Positions 1 through 64,000 of a stretch of 64,000 nucleotides of DNA are shown piece by piece. Position numbers and translations under genes: made by a program. Source of the stretch: Rossellomorea marisflavi (GTDB taxonomy: Bacteria; Bacillota; Bacilli; Bacillales; Bacillaceae_B); NCBI RefSeq assembly GCF_022170785.1, contig NZ_CP081870.1, positions 3,460,001-3,524,000 of the forward strand, read 5' to 3'. Positions within the stretch are counted from its first letter, which is position 1. Every line of letters starts with the position of its first letter. The notes under the pieces were generated by a model. That model ran no database searches. It saw only the letters and a list, made by a program, of their open reading frames with translations, and was not told where the DNA came from.

Positions 1-806
<806 letters not shown>

Positions 807-829
807 CTAAACGCATTTAGAAACAGGGA

Positions 830-2014
830 TTATTTATCGTTCAGAGCAGTGACTCCAGGAAGTTCTTTCCCTTCCATGAACTCAAGAGATGCTCCTCCGC
901 CTGTAGAAATATGACTCATTTTATCAGCATATCCGAATTTCTCGACCGCTGCTGCAGAGTCTCCGCCACCGATTACAGAGTATGTATCTGTTGAATCGGC
1001 CAATGCCTCTGCTACGGCTTTCGTACCGTTGGCGAATGTATCCATTTCGAATACGCCCATTGGTCCGTTCCAGATGACAAGTTTAGAGCTCTTGATTGCA
1101 TCGCTGAAGATTTCACGCGTTTTAGGACCGATATCCATTGCTTCCCAATCAGATGGGATGGAGTCGATGCCCACTTCCTGTGTATTCGCATCATTAGAGA
1201 AGTCATCCCCAACAACCACGTCTACCGGCATAAGGAAGTTCACGCCTTTGTCTTTCGCTTTTTGCATGAATTGTTTCGCTAGATCGATTTTGTCTTCTTC
1301 AAGAAGGGATTGACCGATTTCGTAGCCGTTTGCTTTCACGAATGTGTATGCAAGTCCGCCTCCGATGATCAAGTTATCCACTTTATCTAGAAGGTTGTCG
1401 ATGACACCGATCTTATCTTTTACTTTCGCTCCACCAACGATGGCCGTGAAAGGACGTTCTGGGTTTGATAGTGCCTTACCAAGGACTTCAAGCTCTTTCT
1501 CCATAAGAAGACCTGCAACTGCCGGGATGTGCTCGGCGATTCCTGCTGTTGAAGCGTGGGCACGGTGAGCTGCACCGAATGCATCGTTCACATAAAGATC
1601 TGCAAGTGCTGCAAATTCTTTCGCAAGCTCAGGATCGTTTTTCGTTTCACCTGGGTAGAAACGAACGTTTTCAAGGACAAGGACGTCTCCGTCTTTCATG
1701 TCTGAAACTTTCGCCTGAACGGCTTCACCGTATGCTTCGTCTGCTTTGGCAACGTCTTTGCCAAGAAGCTCTGATAGACGGTTTGCAACAGGTGTCAAAC
1801 GGAGTTCTTCTACCACTTCACCATTTGGACGTCCAAGATGGCTTGCCAGAAGGACTTTCGCTCCGCCTTCTACTAGATGTTTGATGGTAGGCAGTGCTGC
1901 CTGGATACGCGTTTCATCGGTGATCTTCCCGTCTGCCATCGGCACGTTGAAGTCTACGCGGCAAAATACGCGTTTCCCTTTCACATCGACGTCTTTGATC
2001 GATTTTTTGTTCAT
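830..2014 (-). CDS. pgk: phosphoglycerate kinase
   Basis: Transfers phosphate from 1,3-bisphosphoglycerate to ADP, giving ATP and 3-phosphoglycerate. The 394 residues are full family length. Visible signatures are the N-terminal RVDFNVPM, the substrate loop [10 protein letters not shown] near residue 60, the hinge and nucleotide-binding lobe with [11 protein letters not shown] near 193, and the C-terminal GGGDSAAAV and STGGGASLE. It lies between gapA and tpiA on the minus strand. The ribosome site AAGGAGG lies just upstream of the ATG. Confidence 0.98.
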
Positions 2015-2052
2015 GGAAAAAGGCCTCCTTCAGTTATCAAATTCTACTCTTT

Positions 2053-2110
2053 TTTCAAGAAACTTGAAATCAGAATAGGAAAGGGGAGAGGGGAATGTTC
2101 CCCGCTCCCC
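2053..2110 (-). other. hairpins in the gapA-pgk intergenic region
   Basis: Two inverted repeats lie between gapA and pgk: a short one at 2053-2069 (TTTCAAG-AAA-CTTGAAA) and a GC-rich one at 2083-2110 with arms of about 13 bases built on GGGGAG/CTCCCC. No U-run follows the larger hairpin on the minus strand, so it is more likely a partial attenuator or an mRNA-stability/processing element than a full terminator. This would fit the differing gapA and pgk transcript levels known in Bacillus. Confidence 0.5.
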
Positions 2111-2190
2111 TTCGACACATCTTCATTATAGATGGTGGGACAAAATATATCCATCCATCACCTAGATGTCAAAAACCAAACGCGTTTGAA

Positions 2191-3213
<1,023 letters not shown>

Positions 3214-3251
3214 TTAGATCGTTAAGGATGATTTTATATTTCAAAAGGGAT

Positions 3252-4274
3252 TTACCCTTTCAAAAGCGCTTTTGCTGCTCCTTCGTCCGTGATGAGGACG
3301 GTTGAAGATGGAGCACTTTTCATGTAGGACCGGATTGCTTTTGCCTTTGAGCTTCCGCCGGCTACGGCGATGACGTGCTCGATATGGCTCAGGTCCTCGA
3401 GCTGCAGTCCGATGGTCGGCACCTTATGTACCACTTCGCCTTCTTCATTGAAGTAGTAGCCGAATGATTCCCCGACGGCCTGCCCGTCGATGATCTTCTG
3501 ATAATCGGCTTCCGATGTCTTCCGTCTCTCGGCCATGGTGATCGCATCACCGATTCCATGGAGGACCATGTTGGCTGACTTGATCATGGTGAGGACTTCT
3601 TTGATCATCGGTTCCTTCAGGAAGGACTTGTAGACTTCCTTGCTTACCTGGTCAGGCACATAGAGGACGCGATGACGCGATTTCGTATGCTCGGCCATCT
3701 TGGAGCAGATGGTGTTCGCCTGGTTTTTGACGTCTTCCCCGATCCCCCCTCTTGCAGGAACGAATAAGGTTTCTGACGACGTCAGGTCCGGTGTCAGCAT
3801 TTCAGCTACAGAGGCCATGGTTGAACCGCCAGTCACAGCGATTGTAGTATTCCCCTTTAGGCGGCGTTTCATACTGGATGCTGTCGCACGCCCCAATTCT
3901 TCCTTTACCCACGGTGACTCGTCGCTATTCCCCGGAACAATTACAATTTCATGAAGATTGAGTAACGACTTGAGCCGATGCTCCATTTCATTAATTCCCG
4001 AAATCTCCCTCATCATGCATTCAATTTTTTCCAGTAGTTGCATGCCATCTTCGGTCATGATCATTCCGGACGTCTTGATGTCGATGAGATCTTGATTTTT
4101 CAGGAATTCAACTTCGCTCCTGAGTACACGCTCCGTCAGCCCCAGGTTCTGTGCCAAGCTTCTGCGGCCGACTGGCTGCATGAAGCGGATGGAACGGAGA
4201 ATCTGATGCCTTTTTTGCATAACTTCAAGCAGGTCAGGTAATAATCGCTTTTGTATATCAATGATTGATTCCAT
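3252..4274 (-). CDS. cggR: central glycolytic genes repressor CggR (SorC/DeoR family)
   Basis: Represses the gapA operon and is released by fructose-1,6-bisphosphate. The N-terminus (residues 1-90) carries a helix-turn-helix containing PVGRRSLAQNLGLTERVLR; the rest is the SorC-type sugar-phosphate sensor domain (GGSTMASVAEML, GGIGED, HGIGDAI, VAVAGGSSKA). A longer frame begins at 4310, but the start at 4274 (MESIIDIQKRLLPDLLEVM) has AAGGGG about eight bases upstream and gives 340 residues, the family length. It is first in the operon, and an operator for it lies just upstream at 4321-4356. Confidence 0.96.
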   Translation of the reverse strand: MESIIDIQKRLLPDLLEVMQKRHQILRSIRFMQPVGRRSLAQNLGLTERVLRSEVEFLKNQDLIDIKTSGMIMTEDGMQLLEKIECMMREISGINEMEHRLKSLLNLHEIVIVPGNSDESPWVKEELGRATASSMKRRLKGNTTIAVTGGSTMASVAEMLTPDLTSSETLFVPARGGIGEDVKNQANTICSKMAEHTKSRHRVLYVPDQVSKEVYKSFLKEPMIKEVLTMIKSANMVLHGIGDAITMAERRKTSEADYQKIIDGQAVGESFGYYFNEEGEVVHKVPTIGLQLEDLSHIEHVIAVAGGSSKAKAIRSYMKSAPSSTVLITDEGAAKALLKG

Positions 4275-4320
4275 GTACAAAGCCCCTTCAAACCGAAGTA
4301 AAAGGTTCAATAATCTGCTG

Positions 4321-4356
4321 GACTATAAAAGTCCCGGTTAGACATATTGTGTCCCA
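4321..4356 (-). promoter_or_regulatory. CggR operator
   Basis: Read on the minus strand, the sequence is TGGGAC-N6-TGTC-N4-CGGGAC-N6-AGTC. This follows the known CggR operator layout CGGGAC-N6-TGTC-N4-CGGGAC-N6-TGTC, with the first base and one base of the last block changed. It lies between the upstream terminator and the cggR ribosome site, so autoregulation of cggR-gapA-pgk-tpiA-gpmI is expected. I could not place -35/-10 boxes with confidence. Confidence 0.85.
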
Positions 4357-4364
4357 CTTACTCC

Positions 4365-4413
4365 AAAAAAAATTCACACCCTGCTTTCATCTTCAATTCT
4401 AGCAGGGTGTGAA
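4365..4413 (-). terminator. Rho-independent terminator after the sigL/glutaredoxin-like pair
   Basis: Perfect 13-base arms TTCACACCCTGCT (4373-4385) and AGCAGGGTGTGAA (4401-4413), followed on the minus strand by eight T. It ends the upstream transcript before the cggR promoter. Confidence 0.93.
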
Positions 4414-4431
4414 TGCGAATTCAACTGGAAA

Positions 4432-4677
4432 CTATCGAGTTTTTTCATGTAAACGCTTGCTCATAGTAAAAAAGTCAATTTGCCCATATTGGAGGATTTC
4501 CCCGTCCATTTCCGCTACTGGAATCATGAGACCGAATCTCTCCGTCCACTCATCCCTCTCGTCGATATTCCGTTCAATCAGCTCGAAAGGAAAATCGTCA
4601 CGCAGTAAGTTGATGGTGAGCTTCGCTTCGTCACATAACCCACATTGCCGACGGGTGTAAAAAATCAATTCTTTCAT
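4432..4677 (-). CDS. glutaredoxin-like thioredoxin-fold protein
   Basis: An 81-residue protein beginning MKELIFYTRRQCGLCDEAK. It has a CxxC redox motif (CGLC) after the first beta strand and a cis-Pro region near PVAEMDG, which is the layout of small glutaredoxin-like (DUF836-type) proteins. It probably takes part in thiol-disulfide chemistry; its substrate is unknown. A GTG-initiated frame opens at 4692, but GAGGGG lies seven bases before the ATG at 4677, so that start is used. The gene follows sigL with almost no gap and is ended by a strong terminator, so the two are probably co-transcribed. Confidence 0.82.
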   Translation of the reverse strand: MKELIFYTRRQCGLCDEAKLTINLLRDDFPFELIERNIDERDEWTERFGLMIPVAEMDGEILQYGQIDFFTMSKRLHEKTR

Positions 4678-4688
4678 GAACATTCCCC

Positions 4689-5966
4689 TCACTCATATCG
4701 TTTCCGTTTCGTAGAAGACGGGATGCCAAGCTGGTCCCGGTACTTCGCCACCGTCCGTCTTGAGACGTCACACCCCTTTTCCGTCAGGAGGGCCACAAGC
4801 TTCTGGTCGGAAAGGGGCTTTCGCTTGTCCTCTTGATTGACAAGCTCCTGCAGCTCCTTCTTCACTGTACCGGCAGACACCATTTCTTCATCTGTGTCCA
4901 CGGCCCGGATCGCTGCCGTAAAAAAGTTCTTCAGTTCAAACACCCCATATGGCGTTTGAACATATTTCCCCCTGACGGCCCGGCTGATCGTGGATTCATG
5001 GGCTCCGACCTCTTCAGCAATCTGCTTCAGGGTCAGGGGCTGGAGATGGCCGGGTCCTTGGAGGAAAAATCCTCTCTGCTTCTCTACGATTGCCTTCCCC
5101 ACCTTCAGCATCGTCTGCTTGCGTTGGCGGAGACTCTGGACTAGCCATTCGAATTCCTGCTTCTTTTCTTTTATATATGACGCTGTATCACGGTCGGGAT
5201 GGTGCCCAAGAAAATCGGTATATTCCTTATTAAGAGTGACCGTGATCGAAGTCCCATCATACAGGGCGACCGTCACATCGTCTCCCTGGACTCTTACATT
5301 GAGCTCAGGGACGATATAATGAGAGAAATCCTTGGCATAGGCCGATCCCGGCCGAGGATTGCACTGTGTGATGAAATCAGCCGCCGTCTGTACTTGCTTC
5401 AGCTCGAGGCCCAAGATTTTTGCGATTTCCTTCCACTTGCGGTCCGCAAAAGCCTGGAAATGATCGCTCACGATGGTGAGGACGAAATCAGGCACCTCCC
5501 ATCGACGGTCGAGCTGAAGGTAGATGCACTCCTGCAAGGAGCGGGCCCCGATGCCGGCAGGTTCCAACGATTGGATCAGGCTGATCATCTCTTCAAGTGC
5601 TTCCTCTCCGAGTTTATATTTCTCCAACAATTGGTCGCCTTCAATATGCAGATACCCATTCCCATCAAGGCTGAATATCAATTCTTCTACACAATTACGC
5701 TCACTATTTGTAAGCGATTTCAAATTCAATTGTATCAATAAAGCTTCGGATAGGCTTATCGCGGTATCCGATGCGAAATCCTGCCACTCTGCTAGCTTCC
5801 GCTTGGGTGGTTTCAATTGGATCAGGGGGTTCTCCATCGCTTTCGATTCCAGGTAGTCATTCAGCTCCATCGTTGTATATTGAAGGATTGTGATCGCCTG
5901 TGAAAGCTGCTGGGTCATCTGGAGCTTTTGTTGCTTTTGCTGAAAAAGTCCTGCACTCAAATTCAT
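4689..5966 (-). CDS. sigL: RNA polymerase sigma-54 factor
   Basis: Sigma factor for -24/-12 promoters that need AAA+ activators. The 425 residues show the Gln-rich region I (QQKQQKLQMTQQLSQAI), a core-binding central part, the helix-turn-helix LKQIAEEVGAHESTISRAV near residue 310, and the C-terminal RpoN box with SRRTVAKYRDQLGIPSS. Length is close to B. subtilis SigL. It sits just upstream of the cggR operon and is divergent from the acetyltransferase at 6.2 kb. No enhancer-binding activator gene is visible in the window. Confidence 0.96.
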   Translation of the reverse strand: MNLSAGLFQQKQQKLQMTQQLSQAITILQYTTMELNDYLESKAMENPLIQLKPPKRKLAEWQDFASDTAISLSEALLIQLNLKSLTNSERNCVEELIFSLDGNGYLHIEGDQLLEKYKLGEEALEEMISLIQSLEPAGIGARSLQECIYLQLDRRWEVPDFVLTIVSDHFQAFADRKWKEIAKILGLELKQVQTAADFITQCNPRPGSAYAKDFSHYIVPELNVRVQGDDVTVALYDGTSITVTLNKEYTDFLGHHPDRDTASYIKEKKQEFEWLVQSLRQRKQTMLKVGKAIVEKQRGFFLQGPGHLQPLTLKQIAEEVGAHESTISRAVRGKYVQTPYGVFELKNFFTAAIRAVDTDEEMVSAGTVKKELQELVNQEDKRKPLSDQKLVALLTEKGCDVSRRTVAKYRDQLGIPSSTKRKRYE

Positions 5967-6204
5967 GATATGTACCCTCCCACTTTTCCATTTTACATGA
6001 AAACTCCTTATTCGTTAACGGGAATCTACTGGAATCGCTTTACCTATTGCTATGAAGGCATTCTGTGCATCATTCCTTGTATTCTCTTCAATATGGTATT
6101 AAAATGGAAATATCTACATGGTGAAGGGACTGAATTATGCGCAGAAATCAATAGGAAGACTCCATGATGGCATTCATTCATAAAAACGGAGGGATCTATT
6201 GATA

Positions 6205-6741
6205 ATGACATTACAAACGAAACGACTGCAATTGACCGAAATGACACTGGAAGATGCGCCTGCACTCTTTTCGCTATGGTCACATCCCGATGTGACGCGA
6301 TTCATGAACATCGACCAGTTCACAGATGAACAGCAGGCAAGGGATATGATCACCCTGCTGACAGAGCTTGCAGCCGAAAACAAGGCCTTGCGCTTTTCAA
6401 TCTTTAATCGTGACTCAGGCGAGCTCATCGGGTCATGCGGCTACAATCACTTTGATCGTGACAACCTTATTACGGAGATCGGCTATGACCTCCTGCCTTC
6501 CCACTGGGGGAACGGAATCGGTACCGAAGCGGTCGAGCTCCTCACCCGTCACGCTTTTGAGGTACTCGGTATGAACCGGATCGAAGCAAAAGTGGAAAAT
6601 GGCAACGATGCCTCTGCCGCCGTCTTGGAGAAGAACGGATATCTCTTTGAAGGAACCTTGCGTGATGGCGAGAAATCAAAGGGAAGGTACGTGGATATGA
6701 AGCTGTACGCAATCCTGCGATCCGATTGGAAACCTGAGTAA
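6205..6741 (+). CDS. GNAT family N-acetyltransferase (RimJ/RimL-like)
   Basis: About 178 residues with the RimJ-type opening LQTKRLQLTEMTLEDAPALF, the acetyl-CoA pyrophosphate loop built around HWGNGIGTEAV near residue 100, and the C-terminal NDASAAVLEKNGYLFEG. The family acetylates protein N-termini or small molecules; the substrate cannot be told from sequence. GGAGGG at 6188-6193 precedes two possible starts, TTG at 6199 (5-base gap) and ATG at 6205 (11-base gap). The ATG matches the family N-terminus better. It stands alone, divergent from sigL. Confidence 0.87.
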   Translation: MTLQTKRLQLTEMTLEDAPALFSLWSHPDVTRFMNIDQFTDEQQARDMITLLTELAAENKALRFSIFNRDSGELIGSCGYNHFDRDNLITEIGYDLLPSHWGNGIGTEAVELLTRHAFEVLGMNRIEAKVENGNDASAAVLEKNGYLFEGTLRDGEKSKGRYVDMKLYAILRSDWKPE

Positions 6742-6793
6742 GAATGAATAGGACGGACATACTAAGGGCAAATGACGGAACGAAGGAGAGTTT

Positions 6794-7246
6794 ATGTTTA
6801 CGCTACTCTTATTATGGTCCATGCTCATCCTGCCCTGGTTTATCCTGATCCCATTGCGTTCTTATCAAGTGAAACGATTCTTCCCTGGAGGTGTGTTCGG
6901 GGCACTGCTCCTGACCGTGGTGTTCCAGATGGCCGATGCCTTAGACTGGTGGAAGGTGACAAAGACGATTCCATTGTTCACGAATATCACCTCTTTTGTG
7001 TACGGATTGTTCCTTGTGGGAACGATCGTGATTTTATATTTTACGTACGGACATTTTTGGCGGTATTTCATCACGAACCTGGTAGTGGATGCGTTTCTCG
7101 CGTTTCTCGTGAGTCCCTGGTTTGAATACTTAGGGATTTATGAGCTACACCGGATTCATCCGCTTGGAGTGTATTGCATCACGACCATTTTGAGCGTGTT
7201 GATCTATGTGTATATGAAATGGCAGGATGGTGTGATGGCAAAATAG
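6794..7246 (+). CDS. small polytopic membrane protein (CBO0543-like)
   Basis: A 150-residue protein with four to five hydrophobic spans (about 1-22, 30-48, 60-85, 90-110 and 122-142) and no catalytic motif that I recognise. Short loops with aromatic and charged residues resemble the CBO0543 family of uncharacterised Bacillus membrane proteins. GGAGAG precedes the ATG at a good distance. It follows the acetyltransferase by about 50 bases and is ended by the terminator at 7245-7275. Function unknown. Confidence 0.75.
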   Translation: MFTLLLLWSMLILPWFILIPLRSYQVKRFFPGGVFGALLLTVVFQMADALDWWKVTKTIPLFTNITSFVYGLFLVGTIVILYFTYGHFWRYFITNLVVDAFLAFLVSPWFEYLGIYELHRIHPLGVYCITTILSVLIYVYMKWQDGVMAK

Positions 7247-7275
7247 GACTTCCCTTTTTGGGGAGTCCTATTTTT
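7245..7275 (+). terminator. Rho-independent terminator
   Basis: Arms AGGACTTCCC and GGGGAGTCCT around a T5 loop, then ATTTTT. It overlaps the stop codon of the membrane protein gene. Confidence 0.85.
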
Positions 7276-7466
7276 AATGGAGTGATGCAAGCCAGCCGTG
7301 AATGAATGCGGGTATAATTTTACATTATATAACGTAAATATTCCTTTTTATGGTTTTAATTGTTATAATGCACCGTATAGTATATCAGATGAGTGATATA
7401 AGAAATGAAGGCTGATCAGGCGCCTAAAACGGAACTGATCCATGTTGAAAGGAGGATGGGCATAAG

Positions 7467-8060
7467 GTGAAAAAGACATTGTCCAGTGTCATAGCAGCAC
7501 TACTCGTTCTCTGTGGTTGCCAGCAAGCTGAACCCCATCAAGACCTGGAAGATGAACCGGTCGCAACCTTGTCGGAGGTTCAAGTCCCAGACACCATCTT
7601 TACGTCTGATCGTAAGGGCGCGTCCATTACGGAAGACGAAATAAAGAGCGCCATCATCCTGTACCTGGATAGCAGTGAGGATCTGGATGAAATCATGCAG
7701 GCTTTCCAGGAAACCATCTATTCCGAGGAGGAGCCGACTCGCGAAGAGATGGATAAAGTAAATAAGACCCTTTCCTTAATAGAAGAGAATGATCAAAACT
7801 TCAGCGACTTTATCACAGCCAACTCCCTCCCGGCTGATTATGCCAAAGAAGCGGACCGCATAAGCCGATATATCACCGACTACAATGACTATATACGTTC
7901 CATGGATAAAGCATTTGATCGCTTTGATAAGGGAGAGATGAAAGTCAGTGACCTGGAAACCATCCTGGGATCAAGCGGGTCCGTGAACGGCCGGGAACAG
8001 AAGAAAATCGAAGACTTCCTGCGTGAGAAGGACATTCAGACACGGGCATTCCAACAATAA
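7467..8060 (+). CDS. putative lipoprotein, NDxxF-motif type
   Basis: A 197-residue secreted protein. The N-terminus MKKTLSSVIAALLVL followed by CGCQQ is a lipoprotein signal peptide, probably lipidated at Cys18. The mature part is acidic and helical, and includes NDQNF, the motif that names a group of Bacillus lipoproteins of unknown role. The GTG start is used because an ATG just upstream is quickly stopped; AAAGGAGG lies 11 bases before. The gene is isolated, with about 220 bases of upstream non-coding DNA. Confidence 0.8.
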   Translation: MKKTLSSVIAALLVLCGCQQAEPHQDLEDEPVATLSEVQVPDTIFTSDRKGASITEDEIKSAIILYLDSSEDLDEIMQAFQETIYSEEEPTREEMDKVNKTLSLIEENDQNFSDFITANSLPADYAKEADRISRYITDYNDYIRSMDKAFDRFDKGEMKVSDLETILGSSGSVNGREQKKIEDFLREKDIQTRAFQQ

Positions 8061-8096
8061 AGAAAGAGGCTGTGACAGAAGTGTTTTAGCCATAGT

Positions 8097-8145
8097 AAAA
8101 CCCGAATTTATTGCCTTTGAGCAGGCGAATAAATTCGGGTTTTTA
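8097..8145 (+). terminator. long terminator hairpin
   Basis: Nearly perfect arms of about 18 bases (AAACCCGAATTTATT and its complement, with one bulge) followed by a T-run. The preceding AAGAGGCTGTGACA resembles a leader seen before dispersed terminator elements in Bacilli. Confidence 0.8.
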
Positions 8146-8193
8146 GTTGTTTCATGACCATTACGATTTCATTGTTTCCAGGGGTTGATTGGA

Positions 8194-8294
8194 GTGCAAG
8201 ACGAAGACTTCTGCGGGAAGAGTAGCTAATGTGAGACCACGCCTGGCCCGCCGAGGAGAATCACGGGCTACCCGCGAAAAGCGAAGTCTTGCAC
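8194..8294. repeat. diverged copy of the GC-rich structured repeat
   Basis: Terminal inverted arms GTGCAAGAC (8194-8202) and GTCTTGCAC (8286-8294) bracket a core with CTGCGGGAA and GTGAGACC blocks. The same blocks, in the same order, occur in the repeats at 40.5, 57.0 and 57.9-58.5 kb. No coding frame of note. Confidence 0.6.
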
Positions 8295-8361
8295 GGAAAT
8301 CATAAGCGGCATAAAGAAGCTATATGAGTGTTCTTCATGAAATGGTCCCTTTTTTGTTTTA

Positions 8362-9711
8362 TCACCCTACAAACACAAGTTCCACTTCGGTCCCCTTCCC
8401 TTCCTCACTCCGGATGTTGATCTCACCGAGGTGGAGCTTCATGATGCTCCGGGCAATGTGGAGTCCGAGGCCGGTACCGCCGGTTTCCCTGCTTCTTGCT
8501 TTATCGACGCGGTAAAATCGTTCAAAGATGTTGGTGATCTCTTCCCTTGGGATTCCGATCCCGTAGTCTTTGACGCGGAGGACGGCGAGATCGCCTACCT
8601 TCTCGATATAGACATCGATTTTGTCACTGCTGTATTTCATGGCGTTATCAAGAATGATGATGATGACCTGCTTGATCTTCAGTTCATCTGCCGGAATGAT
8701 CACCCGTGGAGCGTCCGTGTGCAGCCGTATATCCCGATGATAGACCTCCTGAAGCTGCTTGATGCTGCTCCGTGAAAGGGTCACGAGGTCGATCTGACTG
8801 ATTTCAAGGACGTTTTCTTTCTCCAGATCCGCCAAGTCGAGAAACGTATCGGTCATCTTCTGGATCCTCGTTGCTTCTGAATGGATGGCCTGGATCGCCT
8901 CGTCTGCGATTTCTTTGTTTTCGACCCCGTGCCTCCGGAGCAGATTGGCATAGCTCTTGATGACGGTCAGGGGCGTCTTCAACTCATGGGAAGCGTCCGA
9001 AACGAACTGGGCCTGTTTCGCCATGTTCCCTTGGATCCTACTGATCATCCGGTTGAACGTTTGAGCCATCGTTTGAAGCTCATCGTTTTCCCGTTTTTCA
9101 ATGGAGATGGTCTTCGGCACCCCGCTCGTTTCGATTTCTTCCATTGTCTTGATCATATTGGAGATCGGCCGCATGATTGTGTTGGCAAGCCATCTGCCCC
9201 CCAGAAGAGAGAAGACGGCGGCAAGGACCGTACAGGCAATGAGGATGCCCTTCAGAGTTTCCTTACGTGCCTCCAATCCTTCCATACGTTCGACGATCTC
9301 CAAGCTCCGCTCTCCATTACCGAAGGGAACCCGGACAACCAGGACCTGTTCCTCATGACGCTGGTTCTTGATTACATGATTCTTCGCTTCTTTGTTCTCG
9401 GCAAACTTTCCTTCTATCTTCGAGGAGAGCACGCTGTCATTTGTCACCTGATGAATCAGTTCATCGCCCGGCCCCATGATCCGGATGAAGGAGTGCTCGG
9501 TAAGATGCTTCTTCAACGCCATATCAAGGTCGTTCGTGGTCGGCGTCCCTCCGACTTCCTTCATGATCTCCTTCGCTTTGTGGAATTGAACATCTTCTTC
9601 CATGGTTACGGTATTCTGAACGAACAGGAAGTACACGACAAAGTTGATGACAACCAGAATGCACAGCATCCAAGCAGTGGTAAGCAGGTTAATCTTGGTT
9701 GTAATTTTCAT
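8362..9711 (-). CDS. sensor histidine kinase, HAMP type (ArlS/YkoH-like)
   Basis: 449 residues: TM1 about 8-32, an extracytoplasmic sensor of about 120 residues, TM2 about 153-174, HAMP to about 230, a dimerisation domain with phospho-acceptor His242 in SDASHELKTPL, then the ATPase domain with the N box (LDNAMKYS), G1 (DYGIGI), F box (FERFYR) and G2 (GGTGLGL). It autophosphorylates and passes phosphate to the regulator encoded just upstream, whose 3' end it overlaps by 23 bases. The stimulus is unknown; neighbouring envelope genes suggest a cell-surface signal. Confidence 0.93.
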   Translation of the reverse strand: MKITTKINLLTTAWMLCILVVINFVVYFLFVQNTVTMEEDVQFHKAKEIMKEVGGTPTTNDLDMALKKHLTEHSFIRIMGPGDELIHQVTNDSVLSSKIEGKFAENKEAKNHVIKNQRHEEQVLVVRVPFGNGERSLEIVERMEGLEARKETLKGILIACTVLAAVFSLLGGRWLANTIMRPISNMIKTMEEIETSGVPKTISIEKRENDELQTMAQTFNRMISRIQGNMAKQAQFVSDASHELKTPLTVIKSYANLLRRHGVENKEIADEAIQAIHSEATRIQKMTDTFLDLADLEKENVLEISQIDLVTLSRSSIKQLQEVYHRDIRLHTDAPRVIIPADELKIKQVIIIILDNAMKYSSDKIDVYIEKVGDLAVLRVKDYGIGIPREEITNIFERFYRVDKARSRETGGTGLGLHIARSIMKLHLGEINIRSEEGKGTEVELVFVG

Positions 9712-10399
9712 CGTGGTTCTCCTTCATAGTGAAGCCGACCCCTCTGACGGTGGTGATCAGCTGCTTTGAAAAGCCTTCGTCGACCTTGACCCTGAGATGC
9801 CTGATGAACACATCGATCACATTCGTTTCCCCTTCATATTCATAGCCCCAAACGTTCAGGATGATGTTTTCCCTGGTCACGACTTTATTTTTATTGGTCA
9901 TCAAGTAGACAAGGAAATCATACTCTTTCGGTGTTAACGTAATAGATGAGCCACCTCTACACACTTCTCTCGTTTCCGTATTGACCACCAGGTCCTCCAC
10001 CGATACTAGCCGTTCATCTTTTAACTCACCCGGGGAATGGTTCCGAAGGCATGCCCGGATCCTGGCAAGGAGCTCTTCGATTTCGAATGGTTTGGTCACA
10101 TAATCGTTCGCACCCTGATCAAGTCCCGACACTTTGTCGAACGTGGTATTCCGTGCGGTCAGTAGGATCACCGGCGTGTCGCGGTCTTCTTTGCGAATGC
10201 GTCTCAGCACTTCAAATCCGCTGAGGCCCGGGAGCATCACATCCAAGAGGATCAGGTCGACCCCGGATTGCAGGGCCCGTTCCAGTCCTTTCTTTCCCTC
10301 ATGCTCCACAGTGACCTCGTAGCCTTCATATTCAAGCTCCATTTTTAAGACACGGGCTATTTGCGTTTCATCTTCGACGACAAGTACATGCGTTTTCAC
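9689..10399 (-). CDS. response regulator, OmpR/PhoB type (ArlR/YkoG-like)
   Basis: 236 residues: a receiver domain (1-120) with acidic pocket Glu9-Asp10, phospho-acceptor Asp53 in ILLDVMLPG, Thr in LLTAR and Lys in YVTKPFE, then a winged-helix DNA-binding domain (about 130-228) ending TTVRGVGFTMKE. It is the DNA-binding partner of the kinase at 8362-9711 and first gene of that pair. The divergent gene is bcrC, a plausible but untested target. Confidence 0.95.
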   Translation of the reverse strand: MKTHVLVVEDETQIARVLKMELEYEGYEVTVEHEGKKGLERALQSGVDLILLDVMLPGLSGFEVLRRIRKEDRDTPVILLTARNTTFDKVSGLDQGANDYVTKPFEIEELLARIRACLRNHSPGELKDERLVSVEDLVVNTETREVCRGGSSITLTPKEYDFLVYLMTNKNKVVTRENIILNVWGYEYEGETNVIDVFIRHLRVKVDEGFSKQLITTVRGVGFTMKENHDENYNQD

Positions 10400-10718
10400 C
10401 CTGGCTTCATCCCTTCTCTTCTAACGATCTATATCTTGTTTCATTATCCACAGGTTCTTCCTACCTATACTGTAGCATGTTAAAGAATGAACGCAGTCAT
10501 TTTCATGAATTTTTAATGGACTACTCCTATAAACCAGTACGGTCCCGTTCCCTCATACCTTTCACCATGACGAAAAATATGATACTCTCTATTTTAATTG
10601 TTTATTAATGTTTTCTTCATCGGGCGTTCAGGTTTCTTTTATATAGTAGCTGTACCCCTCTTAGGTCGGAAGCATGTACTCGTGCTTCGACACATCCTCA
10701 TTTATAAAGGAGATCATT
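10400..10718. other. divergent promoter region between the response regulator and bcrC
   Basis: About 320 bases with no convincing coding frame. It must hold both promoters. A short hairpin (GAAGCA / TGCTTC, about 10670-10687) lies 30 bases upstream of bcrC. I looked for an ECF-type TGAAAC...CGTC promoter, as known for bcrC in B. subtilis, and did not find a clear one. Confidence 0.4.
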
Positions 10719-11309
10719 TTGAATTACTCACTATTTAAATCCATCAATCAACATGCCGGGCATCATCCGTTTTGGGATGGTTTCATGGCAGGGGTGACGA
10801 ACAACGCCCTGTTCATTTTTGCCATTGTCCTTGTACTGATGTGGCTCTTCGGAAAAAACGATATGAAGCGTACGGTCCTCTATGCAGGGATCACGGGCAT
10901 TGTCGCCTTGATTCTTAATAGCGTCATTGCCCATATATATTTCGAACCAAGGCCGTTTGTCTCGCACGAAGTGAATCTGCTCGTTCCTCATGATGCAGAT
11001 GCATCATTCCCGAGTGACCACACGACAGGTGCCGTTGCCCTTGCCTTCGCCGTGCTTTACGTGCACCGCAAGCTCGGTTCCGTAATGCTCGCATTCGCCC
11101 TATTGACCGGATTCTCCCGCATTTATGTCGGGAATCATTATCCATTTGATGTGGCAGGAAGCATTGTTGTCGCAGGAATCGTCAGCCTGGTCGTCTACAA
11201 GCTGTATCCGATCCTCGACCCACTCATCAATGGGATCATCCGGATCTATAACCGCATTCCGTTTGTTCCTAAATCAAAGGAAGCGGAGCGCAGCATCGAC
11301 TTCAAATAA
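10719..11309 (+). CDS. bcrC: undecaprenyl-diphosphatase, PAP2 type (BcrC/YwoA-like)
   Basis: Dephosphorylates undecaprenyl pyrophosphate so the carrier can be reused for cell-wall synthesis; such enzymes confer bacitracin tolerance. The 196-residue protein has several membrane spans and the PAP2 signature: PRPF, PSDHTTG and SRIYVGNHYPFDV. It begins MNYSLFKSIN, closely like B. subtilis BcrC. A longer frame opens at 10674, but AAAGGAGAT directly precedes the TTG at 10719, so the TTG start is used. The C-terminal tail is basic and cytoplasmic. Confidence 0.92.
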   Translation: MNYSLFKSINQHAGHHPFWDGFMAGVTNNALFIFAIVLVLMWLFGKNDMKRTVLYAGITGIVALILNSVIAHIYFEPRPFVSHEVNLLVPHDADASFPSDHTTGAVALAFAVLYVHRKLGSVMLAFALLTGFSRIYVGNHYPFDVAGSIVVAGIVSLVVYKLYPILDPLINGIIRIYNRIPFVPKSKEAERSIDFK

Positions 11310-11310
11310 C

Positions 11311-11352
11311 AAAAGGAAAACACCGTTCACATGACCGGTGTTTTCCTTTTTT
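11311..11352. terminator. bidirectional terminator between bcrC and dedA
   Basis: Arms GGAAAACACCG and CGGTGTTTTCC, flanked by A- and T-runs on both sides, between convergent genes. Confidence 0.9.
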
Positions 11353-11359
11353 CATTGTA

Positions 11360-11998
11360 TCAGTTCTTCAGTGCCGTCCATTTGTTCTTGACGAAAGCAA
11401 ATGCGACGGGTAAGAGGGAAACAGCGACAATGCCCAGTACGAGGACACTGAAGTTGTCCTTGATCACCGGAATGTTCCCGAAGAAATAACCGGCAAACAA
11501 TGCGATGCTAACCCAAACGATTCCCCCTATCACATTATAAGAAAGGAATTTCGCATAGGGCATCTTCCCCACCCCTGCCGTGAACGGGGCGAACGTCCGG
11601 ATGATGGGTATGAATCGCGACAAGATGATGGTGGCAGATCCATGCTTGTCGAAGAAGCGATTGGTCTTGTCCAACGACTCCCTTTTCACGAAGAACAGTT
11701 TTTCCCGTGCCTCCACCTTACTCCCGGAATAATGACCAATCGTGTAATTAAGCGTGTCTCCGGCAATGGCCGCCACACAGAAGATCAGGAAGATCCACAT
11801 CAGGTGAATCGACCCAGATGCTGCAAGGGCCCCTGTAGCGAAAAGCAGGGAGTCCCCCGGAAGAAACGGAAGGACCACAAGACCCGTCTCACAAAAAATG
11901 ATAACAAACAGGATGACGTAGATCCATACGCCGTATTCATTCATATACCCCGCTATATGCTGATCAAGATGCAGAAAAACATCGATGATAGTACTCAC
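11360..11998 (-). CDS. DedA family membrane protein
   Basis: 212 residues with about five hydrophobic segments and the DedA signatures FLPGDSLLFATG near residue 46, GDTLNYTIGHYSG near 80, and RFIPIIRTFAPFTAGVGKM near 125 with the conserved basic and proline residues. DedA proteins work in membrane homeostasis, and some recycle undecaprenyl phosphate across the membrane. The nearby bcrC makes that role attractive here, but this is inference. A second DedA gene of a different subgroup lies at 14.1 kb. Confidence 0.93.
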   Translation of the reverse strand: MSTIIDVFLHLDQHIAGYMNEYGVWIYVILFVIIFCETGLVVLPFLPGDSLLFATGALAASGSIHLMWIFLIFCVAAIAGDTLNYTIGHYSGSKVEAREKLFFVKRESLDKTNRFFDKHGSATIILSRFIPIIRTFAPFTAGVGKMPYAKFLSYNVIGGIVWVSIALFAGYFFGNIPVIKDNFSVLVLGIVAVSLLPVAFAFVKNKWTALKN

Positions 11999-12082
11999 TC
12001 TATTAGCTCCTATCCTGATGACCTATTACTCTATCCATGATAAACGATGGTCCGGCATTTCACCAATCCATCTGATTCAAGT

Positions 12083-12772
12083 CTACCGCATCTCGTCCAC
12101 GCGGACGCATGTGTATCCTTTTGCCTTGACTGCAGGGAGCACATCCTTCAACGCCTCGATTGTAATGGCCGGGGCCTCGATATCCGCTCCAGGTGTATCT
12201 CCGCAATCATGGAGGAGAACAACGTCTCCCCCTTTGATACCGGATAAGGCACGTCGGATCTTGTCACTACCACCGGATGTCTTCCAGTCCTCTGCGGAAA
12301 TCGACCAGAGAATGATGAAGTAACGACTCTTCTTGATAAAATCGATCAGATTCAAGATTCCCCACGGTGGTCGGTAATAGACGGTTCGTTCACCCGTAAT
12401 CTCTTCGATGATCGCTGCCGTTTTCTCGATCCCTTTCTTCACCTTCCACGGACTCATGAGCCAATTGGACGTGTGCTCATAATTGTGGATGCCGAGAAGA
12501 TGGCCTTCCATATGCATCCGCCTGATGATATCAGGGTTCTTCTCGGCTTTACTTCCGACTACGAAGAACGTGGCTTTCACCCCGTTTTCTTTCAGAACAT
12601 CCAGGAGCACAGGCGTATAGGTAGGATCCGGTCCATCATCAAAGGTGAAAGCAATATCCGTCGGACTCTCCACCCTTTTCATCACCCTCCACCCCAGCCC
12701 GCGTGACAAGCCGTATGGAATGACCGTGTACAGGGCGAGGAGAAAGAAGATGCTTGCTATGATATACACCAT
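12083..12772 (-). CDS. membrane-anchored polysaccharide deacetylase (NodB domain)
   Basis: 229 residues. An N-terminal membrane anchor (about 1-22) is followed by a NodB homology domain: the metal-binding TFDDGPDP near residue 42, the His motif in GIHNYEH near 96, YRPPWG near 133 and LLHDCGD near 190. Family members remove acetyl groups from peptidoglycan, chitin-like or other wall glycans. The extracytoplasmic domain fits a wall or surface glycan substrate. It lies 40 bases downstream of the glycosyltransferase gene and is probably co-transcribed with it. Confidence 0.9.
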   Translation of the reverse strand: MVYIIASIFFLLALYTVIPYGLSRGLGWRVMKRVESPTDIAFTFDDGPDPTYTPVLLDVLKENGVKATFFVVGSKAEKNPDIIRRMHMEGHLLGIHNYEHTSNWLMSPWKVKKGIEKTAAIIEEITGERTVYYRPPWGILNLIDFIKKSRYFIILWSISAEDWKTSGGSDKIRRALSGIKGGDVVLLHDCGDTPGADIEAPAITIEALKDVLPAVKAKGYTCVRVDEMR

Positions 12773-12811
12773 TGCGTTCCCTCAATTCCATGTTGATTTT
12801 TATTCCGTTGA

Positions 12812-13984
12812 TCAAGCTCTAGCAAGTCCGTAAACGCCAGCCTGTTCTTCATAGCTTGGAGGCATGTGGACGGTTCCTTCGATGATGCTGCTCATGAACT
12901 CAGCAATCTTTTTCGGCGCTTCGGTTTCCATGCCGTTTTGGTAAAGTTGGATGGAGGTCTTCCATTGTTTCATGGTCTCGCGATCCATCATAATGCCAAG
13001 GAGTTCTTGTTCAAGGGAGTGATCCTGATTGAGTTTGAACACCAAACCTTTTTCCGTCAGGTATCGCATATTGATCTCCTCTTGCCCGGGCAACACCGAT
13101 TGAACAAAGATCGGCAGCTTTTTATGGAGGGCCTCACTGATCGTGACACCTCCGGGCTTCGTGACGATGGCATCCACCTCATCGTACAGCTCGTTCATCT
13201 CTTCCCTGGAGGAGAGATACGGAAACGGCTTGATGTGATCCGCGTTCCATGATTGCAGCTCTTCATAGAGGGCATGGTTGTTCCCGCAGAGAACATAGAG
13301 ATCGAACGGGGAACTCTTCTTGAAGCCCTCAAGCTGTTTCATCATGCAGCCGAGCCCGCTATTCCCTCCAGCCATCAATACTTTAGGGCGCACGCTCGGT
13401 GACTTGGAGGAGGTAGTGTCCGTGATCTGATGGTGCACTGGTATCCCGGTCACCATCATCCGCTGCTCTGCGATACGATAGCGCTCACTGTATTCGCGCT
13501 TCAATTCCGGGTTGGGAAGCAAATGATACTCGATTTCCTCCCTTCCCCAGACGCTGTTGACGAAGAAATCCGTGTAGGCATTCATCACCGGCGCCTCACA
13601 TTTCCCCTGCCTCTTCAGCTCGCTGAGAAGGTATGAAGGAAATCCATGGGTGCAGACGATCAAGTCCGGTTCTTCTTCCAGAAGGAGCTGCTTCATCTTC
13701 TTCAGAAAGAAGTAGTGTCGGACCTTGAATGATCGGCTTTTTTCTGTTTCTTTATTAAAAAGGGTTTTATACGCAAGATTATAGGTGGCTGGCGCATAGC
13801 GGATCCAGTTCAGATAGCTTTTCGTCACCAGCTTTTCGATATGTGGATTGCTATAGCTCAGCAGATCCACCTTTTTCATTTCTATATCTGCCCGTGTTTC
13901 CTTGATGCAATCCATGAGTGCCTCGGCCACTTGATGATGCCCCGAGCGCATTTGCAAGAACGGTAAGAATAGAATTTTCTTCAT
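12812..13984 (-). CDS. GT28-type glycosyltransferase (UgtP/MGDG synthase-like, YkoN-like)
   Basis: 390 residues. The N-terminal MKKILFLPFLQMRSGHHQVAEAL resembles the acceptor-side GGGH loop of monoglucosyl/monogalactosyl-diacylglycerol synthases, and the C-terminal half has the UDP-sugar site with MAGGNSGLGCMMKQL and VTKPGGVTISEAL. It likely transfers a sugar from UDP-sugar to a membrane lipid. It differs from classic UgtP in the loop (RSGHH), so it is a paralogue-type enzyme, like B. subtilis YkoN, rather than certain UgtP. The deacetylase follows it. Confidence 0.85.
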   Translation of the reverse strand: MKKILFLPFLQMRSGHHQVAEALMDCIKETRADIEMKKVDLLSYSNPHIEKLVTKSYLNWIRYAPATYNLAYKTLFNKETEKSRSFKVRHYFFLKKMKQLLLEEEPDLIVCTHGFPSYLLSELKRQGKCEAPVMNAYTDFFVNSVWGREEIEYHLLPNPELKREYSERYRIAEQRMMVTGIPVHHQITDTTSSKSPSVRPKVLMAGGNSGLGCMMKQLEGFKKSSPFDLYVLCGNNHALYEELQSWNADHIKPFPYLSSREEMNELYDEVDAIVTKPGGVTISEALHKKLPIFVQSVLPGQEEINMRYLTEKGLVFKLNQDHSLEQELLGIMMDRETMKQWKTSIQLYQNGMETEAPKKIAEFMSSIIEGTVHMPPSYEEQAGVYGLARA

Positions 13985-14097
13985 GTCGATTTCATCTCCT
14001 GTCAGCTCTCAACATGTGATTTCAATCTTTAATCTACCATCAAAAATCCGAAATGCGCCCTTCTTCATCAATTTTTAATGTAAAGAAAAGGAGATTT

Positions 14098-14137
14098 TCA
14101 GGAAAAGGAAAACAGCCCGTCATTCCTGAGGGCTGTT
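14098..14137 (-). terminator. terminator of the second dedA gene
   Basis: Arms AACAGCCC (14111-14118) and GGGCTGTT (14130-14137), followed on the minus strand by a T-rich run. It overlaps the last codons of the gene. Confidence 0.8.
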
Positions 14138-14731
14138 CACTCGATTCGCTTTTTTCTTTTTCACATAATTGATCAGGACGAACAGGAAGAAAATAGCCAG
14201 TAACACAAGGCCGAGGTACGGAACATACGCAGGATTGATATCCACCTTGCTGCCGACAAAAAGACCGGCGAGGATGAACGGGAGCGTCCAGATCAACGCC
14301 CCTACCAGGGACAAGAAGAAGAAGCTTCCGAACCCGATGCGGTTGATCCCGGCGAAATACGGGCTGATCTGCCGGATGCCCGGCATGTAATAGCCGAGGA
14401 GGATCGTCTTCCGCACATTCTTCATGTACTTCTCCTGTACCTTCTCCCACCGTTCCTCGGTGATGCCTACATACTTACCGTACTTCCGAATGAACGGGCT
14501 TCCGATGTATCTTCCCACCACATAGGCAGAGAGCATCCCGATGAAGGCACCGAAGAAGGCCGATAAAACAGCTGGAAGCAACGCCAGGCTGTGCTGATAG
14601 ACCAGTACCCCGATCAAAAACAGAAGGGACTCCTCCGGTGCAGGAATGCCGACAATCCCCAAAAATAAGAACACAAAAATAATCACATATCCGTACACAT
14701 CGAGATAGTGCAAAAGCGTATCCATCGTCAT
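14120..14731 (-). CDS. DedA family membrane protein (YkoX-like)
   Basis: About 203 residues with four to five membrane spans and the DedA motifs IPAPEESLLFLIG near 27, GMLSAYVVGRYIG near 65, and GYYMPGIRQISPYFAGINRI near 114. The sequence is clearly distinct from the DedA at 11.4 kb, so the two are not a recent duplication. ATG at 14749 is possible, but AAAGGTAG stands seven bases before the ATG at 14731. It probably has its own promoter. The role is inferred only from family: lipid or polyprenyl-phosphate flipping. Confidence 0.9.
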   Translation of the reverse strand: MTMDTLLHYLDVYGYVIIFVFLFLGIVGIPAPEESLLFLIGVLVYQHSLALLPAVLSAFFGAFIGMLSAYVVGRYIGSPFIRKYGKYVGITEERWEKVQEKYMKNVRKTILLGYYMPGIRQISPYFAGINRIGFGSFFFLSLVGALIWTLPFILAGLFVGSKVDINPAYVPYLGLVLLAIFFLFVLINYVKKKKANRVNSPQE

Positions 14732-14892
14732 TGTTCTTCTACCTTTCATCGAAATCTATCGTTGCCCTTATACTTCCCGTGATAGAAGGATAGGAAAAGG
14801 ATAGACGCATTCATTTGCCACTGTTCAAGTAATAAACCATTGAGGCCAAAAAAGCAATCCGTATTTTTGATGGCAATGAAAGACCAGAACGT

Positions 14893-14925
14893 AAAAAAGC
14901 CCGATTCTACAAAAAGAACCGGACT
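14893..14925 (-). terminator. terminator of the YhgE/Pip-like gene
   Basis: Imperfect 11-base arms with G-U pairs (14899-14909 and 14915-14925), followed on the minus strand by TTTTTT. Confidence 0.7.
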
Positions 14926-14933
14926 TCCTTTCA

Positions 14934-16124
14934 TTAATGCTGAGCAGAATTCACACCAACCGGCTTCTCCTGCTTTCCACTACCAGGTTTGAATGCAGAC
15001 AGGAAGAGGACGACCAAGCCTCCCGTACCGATCCAAACGAGTGTTTCCAGTGGGGCACTCCACGCTAACCCTTTGTCGAAGAAGAACATCTCCCTTAATC
15101 CATCCACCATGAATCGCATCGGCAGCCACGGGTATACCCATTCCCGATAGAACGTGGGCAGCATCTCGGGAGCCAGGCTAAGAAGCGGTACCCCGAAGAA
15201 GAGCATCAAGGCGAAAATCGGCAATCCCTTCGCTCCCAAGATGGAAAGGACCGCTGAAATCATGAGGAAGAAACTGAATGACGTGATGGACAGGAAGAGG
15301 GCCGTATCCAAATAATCCGCAATGTGGATGCCCACCACATCAGACGCCACCCAGCTTAATCCGAATCCGATGGCAAGGGCGATGACCAACCCGATCCCGG
15401 CCTGAACCATCTTCATCAGAAGTCCTTCCATTCGAGAGGAAACCTTGAGCTTCCTGAGTGCAAAGAAAATGATGGCGGAACTGATGAGACTGGCCATCCA
15501 TAATGGCTGGAAGAGGGACATCGGTGAGTTCCCGTTAGCTGAATCCTTACCTGGACTGTGGACGTTCGTGACTTTTTTCGCAATCGGATTCGCCAGTACA
15601 CCAGCCTGCTCAATCGACAGCGAGGTGGCACCTTTCTTCTCCAGCCCAGCCATGACGTTTGCACGGACCGACTGATTGACCTGATCCACGATGCCATTCA
15701 GCATTTGAGAAGACATCCCCGAAGCAGCGGTATTCATCCCCTGATTCACGATGACTTCGATGTCGGATGCTTCAGGCTCAGTTGTCTGGAGTGAGGCCTG
15801 CTTGGCACTGAAATCATTCGGAATGACGAGAGCTGCGTAATACTCCTGCTCATCCATCCCTTTCAACACTGCCTCCCTGCTATCGACCCGGACCCAATTG
15901 ACTGACGATCCTGTCTGCTTTCGGACGTTCTCCATGATCATTTTACCGCCATTCATAGACTCTTGTCCGGGTGCCTGGAACCCTTCATCACTGTTTACGA
16001 CGGCAATGGGCAGATCCTTCGGTGTCGGCTGCACCGTAGGGACTGCTGTGACGGAAAAAATAAAGATAATAGCGAACGCAATGAACGGGGAAGCCCACAC
16101 GATTTTATTCTTATACCATTTCAT
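14934..16124 (-). CDS. YhgE/Pip-like ABC-2 type membrane protein
   Basis: About 396 residues: one N-terminal membrane span (about 10-30), a large extracytoplasmic domain to about 205 (AVVNSDEGFQ is typical of YhgE/Pip proteins), then five C-terminal spans as in ABC-2 permeases. No ATPase subunit is nearby, as is usual for this family. Members are linked to export, drug tolerance or phage infection. AAGGAG lies nine bases before the ATG at 16124; a TTG at 16133 would overlap it. The gene is divergent from a TetR-type regulator that probably controls it. Confidence 0.85.
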   Translation of the reverse strand: MKWYKNKIVWASPFIAFAIIFIFSVTAVPTVQPTPKDLPIAVVNSDEGFQAPGQESMNGGKMIMENVRKQTGSSVNWVRVDSREAVLKGMDEQEYYAALVIPNDFSAKQASLQTTEPEASDIEVIVNQGMNTAASGMSSQMLNGIVDQVNQSVRANVMAGLEKKGATSLSIEQAGVLANPIAKKVTNVHSPGKDSANGNSPMSLFQPLWMASLISSAIIFFALRKLKVSSRMEGLLMKMVQAGIGLVIALAIGFGLSWVASDVVGIHIADYLDTALFLSITSFSFFLMISAVLSILGAKGLPIFALMLFFGVPLLSLAPEMLPTFYREWVYPWLPMRFMVDGLREMFFFDKGLAWSAPLETLVWIGTGGLVVLFLSAFKPGSGKQEKPVGVNSAQH

Positions 16125-16155
16125 TTTGACCAACTCCTTTTAATGGACACTACGT

Positions 16156-16168
16156 TGATTAATAATCA
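16156..16168. promoter_or_regulatory. candidate TetR-type operator
   Basis: Perfect palindrome TGATTA-A-TAATCA in the 150-base divergent spacer, 32 bases from the permease start. Part of it (TTGATTA) recurs at 16174-16180 next to a TATAAT-like box. Position suggests the operator of the adjacent TetR protein; no direct evidence. Confidence 0.45.
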
Positions 16169-16274
16169 CTTTGTTGATTATAATGGAATTAGCTGTTCTT
16201 ACAATCATCAATCCACAACCATATGTCCTATACTCAACACATTCATTCATACTGTTCACTAAGGAGCGAAAAAA

Positions 16275-16880
16275 ATGAAAACCGACCGCCGACAAATCCG
16301 CACCAAACAACTTATCCGGGATGCCCTTCTCGACCTCATCCCCCAAAAAGGCCTGACCAAGATTACGGTCAAAGACCTCACAGAACGGGCGGACATCAAT
16401 CGTGGAACGTTTTACCTTCACTATAAAGACGTGGCGGATCTCACCGATCAGCTGAAAGAAGACATTTTTGCTGATATCCCCCTTCTCACGTCGAAAATCG
16501 ACCCCACCGATATAAAAGTCGCAGCCAAAAACAATGAACCCTACGAGCCAATCCAGAAACTGCTGGAGTACCTCCTCTCTCACAGTGACTTCCTTCGGGT
16601 CATGCTGTTACCTCAAGGTGATCCCCAACTCACGGTACAGCTGAAATCCTCCATGAAAGAAAATATGCTCAAAAAGTTTGATCAATACCTCGGACCCGAA
16701 TCCCCCTCCCCTGCCGTTCCTGCCGATTACTTCATGGCATACATCACCTCAGCCAACATCGGTCTCCTGTCGCACTGGATGATGAGCGGAAATGATCTGC
16801 CCGTTGAAGACATCGCCCTGATGATGACGAAGATCATGAGTCAGGGTCCGTTGGAAGCAATGATGGGTGGAGGGAAATGA
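16275..16880 (+). CDS. TetR/AcrR family transcriptional regulator
   Basis: 201 residues: an N-terminal TetR helix-turn-helix (KGLTKITVKDLTERADINRGTFYLHY read in short blocks, residues about 20-50) and an all-helical ligand-binding C-terminal domain of the TetR_C_7 kind. AAGGAG precedes the ATG. The divergent arrangement with the export permease at 14.9 kb is the usual layout for a TetR repressor and its efflux target. The ligand is unknown. Confidence 0.92.
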   Translation: MKTDRRQIRTKQLIRDALLDLIPQKGLTKITVKDLTERADINRGTFYLHYKDVADLTDQLKEDIFADIPLLTSKIDPTDIKVAAKNNEPYEPIQKLLEYLLSHSDFLRVMLLPQGDPQLTVQLKSSMKENMLKKFDQYLGPESPSPAVPADYFMAYITSANIGLLSHWMMSGNDLPVEDIALMMTKIMSQGPLEAMMGGGK

Positions 16881-16890
16881 TCCTCGCCTA

Positions 16891-16925
16891 AAAAGCATTC
16901 GGTCATGATGACTGAATGCTTTTTC
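16891..16925 (+). terminator. terminator of the TetR gene
   Basis: Arms AAAAAGCATTC and GAATGCTTTTT around GGTCATGATGACT. Confidence 0.9.
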
Positions 16926-17316
16926 AATAAAATAACGGATGGATTTGTACAGCTACCCTCATGAGTATCTAATTGTCCAATAAAGACCACGCTTTCATCT
17001 CCCTGCTGCCATGGAGGTGTCTACCGTTTCTGCTCCTCGAAACTTTTCAAGAACTACATCTCGCAAACATGAATTAAGCTTTCAGGGAAGGTTTGATCCC
17101 CCTATTTCTTTTGAAAAATCGGAGCGGATCAGGGTGTCACGGTACTAAAAAGTATGAGTCCACGCCCTTTCTCATCTTTGACCAAAACATTATTCCAGTA
17201 AAACTTTCACCAGTTAAACGATTACATTTATGAAATTGGTTTTAACCCCATATGAATGTGGAATGGTAAATACTGTACTTAACTAAGCGACGAAAATAAA
17301 CAAGGAGGAATCAGCA
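16926..17316. other. non-coding region upstream of the SDR gene
   Basis: About 390 bases with no credible frame or RNA gene that I can see. It should carry the SDR promoter. GGTTTTAA near 17238 resembles a sigma-B -35 element, but no GGGTAT-like -10 stands at the right distance. Confidence 0.3.
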
Positions 17317-18195
17317 ATGAGCGAACTGGACAAACAAACCTTTTTATCAAACGGAGTCACTCCCCAAACACAATCCAAACAGCCTGGAGTCGAAAAAGAG
17401 ATGGATCCGACACCGATCTATGAACTGGAAAGCCATGTGGGCTCAGGAAAGCTGAAAGGCAAGGTTGCCCTCATCACAGGGGGAGACAGCGGGATCGGGA
17501 AAGCCGTGGCGATCGGCTATGCAAAAGAAGGCGCGGATATTGCCATTTCATACTTAGATGAACATGAGGATGCCGAACAGACGAAGAAACGCATCGAGGA
17601 AGAAGGCGTCAAATGCACCCTTCACCCTGGGGATATAGTGGATGAAGATTTCTGCTTCAGTGTTGTTGAAGACGTCATCAAAGAGCACGGGAAATTAAAT
17701 ATCCTCGTCAACAACGCAGCACGTCAGGAAGTGAAAAACAGCGTCACGGAAATCAGCGCAGAGCAGTTGAAGCATACATTTGACGTGAACTTCTTCTCCA
17801 TGGTGTACTTCACGAAAGCAGCCATCCCTCATCTGTCTGCCGGTGACAGCCTGATCTACACCGCTTCCATCAATCCATATACAGGAAACAAAGCACTGAT
17901 CGATTACACTTCTACAAAAGGCGCGATCGTGGCATTCGCCCGTTCCGTTGCACAGGAACTCGCCGAAAAAGCCATCCGTGTAAACGGAGTAGCACCAGGT
18001 CCGATCTGGACGCCGCTTATCCCAGCAACCATGACAACCGAACTACAGGAATCCTTCGGTGTATCCACTCCACTGGGCCGTCCGGGACAGCCCGCAGACC
18101 TTGTAGAGCCATACATCCTGCTCGCTTCAGAAGGATCCGCCTATATGACCGGCCAGTTCATCCACGTGAACGGCGGAGGGTACATGTCCTCGTAA
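17317..18195 (+). CDS. SDR family NAD(P)-dependent oxidoreductase (YdaD/YhxC-like)
   Basis: 292 residues. After a 48-residue extension typical of this subgroup comes the Rossmann motif TGGDSGIG, the NNAA stretch, the catalytic Ser in TASINP and the YxxxK motif (YTSTK), ending with HVNGGG. The enzyme should reduce or oxidise a small carbonyl compound. The subgroup in B. subtilis is general-stress induced. AAGGAGG lies upstream of the ATG, and a terminator follows directly, so the gene is monocistronic. Confidence 0.93.
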   Translation: MSELDKQTFLSNGVTPQTQSKQPGVEKEMDPTPIYELESHVGSGKLKGKVALITGGDSGIGKAVAIGYAKEGADIAISYLDEHEDAEQTKKRIEEEGVKCTLHPGDIVDEDFCFSVVEDVIKEHGKLNILVNNAARQEVKNSVTEISAEQLKHTFDVNFFSMVYFTKAAIPHLSAGDSLIYTASINPYTGNKALIDYTSTKGAIVAFARSVAQELAEKAIRVNGVAPGPIWTPLIPATMTTELQESFGVSTPLGRPGQPADLVEPYILLASEGSAYMTGQFIHVNGGGYMSS

Positions 18196-18204
18196 GGATG
18201 AATG

Positions 18205-18241
18205 AAAAAACTGCAGAGAAGTTCTCTTTTCTGCAGTTTTT
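18205..18241 (+). terminator. terminator of the SDR gene
   Basis: Arms AAAAACTGCAGA and TCTGCAGTTTTT. Confidence 0.9.
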
Positions 18242-18278
18242 ATTATGGAAGGAAATCAAATGAAGGAGGAGCAACTCC

Positions 18279-19493
18279 ATGAAGAATAGCACATCCAGTT
18301 CATCCACCGATTTTCTACATCAAGAAGAGCTGAAGAAGCATGTATTCAAGACGCTTGATTTCTATTATCCTGCCTGCATTGATCACGAACAAGGCGGCTA
18401 TATCAATGGCTTTCTCGATGACGGCACCATTAACGACACCACCACCAAACACCTCGTTGCCACCAGCCGGTATATCTATAATTTCAGCATCGGTGCCATT
18501 CTTGGAGGAGGTGACCACTATCTTGAAGCAGCTCGTCACGGAATCCGATTCTTGAATGAGCATCACCTGGATCATCGGCACAACGGCTATTACTTTGAAA
18601 TGAACGGCACCGAGGTCGAGAACCCTGCCAAGATGGCCTATGGTCATGCCTTCGTACTGCTCGCATCATCCATCGCCTACAAAGCCGGTATCGAAGAAGC
18701 AAATGAAGTGATGGAAAATGTGTATGATGTGCTCGAAACCCGTTTCTTGGATGAGGCTCACGGATTGTATCGGGATGAGTGGAATGCAGATTGGACAAGT
18801 CTCTCCCCCTACAGAGGGCAAAACCCCAACATGCATCTGTGCGAAGCGATGCTATCATCATACGAGGCAACAGGAAATGAGATGTATCTAGGAAGAGCGT
18901 ATAATCTCGCGAAAAAGGTGACCATCGATCTGGCCGACCGCTCAGGCGGACTTGTGTGGGAAAACTACACTCCGGAGTGGGAGCCCGATTACACATTCAA
19001 TAAAGGCGATACCAAAGATGAATTCCGCCCGTACGGCTTCATCCCCGGCCATCAATTCGAGTGGGCCAAGCTCCTCATGTGGCTCGATCGTCACCGCTCT
19101 GAACCTTGGATGCTTGAAAAGGCCGAAGATCTCTACGAAAGAGCATGGGAGCTTGCATGGGACAAAGACTGCGGCGGTCTCTTCTTTGCCGTTTCACCTG
19201 AGCTTGACGTAATCGACCACGACAAAAACTACTGGGTGATGTCAGAAGCCATTGCCGCCTCAGCCCTGCTTGCTGCCAAAACGGAAAATCATGCTTACTG
19301 GGAGAAGTATCAACAGCTATTCTCGTATTCTGCTGACAATCTCATGGATCATGAGCACGGCGGCTGGTATAAGCTCCTTGACCGTGAGAATGAGAAATAC
19401 AGCCAAGAGAAGAGTTCCCCTCCCAAGACGGATTATCATCCCGTGGCGGCTTGTTATCAGGCGATCCTTGCCTTGGATGACCATTCAAGTTAA
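18279..19493 (+). CDS. AGE family epimerase/isomerase
   Basis: 404 residues with the (alpha/alpha)6-barrel pattern of N-acylglucosamine 2-epimerases and aldose-ketose isomerases. Visible motifs are TKHLVATSRYIYNFSIGA near residue 48, NPNMHLCEAMLSSYEATG near 184, GFIPGHQFEWAKLLMWL near 250 with the catalytic His, and the C-terminal KTDYHPVAACYQ with the second His. It likely interconverts hexoses such as mannose, glucose and fructose; the exact sugar cannot be told. AAGGAGGAG precedes the ATG. Confidence 0.88.
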   Translation: MKNSTSSSSTDFLHQEELKKHVFKTLDFYYPACIDHEQGGYINGFLDDGTINDTTTKHLVATSRYIYNFSIGAILGGGDHYLEAARHGIRFLNEHHLDHRHNGYYFEMNGTEVENPAKMAYGHAFVLLASSIAYKAGIEEANEVMENVYDVLETRFLDEAHGLYRDEWNADWTSLSPYRGQNPNMHLCEAMLSSYEATGNEMYLGRAYNLAKKVTIDLADRSGGLVWENYTPEWEPDYTFNKGDTKDEFRPYGFIPGHQFEWAKLLMWLDRHRSEPWMLEKAEDLYERAWELAWDKDCGGLFFAVSPELDVIDHDKNYWVMSEAIAASALLAAKTENHAYWEKYQQLFSYSADNLMDHEHGGWYKLLDRENEKYSQEKSSPPKTDYHPVAACYQAILALDDHSS

Positions 19494-19516
19494 TCAATAC
19501 GTAAAGAAACAACAAT

Positions 19517-19545
19517 GCCCCCTTGAAAACAAGGGGGCTATTTTT
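19517..19545. terminator. terminator between the AGE and LOV-STAS genes
   Basis: Arms GCCCCCTTG and CAAGGGGGC around AAAA, then TATTTTT on the plus strand. It sits between convergent genes. Confidence 0.92.
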
Positions 19546-20344
19546 AATAGTAGATATCTTCAAGCATCCGTTTAATGGTTGGAGCGGTTTTAAGGGAGGA
19601 AGGAAAGTCGATGTTCATAGAATTGGCGAGCATGGCCATTTCTGCCGTGATACCGGTCAAAAGCAATTCGGTCCCCATCACGTTCATAAGGCTTTCCAAA
19701 CGGAATATACTTTCAAGGTCATCGGACGAAGGATAGATCAACCCCGACACATCAATAATCAATTTCTCGATATGATGGTTCGATACATGTTGAGAGGCTC
19801 CCTCGTATACGACCTCAAATCGATGCTCATTCATCGTCCCCACAAGAGGAAGCGCAGCGATATCACCAATTAACGGGACAATGGGACAAGAAAGCTGCTC
19901 AATTTCCACGAGGGCCTTCTTGTAGTTTTCCTCGGCCCTCTTTCTCGCGGTCACGTCCCGCTGCACCCCTACAAAGTAGTATTTATCTTCCTCTTCTATA
20001 TATAAGGGATCTACCGACAAGCTATTCCAAAACGGCGTGCCGTCTTTCTTGTAGTTCAGAACTTCAATAAAGACGGATTCTTTATCCCTGATGGCCACAC
20101 GAAGCTTATCAATCTCGTTCTGATCGGTCTCACTTCCTTGAAGGAATCGGCAGTTTCGCCCCATCACTTCCTCCATGGAATACCCCGTCATCGCGGCAAA
20201 GCTTTTGTTTGCAAAAACGATGGGATTATCATGTAGAACCGGATCGGTGATCAACACACCAGCCCCTGTATAGTTCAAGGCTTTCAATAATATATGTTCA
20301 CTCAGGTTAATAGACACATTTCCCCCTAATGATAAATTTGACAT
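19544..20344 (-). CDS. pfyP: LOV-STAS blue-light photoreceptor (YtvA/PfyP-like)
   Basis: 266 residues. Residues about 20-125 form a LOV/PAS domain with the flavin-adduct motif GRNCRFLQG (Cys65), preceded by NKSFAAMTGY and followed by NYKKDGTPFWN. A linker helix then leads to a STAS domain (about 150-262). B. subtilis YtvA has this architecture; it joins the stressosome and activates sigma-B in blue light. The STAS domain lacks the phospho-Thr of RsbR proteins. No ribosome site precedes the ATG; a GTG at 20317 after GGGGGAAAT is another possible start. Confidence 0.93.
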   Translation of the reverse strand: MSNLSLGGNVSINLSEHILLKALNYTGAGVLITDPVLHDNPIVFANKSFAAMTGYSMEEVMGRNCRFLQGSETDQNEIDKLRVAIRDKESVFIEVLNYKKDGTPFWNSLSVDPLYIEEEDKYYFVGVQRDVTARKRAEENYKKALVEIEQLSCPIVPLIGDIAALPLVGTMNEHRFEVVYEGASQHVSNHHIEKLIIDVSGLIYPSSDDLESIFRLESLMNVMGTELLLTGITAEMAMLANSMNIDFPSSLKTAPTIKRMLEDIYY

Positions 20345-20359
20345 GGGTAGTTTATTGGT

Positions 20360-20394
20360 CCAACTATATCTATCAATAAGTATAATATAGTTGG
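20360..20394. repeat. inverted repeat upstream of the LOV-STAS gene
   Basis: Arms CCAACTATAT (20360-20369) and ATATAGTTGG (20385-20394), 15 bases apart, 16 bases upstream of the LOV-STAS start. It could be an operator or overlap the promoter. Confidence 0.45.
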
Positions 20395-20631
20395 AAAGGT
20401 GTCTACAAATTGTAATGTTTTACAGTAAATGTAGTTTGAGCGATTCTTCATTTTTTCGAAGAAACGCATCAGATTATAACTAATGTGGGCGAAAGCAAAT
20501 GCATTAAAAAGCCCAATACTCATAGAGTAGTAAGTTGTAACTTATATCCACTAATCCCTCTAATAACACAATGAATACCCGGTGGGGTTTGTGTAAAATA
20601 TTCTTATATCAAACCATTTGGAGGTCTAGCA

Positions 20632-21012
20632 ATGAAAAAGTTTTTCAAGTTTGGCTGTTTGGGATTTATTGCTTTAGTAGTCCTACTAATTATTTTGGGC
20701 CTAGTCACTGCAGCTTTTAGTGATAGCAAAGATTCCACTTTCCCAGATGCACAAGTAGAAAAGAAAGAAGCAACAAAAACCGCTTCTGAAAATGAAGAAA
20801 AAAATGACACTAGTAAAAAAGAAGAGAAGAAAAACACAGGACAGAAAAAAGAAGATGTCCCTAGAGAATTTGCATCCGCTTTAAAAAAGGCTGAAACGTA
20901 TGTTGATGAGATGGCTATGTCTAGTGATGCTGTTTATGATCAATTAGTGTCTGAATATGGCGAGAAATTCACTGCTGAAGAAGCCCAGTATGCAGTAGAA
21001 CACTTAAAATAA
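20632..21012 (+). CDS. membrane-anchored protein with an Ltp domain
   Basis: 126 residues: an N-terminal hydrophobic span (about 9-30), a low-complexity Lys/Glu-rich linker (about 40-80), then one Ltp-type repeat of about 45 residues (ALKKAETYVDEMAMS, YDQLVSEYGEKF, EEAQYAVEHL). Ltp repeats occur in phage-encoded lipoproteins that block DNA injection by related phages. Here a canonical lipobox is absent, so it is a signal-anchor form. GGAGG precedes the ATG. It lies at the outer edge of the prophage region, so a superinfection-exclusion role is possible. Confidence 0.8.
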   Translation: MKKFFKFGCLGFIALVVLLIILGLVTAAFSDSKDSTFPDAQVEKKEATKTASENEEKNDTSKKEEKKNTGQKKEDVPREFASALKKAETYVDEMAMSSDAVYDQLVSEYGEKFTAEEAQYAVEHLK

Positions 21013-21013
21013 A

Positions 21014-21050
21014 ATGAAAACCCTCTCACATAATCTGTGAGAGGGTTAAA
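21014..21050 (+). terminator. terminator of the Ltp-domain gene
   Basis: Arms AACCCTCTCACA and TGTGAGAGGGTT; the following T-run is weak. Confidence 0.75.
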
Positions 21051-21073
21051 TCGTTTTACTACATATGTAATCC

Positions 21074-21502
21074 TTATACACGAACAAATTCTAGTGTGCA
21101 AAACCATAAAATGTACCTCTCAAAGCGTGGTGCAAACAATTGATATTCGTCTGCGACCTATGTGAGGAGACCACCGTGATAACGCTTTACAATTTGTCCC
21201 CGAAAATAGGCCGTCGATTCTCGTTGTAGACCAAACTCAAAATCGTATGTGAACGTTAGATCACATGAAACACACCGTCGGCGAACACTCTCCATTTCCA
21301 TCCATATGACTCCTGTATCCCAAGAATAGCAGAGGAGTACATAGCGTTTGGTGCGCTGGTGACAAACCGTTTTCCCGTGACATACCGGACACAAAATCCA
21401 TTGCCCTGGGGTCTCGACTCGAACCGTATTGGGATAGTGAGTGAGTAAAATAGAAAAAGAGGTTGGGAGTAAAAGGTTAAATTTGTTACGGTAGATATAC
21501 AC
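21074..21502 (-). pseudogene. ISL3-type transposase remnant (N-terminal zinc-finger part)
   Basis: The frame encodes a Cys-rich segment with CPVC and, after about 40 residues, CVSC followed by TFTYDF and GQIVKRYHG, as in the N-terminal zinc-binding and helix-turn-helix part of ISL3 transposases. A TAG at 21158-21160 interrupts the frame just before VADEYQL, which continues the family sequence. The catalytic DDE domain is missing. I could not find terminal inverted repeats. This is a decayed insertion-sequence fragment. Confidence 0.6.
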
Positions 21503-21686
21503 AATTAAGATACAGGAGTTTTCGCTTTCTTTGTACCCTCAAATGCAGAAATCGGAGTCAACCACAAGTTGTAGTGATGAATCATATAGTCGTAAAGCTG
21601 TCTGCAGATTATAATTATTTTAAAATAAATGTATTAATCTAGCCTAATTGGTGAGTGCCTTCCTTTGAGTACAGCATCAGGACCGC

Positions 21687-22310
21687 TTATTTTTCTGCAC
21701 ATATGGCTACCGTCTGATATCCCCTTGATCTTGGTCCTGTTTTCATCAGTACATTCTTCAACCCATTTTCCTTCACAAGTGGGAGTAGCTGGTCGTCTAT
21801 CATCTTGTTGACTCCACTCCATATTTCTTCACTCGTTCCATTACATAAAGTAATAACGATTGTTCCTCCTGGTTTTAGAACTCTATACATTTCGCGAATC
21901 GTTTGAGGAAATTCTCCCCAAAAATATACTGAATGGATACTCATGACCTTGGTGAAAAGTTGGTCTTCGAAAGGAAGATCCTTTACATCTCCTTGCACCA
22001 GTTTAACCTTTCCCCTTTTTATCGCATCCTTATTTCTTCTTTTAGCTGAACCGATTATCGACTTGGATAAATCCATTCCCACTACTTCTTCAACAGAAGG
22101 TTTCTTAGCTAAAAGCTTCAATGCGTACCCAGCTCCACATCCTAATTCCAGAACGGACTCTTCCTCATTCAGGTTCAATAAATCAAGTGTCCATCGTGTT
22201 TCAGGTTCATGCTGCACCACCATTTTTTCTCCAATATACAGTCCCAGAAGACCTGATGGCCGTTGATATTGGTCCTCTAGGATTGTTTTTAGCCAATTTA
22301 AGAATTTCAT
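21687..22310 (-). CDS. class I SAM-dependent methyltransferase
   Basis: 207 residues with the methyltransferase core: motif I VLELGCGAGYAL near residue 54, the acidic GMDLS after strand 2, GDVKDLPF near 108 and RVLKPGGTIVI near 144. The substrate is unknown; the fold is that of the Methyltransf_11 group acting on small molecules or lipids. It is divergent from a LysR regulator 122 bases away, which probably controls it. Confidence 0.88.
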   Translation of the reverse strand: MKFLNWLKTILEDQYQRPSGLLGLYIGEKMVVQHEPETRWTLDLLNLNEEESVLELGCGAGYALKLLAKKPSVEEVVGMDLSKSIIGSAKRRNKDAIKRGKVKLVQGDVKDLPFEDQLFTKVMSIHSVYFWGEFPQTIREMYRVLKPGGTIVITLCNGTSEEIWSGVNKMIDDQLLPLVKENGLKNVLMKTGPRSRGYQTVAICAEK

Positions 22311-22432
22311 TCCTTCACCTCTGCAGACATTTTATCTTCCTAAAAAAATTATAAGTGAGCAGTTTTATAAAACAATATAATAGAAACTATAGGTGCTATT
22401 GAATTTTTTTATAGTAATTGGAGGTTACGTTT

Positions 22433-23317
22433 GTGGATATCAATCAAATAGAGGCATTTGTTCATGTTGTAAGGCTCGGAAGTTATAGTAAGGCGGCCAG
22501 GCATCTCAACCTATCCCAACCTACGATCAGTATAAGAGTACAAGGAATTGAAAAAGTAATAGGGGGCAGTCTCTTTCAGCGGGCAGGCAAAGGGGTGGAA
22601 CTTACTGACATCGGGAAAGGCTTCCTTCCATATGCCTTGCAGATGATTGACGTTCTCTCCCGAGGGATAGACAGAGTCAAATCAATTCAAGAAGGTAAAG
22701 TTGGACATGTGACGATAGGTACATTACCTACCTTCACTTCAGGCGCTTTTAGTTCAATCATTTCACAATTACATCGGAGTTCTACCGATATTCAAGTAGA
22801 AATCCACACAGGACATAACGAGCAACTTTTTGAAATGCTTTTTGATGGATTCATTAAGATTGGTTTGATCACATTTCCATACTTTAATACGGAGATAAAG
22901 CATCATGCCGTACTGAAGGAACCACTCATTCTGGTAGCTCATCGTGATCACCCCATCGCTGTTACTCATGATCGTACTGTGTCTGAATTAGTAAAGGAAT
23001 GCTCCCCTTATATCATTGTCGACTGGAGCGAGGGAAGTAAACATTGGCAAAAATCGATGATTACACCCGGACTTAATCACCTTGAACTTCCACCCAGCAC
23101 GGCACTTGATTTTGTATTAACCAACAATGGGATCACATTGGTTACAGAATCAATGGTTCAAGATTTATTAGATAATAATACACTAGTAAAACTTAACCCT
23201 ATTGATTTCCCGCAGATGTATCGTCAGATAGCCCTGGTGAGTTTGGATAGTGAAGAATTGTTGCCTCCTGCTGTGAGGACTTTTATTGAGTTTTTTAGAT
23301 TACGGTCGGATGTTTAA
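22433..23317 (+). CDS. LysR family transcriptional regulator
   Basis: 294 residues: an N-terminal winged helix-turn-helix (INQIEAFVHVVRLGSYSKAA, LSQPTISIRVQGIE) and a two-lobed co-inducer domain (about 90-290). The longer frame from TTG 22418 overlaps the ribosome site; GGAGG eight bases before the GTG at 22433 marks the real start. The divergent methyltransferase gene is the most likely target. The inducer is unknown. Confidence 0.92.
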   Translation: MDINQIEAFVHVVRLGSYSKAARHLNLSQPTISIRVQGIEKVIGGSLFQRAGKGVELTDIGKGFLPYALQMIDVLSRGIDRVKSIQEGKVGHVTIGTLPTFTSGAFSSIISQLHRSSTDIQVEIHTGHNEQLFEMLFDGFIKIGLITFPYFNTEIKHHAVLKEPLILVAHRDHPIAVTHDRTVSELVKECSPYIIVDWSEGSKHWQKSMITPGLNHLELPPSTALDFVLTNNGITLVTESMVQDLLDNNTLVKLNPIDFPQMYRQIALVSLDSEELLPPAVRTFIEFFRLRSDV

Positions 23318-23364
23318 GAAATGTGACTGACTTAATAACAGGAAATGCTTTTAATTATATCCAG

Positions 23365-23770
23365 TTATAGGGAATATCTTCTTGTATGGGTCTCAATAGC
23401 AACATCATAATTACGAATCTTTTGTCGTGAGATCAGATAAAACGAGAGGGCAGCTATAAATCCGTTTTTCCCTGCGCCCCGTCCCATCATTAAAAAAAAC
23501 TCATTGAAGACCAATGAGCCATCTTTCTTATAGATCATCCCTACGACAAATGCTGTAATGAATTTTTTCCAAGGAAGCAACAGGAAGGGGAAGTATCTCT
23601 CAATTGCCTTAATGGCCCGATCTATCTCTTCATGATCTATGTGAATAAGTTCTTTTTCATCATGAAGCTTCCCTTTAAGATAGGCTACTAATTGCTTTAC
23701 TTCTTTCTAAGCGACAATATAGCCACTTTCAACTTGTTTAAAGTAATGATCAATATGTTTGTTGTATTGA
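23365..23770 (-). pseudogene. broken phage terminase large subunit
   Basis: The reading frame encodes the N-terminal part of an HK97-type TerL: NKHIDHYFKQVESG, then the ATPase Walker A region LMMGRGAGKNGF and NYDV. An amber codon near 23706-23708 interrupts it, and homology stops after NYDV, so most of the ATPase and all of the nuclease domain are gone. It follows the terminase small subunit, the normal phage order. The left edge of the prophage remnant lies inside this gene, at about 23.4 kb. Confidence 0.75.
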
Positions 23771-23773
23771 ATC

Positions 23774-24091
23774 TTACCAGTCGTCATCGTCGTCATCACC
23801 ATCAAAGTTCGCGGCAGCTTTGAGTCCTAGCTCCGACAAGATCTTTAACATTTGAGCATTGGTTTTGTTCAGGTCATTTATAGCTGGATTTGACTTTGGA
23901 CCATGCATTCCAGCAACCTTTGGACCTTCCTTTTCGATATCTTCTATCAGTGAATTTGTTAAATCCCACATCGATAGGTACACCTGAACCAAGTCAAAAA
24001 AGTGCTCACCAGATATTTCTCTTTCCTTAAGTTGATCAAGCAAATCTGCTTCAATTCTTTTTCTCTGGGCTTGGCTCGTTTTCCTGGCCAT
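23774..24091 (-). CDS. phage terminase small subunit, P27 family
   Basis: 105 residues, mostly helical and ending in a very acidic tail (DGDDDDDDW). The arrangement MARKTSQAQRKRIEADLLDQL, GPKSNPAINDLNKTNAQMLKILSELGL is typical of P27-type small terminases, which recognise DNA for packaging. GGAGG lies seven bases before the ATG at 24091; the frame runs back to 24121 without a better start. It is followed by the broken large subunit, so it is no longer useful for packaging. Confidence 0.82.
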   Translation of the reverse strand: MARKTSQAQRKRIEADLLDQLKEREISGEHFFDLVQVYLSMWDLTNSLIEDIEKEGPKVAGMHGPKSNPAINDLNKTNAQMLKILSELGLKAAANFDGDDDDDDW

Positions 24092-24241
24092 CTTATCACC
24101 TCCTAGCAGAACAATTTCCATTCGTTTCCCAATATTAACTCATGAGGACATCAGAAATATATTTAATCGTCACCCTCCCCCGTTGTAGACCCTCCCAAGT
24201 AATTCGCCAAAATTTTTGACCGGGGGGCATTATTCTTCTCT

Positions 24242-24559
24242 TCACCACCTCTCTTCATTTATAAATTCCTTCTCGTTCTTCTTGAACCGTTCAAGCTTCT
24301 CTGGATGAAGCTCATTGTGACATTGGATGCACACCGCCTCTAAGTTCTCATCGTCGTAAGCAAACTCCGGAAAGTCCTTGAGCTCCTTAATGTGATGGAC
24401 GTTTTGAGCCCTTGCGTACTTTCCTCTGCGCTTGTGGATCTGACATTCATTGTTGTCCCGCTTCAGGATATCCTTGCTCTTCCTTCGCCATGCTCCTCGG
24501 TTATAGAACTTATCAATGCGATCATTGGCAATGAGCAACCTGATTTCTTCTGTCGTCAT
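24242..24559 (-). CDS. phage HNH endonuclease
   Basis: About 105 residues with an HNH motif: a Cys-x-x-His pair (CQIH), then NVHHIKEL, and LEAVCIQCHNELHPE with the zinc-binding Cys pair. Phages carry such nucleases beside the terminase genes, where they help DNA packaging. AAGGAG lies nine bases before the ATG at 24559, whose ATGA overlaps the stop of the upstream gene; the frame itself opens at 24640. Confidence 0.88.
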   Translation of the reverse strand: MTTEEIRLLIANDRIDKFYNRGAWRRKSKDILKRDNNECQIHKRRGKYARAQNVHHIKELKDFPEFAYDDENLEAVCIQCHNELHPEKLERFKKNEKEFINEERW

Positions 24560-24801
24560 TGTAGAGCACTCCTTGCAACCGCCTTGATTGGCCTGTACGT
24601 GTTCACTGTCTGCTTTCTCTCCGAAAAAAGGATATCCCACCCTTTTCTGGCATCAATTCGGCTCTTCGCTTTCCCTAATTGCTCTTTAACGGCGAAGCAG
24701 AATTCTTTCATTCGCCTTAACACTTCCACTGCCGCCTTCTTAAGGTACTCAATGAATCTGCTTAACTCATTCAGAAATTCCCTCCTGCTCTCTTCATTCA
24801 T
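24556..24801 (-). CDS. small phage protein of unknown function
   Basis: 81 residues, helical and basic, no recognised motif. AGGGGGAAA precedes the ATG, and the stop overlaps the HNH start by four bases, so the two are translated as a pair. Position beside HNH and terminase genes marks it as part of the prophage late region. Confidence 0.65.
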   Translation of the reverse strand: MNEESRREFLNELSRFIEYLKKAAVEVLRRMKEFCFAVKEQLGKAKSRIDARKGWDILFSERKQTVNTYRPIKAVARSALQ

Positions 24802-24825
24802 GGTACTTTCCCCCTATTATGGCAA

Positions 24826-24852
24826 CAAAAAAAGCACCCTCGAAAGGATGCT
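24826..24852 (-). terminator. prophage terminator, AGCACCCT type
   Basis: Arms AGCACCCT and AGGATGCT around CGAA, followed on the minus strand by seven T. One of four related hairpins in this region. Confidence 0.85.
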
Positions 24853-24859
24853 CCCTAGC

Positions 24860-25144
24860 TCACGCTACAGGATGAGTTGCATGTGTTTGGTACTCCTCAA
24901 AGTCCGCTTTCTTGACTCTAAATCTATGTTTACAAATCAAACACCGCATGATGACGATGTTGTCTTTTTTAATTTGCCTATTAAATACCCAGGCAGCACT
25001 CAGGCCGATAATACCACCTAACCAGCCGATGATAGGGATGATCAACACCACGCACGAATAAATCACCAGGAACTTCATGATCTTGCTTCGTCTTGCTTTA
25101 TCATTTGAACACTGAGGACACTTAACCACTTTAGTTCCTTCCAT
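24860..25144 (-). CDS. small membrane protein with a zinc ribbon
   Basis: 94 residues: an N-terminal CPQC, a hydrophobic segment of about 40 residues (two spans) and a C-terminal CLIC. The two CxxC pairs on the same side of the membrane could bind one zinc. The frame runs back to 25204, but AAGGAG precedes the ATG at 25144. It has its own terminator. It is similar to uncharacterised phage or Bacillus proteins; function unknown. Confidence 0.65.
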   Translation of the reverse strand: MEGTKVVKCPQCSNDKARRSKIMKFLVIYSCVVLIIPIIGWLGGIIGLSAAWVFNRQIKKDNIVIMRCLICKHRFRVKKADFEEYQTHATHPVA

Positions 25145-25200
25145 CGTCCCACTCTCCTTCAAAGTCTCTATTCTTATTCTAACTTTGGAGATATTTACCT

Positions 25201-25437
25201 TCAATGGTTATTCTGAAGAATATTCTCTATCCAGTAATACAATCCTTTAGCAACTTATTCAACAGTATTTTGTGAAGTGTTGATTATACGAACTTGTTCT
25301 AAAATTGCATTCTCAAAATTTCTCTCAGCTTCTTCAATCGTTAACCAGATGTTCTCTTAAAGCCATATATCTCCTCGGTCTGCTAGCCTTCTGTACCTAT
25401 CTTCTTGGTCACAATGTATTAACACCGTATAAACCTT
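25201..25437 (-). pseudogene. decayed coding sequence, function unknown
   Basis: One minus-strand frame reads VYTVLIHCDQEDRYRRLADRG, then a stop, then WLTIEEAERNFENAILEQV and NTSQNTVE, a second stop, and VAKGLYYWIENIL before the natural end. The protein-like composition with two TAA stops suggests a recently inactivated gene. I do not recognise the family. The rest of 25438-25688 shows no clear frame. Confidence 0.4.
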
Positions 25438-25688
25438 TTTAAAAGTGATAATTCATTGGTACTTGATGACTCCACACGCGCCGTTCAGCTAGACGTCTCT
25501 TACCTTCTTTTTTCGTATCTCTGTATGAATCCAAGATGCTATTATACAAGGAAGTAGCCTTTTGCATGCTTTAATAAAGGCATTCGCAAACATTCTGTAC
25601 ATCTTTTCAGACTCTTTGGAAGATGCCTCATAGCAATTCATTGGACTTAATCATTACATACACTCCTTAATCAGTTTATTTTGAACGT

Positions 25689-25714
25689 AAAAAAGCACCC
25701 CAATATGGGATGCA
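25689..25714 (-). terminator. prophage terminator, GCACCCC type
   Basis: Arms GCACCCC and GGGATGC around AATAT; T6 follows on the minus strand, downstream of the membrane protein gene at 25.7 kb. Confidence 0.75.
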
Positions 25715-25738
25715 TCTATATCTGCTTGCCTTACAAGG

Positions 25739-26377
25739 CTATTTCTTATAGATTTTTTTGGCCCTCTTGTGGTATTCCTCGAAATACCTGTCTATATTTC
25801 TACTGGAATATTGTCTGCTCATCCACGTTAAGCAAAACAATACTGATGTAATGGAAAAATACCACCATGACCACTCTTTAAAATAATGAAAGCGCCATAT
25901 TATAAATCCAATTACTGCGTTCACCAAGAACAAACTTACAGTTAATCCACCTAATTCATGTTTCTTAGATAGCAGGTACCTATACCTTTCGCGTAGATAT
26001 TCCCGGTTTTTTTTATGAAGAAATTCATCAATTTCCAGTTCTTTTTGAAAGAACTCCTCCCAGTTTTCTTTGCCCTCTTTCTCCTTGTCACCTTTTTTAT
26101 CCCGCTTGAAAAGACTAGCTATACAGTTTAACGGCTTCCTTATATACTTATGCCTAACAAACACCCAAGTTAATGCATGATGTATTTGATTCATCATATA
26201 ACCAATAGGTACTCCAATAAGAGTCAGAAACGCTACGATAGCAACTAAATTGTTGGACCCCTTCTGAATCCCATCTATGCTAAACTCTGTAAATATACAT
26301 AGGTAAGGGACTAATAAAATCATTAAAACCCAACCTGGGATTCCCCACCTTACTAAATACTTTGTATCAAAATTCAA
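25739..26377 (-). CDS. membrane protein of unknown function
   Basis: About 212 residues with two N-terminal spans (about 12-34 and 48-68 from this start), a charged cytoplasmic loop rich in Lys and Glu, and two C-terminal spans. The frame opens at an ATG at 26419 without a ribosome site; GGAGGGG about 11 bases before a TTG at 26377 is the likely start. No known domain. It follows the 95-residue protein gene and may be co-transcribed with it. Confidence 0.6.
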   Translation of the reverse strand: MNFDTKYLVRWGIPGWVLMILLVPYLCIFTEFSIDGIQKGSNNLVAIVAFLTLIGVPIGYMMNQIHHALTWVFVRHKYIRKPLNCIASLFKRDKKGDKEKEGKENWEEFFQKELEIDEFLHKKNREYLRERYRYLLSKKHELGGLTVSLFLVNAVIGFIIWRFHYFKEWSWWYFSITSVLFCLTWMSRQYSSRNIDRYFEEYHKRAKKIYKK

Positions 26378-26440
26378 ATATACATCACCCCTCCCATCAT
26401 TATGAGTAAAAAGACACATATCCTCAACGTCTATAAATCG

Positions 26441-26728
26441 TCAAATCTCGACATTATTTCCCCTACTTGTGTATATGTCCCTGTTGCCCCCCATGATGTT
26501 ATTCCAATCCACACGCTCATGATGTGGTTTCATCTTGGGTTCATGTGGATTTTTTCTTTTAACATTTAGCTTCTTCAGTTGCTCTTCACTTAGATGATCT
26601 ACTATCTTCAATTCAATTACCCTCTCAGTCTTCTCAAATTGGGTCAAATTTAATTTTAGGCGTCGAGGTAACACAAAGGGCTCCCTTCGCCTAAAAGGAG
26701 CCACTTTGATATATTTCGTTAATAACAT
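26441..26728 (-). CDS. hypothetical protein
   Basis: 95 residues, basic, with no membrane span or recognised motif; charged and His-rich near the C-terminus (KMKPHHERVDW). No clear ribosome site. It may be a phage or island gene; the coding call itself is moderate. Confidence 0.45.
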   Translation of the reverse strand: MLLTKYIKVAPFRRREPFVLPRRLKLNLTQFEKTERVIELKIVDHLSEEQLKKLNVKRKNPHEPKMKPHHERVDWNNIMGGNRDIYTSRGNNVEI

Positions 26729-26792
26729 AATAGCACGGTCAGAATGAAATGCTCTGCACTAAAACTGCCAAAAAACTGCCGTTTATCTTCCA

Positions 26793-26822
26793 TAAAAAAA
26801 GCATCCAATATTCACTTGATGC
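26793..26822 (-). terminator. terminator-like hairpin
   Basis: Arms GCATCC and (T)GATGC separated by about 11 bases, with T7 on the minus strand. It resembles the other prophage terminators but has a weak stem. Confidence 0.5.
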
Positions 26823-26928
26823 CTTGGCTTTCTTATATTAATTTACCTCAGACTTTAGAAACAGGCTGTCCCGACTAGTTAGTGTTTAACTGGTAAATAT
26901 AAATAAGATATCTTATTAAATAATTTCA

Positions 26929-26953
26929 AAAATAAAACCCCTCTGAAGAGGAG
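26929..26953 (-). terminator. terminator of the PD-(D/E)XK gene
   Basis: Arms CTCCTCT and AGAGGGG (one G-U pair), then TTTTATTTTT on the minus strand. Confidence 0.8.
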
Positions 26954-26957
26954 TTGA

Positions 26958-27740
26958 TCAGGATAAAGAATTACAAAAAGAATGCAATGAATCTTTGTGT
27001 TCATTAATAAATTGTGGTAAGTAGTCAGCTTTTATAACATGAACAATTTTACGACTTTTAATAGGATAATTTGAAGAAATATAGTTAAACTGTGTTTGTA
27101 TATAATCTGCTTCTTCCAACACTTGTTTTCCTTCATCGTCAATGTAAACTTCAAACAAGTTGCCTTTAATAACTACTACTGGTTCATAATAATAGAACAA
27201 CTCATCTCCACCTTTATTACCGGCGGCGACACTATTTTCTAATGAATGTCGAGTTGCTTTTATTACACTAGATAAGGCCTTGTAGATGTCATCCCTACCC
27301 CCATTACCTGAGAAACCAACATAAAAATTCCTTCCAATTCTAGTATGTATTTGATGAGAATTTTCCCTGAACATTCTCATAAGTAAATAACTCTGTGTTT
27401 TAAAACCAGCGATTGCAACATCTATCGGTAGTATTTTTTCTATTGATCCTTCAGCTTCCGATGTAAAGAATACCCAAGGCTTCCCCTCTGTTTTCTTAAT
27501 TTCAATGATTAATGAAAACACTACCTCTCTAGAAAATCCTGTTTCCTCAATTTCATTTACTATGTGTTTAGTTGCTATTATATCAATTTCCCTTCCTTTG
27601 TCCTCATCTTTATCAATATAATAAGAGCCATTTCTAACCGCCCAGTCATTTTCCCTTAACGTTTGAGTTATCTCCATCTCAAGTGGGAATCCAGTTTTCA
27701 AAATATCTTCCATAAGCTTATTCTTTAATTCATCACTCAA
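26958..27740 (-). CDS. predicted PD-(D/E)XK nuclease
   Basis: 260 residues. The first 90 carry a restriction-endonuclease-like core: Glu21 in the first helix (PLEMEITQTL), REIDIIA with Asp53, and LIIEIKK with Glu80 and Lys82, then KPWVFF. This layout (E...D...ExK) matches Mrr/HsdR-N-type nucleases that act alone or in defence systems. The C-terminal part has no motif that I recognise. It is AT-rich, has its own terminator and no obvious methyltransferase partner. A defence or cargo role is inference. Confidence 0.72.
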   Translation of the reverse strand: MSDELKNKLMEDILKTGFPLEMEITQTLRENDWAVRNGSYYIDKDEDKGREIDIIATKHIVNEIEETGFSREVVFSLIIEIKKTEGKPWVFFTSEAEGSIEKILPIDVAIAGFKTQSYLLMRMFRENSHQIHTRIGRNFYVGFSGNGGRDDIYKALSSVIKATRHSLENSVAAGNKGGDELFYYYEPVVVIKGNLFEVYIDDEGKQVLEEADYIQTQFNYISSNYPIKSRKIVHVIKADYLPQFINEHKDSLHSFCNSLS

Positions 27741-27770
27741 TTAAATCTCTCCTTAAATAATTTCATCATA

Positions 27771-27798
27771 ATAAAGCACCCTTACTATAGAGGGTGCT
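27771..27798 (-). terminator. prophage terminator, AGCACCCT type
   Basis: Arms AGCACCCT and AGGGTGCT, loop TACTATAG, T-rich on the minus strand. It overlaps the end of the ArpU gene. Confidence 0.8.
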
Positions 27799-28231
27799 TA
27801 TATTGCTCAATTTTTAGCGCAAAGGCTAACTTATAGAATATTCTAGCCTTTATCCGATAATACCTTCTTTCGCTCATTCCCAGTTCGTTGTAAAGCTCAT
27901 AATCATACATTTCATCATCATTAAGGTAACGTTTGTAAATAATTTCACGCTCCACCTTGTTCAGTCGGTTTACCCCCATAAGGACCCATTCAATGTGCTT
28001 CTTCTGAGCGATTTCCTGATCCACACGATTAATAACAGTCTGTTCAGTAGATGAATGAAACTGATTTGAGAATGCGGGTGGAACTAAGGAGTATGATGCA
28101 GTCAACTTCGGAAGGTTACTTTCAGGTATCGCAAGCAGGAAAAATCGATAATTCTCTAATGCGGTTTCAACAGCAGCTTTAGTCTTTTCTCGGTCGATTT
28201 CAGGAAGCATAAACAATTGTTTTCCCAACAT
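27785..28231 (-). CDS. ArpU family phage late-gene regulator
   Basis: 148 residues. The C-terminal half (VERE-IIYKRYLNDDEMYDYELYNELGMSERRYYRIK in pieces) is a sigma-70 region-4-like helix-turn-helix typical of ArpU/XpaF regulators of phage packaging and lysis genes. The N-terminal part matches the decayed second copy at 29.1-29.3 kb. It starts at ATG 28231 with GGGGAGG upstream. It lies upstream of the terminase genes, as expected for such a regulator. Confidence 0.85.
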   Translation of the reverse strand: MLGKQLFMLPEIDREKTKAAVETALENYRFFLLAIPESNLPKLTASYSLVPPAFSNQFHSSTEQTVINRVDQEIAQKKHIEWVLMGVNRLNKVEREIIYKRYLNDDEMYDYELYNELGMSERRYYRIKARIFYKLAFALKIEQYKHPL

Positions 28232-28275
28232 TGAACCTCCCCTTTATGGTAAAATATTCTTTGACGAGAAATTCC

Positions 28276-28314
28276 CCAAGGTCGGCAGGGTCAATGCCGG
28301 TCTTTTTTACATTC
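28276..28314 (+). terminator. terminator-like hairpin between arpU and the DinB gene
   Basis: Stem GGTCGGCA / TGCCGGTC with two mismatches, then T6 on the plus strand. A degenerate counterpart lies at about 29384-29412 upstream of the duplicated arpU fragment. Confidence 0.5.
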
Positions 28315-28464
28315 GGTCTGATTTTTTTTGTAAGCTTGAATGCTGTTCTCCCCACTATTACGAAGAGTTACATCGGTGATTCGTAAAAAAAGGTTTTAGG
28401 TTTTTAATTACGATATTGCTGTATAATTTTTGGTGTACATAAAAACCAATAAAGGGTGATATTT

Positions 28465-28929
28465 TTGAGCTGTAAGAGCATTTTGGATCAGATTGAATTA
28501 GCAATAAGTACAACTATTGATATGGTAGGGACTCTAAGTGAAGCCGACTTACAAAAGAGACCTACTCTTGATAAACATTCAATAGGGGAACTACTAGAGC
28601 ACATTGCAATAATTTGTGAAGCTGATTGGCGGATTTCTAAGGAAGCTTCAGAAAAAGAAATGCAGAGTTTTTATGCTGGTGTTTCTTACAAAACATTAGA
28701 TGACATAAAAGAGGGCTTAATTAAAAATTTCAATGCATTAAAAACCAACTATATGCAACTAACAGTTGAACAATTGAATAAACAAACTACTTCTTACTGG
28801 GGTGCTACCTATACCCGTTATGAATGGTTAATTGAAATTCTTGCCCATGTCTATCACCATCGAGGTCAATTACATGCAATGCTAGTTCACTGCTCCAAGA
28901 AAGATCCAAAAATCATACTTTTCAACTAA
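28465..28929 (+). CDS. DinB-fold protein
   Basis: About 154 residues forming a four-helix bundle of the DinB/YfiT type. Three metal-binding His are visible: LLEHIA near residue 45, and HVYHHRGQLH near 130. Such proteins are thiol-dependent transferases or stress proteins; the substrate is unknown. AAAGGGTG lies before a TTG at 28465; a GTG at 28456 overlaps that ribosome site. It is on the plus strand within the prophage and is probably cargo. Confidence 0.8.
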   Translation: MSCKSILDQIELAISTTIDMVGTLSEADLQKRPTLDKHSIGELLEHIAIICEADWRISKEASEKEMQSFYAGVSYKTLDDIKEGLIKNFNALKTNYMQLTVEQLNKQTTSYWGATYTRYEWLIEILAHVYHHRGQLHAMLVHCSKKDPKIILFN

Positions 28930-29110
28930 GGTATTTCAGACGGTATTCAAATCCCAATGGTTTTTTATCCGATCTAGTGCCTCAGTATCTTGTTCTTTGA
29001 CGTATGCATTAAAGCTTTTCATAGTTTCCTTATTATCCACCTTGATTACCCTCTAGTTTTATTTTCACCAAGGAGTGGCGGCAGCTCCGCCTCTCCCTGG
29101 TCAATGTTCA

Positions 29111-29341
29111 TCAGTGCAGCTCTTTCTCTTCAAACGGATCCGCAACATCCTGCTCGGTAGAAGAATGAAACTGATTCGAGAATGCCGGAGGAATTAAAGA
29201 GTACGTTGCAGTCACCCTAGGGAGCTGATCTTCATGCACTGTTAGTCAGTAAAATCGATACATGTCTAAAGCGGACTCAACAGCTGCCTTGGTCTTTTCC
29301 CTGTCGATTTTAGGTAGCATGAACAATTGTTTTCCCAACAT
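29111..29341 (-). pseudogene. chimeric prophage pseudogene: ArpU N-terminus fused to the tail of another phage protein
   Basis: From the ATG at 29341 the frame repeats the ArpU N-terminus (MLGKQLFMLP, REKTKAAVE, FSNQFHSSTEQ) with one in-frame TGA after YRFY. It then switches in frame to DVADPFEEKELH, the C-terminus of the protein at 31086-31568 (DIVDPFEEKELHL). The switch lies in a CTG(C/T)TC stretch shared by both parents. It is a recombination scar between two related phage segments. The rest of 28930-29537 has no clear gene. Confidence 0.8.
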
Positions 29342-29537
29342 TGCCCCCCCCTTTTCTGGAAAATATTCTTAGTCGTAAATATTTTGTGGATCGGGAGAAA
29401 TTCCGATTCTTTTTGTATGGATATTTTTCTACGTTTCCAAAGCTACCAATCATTTCTTAAACACATTAATCAGTGTAAAAACATACCTTTATGCTAAAAT
29501 TGCTTGATACCCCCGCATAAGAAAGGATGCATTTAAT

Positions 29538-30347
29538 GTGGAACTAACCCAAAATCATAAAGCTGATATAGCTAAGAAGGTCTTATCTTTAAAACAGGAA
29601 TTAATCGATTTTAAAAATGGAGTCAGTTCCAATAAAAATGTGCCTAATCAACAACTGCAAAATTGGAGAGAAAATATTATTACTATATACGCAGCATCTA
29701 TTGCTGAAGACTTAAACACCACTTATGCAAAGTTAGAAGTATGGGGAAATGAGGCTGTCCATACTTTGGTTAACTCTAACCTATCTATAGAACTTGCATT
29801 GGATGAAGTCAGAGACTATAGAAATTTAATCGGGAAAGTCCTTATGCAAGAAAGTACTAAATATGAACTGACAATCGAGCAATTTTACGATATTATTTCC
29901 AACTTTGACTCTGTAGTTGATCGGGCGGTCCAATGGTTAAGTACATCATATACAGAGAGCTACTTCAAAAGGATTTATGCAGCAGAAGCTACAGCTTTAG
30001 AGTTATCTATTCCTATAATAAAAGTTACAGATATTGTTGGTGTTTTACCCTTAATTGGTGACATTGATACTCAAAGAGCCCAAGAGTTAATGAACAAGGC
30101 TCTTACCAAAAGTAATGAGTATGCTTTAGAGCATTTAGTAATCGATTTATCTAGCGTAGCAATTATTGACACCATGGTGGCTAGTCATATCTTCAAGGTA
30201 ATTGAAGCTTTAAAAATGTCTGGGGTTAACTCTATATTGACAGGTATTAGACCTGAGGTTGCCCAAACAATGATTAATTTAGGAGTACACTTCAATAATA
30301 TAAATGTAACATCGACACTAAGATCTGCCTTAAAAGACCTTTATTAG
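29538..30347 (+). CDS. RsbR-type stressosome protein (STAS domain)
   Basis: 269 residues. The N-terminal half is a helical non-heme-globin-like sensor domain; the C-terminal half (about 152-268) is a STAS domain with PLIGDIDTQRAQ and LSSVAIIDTMVA. Thr178 and Thr212 stand where RsbRA carries its two RsbT-phosphorylated threonines, with the same 34-residue spacing. It should join stressosomes that control RsbT and sigma-B. It is unusual that it lies inside the prophage remnant. The GTG start has AAAGGA about ten bases upstream. Confidence 0.9.
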   Translation: MELTQNHKADIAKKVLSLKQELIDFKNGVSSNKNVPNQQLQNWRENIITIYAASIAEDLNTTYAKLEVWGNEAVHTLVNSNLSIELALDEVRDYRNLIGKVLMQESTKYELTIEQFYDIISNFDSVVDRAVQWLSTSYTESYFKRIYAAEATALELSIPIIKVTDIVGVLPLIGDIDTQRAQELMNKALTKSNEYALEHLVIDLSSVAIIDTMVASHIFKVIEALKMSGVNSILTGIRPEVAQTMINLGVHFNNINVTSTLRSALKDLY

Positions 30348-30421
30348 AATAACTCCCAACCGAGTTTAGAATAGTTATTCCCTTTTTGGTAAAAGTAAGT
30401 AAAACAACGGAGGGAACAACG

Positions 30422-30514
30422 TTGAGATTGATTAATTTAACAATCATAACAATCATAGTCATTTTACTTCTTTCATTTGGTGTTTTTGGTTTCATCACCG
30501 ACACCTTTACATAA
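30422..30514 (+). CDS. 30-residue hydrophobic peptide
   Basis: TTG start eight bases after GGAGGGA. The peptide (MRLINLTIITIIVILLLSFG, then a short tail) is a single membrane span. It is too short for family assignment. It lies about 75 bases after the RsbR-type gene. It could be a small membrane protein or a toxin-like peptide. Confidence 0.4.
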   Translation: MRLINLTIITIIVILLLSFGVFGFITDTFT

Positions 30515-30855
30515 AACTAATAAAGGAATAACTTCCACTTATTCTCTCATAGCTATAAGAATTTTCCTTCAATCCACTTTCCAATTTGCTCTAGCATGAC
30601 TAACAATTCATCTCATGAAATTACAAAAAAACAAATTAATTCCTTCTCAATAATATCCAGACCAATTAACTCCCCCTCCCTTATCTATTGATTTCGGGCA
30701 ATCAGAAATACCTTATTCTTTACGAGAGTTGCACATGTGTCACTCTCGTAATATTAAATGTATACATTAGGATTAATTCCTCCTTGTCCTTCTCATGCAT
30801 AAATTACATTTCCCAGGTGAAAATATCTATATTCGATAAAGGAGGAAGTATAGAT
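30515..30855. other. non-coding stretch with one inverted repeat
   Basis: No convincing gene. An inverted repeat TACGAGAGT (30721-30729) / ACTCTCGTA (30742-30750) lies 105 bases before the next small gene and may be regulatory or a weak terminator. Confidence 0.4.
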
Positions 30856-31011
30856 ATGAACAGCAAAAATGATTCTTTGTTTGGTATTGCGATTTTAAGT
30901 GTCCTTCTAACAACAATATATACAGCTATACTTGCATCACAGCTTATGGCCACTAAACACAAGGTTGATTACCTTTACTTCAAAAACAAATTTAGTGAAA
31001 ATCAGAAATAA
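30856..31011 (+). CDS. 51-residue membrane protein
   Basis: ATG ten bases after AAAGGAGG. The peptide has one membrane span (about 8-30: FGIAILSVLLTTIYTAILAS) and a basic C-terminal tail. The strong ribosome site supports translation. No family is recognised. It is the last plus-strand gene before the minus-strand phage block. Confidence 0.5.
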   Translation: MNSKNDSLFGIAILSVLLTTIYTAILASQLMATKHKVDYLYFKNKFSENQK

Positions 31012-31085
31012 GTTTTATGCGGTGTTATCATAAATATTTTTATCAAGGAGCAGCTATCCCTACAGACTGCTTCTTGGTTATAAAT

Positions 31086-31568
31086 TCATAAATGCAGCTC
31101 TTTCTCTTCAAACGGATCCACAATATCCTGCTCTTCCTGGTCCTCCACGTTATCGATGCTCAATTGATCCTTTGGAACCTCGACGTTACCGTTGCCGTCT
31201 ACTTGGTACTCGACACCTGAATTGTCTTCATAGAACTCTTCAATGCTCATTTGAGATTGTTGAATGAAGAGGTTCACATTTCGCCCCGCGTATTTGTAAA
31301 GTTCCTGCGCCTTCTTTTCTGAATCCCCTTTAATTGCAAATTTCATGGCCGTCTTCTTGGAGTCTCGCTGAATGTTCATGAACTCGGCCGAAGTCTCCCC
31401 AGCTGCACACCCTTCAATTTCAAAGAGGATGATGCTCCCTGCAAGGGCATAAAGTGCTGTGGTAGACTCGTCTCCCTCTTCCTGTCCTTTGATTTCAAAC
31501 TTCAGGACCTCTTTTTTATCGTCCTTCTGTTGCATCTTGAAAAACACGTTCAGTTGAGTTTTAGTCAT
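31086..31568 (-). CDS. phage protein of unknown function
   Basis: 160 residues, acidic C-terminus (EEQDIVDPFEEKELHL). It looks like a soluble beta-rich N-terminal domain with a helical tail. It stands in a run of overlapping phage genes after the resolvase, suggesting a replication- or recombination-linked role. Its last codons also occur in the chimeric pseudogene at 29.1 kb, which shows that a related phage segment was once present twice. Confidence 0.65.
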   Translation of the reverse strand: MTKTQLNVFFKMQQKDDKKEVLKFEIKGQEEGDESTTALYALAGSIILFEIEGCAAGETSAEFMNIQRDSKKTAMKFAIKGDSEKKAQELYKYAGRNVNLFIQQSQMSIEEFYEDNSGVEYQVDGNGNVEVPKDQLSIDNVEDQEEQDIVDPFEEKELHL

Positions 31569-31588
31569 GTCTCTGTCTCCCTTATCAT

Positions 31589-31753
31589 CTATTTTTTCTG
31601 CCAGATCATTTGGCAGCCTAACCCGTATCCATGTTTCTTGATTAGGGTTGATTGTCTCCAGCCTCGATCCTCATGGTCGGCAATAATCTTCCCAATGGTC
31701 TTTTCTGTCATGCCGAAAACGATTTTTTTCAATGGTCTGTGCCTGGTGCTCAT
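31589..31753 (-). CDS. small phage protein (54 residues)
   Basis: ATG overlaps the stop of the RuvC-like gene (ATGA), giving translational coupling. The sequence (MSTRHRPLKKIVFGMTEKTI, then a basic, aromatic tail) is rich in Lys and Arg and may bind DNA. It resembles a short helix-turn-helix-like phage protein; no family is certain. Confidence 0.55.
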   Translation of the reverse strand: MSTRHRPLKKIVFGMTEKTIGKIIADHEDRGWRQSTLIKKHGYGLGCQMIWQKK

Positions 31754-32319
31754 GCTTTCTTTTTCACATCCGACGTTTCCTGGAGGATCGACTGAACGAC
31801 TTGAGACTGATTTACTGTCAGATTTATCTCACCAGTCTCTCGGATCACAAAGATGGCGAAGGCGATCCTAGCCAGGATGTAAGCATCTACTACGTTGTCA
31901 CTCCGGTGTTCATACCCAAAGGCGTTGAAGACCGCCTTCATGACTTCTCGCTTCTTTTGCGGCCCTGTTAGCCTCTTCTTGCTGCCCTTCTCTCCAATCC
32001 AGCCCGTCACGCCCACAAACTTTTTGACGGCATTTGGAGCAACCTCGTGATAAGGAAGGCGCCTTTTGAAAAGTTCATTCCTAATCCCGTGATGCAATCC
32101 CCCGGCGAACATGGCCTTCTGTGTGCTATAGGGGAATCCCTCAATACAGATGTGGTCGCCTGGCTGCAGGTGTGTAGTGATTTCGTGAATCAGGGTCACC
32201 ATACGTTTAGGATCCTTATCCCCAATTCCGGACAACTCCTTTTCCCTGACAACTTCACCACGATCGTCTAAGGCCACAAACCCAGTTTTCGATGCCGGAT
32301 CGATTCCTATAAATCTCAT
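31750..32319 (-). CDS. phage RuvC-like Holliday-junction resolvase
   Basis: 189 residues with an RNase H-like fold: Asp7 in FIGIDPASKTG, the second acidic residue in ICIEGF near 60, and the C-terminal pair in SDNVVDAYILA near 145. Phages use such resolvases to cut branched DNA before packaging. It follows the FbpA-like gene with a 4-base overlap and precedes a 54-residue gene with another overlap, so the block is a tight operon. Confidence 0.85.
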   Translation of the reverse strand: MRFIGIDPASKTGFVALDDRGEVVREKELSGIGDKDPKRMVTLIHEITTHLQPGDHICIEGFPYSTQKAMFAGGLHHGIRNELFKRRLPYHEVAPNAVKKFVGVTGWIGEKGSKKRLTGPQKKREVMKAVFNAFGYEHRSDNVVDAYILARIAFAIFVIRETGEINLTVNQSQVVQSILQETSDVKKKA

Positions 32320-32504
32320 GCTCGCTTCCTCCTTCTAGCTTTCTCGCTTTCATAGACCTGCTCGAGTTCTGATAAGGTGAGCTCGTACAATTGCTTTCCA
32401 CATGGTGTTTTAAAGTAGTCCATCAGCAGAAGTTCACTTTTATAAAAATCCTTTTGGATTTGAATTCCTTTTCTTAATTGCCCGGAAGGCATAGTAGACC
32501 TCAT
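32316..32504 (-). CDS. FbpA-like small basic protein
   Basis: 62 residues. The C-terminal part QLYELTLSELEQVYESEKA matches the core of the Fur-regulated basic protein (FbpA-like) domain common in Bacillus and its phages. It lies between the helicase and the resolvase gene and overlaps the latter by four bases. A regulatory or adaptor role is only a guess. A second member of this family is at 59.2 kb. Confidence 0.7.
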   Translation of the reverse strand: MRSTMPSGQLRKGIQIQKDFYKSELLLMDYFKTPCGKQLYELTLSELEQVYESEKARRRKRA

Positions 32505-32517
32505 GGTTCTATCCCCT

Positions 32518-33627
32518 TTACATGAAATTCATTGTTTCTTGTTTGACCAAGTTGATAAACTTCCCGTACTCTTTTACGAACCCGAGTTTGACCGTACCTG
32601 TAGGCCCGTTACGGTGCTTAGAGACAATCAGTTCAGTGATCCCTTTTAAGTCAGAGTCTTTGTAATAGTAATCGTCCCGGTATAGGAATCCGATGATATC
32701 GGCATCCTGCTCAATCTGTCCAGATTCCCTCAGATCGGACATCATCGGCCGTTTGTCCTGTCGTTGCTCTACACCCCTTGAAAGCTGAGAGAGGGCCACT
32801 ACGTTCACCTCAAGCTCCCTTGCCATGGCTTTGAGGCTCCTGCTGATATCACTGATCTCCTGAAGCCTGTTCCCGCGGTAGCTTGCATTCCCCATGATCA
32901 GCTGAAGATAGTCAATCATCACCAGGAGCTTCTTGCCAGGGTTCTCTCTCTTTACCTTCCTTACCTTGGTCCAGATGTAATTCACCGTTACACTTGGCCT
33001 ATCAAAGATATGCAGATCCAGGTTGTTGAGGATGCCGAGCGCGTGAGAGAACTTCTGCCAATCATGATCCATGAAGTCTTCACTTGCATTTCTCATCTTC
33101 TGAGCATCGATGTTGCCAGAGATCGAGATGAGCCTCTTCAGTAGCTGTTTCTTCGGCATTTCCAGAGAGAATATGCACGGGATTTCGCCATCTTCAGCTG
33201 CGTTAAAGGCTACATTTAGAGCAAAGGCCGTCTTCCCCATGGATGGCCTGGCCCCGATGATGATAAGGTCACTTTCCTGGAGGCCACCAGTGAGCTTGTT
33301 TAATTCATCGAAACCAGTGGGGATCCCCGTCATCTGGTCGGTTTGGGTGCTTAACTGTTCGTAGACATTTAGCAGCTCTTCTTTTATGCTGCCATCGTCA
33401 TCCGCGGTCTCCTCTTCCTGCACCTTCATCAATTCACCGATGACCGTTTGGATCGCTTCGGCCGGATCCTCCTCGACCAATTGCTTCTTGAAGTCGTTGG
33501 CCAGTTGCAGTGATCTTCGTTTCCGCCAGTTTTCCAGAACCAGAGACTCATAGAATTTGAAGTTTTTAGTTGTCGGAACAGACTCGGCCACTTTGAGCAA
33601 ATGCTTTAGAAAAGATGGATACTTCAC
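32518..33627 (-). CDS. DnaB-type replicative helicase, N-terminally truncated
   Basis: 369 residues. The RecA-like motor is intact: GIPTGFDELNKLTGG, Walker A ARPSMGKTAFALN, SLEMPKKQ, Walker B VMIDYLQLI and SQLSRGVEQR. The N-terminus starts at PSFLKHLLKVAESVPTTKNF, about 80 residues into a normal DnaB, so the N-terminal oligomerisation domain is mostly missing. The break is at about 33.63 kb, where an ImmA remnant begins on the other strand. The frame begins at a GTG without a clear ribosome site, so this may be a pseudogene. Confidence 0.82.
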   Translation of the reverse strand: MKYPSFLKHLLKVAESVPTTKNFKFYESLVLENWRKRRSLQLANDFKKQLVEEDPAEAIQTVIGELMKVQEEETADDDGSIKEELLNVYEQLSTQTDQMTGIPTGFDELNKLTGGLQESDLIIIGARPSMGKTAFALNVAFNAAEDGEIPCIFSLEMPKKQLLKRLISISGNIDAQKMRNASEDFMDHDWQKFSHALGILNNLDLHIFDRPSVTVNYIWTKVRKVKRENPGKKLLVMIDYLQLIMGNASYRGNRLQEISDISRSLKAMARELEVNVVALSQLSRGVEQRQDKRPMMSDLRESGQIEQDADIIGFLYRDDYYYKDSDLKGITELIVSKHRNGPTGTVKLGFVKEYGKFINLVKQETMNFM

Positions 33628-33629
33628 AC

Positions 33630-34028
33630 AAAGACGATGTTGTTACTTTTGCGGCACATCATGATGGAAAGGAGTGTACTAAAGAAGATTCTGAAAAGTA
33701 TTCAATCTTAGCAGAAGAGTTTGGACATAATAATATGTCCGTTGGAAACATTATCGACCAATCTAAACTTGTTAATAGGTAGCCAGAACAAAGAGCCCGA
33801 ACCTGGGAGTAGGAATATACAATGACCATTAGCAAAATTGTCTCTGCGCATAAAGCCCAAGTGAAAAACAAATTCGAATTAGCTGAGTATTTAGGTGTAA
33901 CTGAGGACTTTGTGGAGAGAACTATAGAACGTTACATCGAGAAGTACGGAGATTATGTATCGTATAAAAATTTCACCGTATGTTTGAACCCGTTAGGTGT
34001 ATTAGAGTGGTTTGATTTTAGTCACTAA
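33630..34028 (+). pseudogene. ImmA/IrrE metallopeptidase remnant
   Basis: The plus-strand frame reads SILAEEFGHNN, GNIIDQSKLVNR, TAG (33780), PEQRARTWE, TAG (33810), then SKIVSAHKAQVKNKFELAEYLGV and the family C-terminus. ImmA proteins cleave phage-type repressors; this is the metal-binding helix and the C-terminal domain. The N-terminal third is missing at the junction with the helicase gene, and two amber stops break the rest. The lysogeny control genes that should follow (repressor, antirepressor) are absent. Confidence 0.8.
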
Positions 34029-34044
34029 CTAAGGAGGATTTGAT

Positions 34045-34979
34045 ATGGCGAGCTTCTAAAAAAAAGGGTAAAACGTGGCAGTACACTGTCAGCCGAATGA
34101 TTAACTGAAAAGCACAACCAATTCGTAAAAGTGGCTTCAGGACAAAAAAAGAGGCTCAAGTAGCAGCTTCAGAAATTGAAGAAGACTTGCGTAAAGGGAT
34201 TGTCCCTACTTTGAAAAAGGAGCCCTTCGAACAGTACTTTAACAAGACGAATATCAGTGAGATCACTTTAAAAATGTACCAAACACGCTACAAACTATCC
34301 AAGAAAGCTTTGGTGGAAAACCAATTCAGGATATCACCAAGCGTGAATATCAAGCTTTTCTTAATGAATATGGGAAAACTCATGCTAAAGAAACGTCTCG
34401 AAAGTTGAATGTCCACATTCGCGCATGTGTCAGGGAGGCTATTGATGAAGGTATCATAAGGGTTGATTTTACTCGAGATGTTGTTATAACAGGGAGCGTA
34501 GAAGCGAAGAGTCCTGAAGAGAAACACTTAAATTATTTTGAAAGCAAAAGAGTGATGAATGAGATTTACAATCGTTTAGACAGAAGCCTGGTCTATTACT
34601 TGCTTTTGATTGGCCTTACCTCCGGAATGCGCTTTGCAGAAATGATTGGCCTTACACGAAAAGACTTCAATTTTACCTCTGGAGAAATCACCATTAATAA
34701 GCCTGGGATTATAAGACCGGTAAAGGTTTCACAAAAACAAAGAATGACCCCTCCAATCGAATAATAAAAATGGATGGCAAAACAATGGGTAAGTTCCAAG
34801 CCCTATTTGAAGCAACACCACCGAATATTGAAGGGCTAGTCTTTTTCAGCCCACATAATGCTCACAAAGTTTTGACCAATGAAAATGCTAATAAGATTTT
34901 GAGAGGTCTACTAAAAGAGTTGCGTGAAGAAGACACAAAGAATGCTGTAGATAGGTTCGAGCAAATGGACAATGTGTAA
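34045..34979 (+). pseudogene. int: tyrosine-type phage integrase, inactivated
   Basis: Begins with AAGGAGG and an ATG, but a TAA is codon 5. Pieces in different frames give SGFRTKKEAQVAASEIEEDL, the SAM-like core-binding domain, then GLTSGMRFAEMIGLT with the first catalytic Arg. A frameshift near 34705 and an internal deletion follow: the HxLRH and Tyr boxes are missing, and the sequence jumps to KELREEDTKNAVDRFEQM, the usual C-terminus. It stands next to tRNA-Arg, which is the likely integration site. Confidence 0.88.
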
Positions 34980-35040
34980 AAAATGTGTAAAACCGATTTA
35001 ATTCCAGCCTTTTTCTATCGCCTCCCTCTCCTCAAGAGAA

Positions 35041-35087
35041 AAATAAAAAACACCTACAAACGTTGATATATCAACATTTATAAGTGT
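35041..35087 (-). terminator. terminator of tRNA-Arg
   Basis: A 38-base hairpin (35050-35087) with 19-base arms pairing throughout if three G-U pairs are allowed, centred on GTTGATATATCAAC, followed on the minus strand by T6. Confidence 0.85.
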
Positions 35088-35127
35088 CCTCTACTTTTTA
35101 TACCTTTTTCCAAATGTACTGCTGTAC

Positions 35128-35198
35128 GCCCTCGGAGGGAATCGAACCCCCATTTTAAGAACCGGAATCTTACGTGCTATCCGTTGCACCACGAGGGC
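35128..35198 (-). tRNA. tRNA-Arg (anticodon CCG)
   Basis: Read on the minus strand: acceptor arms GCCCTCG/CGAGGGC, D-arm, an anticodon stem TAAGA/TCTTA enclosing TTCCGGT (anticodon CCG, codon CGG) and a T-arm with GGTTCGATTC. No CCA is encoded. The 3' end faces the integrase remnant, the classic arrangement for a tRNA phage attachment site. I did not find a second copy of the 3' half at the far end of the prophage. Confidence 0.95.
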
Positions 35199-35287
35199 AT
35201 GTTTTAGTTACTGTCACGAGAACTAATTATAATAGAGAAAAGTCTCCAATGCAAGATGTTTTTGGGTTCTGTTGTGAATGCCTTATG

Positions 35288-35325
35288 AAAAAGCCAAGAT
35301 CCCCTAGGGTGGATCTTGGCTTTTT
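35288..35325. terminator. terminator of the MBL-fold gene
   Basis: Arms AAAAAGCCAAGATCC and GGATCTTGGCTTTTT, symmetrical, so it may act in both directions. Confidence 0.92.
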
Positions 35326-35331
35326 GTATGA

Positions 35332-36090
35332 TTAGAACGTATAGGATTCTCCGTCATCCGGCACCAGGATGCGGGATTGGAGTCCTTTCTCTGCTGTGGT
35401 GTTCTTGAGTTCTTCCCTTGAAAGCGTGCCGTGGTTGACGGCTTCCATATGGGTCGAGATGATGGTGGCTTCGGGTGCAGCGTTCGCTGTCTGGAGGACG
35501 TCTTCTTTGCCCATGACGATGGAGCCTCCTTCGAGGAACTGGTTGTCGCCTGCATTGACGACAATGATGTCTGGATGGTGGGTGTGGATTTCTTCTTCCA
35601 CCTCTTCATTCCATACGGTATCTCCGGCTACGTAGAGGGTTTTCTCGTTCTCATGTTTAAAGACGATGCCGCTGACGGTCCCGGTGCGTTTGAGAATCTC
35701 TCCCCTTCCGTGCTTGCCTTTGGTTTTGGTGAGCTGGATACCGTTGAACTGCTCGTTATTTAGCACGTGTACATTCGTGAAATCTGCTTTTTTGACTTCT
35801 TCGGCATCGGCTTCGTTCTGGACATATAGATTGATGGATTTGGGGAGGACTTCTTTTGCCGTGTCATCAAAGTGATCCAGGTGGAGATGGGTGAGGATCA
35901 CGGCATCGATCCCCTCCAGTATGGAGTCAACGGATTCTGGCAGATCGACGATGGGATTCTTGATGTCATCCCTTTTTGACGGCGTGAAGGGAGGATAGGT
36001 CCCTTTCGGTGCGAGCATGGGGTCAATGAGGAATCGCGTGCCTGCATAGTCAAGGATGAGGGTTGCGTTTCTGATGAGTTGTAGGTTCAT
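35332..36090 (-). CDS. MBL-fold metal-dependent hydrolase (UlaG-like)
   Basis: 252 residues: the metal-binding HLHLDHFD near residue 67, a further Asp in AGDTVW near 155 and HMEAVNHG near 215. The compact layout, MNLQLIRNATLILDYAGTRF at the N-terminus with IDPML, is that of UlaG-like lactonase/phosphodiesterase proteins. The substrate is unknown. The gene is monocistronic, divergent from clpP. Confidence 0.88.
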   Translation of the reverse strand: MNLQLIRNATLILDYAGTRFLIDPMLAPKGTYPPFTPSKRDDIKNPIVDLPESVDSILEGIDAVILTHLHLDHFDDTAKEVLPKSINLYVQNEADAEEVKKADFTNVHVLNNEQFNGIQLTKTKGKHGRGEILKRTGTVSGIVFKHENEKTLYVAGDTVWNEEVEEEIHTHHPDIIVVNAGDNQFLEGGSIVMGKEDVLQTANAAPEATIISTHMEAVNHGTLSREELKNTTAEKGLQSRILVPDDGESYTF

Positions 36091-36270
36091 AGTATCGGCT
36101 CCTTTTGTTCTCTTTCAGATCTGATTCTCACAGAGGGGTGCACTTCTCATTTTACCCGTTGGCAAGGGGGAGCAATCACGAAACTTTCAGCTTTTGTACC
36201 GTTTAAAAAAGGGATGAGTGGGTATGATGTAGAAAGGATTTACATACAGGTTAATAAAGGAAGCATTAGG

Positions 36271-36300
36271 TTTGACCTTTATTGACCAACAGTGTATGAT
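36271..36300 (+). promoter_or_regulatory. clpP promoter with overlapping CtsR operator
   Basis: TTTGACC-TTT-ATTGACC (36271-36287) is the reverse of the CtsR heptad repeat GGTCAAA-N3-GGTCAAA with one mismatch. It covers the -35 box TTGACC (36272-36277), which is 17 bases from a -10 TATGAT (36295-36300). Bound CtsR would block a sigma-A promoter, the known arrangement for clpP. Confidence 0.85.
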
Positions 36301-36363
36301 AACAGTACAAAGTGAATATGAAATGATTCAAAAATACACAGATACATTTAAGGAGGAACGAGG

Positions 36364-36960
36364 ATGAACTTAATTCCTACAGTTATTGAACAAACAAACC
36401 GCGGTGAACGTGCGTATGACATCTATTCCCGTCTATTGAAGGACCGTGTGATCATGCTTGGGAGCGCCATCGATGATAACGTGGCGAACTCAATCGTATC
36501 CCAGCTTCTTTTCCTAGAGTCTGAAAATCCGGAGAAAGACATCTCCATCTACATCAACTCACCAGGCGGAAGCATCACAGCCGGTATGGCGATCTACGAT
36601 ACGATCCAGTACATCAAACCTGATGTTCAAACGATCTGCATCGGTATGGCTGCTTCCATGGGTGCATTCCTTCTAGCTGCCGGAGCAAAAGGCAAACGTC
36701 TTGCCCTTCCTAACGCAGAAGTGATGATTCACCAACCACTTGGAGGAGCTCAAGGTCAAGCGACGGAAATCGAAATTGCTGCTAAACGCATTCTCTTCCT
36801 TCGTGAGAAATTGAACCAAATCCTTGCTGACCGTACTGGTCAACCACTTGACGTGATTTCTAAGGATACGGACCGCGATAACTTCATGACTGCGGAACGC
36901 GCTTTGGAATATGGTCTGATCGACCGTATCATCACTCGCAACGATGCAGAAACTAAATAA
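36364..36960 (+). CDS. clpP: ATP-dependent Clp protease proteolytic subunit
   Basis: 198-residue serine peptidase that forms the tetradecameric core used by ClpX, ClpC and ClpE. Catalytic Ser98 (GMAASMGA), His123 (MIHQPLGG) and Asp172 (near DTDRDNF) are all present, as is the N-terminal NLIPTVIEQ loop that contacts the ATPases. AAGGAGG precedes the ATG. The promoter has a CtsR operator, so heat and protein-damage control is expected. Monocistronic, with a terminator at 36971. Confidence 0.98.
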
Positions 36961-36970
36961 GAATTGAATG

Positions 36971-37001
36971 AACCCCCTTGCATGAGTGCAAGGGGGTTTT
37001 T
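36971..37001 (+). terminator. clpP terminator
   Basis: Arms AACCCCCTTGCA and TGCAAGGGGGTT, then T-run. Confidence 0.93.
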
Positions 37002-37024
37002 GTGTGGGTTTGGATTCACACTAA

Positions 37025-37052
37025 AGCAAAGACCGCCTCATCCAAGGCGGTT
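37025..37052 (-). terminator. terminator of the 37.0-kb gene
   Basis: Arms ACCGCC and GGCGGT, T-rich on the minus strand; overlaps the stop codon. Confidence 0.65.
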
Positions 37053-37394
37053 CTTCAACGATTCGATGGCCAGATTCAGCGCGATCAGCCTACGGTTGTT
37101 CAATGTATGCTGAGAGCTTCCCACTTCGGAATTGCCCAACTGTTTATGAATGGAAGGGAGGATGTCCTCCAGCGTTAGTTGGGAAGTAGCGATGACGTCT
37201 CTTTCATATGAAAAATCGTTACCGTACCAGTCGCTTCTTAGGGTGTCGATTGCTACCTTTATAGCATCGCGCCTCTTTTTCACCAGTGTGGTGTTCGCCC
37301 CTTTCCCTTCCATGCTTACGGAGGCATTCGAGAGCTTGCGGTAGGTCGATTCCAGGGAGTTCAGAGACGCCTCCTGATTGGCACTGCTCATCAT
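37038..37394 (-). CDS. hypothetical protein
   Basis: About 118 residues beginning MMSSANQEASLNSLESTYRK. Helical, with a basic middle part (KKRRDAIKVAIDTLRSDWYG) and a C-terminal helix; no known domain. The ATG pair overlaps the stop of the histidine phosphatase gene, so it is translationally coupled to it. GAGGAAGAG upstream may serve as the ribosome site. A frame opening at 37427 has no support. Confidence 0.65.
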   Translation of the reverse strand: MMSSANQEASLNSLESTYRKLSNASVSMEGKGANTTLVKKRRDAIKVAIDTLRSDWYGNDFSYERDVIATSQLTLEDILPSIHKQLGNSEVGSSQHTLNNRRLIALNLAIESLKNRLG

Positions 37395-37972
37395 TGGCTC
37401 TCTTCCTCTTCTGAAAAGGGCTCCCACAACCGTGAGACTCCCACCAGGTCGATTCCATTAAAGGTTAGCCGATACACATCGGGCATATCGAGGCTCTCCC
37501 AAAAAGCCAAGCCATACTTGGAGTCAAAGAAATTCATGATAAGCACCATGATATTCCCATGAGTCCCGACGACCACGCGCTTCCCTTCGAATTCGTTCAG
37601 GAGATCGAGCATGGCTGCGACGCCGCGCTTCTGGGCATCCACATTCGATTCTCCGCCTTCCCAGTGGAATGAGGGTTCTTCCCACACCTTGCGGATGGCT
37701 CCTTGAAAATCGTCTAAGGGAGCAGAAGATAGAAGCCGTTCTTTGAATCCGTCTATCAGGATCACGTCTTGATTCAAGGAAGCCGCTGTTCCTTCCACCG
37801 TCTGTACCGCACGTAAGAACGGGCTGGACACCACATGATCAAGGTCTTCGGATTCCAGTATCCTCGCCACGCGTCTGGCATCCCTCATCCCTTTCTCCGA
37901 CAGTGGCCTGGTGAGCTCCTCCGGTGTGTAGATGGAATGGGCGTGTCTGACGAAATAGATTTCAGTTTTCAT
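37391..37972 (-). CDS. histidine phosphatase family protein (phosphoglycerate-mutase-like)
   Basis: 193 residues with the catalytic RHAHS motif at the N-terminus (YFVRHAHSIYTP), a second conserved Arg in SPFLRAVQT and the second His in VGTHGNIM near 142. The enzyme should dephosphorylate a small molecule through a phospho-His. The substrate is unknown. It is followed by an overlapping small gene. Confidence 0.88.
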   Translation of the reverse strand: MKTEIYFVRHAHSIYTPEELTRPLSEKGMRDARRVARILESEDLDHVVSSPFLRAVQTVEGTAASLNQDVILIDGFKERLLSSAPLDDFQGAIRKVWEEPSFHWEGGESNVDAQKRGVAAMLDLLNEFEGKRVVVGTHGNIMVLIMNFFDSKYGLAFWESLDMPDVYRLTFNGIDLVGVSRLWEPFSEEEESQ

Positions 37973-38014
37973 TGGTTTCTCCCCTGCCTGCTTTTCTTCT
38001 ATCCTAGCATATTC

Positions 38015-39646
38015 CTACATGTCTCTGATTCGTTTCGTTAGTTCATTGAACCTCGCATCAAGGTCGGCGTATTCCTTTTGGGCCGGAGTCATGAAGCTCA
38101 GCTTCCCGAGGACCTCCTGGCGCTCGGTCTCAAGCTGCATCTTGAGCTCTTCCCGTTCATCCTTTGAAGGCTCGGCGGGTTCCCACTTCCGCACCATCTT
38201 CCCATTTCCTATTGCAATTTCTGACGATGTTGTCTTCTCTAAAAAGTAGCGATCATGGGAAACGACGATGAGTGTTCCATCGTATGCTGCCAGGGTGTGT
38301 TCCAGCTGCTCGCGGCTCAAGAGATCGAGGTGATTCGTCGGTTCATCGAGGATCAGTACGTCGCGGTCCTCGAGGATATACTTGATGAGCTTGCACTTCA
38401 CCCGCTCCCCCATGCTCATGTGGCGGATTGGCTCCTCCCACTGGCTTTTGCCGAATCCGAGGTGGGTCATGAGATTCCTCACCTGCCCCCGGTCGTGAAA
38501 TGTCTCCCTGTAAAAGAGATTCTCCGGTGTCTCATCGAGGGGTAAATCAAAGACCTCCTGAGTGAGGTAGCCGATCTTCGCGGCTGGTGAAAGCCATAGC
38601 TCTCCTTCATCAGCTGCTTCGTTCCCCATGATCATATTGAGGAAAGTCGTCTTCCCACTCCCATTGGCACCGGTGACCGCCACCCGCTCCCCGTTTTGAA
38701 TCGTGAAGGAGGCACCGCGGAAAAGCACCTTGCTTCCATGGGCTTTACCAAGATCCTTTACTTCAAGGAGACGTTTGCCGGCCCTCCTGCCTGCACGGAC
38801 CGATAGATGTTTCTTCTCCTCCACCTCGACAGGATCGGCATTGATCCGCTCGATTTCCTTCTCCAGCCGCTTCCGCTTCGACTTCACCTGGGCATCCATC
38901 CGTTTAGCTTTTGAACGGTAGAACTCCTTGGGAAATTCCTGCTTTGTTGACTGGGCATGGGCTTTTCCCGACCAGGAAGTAAGGTCCTGGATCTGTCCTT
39001 CGATTCGTTCAATGAGCTTCTGTTGCTTCTCATACGCCCGCTGCTGAGTGAGTCTCCGCTGCTCAGAAGTCTTCACGTAAGCAGAGTAGTTCCCCTCATA
39101 CGTCACGAGCGTCTTGTTCTCGATGGACCAGATCACATCGGCCACCTCATCGAGGAACGCCCGGTCGTGGGAGACCAGGATGACGGTCCCGCGATAAGCC
39201 TTCAGCTCCTTGATCAGGAACCCGATCCCCTCTTCATCGAGATGGTTGGTCGGTTCATCCAGAAGCAGCAAGTGTGCATTCTGCGCGATTCCGCGTGCCA
39301 GTCTCACCTTCAGCTTCTCTCCCCCACTCAGCTGATCATACTCTCCAGCCGGCACATCCCATTTCTGAAGGAGGGCTGCTTCCCCAGGAGACAGTGCGTC
39401 CCTTGAGTGATCCATCGCTTCCTGTTCCACCATCACGGTCTTCAACCCTTGTATCAGCGGTGTGATACTTCCGGATGACGGTGCCATGTCCCCGTTCAAC
39501 AGCTTCAAAAGAGTCGATTTACCGGCCCCATTATTTCCAATGAGACCGATCACCTCTCCCTTTCTCACCCCTGCCTTCACCTGTTCCAACAATAATGTTC
39601 CTTCTATTTCAACATTCACAGAATCGATTTTCACTAATTCCTGCAT
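38015..39646 (-). CDS. vmlR: ABC-F ribosome-protection protein (VmlR-like)
   Basis: 543 residues with two ABC cassettes: Walker A GNNGAGKST and GANGSGKTT, signatures LSGGEKLKVRLA and MSMGERVKCKL, and both LLDEPTNHLD sequences. No membrane spans. The linker between cassettes is long and basic, as needed to reach the peptidyl-transferase centre. It is very like B. subtilis VmlR along its length, down to the C-terminal KLSFMTP and NELTKRI. VmlR gives resistance to virginiamycin M, lincosamides and pleuromutilins. An attenuator precedes the gene. Confidence 0.92.
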   Translation of the reverse strand: MQELVKIDSVNVEIEGTLLLEQVKAGVRKGEVIGLIGNNGAGKSTLLKLLNGDMAPSSGSITPLIQGLKTVMVEQEAMDHSRDALSPGEAALLQKWDVPAGEYDQLSGGEKLKVRLARGIAQNAHLLLLDEPTNHLDEEGIGFLIKELKAYRGTVILVSHDRAFLDEVADVIWSIENKTLVTYEGNYSAYVKTSEQRRLTQQRAYEKQQKLIERIEGQIQDLTSWSGKAHAQSTKQEFPKEFYRSKAKRMDAQVKSKRKRLEKEIERINADPVEVEEKKHLSVRAGRRAGKRLLEVKDLGKAHGSKVLFRGASFTIQNGERVAVTGANGSGKTTFLNMIMGNEAADEGELWLSPAAKIGYLTQEVFDLPLDETPENLFYRETFHDRGQVRNLMTHLGFGKSQWEEPIRHMSMGERVKCKLIKYILEDRDVLILDEPTNHLDLLSREQLEHTLAAYDGTLIVVSHDRYFLEKTTSSEIAIGNGKMVRKWEPAEPSKDEREELKMQLETERQEVLGKLSFMTPAQKEYADLDARFNELTKRIRDM

Positions 39647-39674
39647 ACAATCCTCTCCTCATTCCGGGAGAACA

Positions 39675-39778
39675 CAAAAAATCCTCCCACGATTTCTGGA
39701 AGGATTAGCCGCAAACTACCATACACAAATAAGCCCGTTGGAAATGGGACCTATGGGAAAAATGGGCAGACTAATCCT
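39675..39778 (-). promoter_or_regulatory. vmlR attenuator (terminator / antiterminator)
   Basis: A terminator hairpin with arms AATCCTCCCA (39680-39689) and TGGAAGGATT (39697-39706), followed on the minus strand by T6, ends about 30 bases before vmlR. The segment AGGATTAG (39701-39708) of this terminator can instead pair with CTAATCCT (39771-39778), which would form an antiterminator around an internal GCCC/GGGC hairpin. This mutually exclusive pairing is typical of antibiotic-induced attenuation. Confidence 0.82.
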
Positions 39779-39814
39779 ACTAAATATCATTCGAAATTTA
39801 TTCCATTTCAAATT

Positions 39815-39853
39815 CTACCTACCAAGATTAGTTATCCATCGTTCACCCATCAT
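39815..39853 (-). CDS. vmlR leader peptide (12 residues)
   Basis: A short frame in the leader RNA encodes MMGERWITNLGR, with AAGGGAAAGGG just upstream of its ATG pair. It ends 37 bases before the antiterminator strand. A ribosome stalled on it by an antibiotic could shift the RNA towards the antiterminator. That is inference from position and from how other resistance leaders work. Confidence 0.6.
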   Translation of the reverse strand: MMGERWITNLGR

Positions 39854-39876
39854 CCCTTTCCCTTAACATTAACCTA

Positions 39877-39905
39877 ATCGTACCACCCACATCCCCATAA
39901 ATCAA
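39877..39905 (-). promoter_or_regulatory. vmlR sigma-A promoter
   Basis: On the minus strand, TTGATT (39900-39905), 17-base spacer, TACGAT (39877-39882). The transcript would begin near 39870, giving a leader of about 220 bases before vmlR. Confidence 0.75.
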
Positions 39906-40032
39906 TCCTATCCCATGAAAAATAAGTATTGGAAAATACAAGAATGCGAGCTATAATACCTGTACCCATCCAAAAATATTTTCCACGGGGACAGGTAAGA
40001 TTTTCAACGTATTACACCGAGGACAGATCGAT

Positions 40033-40221
40033 TCAATCAAGATCTCGTCTCTCATCCCGTCGTGCCTTATAAAATTTGTACACAACCAATAGTACCAACG
40101 ATACCCCCAACACAGCAGAAAGAACACCATTGGGTATCGTCATCACCTCCGTAAAATCCAACACCGCCATGATTACCACCAACAGAATCAAAGAAGCTTT
40201 TACAACAATCCTTTTATCCAC
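40033..40221 (-). CDS. small two-span membrane protein
   Basis: 62 residues: two hydrophobic spans (about 6-24 and 30-50) and a strongly charged tail (KARRDERRDLD). GGTGGTGATACGG upstream of the ATG is a fair ribosome site. It is like many uncharacterised Bacillus proteins of this size; function unknown. Confidence 0.55.
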   Translation of the reverse strand: MDKRIVVKASLILLVVIMAVLDFTEVMTIPNGVLSAVLGVSLVLLVVYKFYKARRDERRDLD

Positions 40222-40506
40222 CGTATCACCACCTCGGTTGGATATTTCCCTTTTTTTGTATATTTAATCGTATTACTTTTAAAAAGGATAGGCGGGAATG
40301 AGACTTCTACTAAACTCTTCACATATATCGCAGAATATAGCACAGTACTGCTGGCCACAGCGAAACGAACTAAGACTTCCTTACCCTCACATATAAGGGG
40401 GATGGAGGGGAACTTAACCTACGGAACGAAACGAACCCTTCCCTTCTTCACTCCCATAAATAGGGGGTGAGAGGTGTGAAATTAACCTACAACACTCATA
40501 CATACC
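40222..40506. other. region with partial repeat ends
   Basis: No gene seen. Two diverged direct repeats (about 40388-40430 and 40448-40490, each ending TTAACCTAC) lie next to stubs GCGAAACGAAC and GGAACGAAACGAAC, which match the right end of the GC-rich repeat that follows. They look like internally deleted copies of it. Confidence 0.5.
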
Positions 40507-40636
40507 ACAAAGTGAAGTGAAGCGGAGGCCGGCCGACTCCTATGGGAAAAGCGGGCAGGGTGAGACCCTGCAGGCTTGCCGAAGCGGCTCACCGCACGCC
40601 CCATGGAAAGCGGCCGGCCGCAGCGGAACGAAACGG
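40507..40636 (+). repeat. GC-rich structured repeat, copy A
   Basis: About 130 bases, opening CACAAAGTGAAGTGAAGCGG and ending CAGCGGAACGAAACGG. The inner arms GCGGAGGCCGGCC and GGCCGGCCGCAGCG pair across the element, and GCAGGGTGAGACCCTGC forms a central hairpin. It is almost identical to copy B at 56.99-57.12 kb but in the opposite orientation. Not coding. Confidence 0.88.
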
Positions 40637-40681
40637 ACCAATAACCAACTACACAAACCACTATCAAAGGAGACCAACACC

Positions 40682-41236
40682 ATGTTCACATTCCAAGTCC
40701 AACCAAACCTAACTCTTGCCCTGCTCCAACCCCACCACGCCCAAGAAATCTACACCCTCGTTGACACCAACCGGCACCACCTCAAACACTGGCTAGGCTG
40801 GGTCGACGGCGTCCAATCACCCGACATCTACCGCGACTCCATAATCCCCGCCTGGCTCCAACAACTCGCCGCCAACGACGGATTCACCGCCGGCATCCGC
40901 CACCACGGCAAACTCGTCGGGATGATCAACCTCCACTTCATCAACTGGAAAACCCGAAGCACCAGCATCGGCTACTACCTATCAGAAGAAGCCCAAGGCA
41001 ACGGAATCATGCAGGCCTGCGTCACCGCCATTCTCCAGCACGCATTCGACGACCTCAACCTGAACAAAGTCGACATCCAGTGCGCCGAAGGCAACAAGAG
41101 AAGCCGCCACATCCCCGAACGTCTCGGATTCAAACAGGAAGGCATCTCCCGCGACGCCGAATTCATCAACGGCCATTACAACGACATCGTCACCTACAGC
41201 CTACTTGCAAAAGAGTGGAGAGCAACTAGCAAATAG
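40682..41236 (+). CDS. GNAT family N-acetyltransferase (RimL-like)
   Basis: 184 residues beginning MFTFQVQPNLTLALLQPHHA. The acetyl-CoA site is in SEEAQGNGIMQACVTAIL near residue 105, and NKRSRHIPERLGFKQEG follows, as in RimL/YdaF-type enzymes. AAAGGAG precedes the ATG. Codons end in C unusually often compared with neighbours. The gene begins only about 45 bases after repeat copy A, and a longer frame through the repeat (from 40517) is not real. The substrate is unknown. Confidence 0.88.
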   Translation: MFTFQVQPNLTLALLQPHHAQEIYTLVDTNRHHLKHWLGWVDGVQSPDIYRDSIIPAWLQQLAANDGFTAGIRHHGKLVGMINLHFINWKTRSTSIGYYLSEEAQGNGIMQACVTAILQHAFDDLNLNKVDIQCAEGNKRSRHIPERLGFKQEGISRDAEFINGHYNDIVTYSLLAKEWRATSK

Positions 41237-41300
41237 GGGATACGGTGCGGTTGCTACCTGAAAGACGCACAAGAACCGTCTCCATGCGTCACACAAAAGC

Positions 41301-41349
41301 AAAAAGGGACGGCTCCGATACTTCCTAATGGAAGAACCCGAGCCGTCCC
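41301..41349 (-). terminator. terminator of the 41-52 kb operon
   Basis: Arms GGGACGGCTC and GAGCCGTCCC with a 22-base inner hairpin, followed by T5 on the minus strand. Confidence 0.88.
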
Positions 41350-41355
41350 GTTGTA

Positions 41356-44217
41356 TCATTCGATTGTTCGATCTTCTGTCGGGACAAGGATATCTCCTTT
41401 TGTCCCTTTTTTCAATAGAAGGTGAAGAATGGTTTTTGATAGTTTGCTTGGATGATAGGGTTTCATCAGGTAGTCGCTTGCCCCTAGGGTCAACCCCTTT
41501 TCTTTCTCATCAAGGGCGGAGGAGATGATGATCGGTATGCCCGTCAGGCTCTCTTCCTTCTTGATCTCCTCAAGCACATCCCATCCATTCAGTTTACCCC
41601 CAAGCATGATATCCAGGACAATGGCATCGGGTTGCGTCCGCTTCAGACGCTCGATGGCACTTGAGCCATTCGTCGTGTGATCCACCTGGAAGCCGCTCTC
41701 GGAAAGCTCTGTGGCAAGAAGGGATGCAAGGCTCATATCGTCTTCAATCACAAGGATGTTGTGGCCGTTCCCCTGTTCTTCCTCCTTGAACGTATCAAGG
41801 GTGATGACCGGGAGGGTGACCGTGAATGTGCTTCCTTTTCCGAGTTCGGACGACACGGTCACAGATCCGCCGTGGGCCTCGATGATTTCCTTGACGATGG
41901 TAAGGCCGAGGCCCGTGCCTCCGATCTTCCGCCGGTCTGAATTGTCAATCCGGTAGAATTTCGTGAAGAGCTTACCGATCGCCTCTTCCGGGATGCCCAA
42001 CCCTTCATCGCGGATCTCGATGGAGATCCGGTCTTCTTTTTCCTTCATGAGGATCGTGACGTCCCCTCCATCCGGTGAGTATTTCACCGCATTGCTGATG
42101 AGGTTTGTGAACGCCTGCGTAAGTTTATCCCCGTCACCGAGGACGATGGTGCAATCCGTTTCCCTTCCGATCGTGAAGGTATGATGGGGTGAACTCACCT
42201 TCGTGAGATCCACGATATTCCGGATGATGTCCAGGACGTCTTCATACTTCTTCTCAAAGGTCTGTTTCCCTGATTCCATTCGTTGCACGTCAAGGAAGTC
42301 ATTGATCAGGGAGGTGAGACGCTGCGCTTCCTTGTAGATGGTGTTCAAGTATTTCTTTGTCCTCTCTGGCTTCAGGTCACGGGTGAGCATGAGTTCCGTA
42401 AAGCCAAGAACACTGGCAAGAGGGGTCCGAAGCTCATGGCTGACGGTGCTGACGAACTCCGATTTCATCTGATCCACTTCGTATTCCTTCGTGATGTCAC
42501 GATGGACGAAGATGGTGCCTACATGCTCCTCCTCATGGTACAGGGAGGTAGAATACACCTGGAAGACATCGCTTCCTTCTGTGAGCCTGTAGATCATGCT
42601 GTTCCCCGTTTCCTGATTGCGGATGACATTTTGGTAATAATCCTTGAGTTCATCCCCGTTCTCCACTTGGGTGACGATGCTGCAGCCCCATTTCGAATAT
42701 GGAGCATCCTTCAGGGCTCCCATATCACTTCCAATGATCCTCGCAAACTTCGTATTCACCAGCAGGCTGTCGCCCATGGGGTCAACAAGCTGGATCCCTT
42801 CCTGAAGATTGTTCAGGATATCCTGATTCATATGACGGATCCGTTCGGAATCCTCATAGAGTAGGATGTTCCTCAGGGAAATGGAGATTTGCTTCGCAAA
42901 CCCTTTATACTCCTGCTGTTCCTTGTCTGTGAATCCTTCACCGAAGCGACTGAACACCATGAAGGCCTCCAAATCTCCTTGAGCCGACAGGACCGGGATG
43001 AACAGGTCATAGGAGTACATCGTTTCCTCATGATAGCCTTTTTCAGACGTGACGAGCTCGCGCTTTACACAGAACGGTTCCTTGGTCTCGAATAACCGCT
43101 GATGAAGACCATTCTGGATATGGGCAAGGAACTGGCCGATGGCTTCGTTGGATACGCCGAAGGAGGCGTGGGTATCCTGGTCATCCATGAGGACGATCAT
43201 CCCCCTTGGTGCGCCCATGAGGCTGCACATGCTTTTGACGATGCTTTCCAGTACCTCTTTCTTATCGAGGGAGTTGGATATCCCATTGATGAATTCGTTG
43301 CGCCGTTCAAGCTGTTCGCCTCTGTCGCGCGCAAGATGAAGCAATCGTTCCAATTCCTCCTGCTGGACTTCGAGCTCATCCTGCTGAGCTTGGAGTTCTT
43401 CATTCTGGGAGACAAGATGGTCTTCCTTTTCCTGGACGGTGAAGATCATCTTTTCAAAGGCATTTGAAAGCTGACCGATCTCATCGCGGCGATCCTTATT
43501 GAACGTCCAGTTTTGATACGTACCGGTCTCGGCGATATGCTGGGCAGAGGTTGCCACTTCTTCGAGGGGGTGACCGATCTGCTTGGCAATCGAGCGCATG
43601 ATCCGCATGAGGAGAAGCAGCATGAGCAAGACGAATACCAAGAAGATCGTCTGACTCGTTGCTTCCTTGGCCCGGAGTTCTTCATAAGCTTCATCAGTGG
43701 ACTGCTGGATGTTGTCATTATAGGCATCCAATTTTTCAAGAAATCCTTCTACTCTAGCAGTTCCACCACTGGCAGAGTTATCTTGGACACCCTGTTCATC
43801 GCCATCTTCCACAAGTTTAATTGTCTTGTTAACGATATCTACATAGTAGTCATAAAAATCTTCTACCTCGGAAGCGAAAGCGCGATCGTCTGCAGACTGA
43901 GAAATCTTATTCATTTCTCCTATTGTGACTTTCAACTGCTTCTCGAGGTTTCTAATGTTCTGCTTAAATTCCGGACGTTTAAACGCCACATACCCTCGCC
44001 CCTCAAAGAAGATCCGATTGAACTGCCGGTCAAGCTTCTGGGCGACTTCCTTCCGGTCATCGAGCTTGGCTTTCGTCTCATCGTATTCCACGGAAAGCCT
44101 GTGATCGTACCAGTATAAACAACCTGCTCCTATGAGGAACACGAGGATGAACCCCGTCATGAGGACGATGATCCTCCGTCTCAGACTGGAATGATAGAAA
44201 TCCAGGAGTTTACCCAT
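41356..44217 (-). CDS. hybrid sensor histidine kinase / response regulator
   Basis: 953 residues: TM1 about 14-35, an extracytoplasmic helical sensor (36-189), TM2 about 190-210, HAMP to about 262, a coiled coil (263-310), GAF (about 318-452), PAS (about 462-577), HisKA with His594 in TVSHELRTPL, ATPase (N709, GLGIP, GGTGLGL) and a C-terminal receiver with phospho-acceptor Asp869. It is the last gene of a six-gene operon and overlaps the CheY-like gene by eight bases. With the HPt domain at 51.7 kb it could form a phosphorelay. Confidence 0.93.
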   Translation of the reverse strand: MGKLLDFYHSSLRRRIIVLMTGFILVFLIGAGCLYWYDHRLSVEYDETKAKLDDRKEVAQKLDRQFNRIFFEGRGYVAFKRPEFKQNIRNLEKQLKVTIGEMNKISQSADDRAFASEVEDFYDYYVDIVNKTIKLVEDGDEQGVQDNSASGGTARVEGFLEKLDAYNDNIQQSTDEAYEELRAKEATSQTIFLVFVLLMLLLLMRIMRSIAKQIGHPLEEVATSAQHIAETGTYQNWTFNKDRRDEIGQLSNAFEKMIFTVQEKEDHLVSQNEELQAQQDELEVQQEELERLLHLARDRGEQLERRNEFINGISNSLDKKEVLESIVKSMCSLMGAPRGMIVLMDDQDTHASFGVSNEAIGQFLAHIQNGLHQRLFETKEPFCVKRELVTSEKGYHEETMYSYDLFIPVLSAQGDLEAFMVFSRFGEGFTDKEQQEYKGFAKQISISLRNILLYEDSERIRHMNQDILNNLQEGIQLVDPMGDSLLVNTKFARIIGSDMGALKDAPYSKWGCSIVTQVENGDELKDYYQNVIRNQETGNSMIYRLTEGSDVFQVYSTSLYHEEEHVGTIFVHRDITKEYEVDQMKSEFVSTVSHELRTPLASVLGFTELMLTRDLKPERTKKYLNTIYKEAQRLTSLINDFLDVQRMESGKQTFEKKYEDVLDIIRNIVDLTKVSSPHHTFTIGRETDCTIVLGDGDKLTQAFTNLISNAVKYSPDGGDVTILMKEKEDRISIEIRDEGLGIPEEAIGKLFTKFYRIDNSDRRKIGGTGLGLTIVKEIIEAHGGSVTVSSELGKGSTFTVTLPVITLDTFKEEEQGNGHNILVIEDDMSLASLLATELSESGFQVDHTTNGSSAIERLKRTQPDAIVLDIMLGGKLNGWDVLEEIKKEESLTGIPIIISSALDEKEKGLTLGASDYLMKPYHPSKLSKTILHLLLKKGTKGDILVPTEDRTIE

Positions 44218-44575
44218 TCAGGATGTCTCCGATCTTCTCCATGAGTTCGACGGGACTGTAAGGTTTCGACATGAAGTAGTCAGCACCGGCGGCAAGGACA
44301 AGGTCCTTATCCGCCTGCTGATTCTTCGCCGATACCATCATGATCTTCACATCGCTCTTCCCGTGATGGTTCCGCACCTGATCGATGACCTCGAGACCCG
44401 TATAGGCGGGCATCATATAATCAAGGACAATCAGGTCGTAGTCGGTGCCGAGGATCTGGTCGATGGCTTCCTGGCCATCGGCCGCTTCGTCGATGTCATA
44501 TCCTTCATCTTCCAGGGTGTCGACCATGAGCATGCGCAGCACTTCTTCGTCTTCTGCAATCAAGATCTTCGCCAT
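44210..44575 (-). CDS. CheY-like single-domain response regulator
   Basis: About 121 residues, only a receiver domain: acidic pocket in IAEDEE, phospho-acceptor in IVLDYMMP, Ser/Thr in MMVSAKN and Lys in FMSKPYS. It has no output domain, so it either passes phosphate on or binds a partner. An ATG six bases upstream overlaps the previous stop; GGAGGG is better spaced (eight bases) for the ATG at 44575. It lies between the glycosidase-like gene and the hybrid kinase. Confidence 0.9.
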   Translation of the reverse strand: MAKILIAEDEEVLRMLMVDTLEDEGYDIDEAADGQEAIDQILGTDYDLIVLDYMMPAYTGLEVIDQVRNHHGKSDVKIMMVSAKNQQADKDLVLAAGADYFMSKPYSPVELMEKIGDILNG

Positions 44576-44577
44576 GT

Positions 44578-47500
44578 TCATTTCCCTCCTTTTCCATACG
44601 CTTCTTGCAGAATATAATAGGAATCTTTCAGTCTCTCATGGAAGGTCGGCTCTTCCCACTCTTTCCATGAATACCGATAAAATGCAGCCGGATCCATGAA
44701 GCCGTCTTTCAGAGCAGGATAGGCGTATGATTCCTTCCCATCCGTTTCATAAAGTCCGATATTGATGGAGTCGATTTTCTTCTTGCCTTCAATTCCTGTC
44801 TTCCACATATCCCCCATGGCATCCTTCAGGCTCGGATCCTTGATGTTGAGGAGCTGCCACGGGATGCGGATTTCGGTCATATCGCCTTCTGGGGAAACGC
44901 TGATATCCGTGAGGGAATCATATTTTTCATCCCCGGGGTTCGCCGTACCGAATTGCATCTTGCCTGTTTCATAGGATTCAAACGGCAGGGTCTTGCCCTG
45001 GATCGTTAGCTCCTTATTCAGGGTCAGGCGGATCGGATGATAGACGCCGTTATCCTTCTTGCCCGCATACGGCTCCTTATCGATCATCTCTAAGAGGTTC
45101 CCATAGTGATAGTAGTAGCTGTCATAATAGCTGTCTACGAGGAGCTGGGCGGTCTGATCCCCCTTCATATGAAGGACGAAATCCACTCCTTTGGTCTTCA
45201 CATCATCGACCCCCGGGATGGTCGATTGACCCTGATCCGGAATTGTATCAAAGAGAAGATAAGAGTCTTTATCTTTCACGGAATCTGTATCGACCCTCAC
45301 GTATACATATCGTTCATCACTGGAAACGTAGAGGGCATGCTTACCGTCCTCGAATGCAGGTTCAATGCCCTTGAACGCCCAGTCTTCCCTGCGTCCGTCC
45401 ACATGAAGGACGTCGGTGCGGTTCTTGCCTGGATCAAAGCTCAGGACGCCGAACTGCTGTTCATTCGTCTGGGCATTGGACCAGAACGGACGTCTGTCCG
45501 GGTCATCATAGTCCATCGTGTTCCATGTCCGTTTGAACCATTCATCCTGCCAGGTGAAAACCATTCCGCCGGCCAGATTCTCTTCGATGATGTCTTCAAA
45601 GAGCCTGCGGTCAATCTCACCCTGTTCTTTTTCCGAATGGTGTCCCTGATCGAGTCCGTCGACATTCCGGTGGGTCAGACCGCGGGAGCCCGGCACGCCG
45701 AATTCAGCGACGACGAGCGGCATGGTATGATGCTTCTTCATATCATTCAGATAGCCTGCATAGTTGTTCTTCTCTCCGCGGTGATCGAGATAGTTGATGT
45801 ACTCCGGCTCATAGTTGAGGAAGTCCGGGTAGTACGGATAGATATGATACGATGCGAACAGTCCGGTATGGAGCTGATCCGTTGCTTTGATGACGTTCGG
45901 GTCCACCGATACCATGTCTTCCTTCTCGGAAGGTTCATACGGATGGTCAAGGAGGTCCGTGGTCACCCAGTTGGTGAAGCTGACCGGGCGTTGCCATTGA
46001 TAGGTAGAGGTCTCATACGATACGGCTTCATCCATCATGGTGGAGATCCACACTTCGAATGGCTGGGCCTTTTCCGTATAGAGATACTCACCCTTGAGGT
46101 CCTTCATGCCCTTGTGTTTTTCATTCGTTGCAAGGACCACTTCCGGATCCCACTCGACCCCGAACACCCAACCGAGGACGTAAGGTGAGATATCATGGGT
46201 ATAGCTCCCCGAAGCATGGCCGGGACGATCTGGAATGTCGGCATTCCCATGGATCAGATCGACCGTGCGTTTGATTTCGTCCTGGAATTCTTCGGTGTTT
46301 TCCTTGGCAAAGGCATCCTTCGTCTTCAGGAAGATCTCTTCATTCACCCACACACCATGGAAGAGGTAGAGCGGTTTTTCAGCCATCTGATTGTATTCGT
46401 AGAAAGCTTCATAGAACTCCGGCGGATGGATTGTGTAGACCCGGAGGGAGTTGGCATTCATGGCCCCGATCTGCTTGAACCATCTCAGATACTCTTCTTT
46501 GGTGATGGCCGTCTCGCCGGGGAAATGTCCCGGCTTCGCAATCCCCATATTGACGCCCTTGATGGTGAGATCCTTCCACTTGCCGTCCTGGTTGATCTGG
46601 ACGTAATCGGATCCCACCTTGCCTGCAAGCTTGATGCCATCCTCGACTTCCGCTTTCTGCGCTTTCGCCTTTGGCGCATCTTTCTGGCGATGGATCCTCT
46701 CAAGGATTGTGTCCATCATCGGGGCATACGCCTTCCAGTAGAATGCCGTTTCTTCATCCGGTCCTGAGCGCTCCGTCCACTTCCGCCATGTCGGCAGTCC
46801 CGATGTCTGATACAGATTCGGCACGTCCGGCTGGTCGGCAAAATCACCGCTGAAGTAATAGGTTTCGAATTGGCGGTTCTCCTGGTGGATCACGGCAGGG
46901 AAGGTTGTAGGCAAATTGATCCCCTTCAGCTTATCTTTCCCCTTGTCGGTAAGGGACAGGGAATACTCTGCCAGCACCTCGTCCGGATTGATGGCTTCGA
47001 CGATATCGAACCAGTAGGAATACGCAACCGACAGGTCTTCACCGAATTCTTCTTCCCCCTTCTTCGTGGTGGAGAAGATGGCTCCTTTATCGGTGATGTC
47101 ATCCCCGTTTAGGATCATCAGGCGATCCGACCGGTCGACAAGGACGAAGCCGCCGCCTTTGAACGCATAGTCCTTCCCGTATTGCTCTTTATAGTTGTTG
47201 CGGACCCACTCCGGCACCTCTTCGCTTGTCATATCGGGGAAATAACGCCCGATCCACCCTGACCATTCAAGATTGAAAAGGGAGTAGAACTTACGCCTGA
47301 CCTTTTCATCCGTGGGATCGGCCATGGAGTTGAACTCTGCGATGATGGTCTTCCCTTCATTCAGGGCCATGGTCTTCAAGGAATCGATTTCTTCCTCCTC
47401 GAGCCCTCCATACACCTTGGAGGAGCGGGAACCGGAGACATTTTCCGTATCCAGGTCTTCTTCATACACCCCGTATGTATCGGTGATGTAGACAGCATCA

Positions 47501-47793
47501 TAGCCTTCGGCGGATTCCGGAACAGACGTCGGCTTCCCTTCCTTCGGGTCATAACCGATGTAGTCTGTGTCCTCCCGGTAGCTACTACCGTCGCTCTGCC
47601 TATATTTCTGCTGATTCAATAGCCACATCAGGCCTTTATGCTCCCGGTAGCTTTCATCGGGAACGGTCTTATCCACGATCATCAGGTCAAGATCTTTCTT
47701 CCCCTTCACCTGCCATACCCAGAACGGGGAGGTCAGAAGCAGGACGATTCCCAAGATGAAGATCAGGAAGCCATATCGTTTCACGTTGTTCAT
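44578..47793 (-). CDS. membrane-anchored glycoside-hydrolase-like protein
   Basis: 1071 residues. An N-terminal membrane span (about 8-28) leaves the rest outside the cell. Residues about 30-380 are a domain of unknown type; about 395-790 look like a (beta/alpha)8 glycosidase with GVEWDP near 550 and PLVVAEFGVPGSRG near 690, where the two Glu are candidate acid/base and nucleophile; about 810-1060 resemble a CBM9-like beta-sandwich. I cannot give a GH family. It is coupled by ATGA overlap to the GT2 gene, so it likely trims or processes the glycan. Confidence 0.75.
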   Translation of the reverse strand: MNNVKRYGFLIFILGIVLLLTSPFWVWQVKGKKDLDLMIVDKTVPDESYREHKGLMWLLNQQKYRQSDGSSYREDTDYIGYDPKEGKPTSVPESAEGYDAVYITDTYGVYEEDLDTENVSGSRSSKVYGGLEEEEIDSLKTMALNEGKTIIAEFNSMADPTDEKVRRKFYSLFNLEWSGWIGRYFPDMTSEEVPEWVRNNYKEQYGKDYAFKGGGFVLVDRSDRLMILNGDDITDKGAIFSTTKKGEEEFGEDLSVAYSYWFDIVEAINPDEVLAEYSLSLTDKGKDKLKGINLPTTFPAVIHQENRQFETYYFSGDFADQPDVPNLYQTSGLPTWRKWTERSGPDEETAFYWKAYAPMMDTILERIHRQKDAPKAKAQKAEVEDGIKLAGKVGSDYVQINQDGKWKDLTIKGVNMGIAKPGHFPGETAITKEEYLRWFKQIGAMNANSLRVYTIHPPEFYEAFYEYNQMAEKPLYLFHGVWVNEEIFLKTKDAFAKENTEEFQDEIKRTVDLIHGNADIPDRPGHASGSYTHDISPYVLGWVFGVEWDPEVVLATNEKHKGMKDLKGEYLYTEKAQPFEVWISTMMDEAVSYETSTYQWQRPVSFTNWVTTDLLDHPYEPSEKEDMVSVDPNVIKATDQLHTGLFASYHIYPYYPDFLNYEPEYINYLDHRGEKNNYAGYLNDMKKHHTMPLVVAEFGVPGSRGLTHRNVDGLDQGHHSEKEQGEIDRRLFEDIIEENLAGGMVFTWQDEWFKRTWNTMDYDDPDRRPFWSNAQTNEQQFGVLSFDPGKNRTDVLHVDGRREDWAFKGIEPAFEDGKHALYVSSDERYVYVRVDTDSVKDKDSYLLFDTIPDQGQSTIPGVDDVKTKGVDFVLHMKGDQTAQLLVDSYYDSYYYHYGNLLEMIDKEPYAGKKDNGVYHPIRLTLNKELTIQGKTLPFESYETGKMQFGTANPGDEKYDSLTDISVSPEGDMTEIRIPWQLLNIKDPSLKDAMGDMWKTGIEGKKKIDSINIGLYETDGKESYAYPALKDGFMDPAAFYRYSWKEWEEPTFHERLKDSYYILQEAYGKGGK

Positions 47794-49202
47794 TTGGATA
47801 CTCCTTTTCTCGCCATTTCACCCCAGCCCCGCTTCTTGCGGAGGAAGTCGATGATGCCTTCACAGCGCCAGAGCACGGTCAATGGGCGATACCAGAGGGT
47901 TTCTGTTAGGGAATAGAAGAATAGTTTCGTAATGTCAGATGCCTTCGGATATTTCCGGATCGTCCATTCCTCCAGCAGTACAGCCGACATGGAAAGGATC
48001 GAACCGTAGAAAATCGATAATAAGAATAAGAGGATGGCAAACTCCAGATACACGCCTCCGAACAGCAGCGAAACAATCATGATGAGGTAGCCCGTGAGCT
48101 CAACGACCGGTCCGAGGAACTCGATGATGAGGAAATAGGGCATACTCACCATGCCGATGGAGCCATATTTCGGATTGAACAGAAGTTTTTTATGGATCCA
48201 CAGGCTCTCGAACAGTCCACGGTGCCATCTGCTCCGCTGTCTCCGCAAGTATTTCATGGACTCCGGTGCTTCCGTCCAGCTGACGGGATCCGGAACGTAG
48301 ACGATTTGTTTGTCTGCCTTTTCTTCTTTCACGAATCGATGGAGCCTCACGACGAGTTCCATGTCTTCCCCCACCGTATGGGCATAGCCCCCAGCCCGGA
48401 TGACCCAGCTCTTCGAGAAGACGCCGAAAGCCCCGGATACGATAAGGAGAAGGTTGTGCCGGCTGAGACCGATTCGTCCCATCAAGAACGCCCTTAAATA
48501 TTCAATCACCTGCATGACGACAAGGGGAGAACGGGATAACCCGATCTTGACGATCTCTCCGCTCTCGATGTCACATCCATTGGCGATCCGTATGCTTCCG
48601 CCCGAGGCGATGACGTCCCCGTCAGATTCGATGATCGGCTTCATGACCTTCAGGAAGGCTGAACGCTCTAAGACCGAATCCCCGTCGATGGAGCAGAAAT
48701 ACGGGAAGTTGGACACATTGATACCTGCATTCAGGGCATCGGCCTTCCCTCCGTTTTCTTTATCCACGACAAGGAGGTTCTTATACAGCTTCGATTGATA
48801 GACCGCTTTGACGGGCTGGGTTTCGAGCTGCTGACGGATGACCCATTTGATCTTCACAAGCTGGAACGTCTCGATGAGTTTTTCGAGGGAATCGTCCGTC
48901 GACCCGTCGTTCACGATGATCACTTCGTATTCCGGATACTCAATGCTCAGGAGGGACCGGACCGTTGCCATGATCCCGACGGATTCATTATAAGCAGGCA
49001 CCAGGATCGACACCGGCTTCGTCTGGGAAAGATGAAGGAGTTCTTCATACGGCTCCCAGTCGTCAAGCTGGTACGATTTCCGCAACTGGAACATGGAGAT
49101 CACGAGAAGAATCGTATAAAAAGAAATAACAAGAATCATATATATGAGGACGAACCACCCGATGCCGAGCAGGACGTTTCCCCATGCGTCTGAAATGTTC
49201 AT
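47790..49202 (-). CDS. GT2 family processive-type glycosyltransferase
   Basis: 470 residues: an N-terminal membrane span (about 8-32), a GT-A domain with VNDGSTDDS, the metal-binding SIDGDS, the catalytic GEDMEL and the processivity motif QRSRWHRG, then three to four C-terminal spans. This is the architecture of IcaA/PgaC, hyaluronan and cellulose synthases, which polymerise and export a polysaccharide. There is no PilZ domain. AAAGGGGG precedes the ATG at 49202, which overlaps the HEAT gene stop. The polymer cannot be named. Confidence 0.9.
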   Translation of the reverse strand: MNISDAWGNVLLGIGWFVLIYMILVISFYTILLVISMFQLRKSYQLDDWEPYEELLHLSQTKPVSILVPAYNESVGIMATVRSLLSIEYPEYEVIIVNDGSTDDSLEKLIETFQLVKIKWVIRQQLETQPVKAVYQSKLYKNLLVVDKENGGKADALNAGINVSNFPYFCSIDGDSVLERSAFLKVMKPIIESDGDVIASGGSIRIANGCDIESGEIVKIGLSRSPLVVMQVIEYLRAFLMGRIGLSRHNLLLIVSGAFGVFSKSWVIRAGGYAHTVGEDMELVVRLHRFVKEEKADKQIVYVPDPVSWTEAPESMKYLRRQRSRWHRGLFESLWIHKKLLFNPKYGSIGMVSMPYFLIIEFLGPVVELTGYLIMIVSLLFGGVYLEFAILLFLLSIFYGSILSMSAVLLEEWTIRKYPKASDITKLFFYSLTETLWYRPLTVLWRCEGIIDFLRKKRGWGEMARKGVSK

Positions 49203-50239
49203 GTGATACGCCCCCTTTCCAACCATTGTTCCGCCATATCCCTGGCATACAGGTCTTCTTCCGATATGGCAATCTCCCTCAGGACCTCCTGCCCGCGCTC
49301 AAGACGCATGATGGCCTGAGCGGCCTGTGACCGCACATAGAAGGAAGCATCCCTCATCAAGCTGATGAGAAGGCCAGTCAATTCAGGATTACGCACGTAC
49401 TCACACACCTTGATGGCCATGAGCCGTTCCTGCCAGGACTCTGCCTTCAGATGATCGGCGAGTGTGTCTGCCGGAAGATAATGCTCCATGGCCACGATCG
49501 CTTTCAGGGCACGAATCCGGATTTCAGATGATGCCAAGCCTAGTTTATCCTCCAAAAACCCTGCATAGCGGGGATTTCGCCTCAGGCCGATGCTGTCAAT
49601 GAGGGAATGGTGCATAACATCCGGTAATTCCCCAGCAGCCTCCATGAGCCCCTCAAAGTCCGTAATGTCGAGGGCCTGAAAGAGGAGGCTGTACTCAAAT
49701 TCCGTGAATACATGCTTTGGATGCATGAGGGCTTTCATGACGTCAGGGGATCCGTTTTTGATGTCGATCTTGAGGATTTGGATTTCTTCCTGTTTTGTCA
49801 GTCTGCGTGATTGATAGACCCTGTCGAGTTCGGATTTCATGGTACGCATCCCGAAGTCCTCGACCCAGTACAGGCCGTTCATCCGCATGCTCCACCGCCG
49901 GTGACGGAGATGCTTCTTGATCTCCCCGTCAAAATGGTCCTCGGCAAAGAGACGGATCCTCATAAGGATATCTTCGCTTGCGAATGTTTGGGAGAAACCA
50001 GCCATCAGCTCGATCAATGCCCTGACTTGAAGGGGATCCCTGCCCACTTCAACTTCCTCCACTCCTTCCCTGAGGAAATGGAAGATGGGAAGCTGGTATT
50101 CCTCTTTATATGCCTCTATGACATCACGTTTCTTCGTTTCTCTTGTTTTTTTCATAATGAGATAAAGAAAGATCGAGAATAAGATGATCAGGAAAATCCC
50201 GAGCATCACGACAAAAAACAACAGCTCATCTTTGAACAA
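49199..50239 (-). CDS. membrane-anchored HEAT-repeat protein
   Basis: 346 residues: one N-terminal span (about 7-28), a basic stretch (KKTRETKKRD), then helical repeats of the HEAT type, clearest at the C-terminus (SSEIRIRALKAIVAM, WQERLMAIKVCEYV, SFYVRSQAAQAIMRL). HEAT arrays serve as protein-binding scaffolds. The gene sits between the GGDEF gene and the glycosyltransferase with gaps of a few bases, so it probably links signalling to the synthase. No direct counterpart is known to me. Confidence 0.82.
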   Translation of the reverse strand: MFKDELLFFVVMLGIFLIILFSIFLYLIMKKTRETKKRDVIEAYKEEYQLPIFHFLREGVEEVEVGRDPLQVRALIELMAGFSQTFASEDILMRIRLFAEDHFDGEIKKHLRHRRWSMRMNGLYWVEDFGMRTMKSELDRVYQSRRLTKQEEIQILKIDIKNGSPDVMKALMHPKHVFTEFEYSLLFQALDITDFEGLMEAAGELPDVMHHSLIDSIGLRRNPRYAGFLEDKLGLASSEIRIRALKAIVAMEHYLPADTLADHLKAESWQERLMAIKVCEYVRNPELTGLLISLMRDASFYVRSQAAQAIMRLERGQEVLREIAISEEDLYARDMAEQWLERGRIT

Positions 50240-50244
50240 TGGCC

Positions 50245-51828
50245 TTACCTCATTCTCTTCAGTATTTGATTCAAGCGCGCCTCGAGCTCAAGAAGCTTGA
50301 AGGGCTTGGTGATGTAATCATCTGCTCCAAGCTGCAGGGATCTCGAGATATCCCGTTCGCTCCTTCTCGAAGTCAGCATGATCACTTTGTAGCGATCGGA
50401 ATCCTGACGTCGTCGAAGATGTTCCAATACCTCCAGCCCATCCATCTTCGGCATCACCCCATCAAGGACGACAAGGGTCTGTTCACTGCCATGCCATTCA
50501 TCATAGAGGAAGGATTCCCCGTTATCGAACGTGTTTACGTCGTAACGCACGCCCGGCTGTTGTGGGAGCTTCGCCACGATGTCACTCATCACGGTCCGGA
50601 TGATGGGATCATCATCTACGATGGCCACCTTAAGGATTTTCTCATGAGAAGGGTCGAGCTTCAGGACTTCGGATCTCACCCGATTCCTGCCCCCTTCCTT
50701 CGCTTCGTACAGAGCCGTATCCGCAAGACCAAGCCAGTGCTCGAACGGTCGGCCCGGATCGGCGATCTCCGCCACTCCCGCTGAAAATGAACAGCTGAAT
50801 GCTTCTCCGGCAAAGAAGGTGTGAAGGCTGAAGTCCTCGCGGAGGACATTCAATCTGGCCACTGCTTCATGGAGGGAGGTGCCGTGAAACAGGATGACGA
50901 ACTCTTCTCCACCGTAGCGGAAGATGATGTCCTGCGCCCCAGTCTTCTGTTTAAGGTATCCGGCAAATTCCCTCAGCACTTCATCCCCGATCAGATGGCC
51001 ATATGTATCATTCACCTTCTTGAAGTGATCGATATCCAGGATCGCCACACATAGCTGACGGTCTCCCTGATCCTTCAGTCTGGAATACGCTTGTTGAAGA
51101 TATTTCCGGTTATACACATGGGTAAGCTCATCGATGAGGACGAGGGATTCGAGGTGCTTCTTCCGTTGAAGCTGGCGGTCGACCCTGACAAGGAATTCAT
51201 CCATGTCCACCGGCTTTGCCATGAAATCATCGGCCCCTACCTTATAAGCCTTGACCCTGACCTCCTTGCTCCTATCGGAACTCATCATCACGGCTGGAAC
51301 ATAGTGGCTCTTCAAGTTCTGCTTGAAGGAATCAAGCTCTTCATCATCCGCCATATCCACATTGAGGATCGCGCAGTCAGGACGGACATCATAGTACAGA
51401 CCAATCGCCTTTTCCGTACTGACGACAGGCACCACATGCCACCCTTCTGCCTCCCCCTTCTCCTTTGCTTCCATCAGAAAATGGGTATCCGTATCCATGA
51501 TGAGGACAACCGGGCCGTCTCCCCTGCGCTCGTATTTCCTGGAGAAATCGGGGATTTCTCCTTCCACATGAAGATAGCAGGCTTCAATGATGTCGAAGAG
51601 TTCATCCCGTATTACATTCATACTCCAGATGCGTGAATCTTTCTCCGGGAGCCCATCCATGATGGTACTTGCCTTCTTACCTATTGCATCCAAGCCCAAA
51701 ACCGATGCAGACCCTGCGAGGGAGTGGATGAAACGGTACACCTCCTCATGGGGGATTTTCTCTGCCGCTTCCCATTCCGATAGTTTCTTGCGAATATTTT
51801 CAAAGAAATGCTTTGTATACTTATCCAT
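50245..51828 (-). CDS. HPt-REC-GGDEF-REC signalling protein
   Basis: 527 residues: an HPt domain (His35 in FIHSLAGSA), a receiver (about 105-222) whose acceptor position is Asn156 (AILNVDM) and so probably cannot be phosphorylated, a GGDEF domain with the active form GGEEF (306-310) but no RxxD inhibitory site, and a C-terminal receiver with Asp456 (VVLDGVMP). It should make c-di-GMP under phosphorelay control. It is the first gene of the operon. AAAGGAAG precedes the ATG. Confidence 0.92.
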   Translation of the reverse strand: MDKYTKHFFENIRKKLSEWEAAEKIPHEEVYRFIHSLAGSASVLGLDAIGKKASTIMDGLPEKDSRIWSMNVIRDELFDIIEACYLHVEGEIPDFSRKYERRGDGPVVLIMDTDTHFLMEAKEKGEAEGWHVVPVVSTEKAIGLYYDVRPDCAILNVDMADDEELDSFKQNLKSHYVPAVMMSSDRSKEVRVKAYKVGADDFMAKPVDMDEFLVRVDRQLQRKKHLESLVLIDELTHVYNRKYLQQAYSRLKDQGDRQLCVAILDIDHFKKVNDTYGHLIGDEVLREFAGYLKQKTGAQDIIFRYGGEEFVILFHGTSLHEAVARLNVLREDFSLHTFFAGEAFSCSFSAGVAEIADPGRPFEHWLGLADTALYEAKEGGRNRVRSEVLKLDPSHEKILKVAIVDDDPIIRTVMSDIVAKLPQQPGVRYDVNTFDNGESFLYDEWHGSEQTLVVLDGVMPKMDGLEVLEHLRRRQDSDRYKVIMLTSRRSERDISRSLQLGADDYITKPFKLLELEARLNQILKRMR

Positions 51829-52092
51829 ATATCCGTCTTCCTTTTCTCATTGATCGGCTGATCTTTCAGCCGTAGACCGTCAACATAGCTAACTAATTAT
51901 ACTCCTGGCAAATCATCTTATCTAGATACTTTATTAAGCATTTTTTCTTCATATGTAAGAAAAAACCTCTCACTCCCCAATGTACCAAATTCCGTAATCC
52001 TCTTCCATGAAAGAATGACTCAAACAGGGTAAAATGAGACATTTATAAGGGGTCTCCTCTTCTTTTGGAAGAATAAGGATGTTTGACCCATT
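51829..52092. other. promoter region of the 41-52 kb operon
   Basis: No gene seen. On the minus strand a TATAAT box (51896-51901) lies 67 bases before the GGDEF gene, without a good -35. A hairpin GGCTGA/TCAGCC (51855-51871) lies between it and the ribosome site. It does not resemble a c-di-GMP riboswitch. Confidence 0.4.
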
Positions 52093-52129
52093 AAAAAAAT
52101 CGGCGCCCTATGGTACGGACGCCGATTTT
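52093..52129 (-). terminator. terminator of the rapZ-mgfK-whiA-crh operon
   Basis: Arms AAAATCGGCG and CGCCGATTTT, T7 on the minus strand. Confidence 0.9.
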
Positions 52130-52131
52130 CA

Positions 52132-52389
52132 TTACCCCTCGGTGGAAACAAATTCTTCAAGTGCTTTCACTGCCTCATCCTCATCGCTTCCATCCGCAAT
52201 CAGGTTGACGGAAACGCCGGTGCCGACAGCCAGGCTCATGAGTCCCATGATGCTTTTGGCATTCACTTTTTTCCCATCCTTCTCAAGGAATATATCAGAT
52301 GAGAAGCGGTTTGCCTCCTGAACGAATAGTGCAGCGGGCCTTGCCTGAAGACCGGTTTTCAATTTCACTTCTATGCGTTTTTCTACCAT
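52132..52389 (-). CDS. crh: catabolite repression HPr-like protein Crh
   Basis: 85-residue HPr paralogue. Gln15 stands where HPr has its phospho-His (GLQARPA), while the regulatory Ser46 (AKSIMGL) is kept, so it cannot work in the sugar phosphotransferase chain but can be phosphorylated by HPr kinase and assist CcpA. It is the last gene of the rapZ-mgfK-whiA-crh operon, as in B. subtilis, with a terminator just after it. Confidence 0.96.
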   Translation of the reverse strand: MVEKRIEVKLKTGLQARPAALFVQEANRFSSDIFLEKDGKKVNAKSIMGLMSLAVGTGVSVNLIADGSDEDEAVKALEEFVSTEG

Positions 52390-52416
52390 TGGACACTCTC
52401 TCCCCTTTGTCGTCGA

Positions 52417-53364
52417 TTACGAATGGATTTTCTCGCCCGCCCTGATTTTCTCAGCAAGCTGATCGATCTTGCGCAAGCGATGGTTGATTCCTGATTTACT
52501 GATTGTCCCTCCGGATACCATTTCACCCAGTTCCTTCAGGGTCACATCCTGATACGTCACGCGCAGCTCGGCGATTTCCCGGAGTTTATCGGGGAGAACC
52601 TGAAGCCCCACGTGCTTCTCGATGAACTTGATGTTCTCGACTTGCCTCAGTGCGGCACCGATCGTCTTATTCAGATTGGCGGTTTCGCAGTTCACAAGCC
52701 GGTTGACCGAATTCCTCATATCCCTGACGATCCGGACGTCTTCGAATCTCATGAGGGCGTTATGGGCCCCGATGACATTCAGGAACTCTGTGATCTTCTC
52801 TGCTTCCTTTAGATACGTGATGAAGCCCTTCTTGCGCTCAAGGGTCTTGCTGTTGAGCCCGAATGAGTTCATCACCTCTGACAACGCTTCGTTGTGTTCT
52901 GCGTAAAGAGAGAAGATTTCAAGATGGTAGGACGAGGTTTCCGGATTGTTCACGGATCCCCCTGCAAGAAAGGCCCCGCGCAGATAAGAACGCTTACAGC
53001 ACTTCTTCTTGATCAGGTCTTCGGATATATTATGGATGAAGGTGAAGCCCTCACCGAGTATCTTCAAATCCTCCAGGATCATCTTCGAGTCTTCCTTGAT
53101 CCGGACGATGTAGACGTTATTTTTCTTCAGCCTCATTTTCTTCCGGACAAGGAGTTCCACGGGGGTGTCGTATCCCTTTTTGATCAATGTGTAAATTCTT
53201 CTGGCGATGGCAGCATTCTCGGTCTGGACGTTCACCACAAGCTGCTGATTGGAAAAGGATAGTGATCCGTTCATCCGGATCAGTGCTGAAAGCTCGGCAT
53301 TCGCACAGCAATCCTTCACCTCGATATTGGTAAGTTCCTTTTTCGTTTCTGACGCAAACGACAT
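52417..53364 (-). CDS. whiA: DNA-binding protein WhiA
   Basis: 315 residues: an N-terminal LAGLIDADG-like domain ([40 protein letters not shown]) and a C-terminal helix-turn-helix ([25 protein letters not shown]). It helps cell division and chromosome segregation in Bacillus. GGAGG lies eight bases before the ATG at 53364; the frame opens three codons earlier. Fourth gene of the conserved nudix-rapZ-mgfK-whiA-crh set. Confidence 0.97.
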
Positions 53365-53389
53365 CCCCATCACCTCCTAGCAAACAACA

Positions 53390-54355
53390 TTATTTCTCCA
53401 GTGACTCCTTCAGATATGAAAAGATCATATCGGCCACCTTCTCTGTATTATGACGCACAAGCTGGTTTTCGTAGGATAGAATATCCTCGGCCACCACTTC
53501 GAGTCCCATGGACGCCAGCTTCTCCACGTCATAATGGACAGGCTTTGCCTGCTCTTCACGATAGAGTGCCTTCACTTCTTCCGGCACCTGCTTTTTATTC
53601 ACAAGCACGCAGTCGATGCACGGCACCTCCATATGATCGAAGATCGCCTTTACATGGTCACTCGCGGAGTAGTCAAGGGTTTCCCCCGCCTGGGTCATGA
53701 TATTGCATATATAGAGCTTCTTCGCTTCTGACCGGCAGATTGCTTCACCGATCCCCGGTACAAGAAGATTCGGCAATATACTAGTATATAGACTTCCCGG
53801 TCCCATCACAATCAAATCGGCTTCGTCGATGGCGCGGACCGTTTCACGCAGGGGTTTAACCGAATCCGCGTCGATGAAGACACGCTTGATCCGTTTCCCC
53901 GCTTCAGGGATACTTGATTCTCCCGTCACGATGGATCCGTCCTCCATCTCGGCTTTCAGGACCACGCTCTGATTCGCAGAAGGAAGGACCTTCCCGTTCA
54001 CGTTCAGGACGCGGCTCATCTCCTGGATCGCGTGGACAAAGTCCCCCGTGATCGACGTCATGGCGGCAATGATCAGATTGCCCAGTGCATGACCGGATAA
54101 TTCATTTTCCGTTTCGAATCGATGTTGAAACATCTGTTCAATCAATGGCTCTACTTCAGACAGGGCCGCGAGTACGTTCCGGACGTCTCCAGGAGGAGGG
54201 ATGTCCAGGCTGTCACGCAGCCGACCGGAGCTCCCGCCGTCATCTGCGACGGTCACAATGGCCGAAATATCGATCGGGTGCCGCTTCAATCCCCGGAGAA
54301 GGACAGGGAGCCCTGTCCCTCCACCGATCACGACAACCTTAGGCTGATCAGTCAT
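53390..54355 (-). CDS. mgfK: gluconeogenesis factor MgfK/YvcK
   Basis: 321 residues of the CofD-like fold: [18 protein letters not shown] at the N-terminus binds the nucleotide-sugar, with [13 protein letters not shown] near residue 36 and [14 protein letters not shown] near 180. It binds UDP-GlcNAc and is needed for growth on gluconeogenic carbon and for cell shape. Its start overlaps the stop of rapZ by four bases. Confidence 0.96.
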
Positions 54356-55245
54356 GTTGTTATGCCCTTTCTCTTCTGGATGTCCCGGTGGGAAATGATG
54401 GTCTCATAATCCTCTTCAAAATGATGACCGATATACTCCGCCAAGGCGACGGAACGATGCTGGCCGCCCGTACAGCCGATGGCGATCACAAGCTGACTTT
54501 TCCCTTCCCGCTTATACTGAGGAAGCATGAAGGAAAGGAGGTCCGTCACCTTCTCGATGAACTTCGACGTCTCGTTCCACTTCAGAACATATGTCGCTAC
54601 ATCCTCATCGAGGCCCGTCCGTGGACGCATGGACTCGATGTAATGGGGATTCGGCAGGAAGCGCACGTCGAACACCAAATCGGCATCGATGGGAATACCG
54701 TGCTTGAACCCGAAGGAAACGACATTTACGGTGAAGATACTCTGCTTATTCACCGAGAACTCCGTCAAGATCTTCTCCCGGAGCTCACGCGGCTTCATTT
54801 CCGACGTCTTATAAATCATCTGAGCGCGACCTTTCAATTCCTCCAAAAGCTCCCGCTCCTGCTTGATTCCCTCAAGGGGAAGACCTGCAGGTGCCAGCGG
54901 ATGGGTGCGGCGCGTTTCTTTGTAGCGGCGTACCAAGGCCGCATCATCGGCATCCAGATACAGGATCTGAGGCGTCACCCAGGACGTTTCCGCCAATTCA
55001 TCCAGTGATTTAAAGAGGTGGTCGAAGAACTCCCTTCCCCTGAGGTCCATGACTACCGCGACTTTATTCATCTTATTACCCGACTCTTTCATCAGTTCCA
55101 GGAACTTCGGAAGCAGGGTCGGCGGCAGGTTGTCTACGCAGAAGAATCCCAGATCTTCAAAGCTCTGCATGGCAACCGTCTTGCCGGCACCCGACATCCC
55201 TGTGATGATGACTAATTGTACTTCATTTACTGAACCCGTACTCAT
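54352..55245 (-). CDS. rapZ: RNase adapter / nucleotide-binding protein RapZ (YvcJ)
   Basis: 297 residues: P-loop GMSGAGKT near residue 15, VDNLPP, Walker B-like LRGREFF, and the C-terminal phosphate-binding domain with [19 protein letters not shown] and [11 protein letters not shown]. subtilis YvcJ hydrolyses nucleotides and affects competence; the E. coli homologue binds GlmZ RNA. It heads the mgfK-whiA-crh block and follows the nudix gene by about 50 bases. Confidence 0.96.
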
Positions 55246-55296
55246 GCTCTTCCCCCCTGTAAGGTTTCTATCTATCTGCTTTCGTGTTAACCCGAT

Positions 55297-55755
55297 TCAG
55301 CTCGGATCCAATCGGTAGGACAAAAGCTTGAAATCTGGCGTATAGGTGAAGGTTCCGTAAATGGTCTTCTTACCGTGCAGGAGATAATCGAGGATATGGA
55401 AATCCCCTTCTGCCATGGGAAGCTCCCGGATCTCTTCGATATTATGCCACTTGATCGTTCCTTCCTCCGACTCCTGGAAGTTCACACCATCTGCTTCTGT
55501 TGCAAAGAACGAGAACATCATCCACTCCTGGACAATCTGATCTCCATCTTTGATGATGAAGGTGAAAACCCCCTTCAAATCAGGGTTCTTCAAGTAGATC
55601 CCCGTCTCTTCACGATACTCACGGATGACGGCGTCACGGATCGATTCACCGGACTCCATCTTGCCGCCGGGCGCGACCCACCAATTCCTTCTTGGTTTCT
55701 GAAGAAGGAGAACCTTGTCTCCATCCAGATATAAGCAATTTGTAACTCTCTGCAC
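55297..55755 (-). CDS. NUDIX hydrolase (YvcI-like)
   Basis: 152 residues with a full Nudix box: GGKMESGESIRDAVIREY followed by REETGI. YvcI-type enzymes act on nucleoside di- or triphosphates. It starts at GTG 55755, seven bases after GAGGT; an ATG at 55764 is too near that site. First gene of the nudix-rapZ-mgfK-whiA-crh operon. Confidence 0.93.
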   Translation of the reverse strand: MQRVTNCLYLDGDKVLLLQKPRRNWWVAPGGKMESGESIRDAVIREYREETGIYLKNPDLKGVFTFIIKDGDQIVQEWMMFSFFATEADGVNFQESEEGTIKWHNIEEIRELPMAEGDFHILDYLLHGKKTIYGTFTYTPDFKLLSYRLDPS

Positions 55756-55764
55756 TCCATTCAC

Positions 55765-56132
55765 CTCAATCCGACTATGGGGCTGTACAAATCCCCATTC
55801 TTTATCATTCTTTTTATTATACTATGAACCCATACAAGCCACAATGTCTGCGGTGGCGGGACAATGTCGATAAACATCGAATAATTTGTCCAAATCCCGG
55901 TACACGCAGACCGATACAGGCCCTCGGACTCCACTGTTACAGTTTTGTGGCAAAAAAAAGAGACACAGGCGAGTCCTGTGTCTTAAAAGGGATTTATTAC
56001 TTAAAAGGGGGTCAATTTCTTATTATCTATATTACCCGATAAATATTGCACCTGTGTTACAGCAGATTTAAAACGGTATTACGGAATTGTTAACCTTTGT
56101 CGAATCCATGCTGACCCTTGTCGAAATGCGCA
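55765..56132. other. intergenic region with a terminator
   Basis: About 370 bases without a gene. A minus-strand terminator lies at 55952-55984. The rest shows no clear repeat or RNA; the nudix promoter should be here. Confidence 0.4.
55952..55984 (-). terminator. terminator of the SGNH hydrolase gene
   Basis: Arms AGACACAGG and CCTGTGTCT around CGAGT, then T8 (after CTC) on the minus strand. Confidence 0.85.
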
Positions 56133-56849
56133 TCAAAAGTTATAAGAATCCATGATTTGATCGGCAATCAGGTCATATCCCTTCCCGTTCGGATGGAGGG
56201 AATCAGAGAAATATTCCCCTTTCGATTTTCCTTTGAACAATGGATTGGACGAAACGTATTTCACGTTTTCTTGCTTCTTCACTTCCTTGATGATCGTCTC
56301 ATTCCAATCATCCACATACGCTTCGATTTTGTCGCTGTCCCGATCCGGATACGGATTATACAATCCGATCACGAGAATCGGAGCATCTTCATTCAACGTG
56401 TGGAGTGTATCAATGATCTCATCTAGATTATCCAGGTACTCTTTCTTCGCGTCCATGATCTTGTCATGGTGAAGAGGCTTGAAGTCTCCTCCATTGCTTT
56501 TGATCAGATCATTCGTCCCGATATTGATGATGAACAGATCGGCATCGGGCAGATCCTTCGTCACGTCAGGCTTCATGAGCTGCTTCTGCAGCTGGCCGGA
56601 CTTTTGACCAGGGATGCCGAGGTTTTCGAATGAGTAGGTTTCATCGGTCTTTTCTTTGTTCACCTTGTCCTCCAGGCGACCGATGTAACCTGAGTTCTCC
56701 TTGTCTCCTTTACCGTATACAAGGGAGTCCCCGAGGGCGACCACATATTTTTTGTCTGCGGCTTCTTTTTTATCTGTGAAGAATAAATAATAAGCTCCGG
56801 CTAGGAGGACTACAACCACCAGTATTCCGACCATTTTCCAAACTTTCAT
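56133..56849 (-). CDS. membrane-anchored SGNH/GDSL hydrolase
   Basis: 238 residues: an N-terminal signal anchor (about 5-25), then an SGNH domain with block I GDSLVYGKG (Ser42), block II Gly in ENLGIPGQ, block III IGTNDL and block V DSLHPNGKGY with the catalytic Asp and His. It is an extracytoplasmic esterase or lipase acting on acyl or acetyl groups of lipids or surface polymers. The gene stands alone with its own terminator. Confidence 0.9.
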   Translation of the reverse strand: MKVWKMVGILVVVVLLAGAYYLFFTDKKEAADKKYVVALGDSLVYGKGDKENSGYIGRLEDKVNKEKTDETYSFENLGIPGQKSGQLQKQLMKPDVTKDLPDADLFIINIGTNDLIKSNGGDFKPLHHDKIMDAKKEYLDNLDEIIDTLHTLNEDAPILVIGLYNPYPDRDSDKIEAYVDDWNETIIKEVKKQENVKYVSSNPLFKGKSKGEYFSDSLHPNGKGYDLIADQIMDSYNF

Positions 56850-57387
56850 CTTACCCCGACCTTCCGTTTAAACTAGGATGTATGTGTGGTTATTTTCCCT
56901 GAAAATGAGGTTGTAATCCTGTTTATTTTTGGATGGGGGGATTTTGTGAGGGAAGTCCTATTTTTGATGGGGGTCCCTTTGTGATGGGGCGTTTCGTTTC
57001 GCTGCGGCCCGCCGCTTTCCATGGGGCGTGCGGTGAGCCGCTTCGGCAAGCCTGCAGGGTCTCACCCTGCCCGCTTTTCCCATAGGAGTCGGCCGGCCTC
57101 CGCTACACTTCACTTTGTGCGTGGTAGGAATGTGTGCTGGCTTTTACAGGGTGGGTTCATCATTTTCCTTGTTTATTGGGATGAGATGTGGTGGTTAGGA
57201 CCGTTTCGCTTCGCTTCGGTCTAGTAGGGGCCAATCCAACTTCATTCTTTGTCTAATCCTAGCTCTGATGAGTGACGGAAGCATTTAGTGGAAAGGAATA
57301 TTTTCATATACGCGAAGAAGGGAATTGATGGGATATCAAAGAATGTAAACATAGAACAAGTGAATCCATTTAAAGGAGTGAGAACGT
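56850..57387. other. non-coding region holding repeat copy B
   Basis: About 540 bases without a supported gene. Copy B of the GC-rich repeat occupies 56989-57120, and a stub CGTTTCGCTTCGCTTCGG of a related end lies near 57206. Open frames here are created by the repeat. Confidence 0.5.
56989..57120 (-). repeat. GC-rich structured repeat, copy B (inverted relative to copy A)
   Basis: The reverse complement matches copy A at 40507-40636 with only a few differences over about 125 bases, including the central GCAGGGTGAGACCCTGC hairpin. Copies A and B form an inverted pair 16.4 kb apart. Confidence 0.88.
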
Positions 57388-57759
57388 ATGAGTACATCGT
57401 TTATTGAACAAGTGCATTATAACCGGATCCCCGTAAAAGACCTGGAACTGTCCGCGCATTGGTACAGGGATATCCTAGGGCTCCCATTGCTGTCCCTTAA
57501 CGAGGAGCTTGCGATATTGAAGATCAATGAAGGTTCCTCCCTCCTCATCCTCGTTCCAACACCGGATGATACCTACGCCCATTTCACCGTCAACGGGACA
57601 CAAGCGTTCAGCATCGCCTTCACCTCCCGGGACATACCCGGATTTCATCAACACCTAACAGACCACAAAGTAAAAGTCGACGACATCCAACACGATGATG
57701 GCCACGCCTACTTCCACTTTCACGATCCCAACGGAAACAAATTTCAAGTGCATTGGTGA
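57388..57759 (+). CDS. VOC (glyoxalase/bleomycin-resistance) family protein
   Basis: 123 residues with the two beta-alpha-beta-beta-beta modules of the vicinal oxygen chelate fold: VHYNRIPVKDLELSAHWYRD at the start and HFHDPNGNKFQVHW at the end, with likely metal ligands His and Glu/His. The substrate is unknown. AAAGGAG precedes the ATG. The second half has many C-ending codons, like the acetyltransferase beside repeat A. Confidence 0.85.
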   Translation: MSTSFIEQVHYNRIPVKDLELSAHWYRDILGLPLLSLNEELAILKINEGSSLLILVPTPDDTYAHFTVNGTQAFSIAFTSRDIPGFHQHLTDHKVKVDDIQHDDGHAYFHFHDPNGNKFQVHW

Positions 57760-58622
57760 GGATATAGCCTCACATGGTCACAAATAAACTAGGGTCCATT
57801 CAAAATTATTTAGGAGTGCAGTGAAGTAGAGAGTCTCTATTTTTGAGGATCTTGAACAAGTGAACCATAAAGCAACAAGTGCACCCACATAACTTAGCCT
57901 CACCTGACCAAAACAGCACGAATCACATCAACCATCGAACAGTGCAGTGCAGCGGAGGACGGCCGACTCCCGCGGGAATAGAGGCAAGGTTGAGACCCTG
58001 CAGGCGCAGCCGAAGCGGCTCAACTGACTCCCCGCAGGAAAGCGGCCGACCGCAGCGGAACGGAACGGTCCACCCACCACCACTCTCCACTCCAACAGCA
58101 AGAAGAAGAGACGGAGATGAACATTAAACACCACCCATCCATCATCGAAGAGTGCAGTGCAGCGAAGGACAAGGACGGACGACTCCCGCGGGAATAGAGG
58201 CAAGATTGAGACCCTGCAGGCGCAGCCGAAGCGGCTCAACTGACTCCCCGAGGAAAGCGGCCGTCCGCAGCGGAACGCTCTCACTACCATCACTCTCCAC
58301 TCCAACAGCAGTAAGAAGTAACGGAGTTGAACACTATACCTCCACATCCTACACCGAAGAGTGCAGTGCAGCGGAGGACGGACGACTCCCGCGGGAATAG
58401 AGGCAAGGTTGAGACCCTGCAGGCGCAGCCGAAGCGGCTCAACTGACTCCCCGCAGGAAAGCGGCCGTCCGCAGCGGAACGGAACGTTCCACCTACCACC
58501 ACTCTCCACTCAATTGCAGGAAGAAAAGACGGAGATTCTCCCCATCCTTCACCGAAGAGTGCAGCGAAACAGAACGCTCCCTTACAATCACATACCACTC
58601 CAAACACGCTCCCAACACAAAA
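57760..58622. other. non-coding tandem-repeat region
   Basis: No gene is supported; the several long frames exist only because the GC-rich repeats have few stops and appear in multiple frames. Three full and one collapsed repeat copy lie at 57941-58580. Confidence 0.65.
57941..58580 (+). repeat. tandem array of GC-rich repeats (C1-C4)
   Basis: Units begin AGTGCAGTGCAGCGG at 57941, 58151 and 58360, about 209 bases apart. Each has a 130-base GC-rich element (ACTCCCGCGGGAATAGAGGC, GTTGAGACCCTGCAGG, AAGCGGCTCAACTGACTCC, then GCGGCCG(A/T)CCGCAGCGGAACG) plus about 80 bases of linker with CTCTCCACTCCAACAGCA. C2 has small indels. C4 (58558-58580) keeps only the two ends. They belong to the same family as copies A and B but form a separate subgroup. 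Confidence 0.88.
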
Positions 58623-58659
58623 ACAAAAACCGGACTCTCCGCGGAAAGAGTCCGATTTT
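58623..58659 (-). terminator. tnrA terminator
   Basis: Arms CCGGACTCT and AGAGTCCGA, T5 on the minus strand. Confidence 0.85.
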
Positions 58660-58670
58660 CATTTGATCCC

Positions 58671-58991
58671 CTATTTCTTCTGTACTCCGAACCGTGCATT
58701 CAATTGACCCCTAATCATCTTCTGCTTCGCTTCGTTTTTCTCTTTTTTAGACAGCTCGTGTTTGATCTCCTTGGTCGTGACGCCTTCCTCCCGCTGGTCG
58801 GCAATATCCATCAATCGCTCCACATCACGGAACGAATACTTTCGGTACCCTCGATTGGACCGCTCAGGGAAAATCAGATTCTTCTCTTCATAATACCGGA
58901 TTTTTCTCTCTGTCAAACCGGTGAGCTCACTGACGACCCCAATGGAAATCACTTTTTTATCCTTATAGGAAGGCTCCTTCTCCACACTCAC
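58671..58991 (-). CDS. tnrA: nitrogen regulator TnrA (MerR family)
   Basis: 106 residues. It begins [20 protein letters not shown], followed by the winged helix-turn-helix ([35 protein letters not shown]) and ends [12 protein letters not shown], the short tail that binds feedback-inhibited glutamine synthetase. The N-terminal extension and this tail separate TnrA from GlnR. It activates and represses nitrogen genes under limitation. A TnrA box lies upstream. Confidence 0.95.
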
Positions 58992-59052
58992 TCATCCTCC
59001 TGAAAAGGGAATACCTTGATTATACATGAATCATCCTGAATTTGGATTGTTA

Positions 59053-59069
59053 TGTGAGGAAACCTGACA
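59053..59069 (-). promoter_or_regulatory. TnrA/GlnR box upstream of tnrA
   Basis: TGTGAGGAAACCTGACA fits the palindromic consensus TGTNA-N7-TNACA exactly. It lies 62 bases before the tnrA start, as expected for autoregulation; it also lies 100 bases before the plus-strand FbpA-like gene. Confidence 0.82.
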
Positions 59070-59168
59070 AGAAAAATAGAATTTAGGTAGAAAAGCTTAC
59101 ACAAAGGATGAAATCGCCTGTAGAATCTCTTACACTTTTCTCAATCAGGTAGAAAGGGAGTGGAGTCA

Positions 59169-59321
59169 GTGCCTTTTTTGCGAGAAGCCGTTGAAAAACA
59201 GAAGGAACAGTTCATCTGTCGACTGATGAAAGAGGGGGTGTATGAACGGAAGGAAGATGCTGAAAAATTGACCTTGACCGAGCTTGCCCTCCTGTTGGAG
59301 AACCATGTTAGGAAGAATTGA
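59169..59321 (+). CDS. FbpA-like small protein (50 residues)
   Basis: GTG start eight bases after GGGAG. The sequence MPFLREAVEKQKEQFICRLM and KLTLTELALLLENHV follows the Fur-regulated basic protein domain pattern (LREAIEKKK...GxY...LTLSELE). In B. subtilis FbpA is an iron-sparing helper, but here the protein is less basic and no Fur box is evident, so the function is uncertain. A symmetrical terminator follows directly. Confidence 0.7.
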   Translation: MPFLREAVEKQKEQFICRLMKEGVYERKEDAEKLTLTELALLLENHVRKN

Positions 59322-59323
59322 AC

Positions 59324-59358
59324 AAAAGCCCTGTGGACACGGAGTCCACAGGGCTTTT
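59324..59358. terminator. bidirectional terminator between the FbpA-like gene and trxB
   Basis: Perfect arms AAAAGCCCTGTGGAC and GTCCACAGGGCTTTT, with A- and T-runs on both sides. Confidence 0.95.
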
Positions 59359-59364
59359 AATGTA

Positions 59365-60339
<975 letters not shown>

Positions 60340-60440
60340 TTATTTAAATACTATGGAGGGTGGACCGTTTGGTTTCCTCCTTAGTATGAACTTCCTACGT
60401 CTATCCTATAAAATTAGGAAAGAACCGTCCAAATATATGC

Positions 60441-61955
60441 TCAGGAGAGGTAATCCTCAACAGTGGCGATATATTTTGTCAGCGTGGACACGGCAATCCC
60501 ATATCGTCCACTGACTTCCTTTTTCGTCTTTGCTTCGCTTCTGAGGCGGTACCATGTGTACTCCAATGCAGCCGCGAACGCTTTGGTATTCTTAAAGTCT
60601 TCTCCTTCTTTCAAACCCCTATACGCTACGTTGAACCATGTAAGGTATAGGCCGGACGTGACGCTTGAAATCGGATGGTGGTGCTTATACAAGTGAAGGG
60701 CGATCGCATGGATGGACTCAAGCGTCTCATTCACCTGTACCGACTTTCCTCCCCGCCCGTTCAGGATCTGGGCAAGATAAAGCTTTTCCACAATGGACAA
60801 ATCGTCGATTTCACAAAAATCGGCATGGGAAAGAATCGCTTCCTGATAATCGGATACAGACAGCAGGAATAGCCCGAATAAGCGCTCTTCAGCATCTTCG
60901 CTTTTGAGCTTTTTCAGGATCGATGAGATATGGTTCTCGAATCCTTCGCCTTTCGGTTTCCCGCTCCACGGTTCCTGCCCTTCTTTTTCCGGGGCAAGGT
61001 CGAGCACCTTCTTCCAGGCTTTCCGGGCCGTATCGTGCCGACCGGTTTCAAACGCTGAATGTGAAAGCCAGTAAAAGAAGCTTGCGTCTCCTTCAAAGCC
61101 CGTCTTTTGCAGTGACTTCAGCCATTCATAGCCTTTCTCCGCGTGACCGATGAGGGCAAAGGTCGCGCCGAGCTTGTAGCGGTGCTCAAAGTTGATCGGA
61201 CGCACTTTTTCAAGGCCGAGAATGAGCTCATCCAACTCATCGAATCTCCGCTGATAAAAGTAGAAGACAGCGGTATTGCACAAGGCGTGCAGATTCCCCG
61301 GGTTCTTCTCCAATACTTCTTCCAGCGTGGAGGCGGCCTGTTCCACTTCACCAAGGTAAAAGTACGCGAGTGCGAGATTGTTATAAGCCGACCAGAATTC
61401 GGGATACTCCTTGATCACACCTTGAAGGGTATCGGCCGCCTTCTGGAAGTTGCCTGCCTCGAGCTGTGTTTTCGCTTTTTCCTGCTTGGCGATCAGGTCA
61501 TCGTGTTCGTACAACTCATCGGTGATCAAGTCGGAATCGAGTTCGAGGAGCTCGAGGAGATCTTCGGCGTCTTCGGCAAATTCACCGTAGCGATCCTTTT
61601 CAAGGTAGGCGGACACCTGTTCATACGCTTCCTTGAACAAACCAAGGTGCGCATAGTTGTTTGCCAGGAAATAATGGCACTCGTTCATGCGTGGATCCAG
61701 ATCCTTCAGGATTTCATGCAGAAGTTCATTGGCTTTTTTGAAATCACCGAGTTCTGTCAGGACAATGGAAAGCTGACATGCGATCATCGGCTCCAATGGT
61801 TCCAGTTGTAATGCTCTATTTAAATATTTTAATGATTTTTTCAGTTCACGATGGTGGTATGCTTTCATCCCTTTCGTGAAGTAATACTCACCGGTTGGGA
61901 CGAAGGACAGCACCTTTGCTTGCTCACTGACTGTTTTTGACCCTTTTTTCATCAA
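60441..61955 (-). CDS. tetratricopeptide repeat protein (YvcD-like)
   Basis: 504 residues made of helical pairs. Clear TPR units are at about 26-60 (GMKAYHHRELKKSLKYLNRA), 95-125, 175-240 (YNNLALAYFYLGEVEQAAST) and 280-330; the C-terminus ends with a short helix-turn-helix-like stretch (KEVSGRYGIAVSTLTKYI). It is probably a scaffold. B. subtilis YvcD, also beside trxB, is the likely counterpart. The role is unknown. Confidence 0.88.
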   Translation of the reverse strand: MMKKGSKTVSEQAKVLSFVPTGEYYFTKGMKAYHHRELKKSLKYLNRALQLEPLEPMIACQLSIVLTELGDFKKANELLHEILKDLDPRMNECHYFLANNYAHLGLFKEAYEQVSAYLEKDRYGEFAEDAEDLLELLELDSDLITDELYEHDDLIAKQEKAKTQLEAGNFQKAADTLQGVIKEYPEFWSAYNNLALAYFYLGEVEQAASTLEEVLEKNPGNLHALCNTAVFYFYQRRFDELDELILGLEKVRPINFEHRYKLGATFALIGHAEKGYEWLKSLQKTGFEGDASFFYWLSHSAFETGRHDTARKAWKKVLDLAPEKEGQEPWSGKPKGEGFENHISSILKKLKSEDAEERLFGLFLLSVSDYQEAILSHADFCEIDDLSIVEKLYLAQILNGRGGKSVQVNETLESIHAIALHLYKHHHPISSVTSGLYLTWFNVAYRGLKEGEDFKNTKAFAAALEYTWYRLRSEAKTKKEVSGRYGIAVSTLTKYIATVEDYLS

Positions 61956-62029
61956 AATCCTCCGAAACGTTCGTAATGTAACTACCGTAGTATAACATAC
62001 AACGCACCGCTACTGAACTACCATATTTT

Positions 62030-62068
62030 AAGGGGCGGCCACCGCAGGATATGCAGGGACCGCCCCTT
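62030..62068 (-). terminator. hairpin at the end of the his operon
   Basis: Arms AAGGGGCGG and CCGCCCCTT. The run after it on the minus strand is only AAAATAT, so termination is plausible but not strong. Confidence 0.6.
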
Positions 62069-62074
62069 GAGGGA

Positions 62075-62698
62075 TTACTTATTATGACGTTCCAGCAACA
62101 CGTTGAATACGTCATCCAATGGAAGTTTTTGCTCCCTCAGGAGGACCAGGACGTGGTAGAAGAGATCGGCGGTTTCCCACTTCAGCTCTTCCGCATCACG
62201 GTTCTTCGCCGCGATGATGACTTCTGACGCTTCCTCCCCTACCTTCTTGAGGATCTTATCGACCCCTTTTTCAAAGAGGTAGGTCGTGTAGGCCCCTTCC
62301 GGACGCTCTGCGTCACGGTCGGCAATCAAGGATTCCAGCGTCTTCAGAATTTCTGCACCGGTCGAAGTCTTCTCCCCGTGTACGGTTTCACTGAAACAGC
62401 TTTCCGCACCGGTATGGCACGCCGGGCCTGCCTTTTCGACCATCACAAGAAGGGCATCCTTATCGCAGTCCCAAGTGATGTTCCGTACTTTCTGGATGTT
62501 CCCACTCGTTTCCCCTTTGTGCCAAAGTTCCTGACGGGACCGTGAATAGAACCAGGTCTCTCCGGTTTCCACCGTCTTCTTCAATGATGTTTCATTCATA
62601 TAAGCCAGGGTCAGCACTTCCTTCGTCCCTGCATCCTGGATGATGGCAGGTACGAGCCCCGCCTCATCATAGACAACATCTGCAAGCCATTCTGTCAT
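62075..62698 (-). CDS. hisI: bifunctional phosphoribosyl-AMP cyclohydrolase / phosphoribosyl-ATP pyrophosphatase
   Basis: 207 residues; steps 2 and 3 of histidine synthesis. The N-terminal cyclohydrolase domain has [35 protein letters not shown] and the metal-binding DCDKDALL...GPACHTG. The C-terminal pyrophosphohydrolase domain (about 115-205) has [15 protein letters not shown] and [17 protein letters not shown]. Last gene of the operon; it overlaps hisF by four bases. Confidence 0.97.
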
Positions 62699-63453
62699 CG
62701 TACATGCACCTCCTGCGTTCGTAAGTATCGTTTCACTTCTTCTATGCTTGTTTCTTTATAGTGGAAAATGGAAGCAGCAAGGGCGGCATCGGCCCGCCCT
62801 TCAGTGAAGGCATCCTTGAAGTGCTCGGCATTCCCTGCCCCGCCAGAAGCGATGACCGGAATCGAGACAGCTTCACTCACCGCCTTCGTCAGTTCAAGAT
62901 GGAAGCCGTTTTTCTCCCCGTCGCTGTCCATGCTCGTGAGGAGGATTTCACCCGCTCCAAGGGATTCTGCCGTTTTTGCCCACTCGATGGCATCGAGGTC
63001 TGTCAGCTTCCTGCCTCCGTGGGTATAGACGCCGAATGTCCCGGTTTCTACATTCTTCTTCGCATCGATGGCGACGACGATGCACTGGGAACCGAAATAG
63101 TCTGCGCCTTCTTTGATCAAGTCCGGACGCAGCACCGCAGCCGTGTTGAGGGAAACTTTATCGGCACCGGCACGGAGGATCCGCTTCATGTCATCGACGG
63201 AGTTGATCCCGCCGCCGACGGTAAAGGGGATTGCAAGCTCTGCTGCCACCTGCCGAACCACCTCGACCATTGTTTCGCGTCCTTCGTGGGATGCGGAGAT
63301 ATCAAGGAATACAAGCTCATCCGCTCCCTGCTTATCATAGGCCTTCGCAAGCTCCACTGGGTCGCCTGCGTCACGCAGTTCTATGAACTGGATGCCTTTG
63401 ACGACGCGTCCTTCCTTTACATCGAGGCAGGGGATGATTCGTTTCGTCAGCAT
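62695..63453 (-). CDS. hisF: imidazole glycerol phosphate synthase, cyclase subunit
   Basis: 252-residue (beta/alpha)8 barrel: [20 protein letters not shown] with catalytic Asp11, [11 protein letters not shown] near 82, AIDAKK with Asp130, and IASGGAGN near 226. With HisH it forms the imidazole ring and releases AICAR. It overlaps hisA by seven and hisI by four bases. Confidence 0.98.
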
Positions 63454-64000
63454 GATGTCACCTCTTTGATGGCTTCCGACACGGTGAATTTCCCCGTGTA
63501 GAGGGATTTGCCGCAGATGGCTCCGCTCACGCCACTTTCCTTCAGCGTCTTCAGGTCCTGAAGGGAGCTTACACCGCCTGAAGCAATGACGGAAGCGCCG
63601 GTGGCCCGAGCCAGTTCCCGGTTCGCTTCGACGTTGGGCCCGGAAAGCATCCCGTCTGTTGCGATATCCGTGAAGATGAAGGTCTTCGCCCCTGCATCCG
63701 CAAGGTCCTTCCCTAAATCCACGGCTTTGAGCTCCGACGTCTCAAGCCAGCCGTGTGTGGCCACATAGCCATCCTTCGCATCGAGCCCGATGACGATGCG
63801 GTAACCCCCATAGCGCTTGATCCAGGATTTTACGAGTTCCGTTTGGGATACAGCGATGCTCCCAAGGATGACACGATCGACTCCTGCATCAAGATAATAC
63901 TCGATATCATTTTCCGTACGGATTCCTCCGCCGATCTGCACCTTGGCACCAAGGTTTTTAGCGACATTCAGCACATGCTCCCCGTTGACCCGGGAGCCCG
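63447..64000 (-). CDS. hisA: ProFAR isomerase HisA (5' end outside the window)
   Basis: The frame stays open to the window edge; about 184 C-terminal residues are present. Visible are [30 protein letters not shown], the catalytic Asp in [28 protein letters not shown] and [13 protein letters not shown]. The missing part is the first 60 or so residues with the first catalytic Asp. An apparent GTG start at 63974 is internal. It belongs to the histidine operon before hisF. Confidence 0.96.

Follow-up and report, generated by a model that had tools for sequence, protein, structure and literature searches.

The genome of Rossellomorea marisflavi contains a widely conserved and apparently undescribed gene set, centred on a HEAT-repeat protein and a family 2 glycosyltransferase (GT2). 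Its product is probably a secreted sugar polymer, the synthesis of which is likely to be switched by a phosphate relay, joined in many relatives by the signal molecule c-di-GMP. The explanation that we favour, with moderate confidence, is that the HEAT protein, anchored in the membrane, acts as an adaptor through which an exchangeable receiver switch is coupled to a processive GT2, and that this would constitute a synthase-dependent glycan system widespread in Bacilli. The stretch of DNA analysed, hereafter the window, is 64,000 nucleotides long, and its host belongs to the genus Rossellomorea and not to Bacillus in the strict sense.

Operon Structure and Signaling Proteins

An open reading frame check of the window identified six tightly packed genes on the minus strand (51828-41356). 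The single gap between them measures 5 bases and the remaining four junctions overlap by 28, 4, 4, and 8 bases, which agrees with the preliminary description of six genes in one direction separated by at most 5 bases or overlapping. The strong terminator described at the end of the operon is likewise present (41301-41349, minus strand): just beyond the last stop codon, a perfect 10-bp stem (41349-41340 pairing with 41315-41306) is followed by TTTTT. It was read by eye, and a simple hairpin scan covering loops of 3-8 bases did not list it. No c-di-GMP riboswitch was found at the operon at Rfam gathering scores; the only Rfam matches in the whole window are ncr1575 and one tRNA.

The first gene (50245-51828) encodes a switch protein of 527 aa with the layout HPt-REC1-GGDEF-REC2. 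Pfam reported REC in two stretches and GGDEF (132.6 bits against a cut-off of 23.8), confirming the layout given earlier, with the HPt domain below threshold (20.5 bits, cut-off 24.6). The HPt domain carries His35, REC1 has Asn156 in the phosphoacceptor place, and REC2 (residues 401-519, 50272-50628) has the phosphoacceptor D456. The GGEEF motif is intact at residues 306-310, and the I-site place reads GAQD at residues 297-300, so that the I-site is lost. The protein therefore has the marks of a diguanylate cyclase (GG[DE]EF and a GGDEF domain above cut-off) and not those of an I-site receptor (motif lost, RxxD kept). Judged from these motifs, its GGDEF domain looks like an active diguanylate cyclase and the window version looks phosphorelay-driven.

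The last two genes encode a stand-alone receiver of 123 aa (44210-44581), a Pfam REC protein and CheY-like as described, and a hybrid histidine kinase of 953 aa (41356-44217) with two transmembrane stretches and Pfam HAMP, GAF, HisKA, HATPase, and REC domains. The kinase had been described as containing GAF and PAS domains; its hybrid character and the GAF domain stand, and Pfam listed no PAS domain at E 0.01. All parts characteristic of a hybrid-kinase multistep phosphorelay, namely a HisKA-HATPase-REC kinase, an HPt histidine and a terminal REC aspartate, are encoded in one operon, and phosphotransfer among them is predicted.

HEAT Protein and GT2 Synthase

The HEAT-repeat protein (49199-50239, 346 aa, TTG start) matches Pfam HEAT_2. 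Its hydrophobic residues 1-33 precede the sequence KKTRETKKR, so the HEAT part is probably cytoplasmic; both features agree with its earlier description as a membrane scaffold. The predicted model has a mean pLDDT of 96.1 and its best matches are HEAT/alphaRep folds, and the protein looks like an adaptor.

The GT2 synthase (47790-49226, 478 aa, Pfam GT2) contains D181xD183, E287D288, and QxxRW at 330-334, and residues D107, D181, D183, E287, D288, Q330, R333, and W334 are invariant in 43 of 43 aligned rows. Hydrophobic stretches at 14-49, 357-375, and 377-419 indicate membrane helices on either side of the catalytic domain, so that the catalytic Asp residues, ED, QxxRW, and flanking helices of a processive GT2 polysaccharide synthase are all present. 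PilZ had no match in any of the six proteins (Pfam, E 0.01), and the account of a QxxRW synthase without PilZ thus holds. The best NCBIfam model is PgaC_IcaA (TIGR03937), a partial match of 119 bits far under the cut-off of 422.3, and membership in the PgaC/IcaA poly-N-acetylglucosamine (PNAG) synthases was rejected. Membership in the cellulose synthases BcsA was also rejected (NCBIfam CelA, 38.8 bits against 699.1; no C-terminal PilZ). A comparison with solved structures aligned residues 17-359 of the protein to hyaluronan synthase (E 4.9e-10).

Genes for UDP-glucose dehydrogenase and GlmS occur in nine and eight of 181 loci, respectively, and lie beside the core in a sister clade only. Because the synthase gene of that clade adjoins both, its gene content suits a uronate-containing polymer. 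As in hyaluronan systems, these genes, which would supply UDP-GlcA and an amino sugar, follow the synthase gene; the window's operon, in contrast, contains neither. We know of no HEAT or receiver partners in hyaluronan systems.

A Two-Module Protein with a Glycosidase-Like Barrel

The 1071-aa protein (44578-47793) is tethered to the membrane by an N-terminal helix and is probably extracellular. It had no match in Pfam or NCBIfam, phmmer returned two meaningless matches (E 0.64 and 0.68), and its profile found none of the solved chains at E 1. It is a fusion of two modules, each of which is also found alone beside HEAT-GT2: module N (about residues 1-367, 46693-47793) as a protein of about 370 aa and module C (about residues 380-1071, 44578-46656) as one of about 720 aa. 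Of the stand-alone modules compared with Pfam, three N modules and one C module had no match; the second C module had sub-threshold matches to GH113 and GH72 (E 0.016-0.017).

In the predicted model, module C forms a barrel like those of glycoside hydrolase (GH) clan A, followed by a beta-rich C-terminal domain, which together with the N-terminal helix is in line with the suggestion of a membrane-anchored, glycosidase-like protein. Residues E547 and E697 are invariant in 55 of 55 rows and, from motif and order, may form the catalytic pair of an active site. Structure comparison of the model, whose match lists are taken up by the barrel, matched it to clan-A-type enzymes of GH157, GH2, and GH5. 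The best match is LaGH157 (9g4n_A; Z 29.6, rmsd 2.6 Å over 311 residues, 14% identity), but the other two LaGH157 entries (Z 26.6 and 26.2) are level with GH2 enzymes at 26.0, so the structure points to no single GH family.

Conservation of the Gene Set

Loci were fetched through matches to the 1071-aa protein or the HEAT protein and are not a random sample. Among the 80 named loci taken for the glycosidase-like gene, which are the best of 505, all six genes occur together in 28, with the window's order in 25 of these 28 and a permuted one in three. Across these recurrences the 1071-aa protein shows 44-97% identity, and the grouping is thus more than chance; the closest named record among the matches listed is from R. 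marisflavi (97%), and the window's own genome holds one copy of the protein and no second. The six genes are therefore supported as a coherent, conserved unit, which would connect a GGDEF protein and a phosphorelay with a GT2 of the processive type.

The unit is not fixed, however. Neighbors were counted around 142 HEAT proteins (149 before reduction at 97% identity), from which proteins shorter than 230 aa or below 50 bits, including the partial HEAT protein of locus L004, and the window itself (L001) were left out. In 138 of the 142 loci the HEAT gene has the GT2 gene as its neighbor, and in 109 a receiver-bearing gene lies directly upstream of HEAT. The kinase and stand-alone REC are missing from many named loci, and the presence of HPt, GGDEF, kinase, and stand-alone REC varies from locus to locus while the receiver stays by HEAT. 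The constant core is HEAT-GT2, and the signaling genes are exchangeable. A receiver gene immediately upstream is missing from 32 of the 138 HEAT-GT2 loci, so a switch encoded in cis, at least, can be dispensed with.

The proposal of a six-gene system would be weakened if GT2 and glycosidase-like genes were routinely found without the signaling genes, and these 32 loci go part of the way. The glycosidase-like gene is also without HEAT or GT2 within the fetched stretch in nine of the 80 named loci (best 80 of 505), but a HEAT gene was found elsewhere in all 24 genomes searched in which the glycosidase-like gene stands apart. In a sample of 249 genomes from the order, 91 encode both HEAT and the 1071-aa protein, 5 and 6 only one of the two, and 147 neither, counts that ignore phylogeny; HEAT is present in 97 of the 249.

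Proposed Switch Proteins in the Slot Upstream of HEAT

The most constant part of the protein encoded upstream of HEAT is REC2. Among 102 switch proteins with a GGDEF-like region, 41 have lost the cyclase motif, and 29 of these 41 keep the RxxD I-site and so have the marks of an I-site receptor that the window version lacks. The I-site is also lost in the other 12, and at least one motif-less protein (L012) has a second receiver at the GGDEF place and no GGDEF relic. The I-site is kept in 52 of 58 active versus 29 of 41 motif-less switches, a difference that is not significant on independent pairs and leans opposite to a pure receptor story.

A class of 16 short switches forms a GGDEF*-REC* tandem with Asn at the receiver phospho place and RxxD in 16 of 16, the class having been picked as motif-less, with Asn at that place and with the I-site kept. 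No motif-less protein with Asn and without the I-site exists among the 41, and the I-site is missing from the three proteins of intermediate length in which the phospho place holds Glu, Thr, or Ser. In the 148-column N-terminal part of the 16 short switches, where mean identity is 43%, the R and D of the I-site are two of eight invariant residues. Since the I-site is kept after loss of the cyclase motif, the GGDEF-REC protein is more likely than the HEAT protein to carry the c-di-GMP signal. The preliminary description had tentatively given that role to HEAT, which is demoted as a c-di-GMP receptor because a better candidate exists.

The HPt histidine is kept in 65 of 67 full-length switches, the window included, and the REC2 phospho-Asp is present in 66 of 66 proteins with HPt and 20 of 43 without. 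On the GT2 tree, which contains long branches that meet, this link comes down to seven independent pairs, about two of them differing in Asp, in the same direction and not significant.

Comparison with Known Systems

The earlier statement that the combination matches no known system in Bacillus agrees with our searches: nothing in the operon was assigned to the cellulose, PNAG, or Pel models (Pfam, NCBIfam), and no description was found in a literature search that left aside most subscription papers and bioRxiv. PMC5072692 contains nothing on this system, and an Anoxybacillus genome paper (PMC2614493) counts c-di-GMP proteins in a text without "HEAT" or "glycosyltransferase."

Known c-di-GMP receptors, namely PelD, PssE, and BcsE, resemble the motif-less, I-site-keeping switches of the relatives. 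In the Listeria Pss operon (pssA-E), another Gram-positive GT2 operon, the synthase is switched by PssE, a degenerate GGDEF receptor (DKDDA for GGDEF, RxxD kept; PMC4125290), which the 16 short switches resemble; in the window, unlike PssE, the GGDEF domain is intact and the I-site missing. The available part of PMC4125290 mentions neither a HEAT adaptor nor a receiver switch, and neither a phosphorelay nor a two-module glycosidase. In Bacillus subtilis ydaJ-N, the operon-encoded YdaK is a degenerate GGDEF receptor of c-di-GMP that needs its I-site and adjoins putative glycosyltransferases making an unknown exopolysaccharide (PMC5422440). Compared by description, YdaK differs from the window switch as a transmembrane GGDEF protein without a receiver, and a HEAT protein is not mentioned in the accessible portion of that source. 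In Bacillus cereus Pel (pelDEADAFG), biofilm formation requires PelD, whose degenerate GGDEF domain binds c-di-GMP, according to the abstract of PMC7112168. Its gene content appears to differ from that of the window's operon, where the glycosyltransferase is a GT2 with QxxRW and Pfam and NCBIfam gave no Pel model for any of the six proteins.

In enterobacterial cellulose systems, c-di-GMP is bound by the RxxD of BcsE, a degenerate tandem of receiver and GGDEF domains that attaches to a partner protein within the synthase machinery (PMC7439463). The 16 short switches are tandems with the same losses; going by the part of that source available, BcsE has the reverse domain order, serves the PilZ synthase BcsA through BcsRQ, and works without a HEAT adaptor or phosphorelay. 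The GT2 synthase NfrB of Escherichia coli is controlled locally by c-di-GMP from a partner cyclase (PMC8669469), but its receptor is an MshEN domain fused to the glycosyltransferase, and the text at hand names no HEAT, receiver, or phosphorelay genes.

Proposed Mechanism and Alternatives

From gene order, conservation, co-occurrence, and domain states, we infer the physical contacts, direction of control, c-di-GMP binding, polymer, and hydrolase activity proposed here. GT2 would polymerise and export a glycan, which the two-module protein would receive, trim, or remodel outside the membrane, and HEAT would sit on GT2 as a membrane-anchored cytoplasmic adaptor. The switch would be the protein encoded just upstream of HEAT, its C-terminal REC2 acting on HEAT. 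In the window, a four-step phosphorelay may run from the kinase His to the kinase REC Asp, HPt His35, and D456 of REC2; the stand-alone REC is perhaps also phosphorylated from HPt, and c-di-GMP from the active-looking GGDEF would add a further output. Other lineages would have a c-di-GMP receptor in this slot, a degenerate GGDEF with the I-site kept, fused to a receiver without phosphoacceptor. Counting against this explanation are the lack of a sugar-nucleotide gene in the window's operon, Asn156 of REC1 and the lost I-site of the window's switch, and, beyond the window, the loci without an upstream receiver and the motif-less proteins that have also lost the I-site. A broader version, to which we give slightly less than even weight, is a new mode of synthase control in which HEAT on GT2 reads a receiver that was repeatedly re-wired between phosphorelay (phospho-Asp, HPt, hybrid kinase) and c-di-GMP (degenerate GGDEF with I-site, pseudo-receiver), turning cyclase into receptor in one slot. 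HEAT-GT2 would then be at the centre of a large family that extends beyond Bacilli, with polymers differing by clade, one probably uronate-containing.

The signaling genes might instead control transcription or another output and be merely co-inherited with HEAT-GT2, c-di-GMP acting globally without contact between switch and synthase. The loci without an upstream receiver, the many without kinase and stand-alone REC, and the active-looking window GGDEF without I-site would all fit, but none of the six proteins has a DNA-binding output domain in Pfam, the receiver stays beside HEAT in 109 of 142 loci while the other signaling parts vary, and the persistence of an I-site without the cyclase motif suggests a receptor acting locally; we regard co-inheritance as unlikely. 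A little less probable again is a wall- or S-layer-linked glycan or glycoconjugate in place of a free exopolysaccharide, with the two-module protein as attaching or remodelling transglycosylase. Clan A of the glycosidases includes transglycosylases, the barrel resembles its retaining enzymes, the protein is tethered by its N-terminal helix, and one module C relative has a weak glucanosyltransferase match (E 0.017, 14.8 bits, cut-off 25.9). Against this, the QxxRW motif and the arrangement of membrane helices in GT2 are those of synthases that are processive and secrete their product, and Pfam found no lipid-carrier or ligase gene in the operon. An unusual PNAG system, in which GT2 is a PgaC/IcaA-type synthase with new partners, would explain why PgaC_IcaA is the best NCBIfam model, but it appears very improbable given the partial, far sub-threshold match, the lack of a deacetylase or PgaD/IcaD-like gene detected in the operon (Pfam, NCBIfam), and the sister-clade genes suiting a uronate-containing polymer.

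Implications

To our knowledge, Gram-positive c-di-GMP receptors and the receiver targets of hybrid phosphorelays are mostly unknown. If the adaptor explanation is true, one gene slot would show the change from cyclase to receptor several times, and phosphorelay and c-di-GMP would be interchangeable inputs to one synthase. Because HEAT occurs in 97 of 249 genomes and yet neither Pfam nor NCBIfam names the largest protein of the set, Bacilli from soil, sea, and food may produce a common matrix polymer that has so far escaped description.

Operon Structure and Predicted Proteins

As claimed in the preliminary description, the six open reading frames (minus strand, 51828–41356) have the same order, strand and spacing when re-checked in the window sequence, with one 5-base gap and overlaps of 28, 4, 4, and 8 bases at their junctions. 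A 10-bp perfect stem followed by a T run lies downstream of the last stop codon, and the same-strand genes upstream are, judging from their sequences, presumably crh, whiA, yvcK, and rapZ. Just beyond the operon on its downstream side, positions 39675–39871 (minus strand) match the Bacillus sRNA ncr1575 in Rfam at 118.9 bits (gathering cut-off 60). Pfam domains REC, GGDEF, and REC, together with a sub-threshold HPt, were identified in the protein encoded just upstream of HEAT (50245–51828; hereafter the switch), and HEAT_2, GT2, REC, and HAMP-GAF-HisKA-HATPase-REC in other operon proteins. The 1071-residue glycosidase-like protein has no Pfam match, and neither this protein nor the HEAT protein has an NCBIfam match at E 0.01.

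A Constant Core With Exchangeable Parts

Among the related loci L002–L181, 142 HEAT genes were left once near-copies had been removed. GT2 directly follows HEAT in 138 of these 142 loci, and in 109 the gene before HEAT encodes a receiver. The hybrid kinase, stand-alone REC, HPt, and GGDEF vary across loci. The 1071-residue protein is a fusion of module N (about 1–367) and module C (about 370–1070), both of which are also found as separate genes; the fetched stretches of the 138 HEAT-GT2 loci contain both modules in 107 cases, only C in 15, only N in 11, and neither in five. Two loci (L088 and L089) have the whole set with module N alone, and two others (L177 and L178) encode switch, HEAT, GT2, REC, and kinase with neither module. 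In Planococcus and relatives (L041, L059, L062, L064, L071, L079, and L080), GT2-HEAT is convergent to the 1071-residue protein gene and no receiver gene adjoins HEAT; the next gene encodes a GDSL-type esterase at L062 and has no Pfam match at L041.

Distribution

A search of the named genome collection gave 505 matches to the 1071-residue protein, and locus counts use the best 80 of them; Rossellomorea marisflavi (97%) is the nearest named genome, and 28 of the 80 loci contain the complete six-gene set. Twenty-five of these 28 share the gene order of the window, all on one strand and separated by no more than 61 bases; three (a Clostridiaceae MAG, Alkalibacterium, and Streptohalobacillus) are permuted to glycosidase-like protein-REC-kinase-switch-HEAT-GT2. 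Within the window's GTDB family, represented here by a single genus, 26 of 36 genomes encode the protein; for the order the figures are 96 of 249 genomes, spread over 42 of 105 genera. With the genome of the window included in each count, the HEAT protein is present in 97/249 genomes of the order, 47/250 of the class, and 15/299 of the phylum. Both proteins co-occur in 91 of the 249 genomes of the order, with the 1071-residue protein alone in five, HEAT alone in six, and neither in 147 (Fisher p 1e-53, without correction for relatedness). Of the five genomes with the 1071-residue protein alone, all but G109 were re-checked, and each of these four has a HEAT gene under the search threshold, at 58–96 bits (L082, L099, L100, and L161). 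In all 24 genomes selected because the 1071-residue protein gene or one module stands without neighboring HEAT or GT2, HEAT was found elsewhere in the genome.

Plasmid pRadio2 of Deinococcus radiophilus (L183, 8488–13522) carries three adjacent genes, one for a TPR-annotated protein that contains module C (33.7% identity), one for a HEAT repeat protein, and one for a glycosyltransferase, which extends the core to another phylum. No signaling genes adjoin this trio.

Variation in the Switch

The window switch contains HPt His35, Asn156 at the phosphoacceptor place of REC1 (Asp in 11 of the 14 aligned rows shown), and Asp456 in REC2. Its GGDEF domain has GGEEF at 306–310 and GAQD (297–300) at the place of the I-site, the c-di-GMP-binding motif RxxD; the R. 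marisflavi switch at L002 shares both the REC1 Asn and GAQD. RxxD is kept in 56 of 67 full-length switches.

Across 109 switches, GG[DE]E[FIY] is kept in 61, the region is present without the motif in 41, and seven are a receiver alone. On the GT2 tree (138 rows) the motif-less label requires 16 changes, gains or losses, and well-supported branches force 13 of these, so this state has changed many times. RxxD/E is retained in 55 of 61 motif-bearing and 29 of 41 motif-less switches; the I-site is absent in the other 12, and in at least one motif-less switch (L012) a second receiver occupies the GGDEF place. All 16 motif-less GGDEF-region proteins with Asn for the phospho-Asp keep RxxD, whose R and D are two of eight invariant residues in 148 N-terminal columns, at a mean identity of 43% (28–87%) in this part. 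The REC2 phospho-Asp is present in 66/66 switches with HPt versus 20/43 without, an association that is not significant once relatedness is controlled (about two of seven pairs in the same direction, none opposite); that between active cyclase and I-site is likewise not significant under this control.

Five loci (L040, L056, L058, L076, and L122) have a second GGDEF gene of about 300–315 residues upstream of a short degenerate switch, and this second gene may now provide the cyclase function instead; the strict GGDEF/GGEEF string occurs only in that of L056. At L124 (14164–15536), a degenerate GGDEF and its receiver are encoded in overlapping reading frames of 328 and 154 residues, which look like a split switch gene.

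Glycosidase-Like Protein, Synthase, and Polymer

The model of the 1071-residue protein (mean pLDDT 87.9) has GH157 chains as its top Foldseek matches, followed by GH2 enzymes. VIA-align scored three LaGH157 entries at Z 29.6 (rmsd 2.6, 311 residues), 26.6, and 26.2, and a GH2 enzyme next at 26.0; with the second and third scores this close to that of GH2, the matches support a clan-A-like fold for the modeled barrel rather than one particular family. E547, E697, and a WQDE motif (748–751) are invariant in 55/55 rows. The LaGH157 entries are listed with laminari-oligosaccharides, and by analogy beta-1,3-glucan might be guessed as substrate.

GT2 best matches PgaC_IcaA in NCBIfam (119 bits, cut-off 422.3), scores 38.8 bits against CelA (cut-off 699.1), and resembles chondroitin and hyaluronan synthases among solved structures. 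A scan of 181 loci, with Pfam used to identify the genes, revealed a sister clade in which C module, HEAT, GT2, and receiver protein are encoded in this order, with a UDP-glucose dehydrogenase gene next in nine loci and a GlmS gene in eight of these (both in a row at L099, L100, L101, L159, L160, L161, L169, and L170; partly at L172). Together these genes point to a polymer of uronate and amino sugar in that clade, and the row is a putative operon for making such a uronate-containing product. Two sister-clade genomes (G070 and G167) also have the window-type system (L120 and L131). Neither gene is among those of the window operon.

Proposed Signal Path and Placement

Hydropathy shows one hydrophobic anchor with positive residues after it in HEAT, which puts the predicted repeats in the cytoplasm, one anchor with positive residues before it in the 1071-residue protein, which would put this protein outside the membrane, and several hydrophobic stretches in GT2. 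The HEAT model (mean pLDDT 96.1) is all helical, with alphaRep and other HEAT folds as best matches. A hybrid kinase requires an HPt and a terminal receiver, and in the window both are on the switch protein, encoded beside HEAT. From these phosphorelay needs, hydropathy, the HEAT model, and known degenerate GGDEF receptors we infer that the signal in the window would pass from kinase to HPt, REC2, HEAT, and GT2. According to the respective reports, PssE (PMC4125290), YdaK (PMC5422440), PelD (PMC7112168), and BcsE (PMC7439463) are such receptors, in which a degenerate GGDEF binds c-di-GMP at RxxD and switches an exopolysaccharide synthase. On the same grounds, in short-switch lineages the signal would run from an I-site-bearing degenerate GGDEF through a degenerate receiver to HEAT and GT2.

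We found no description of HEAT-GT2 or the six-gene set in an open-access literature collection, and absence from this collection is not absence from print. The individual parts are of known kinds; the combination of receiver switch, proposed HEAT adaptor, GT2, and two-module partner, and the probable repeated change from cyclase to receptor in one gene slot, are not described in that collection as far as we found. The system is filed here with the synthase-dependent exopolysaccharide systems controlled by c-di-GMP or phosphorelay.
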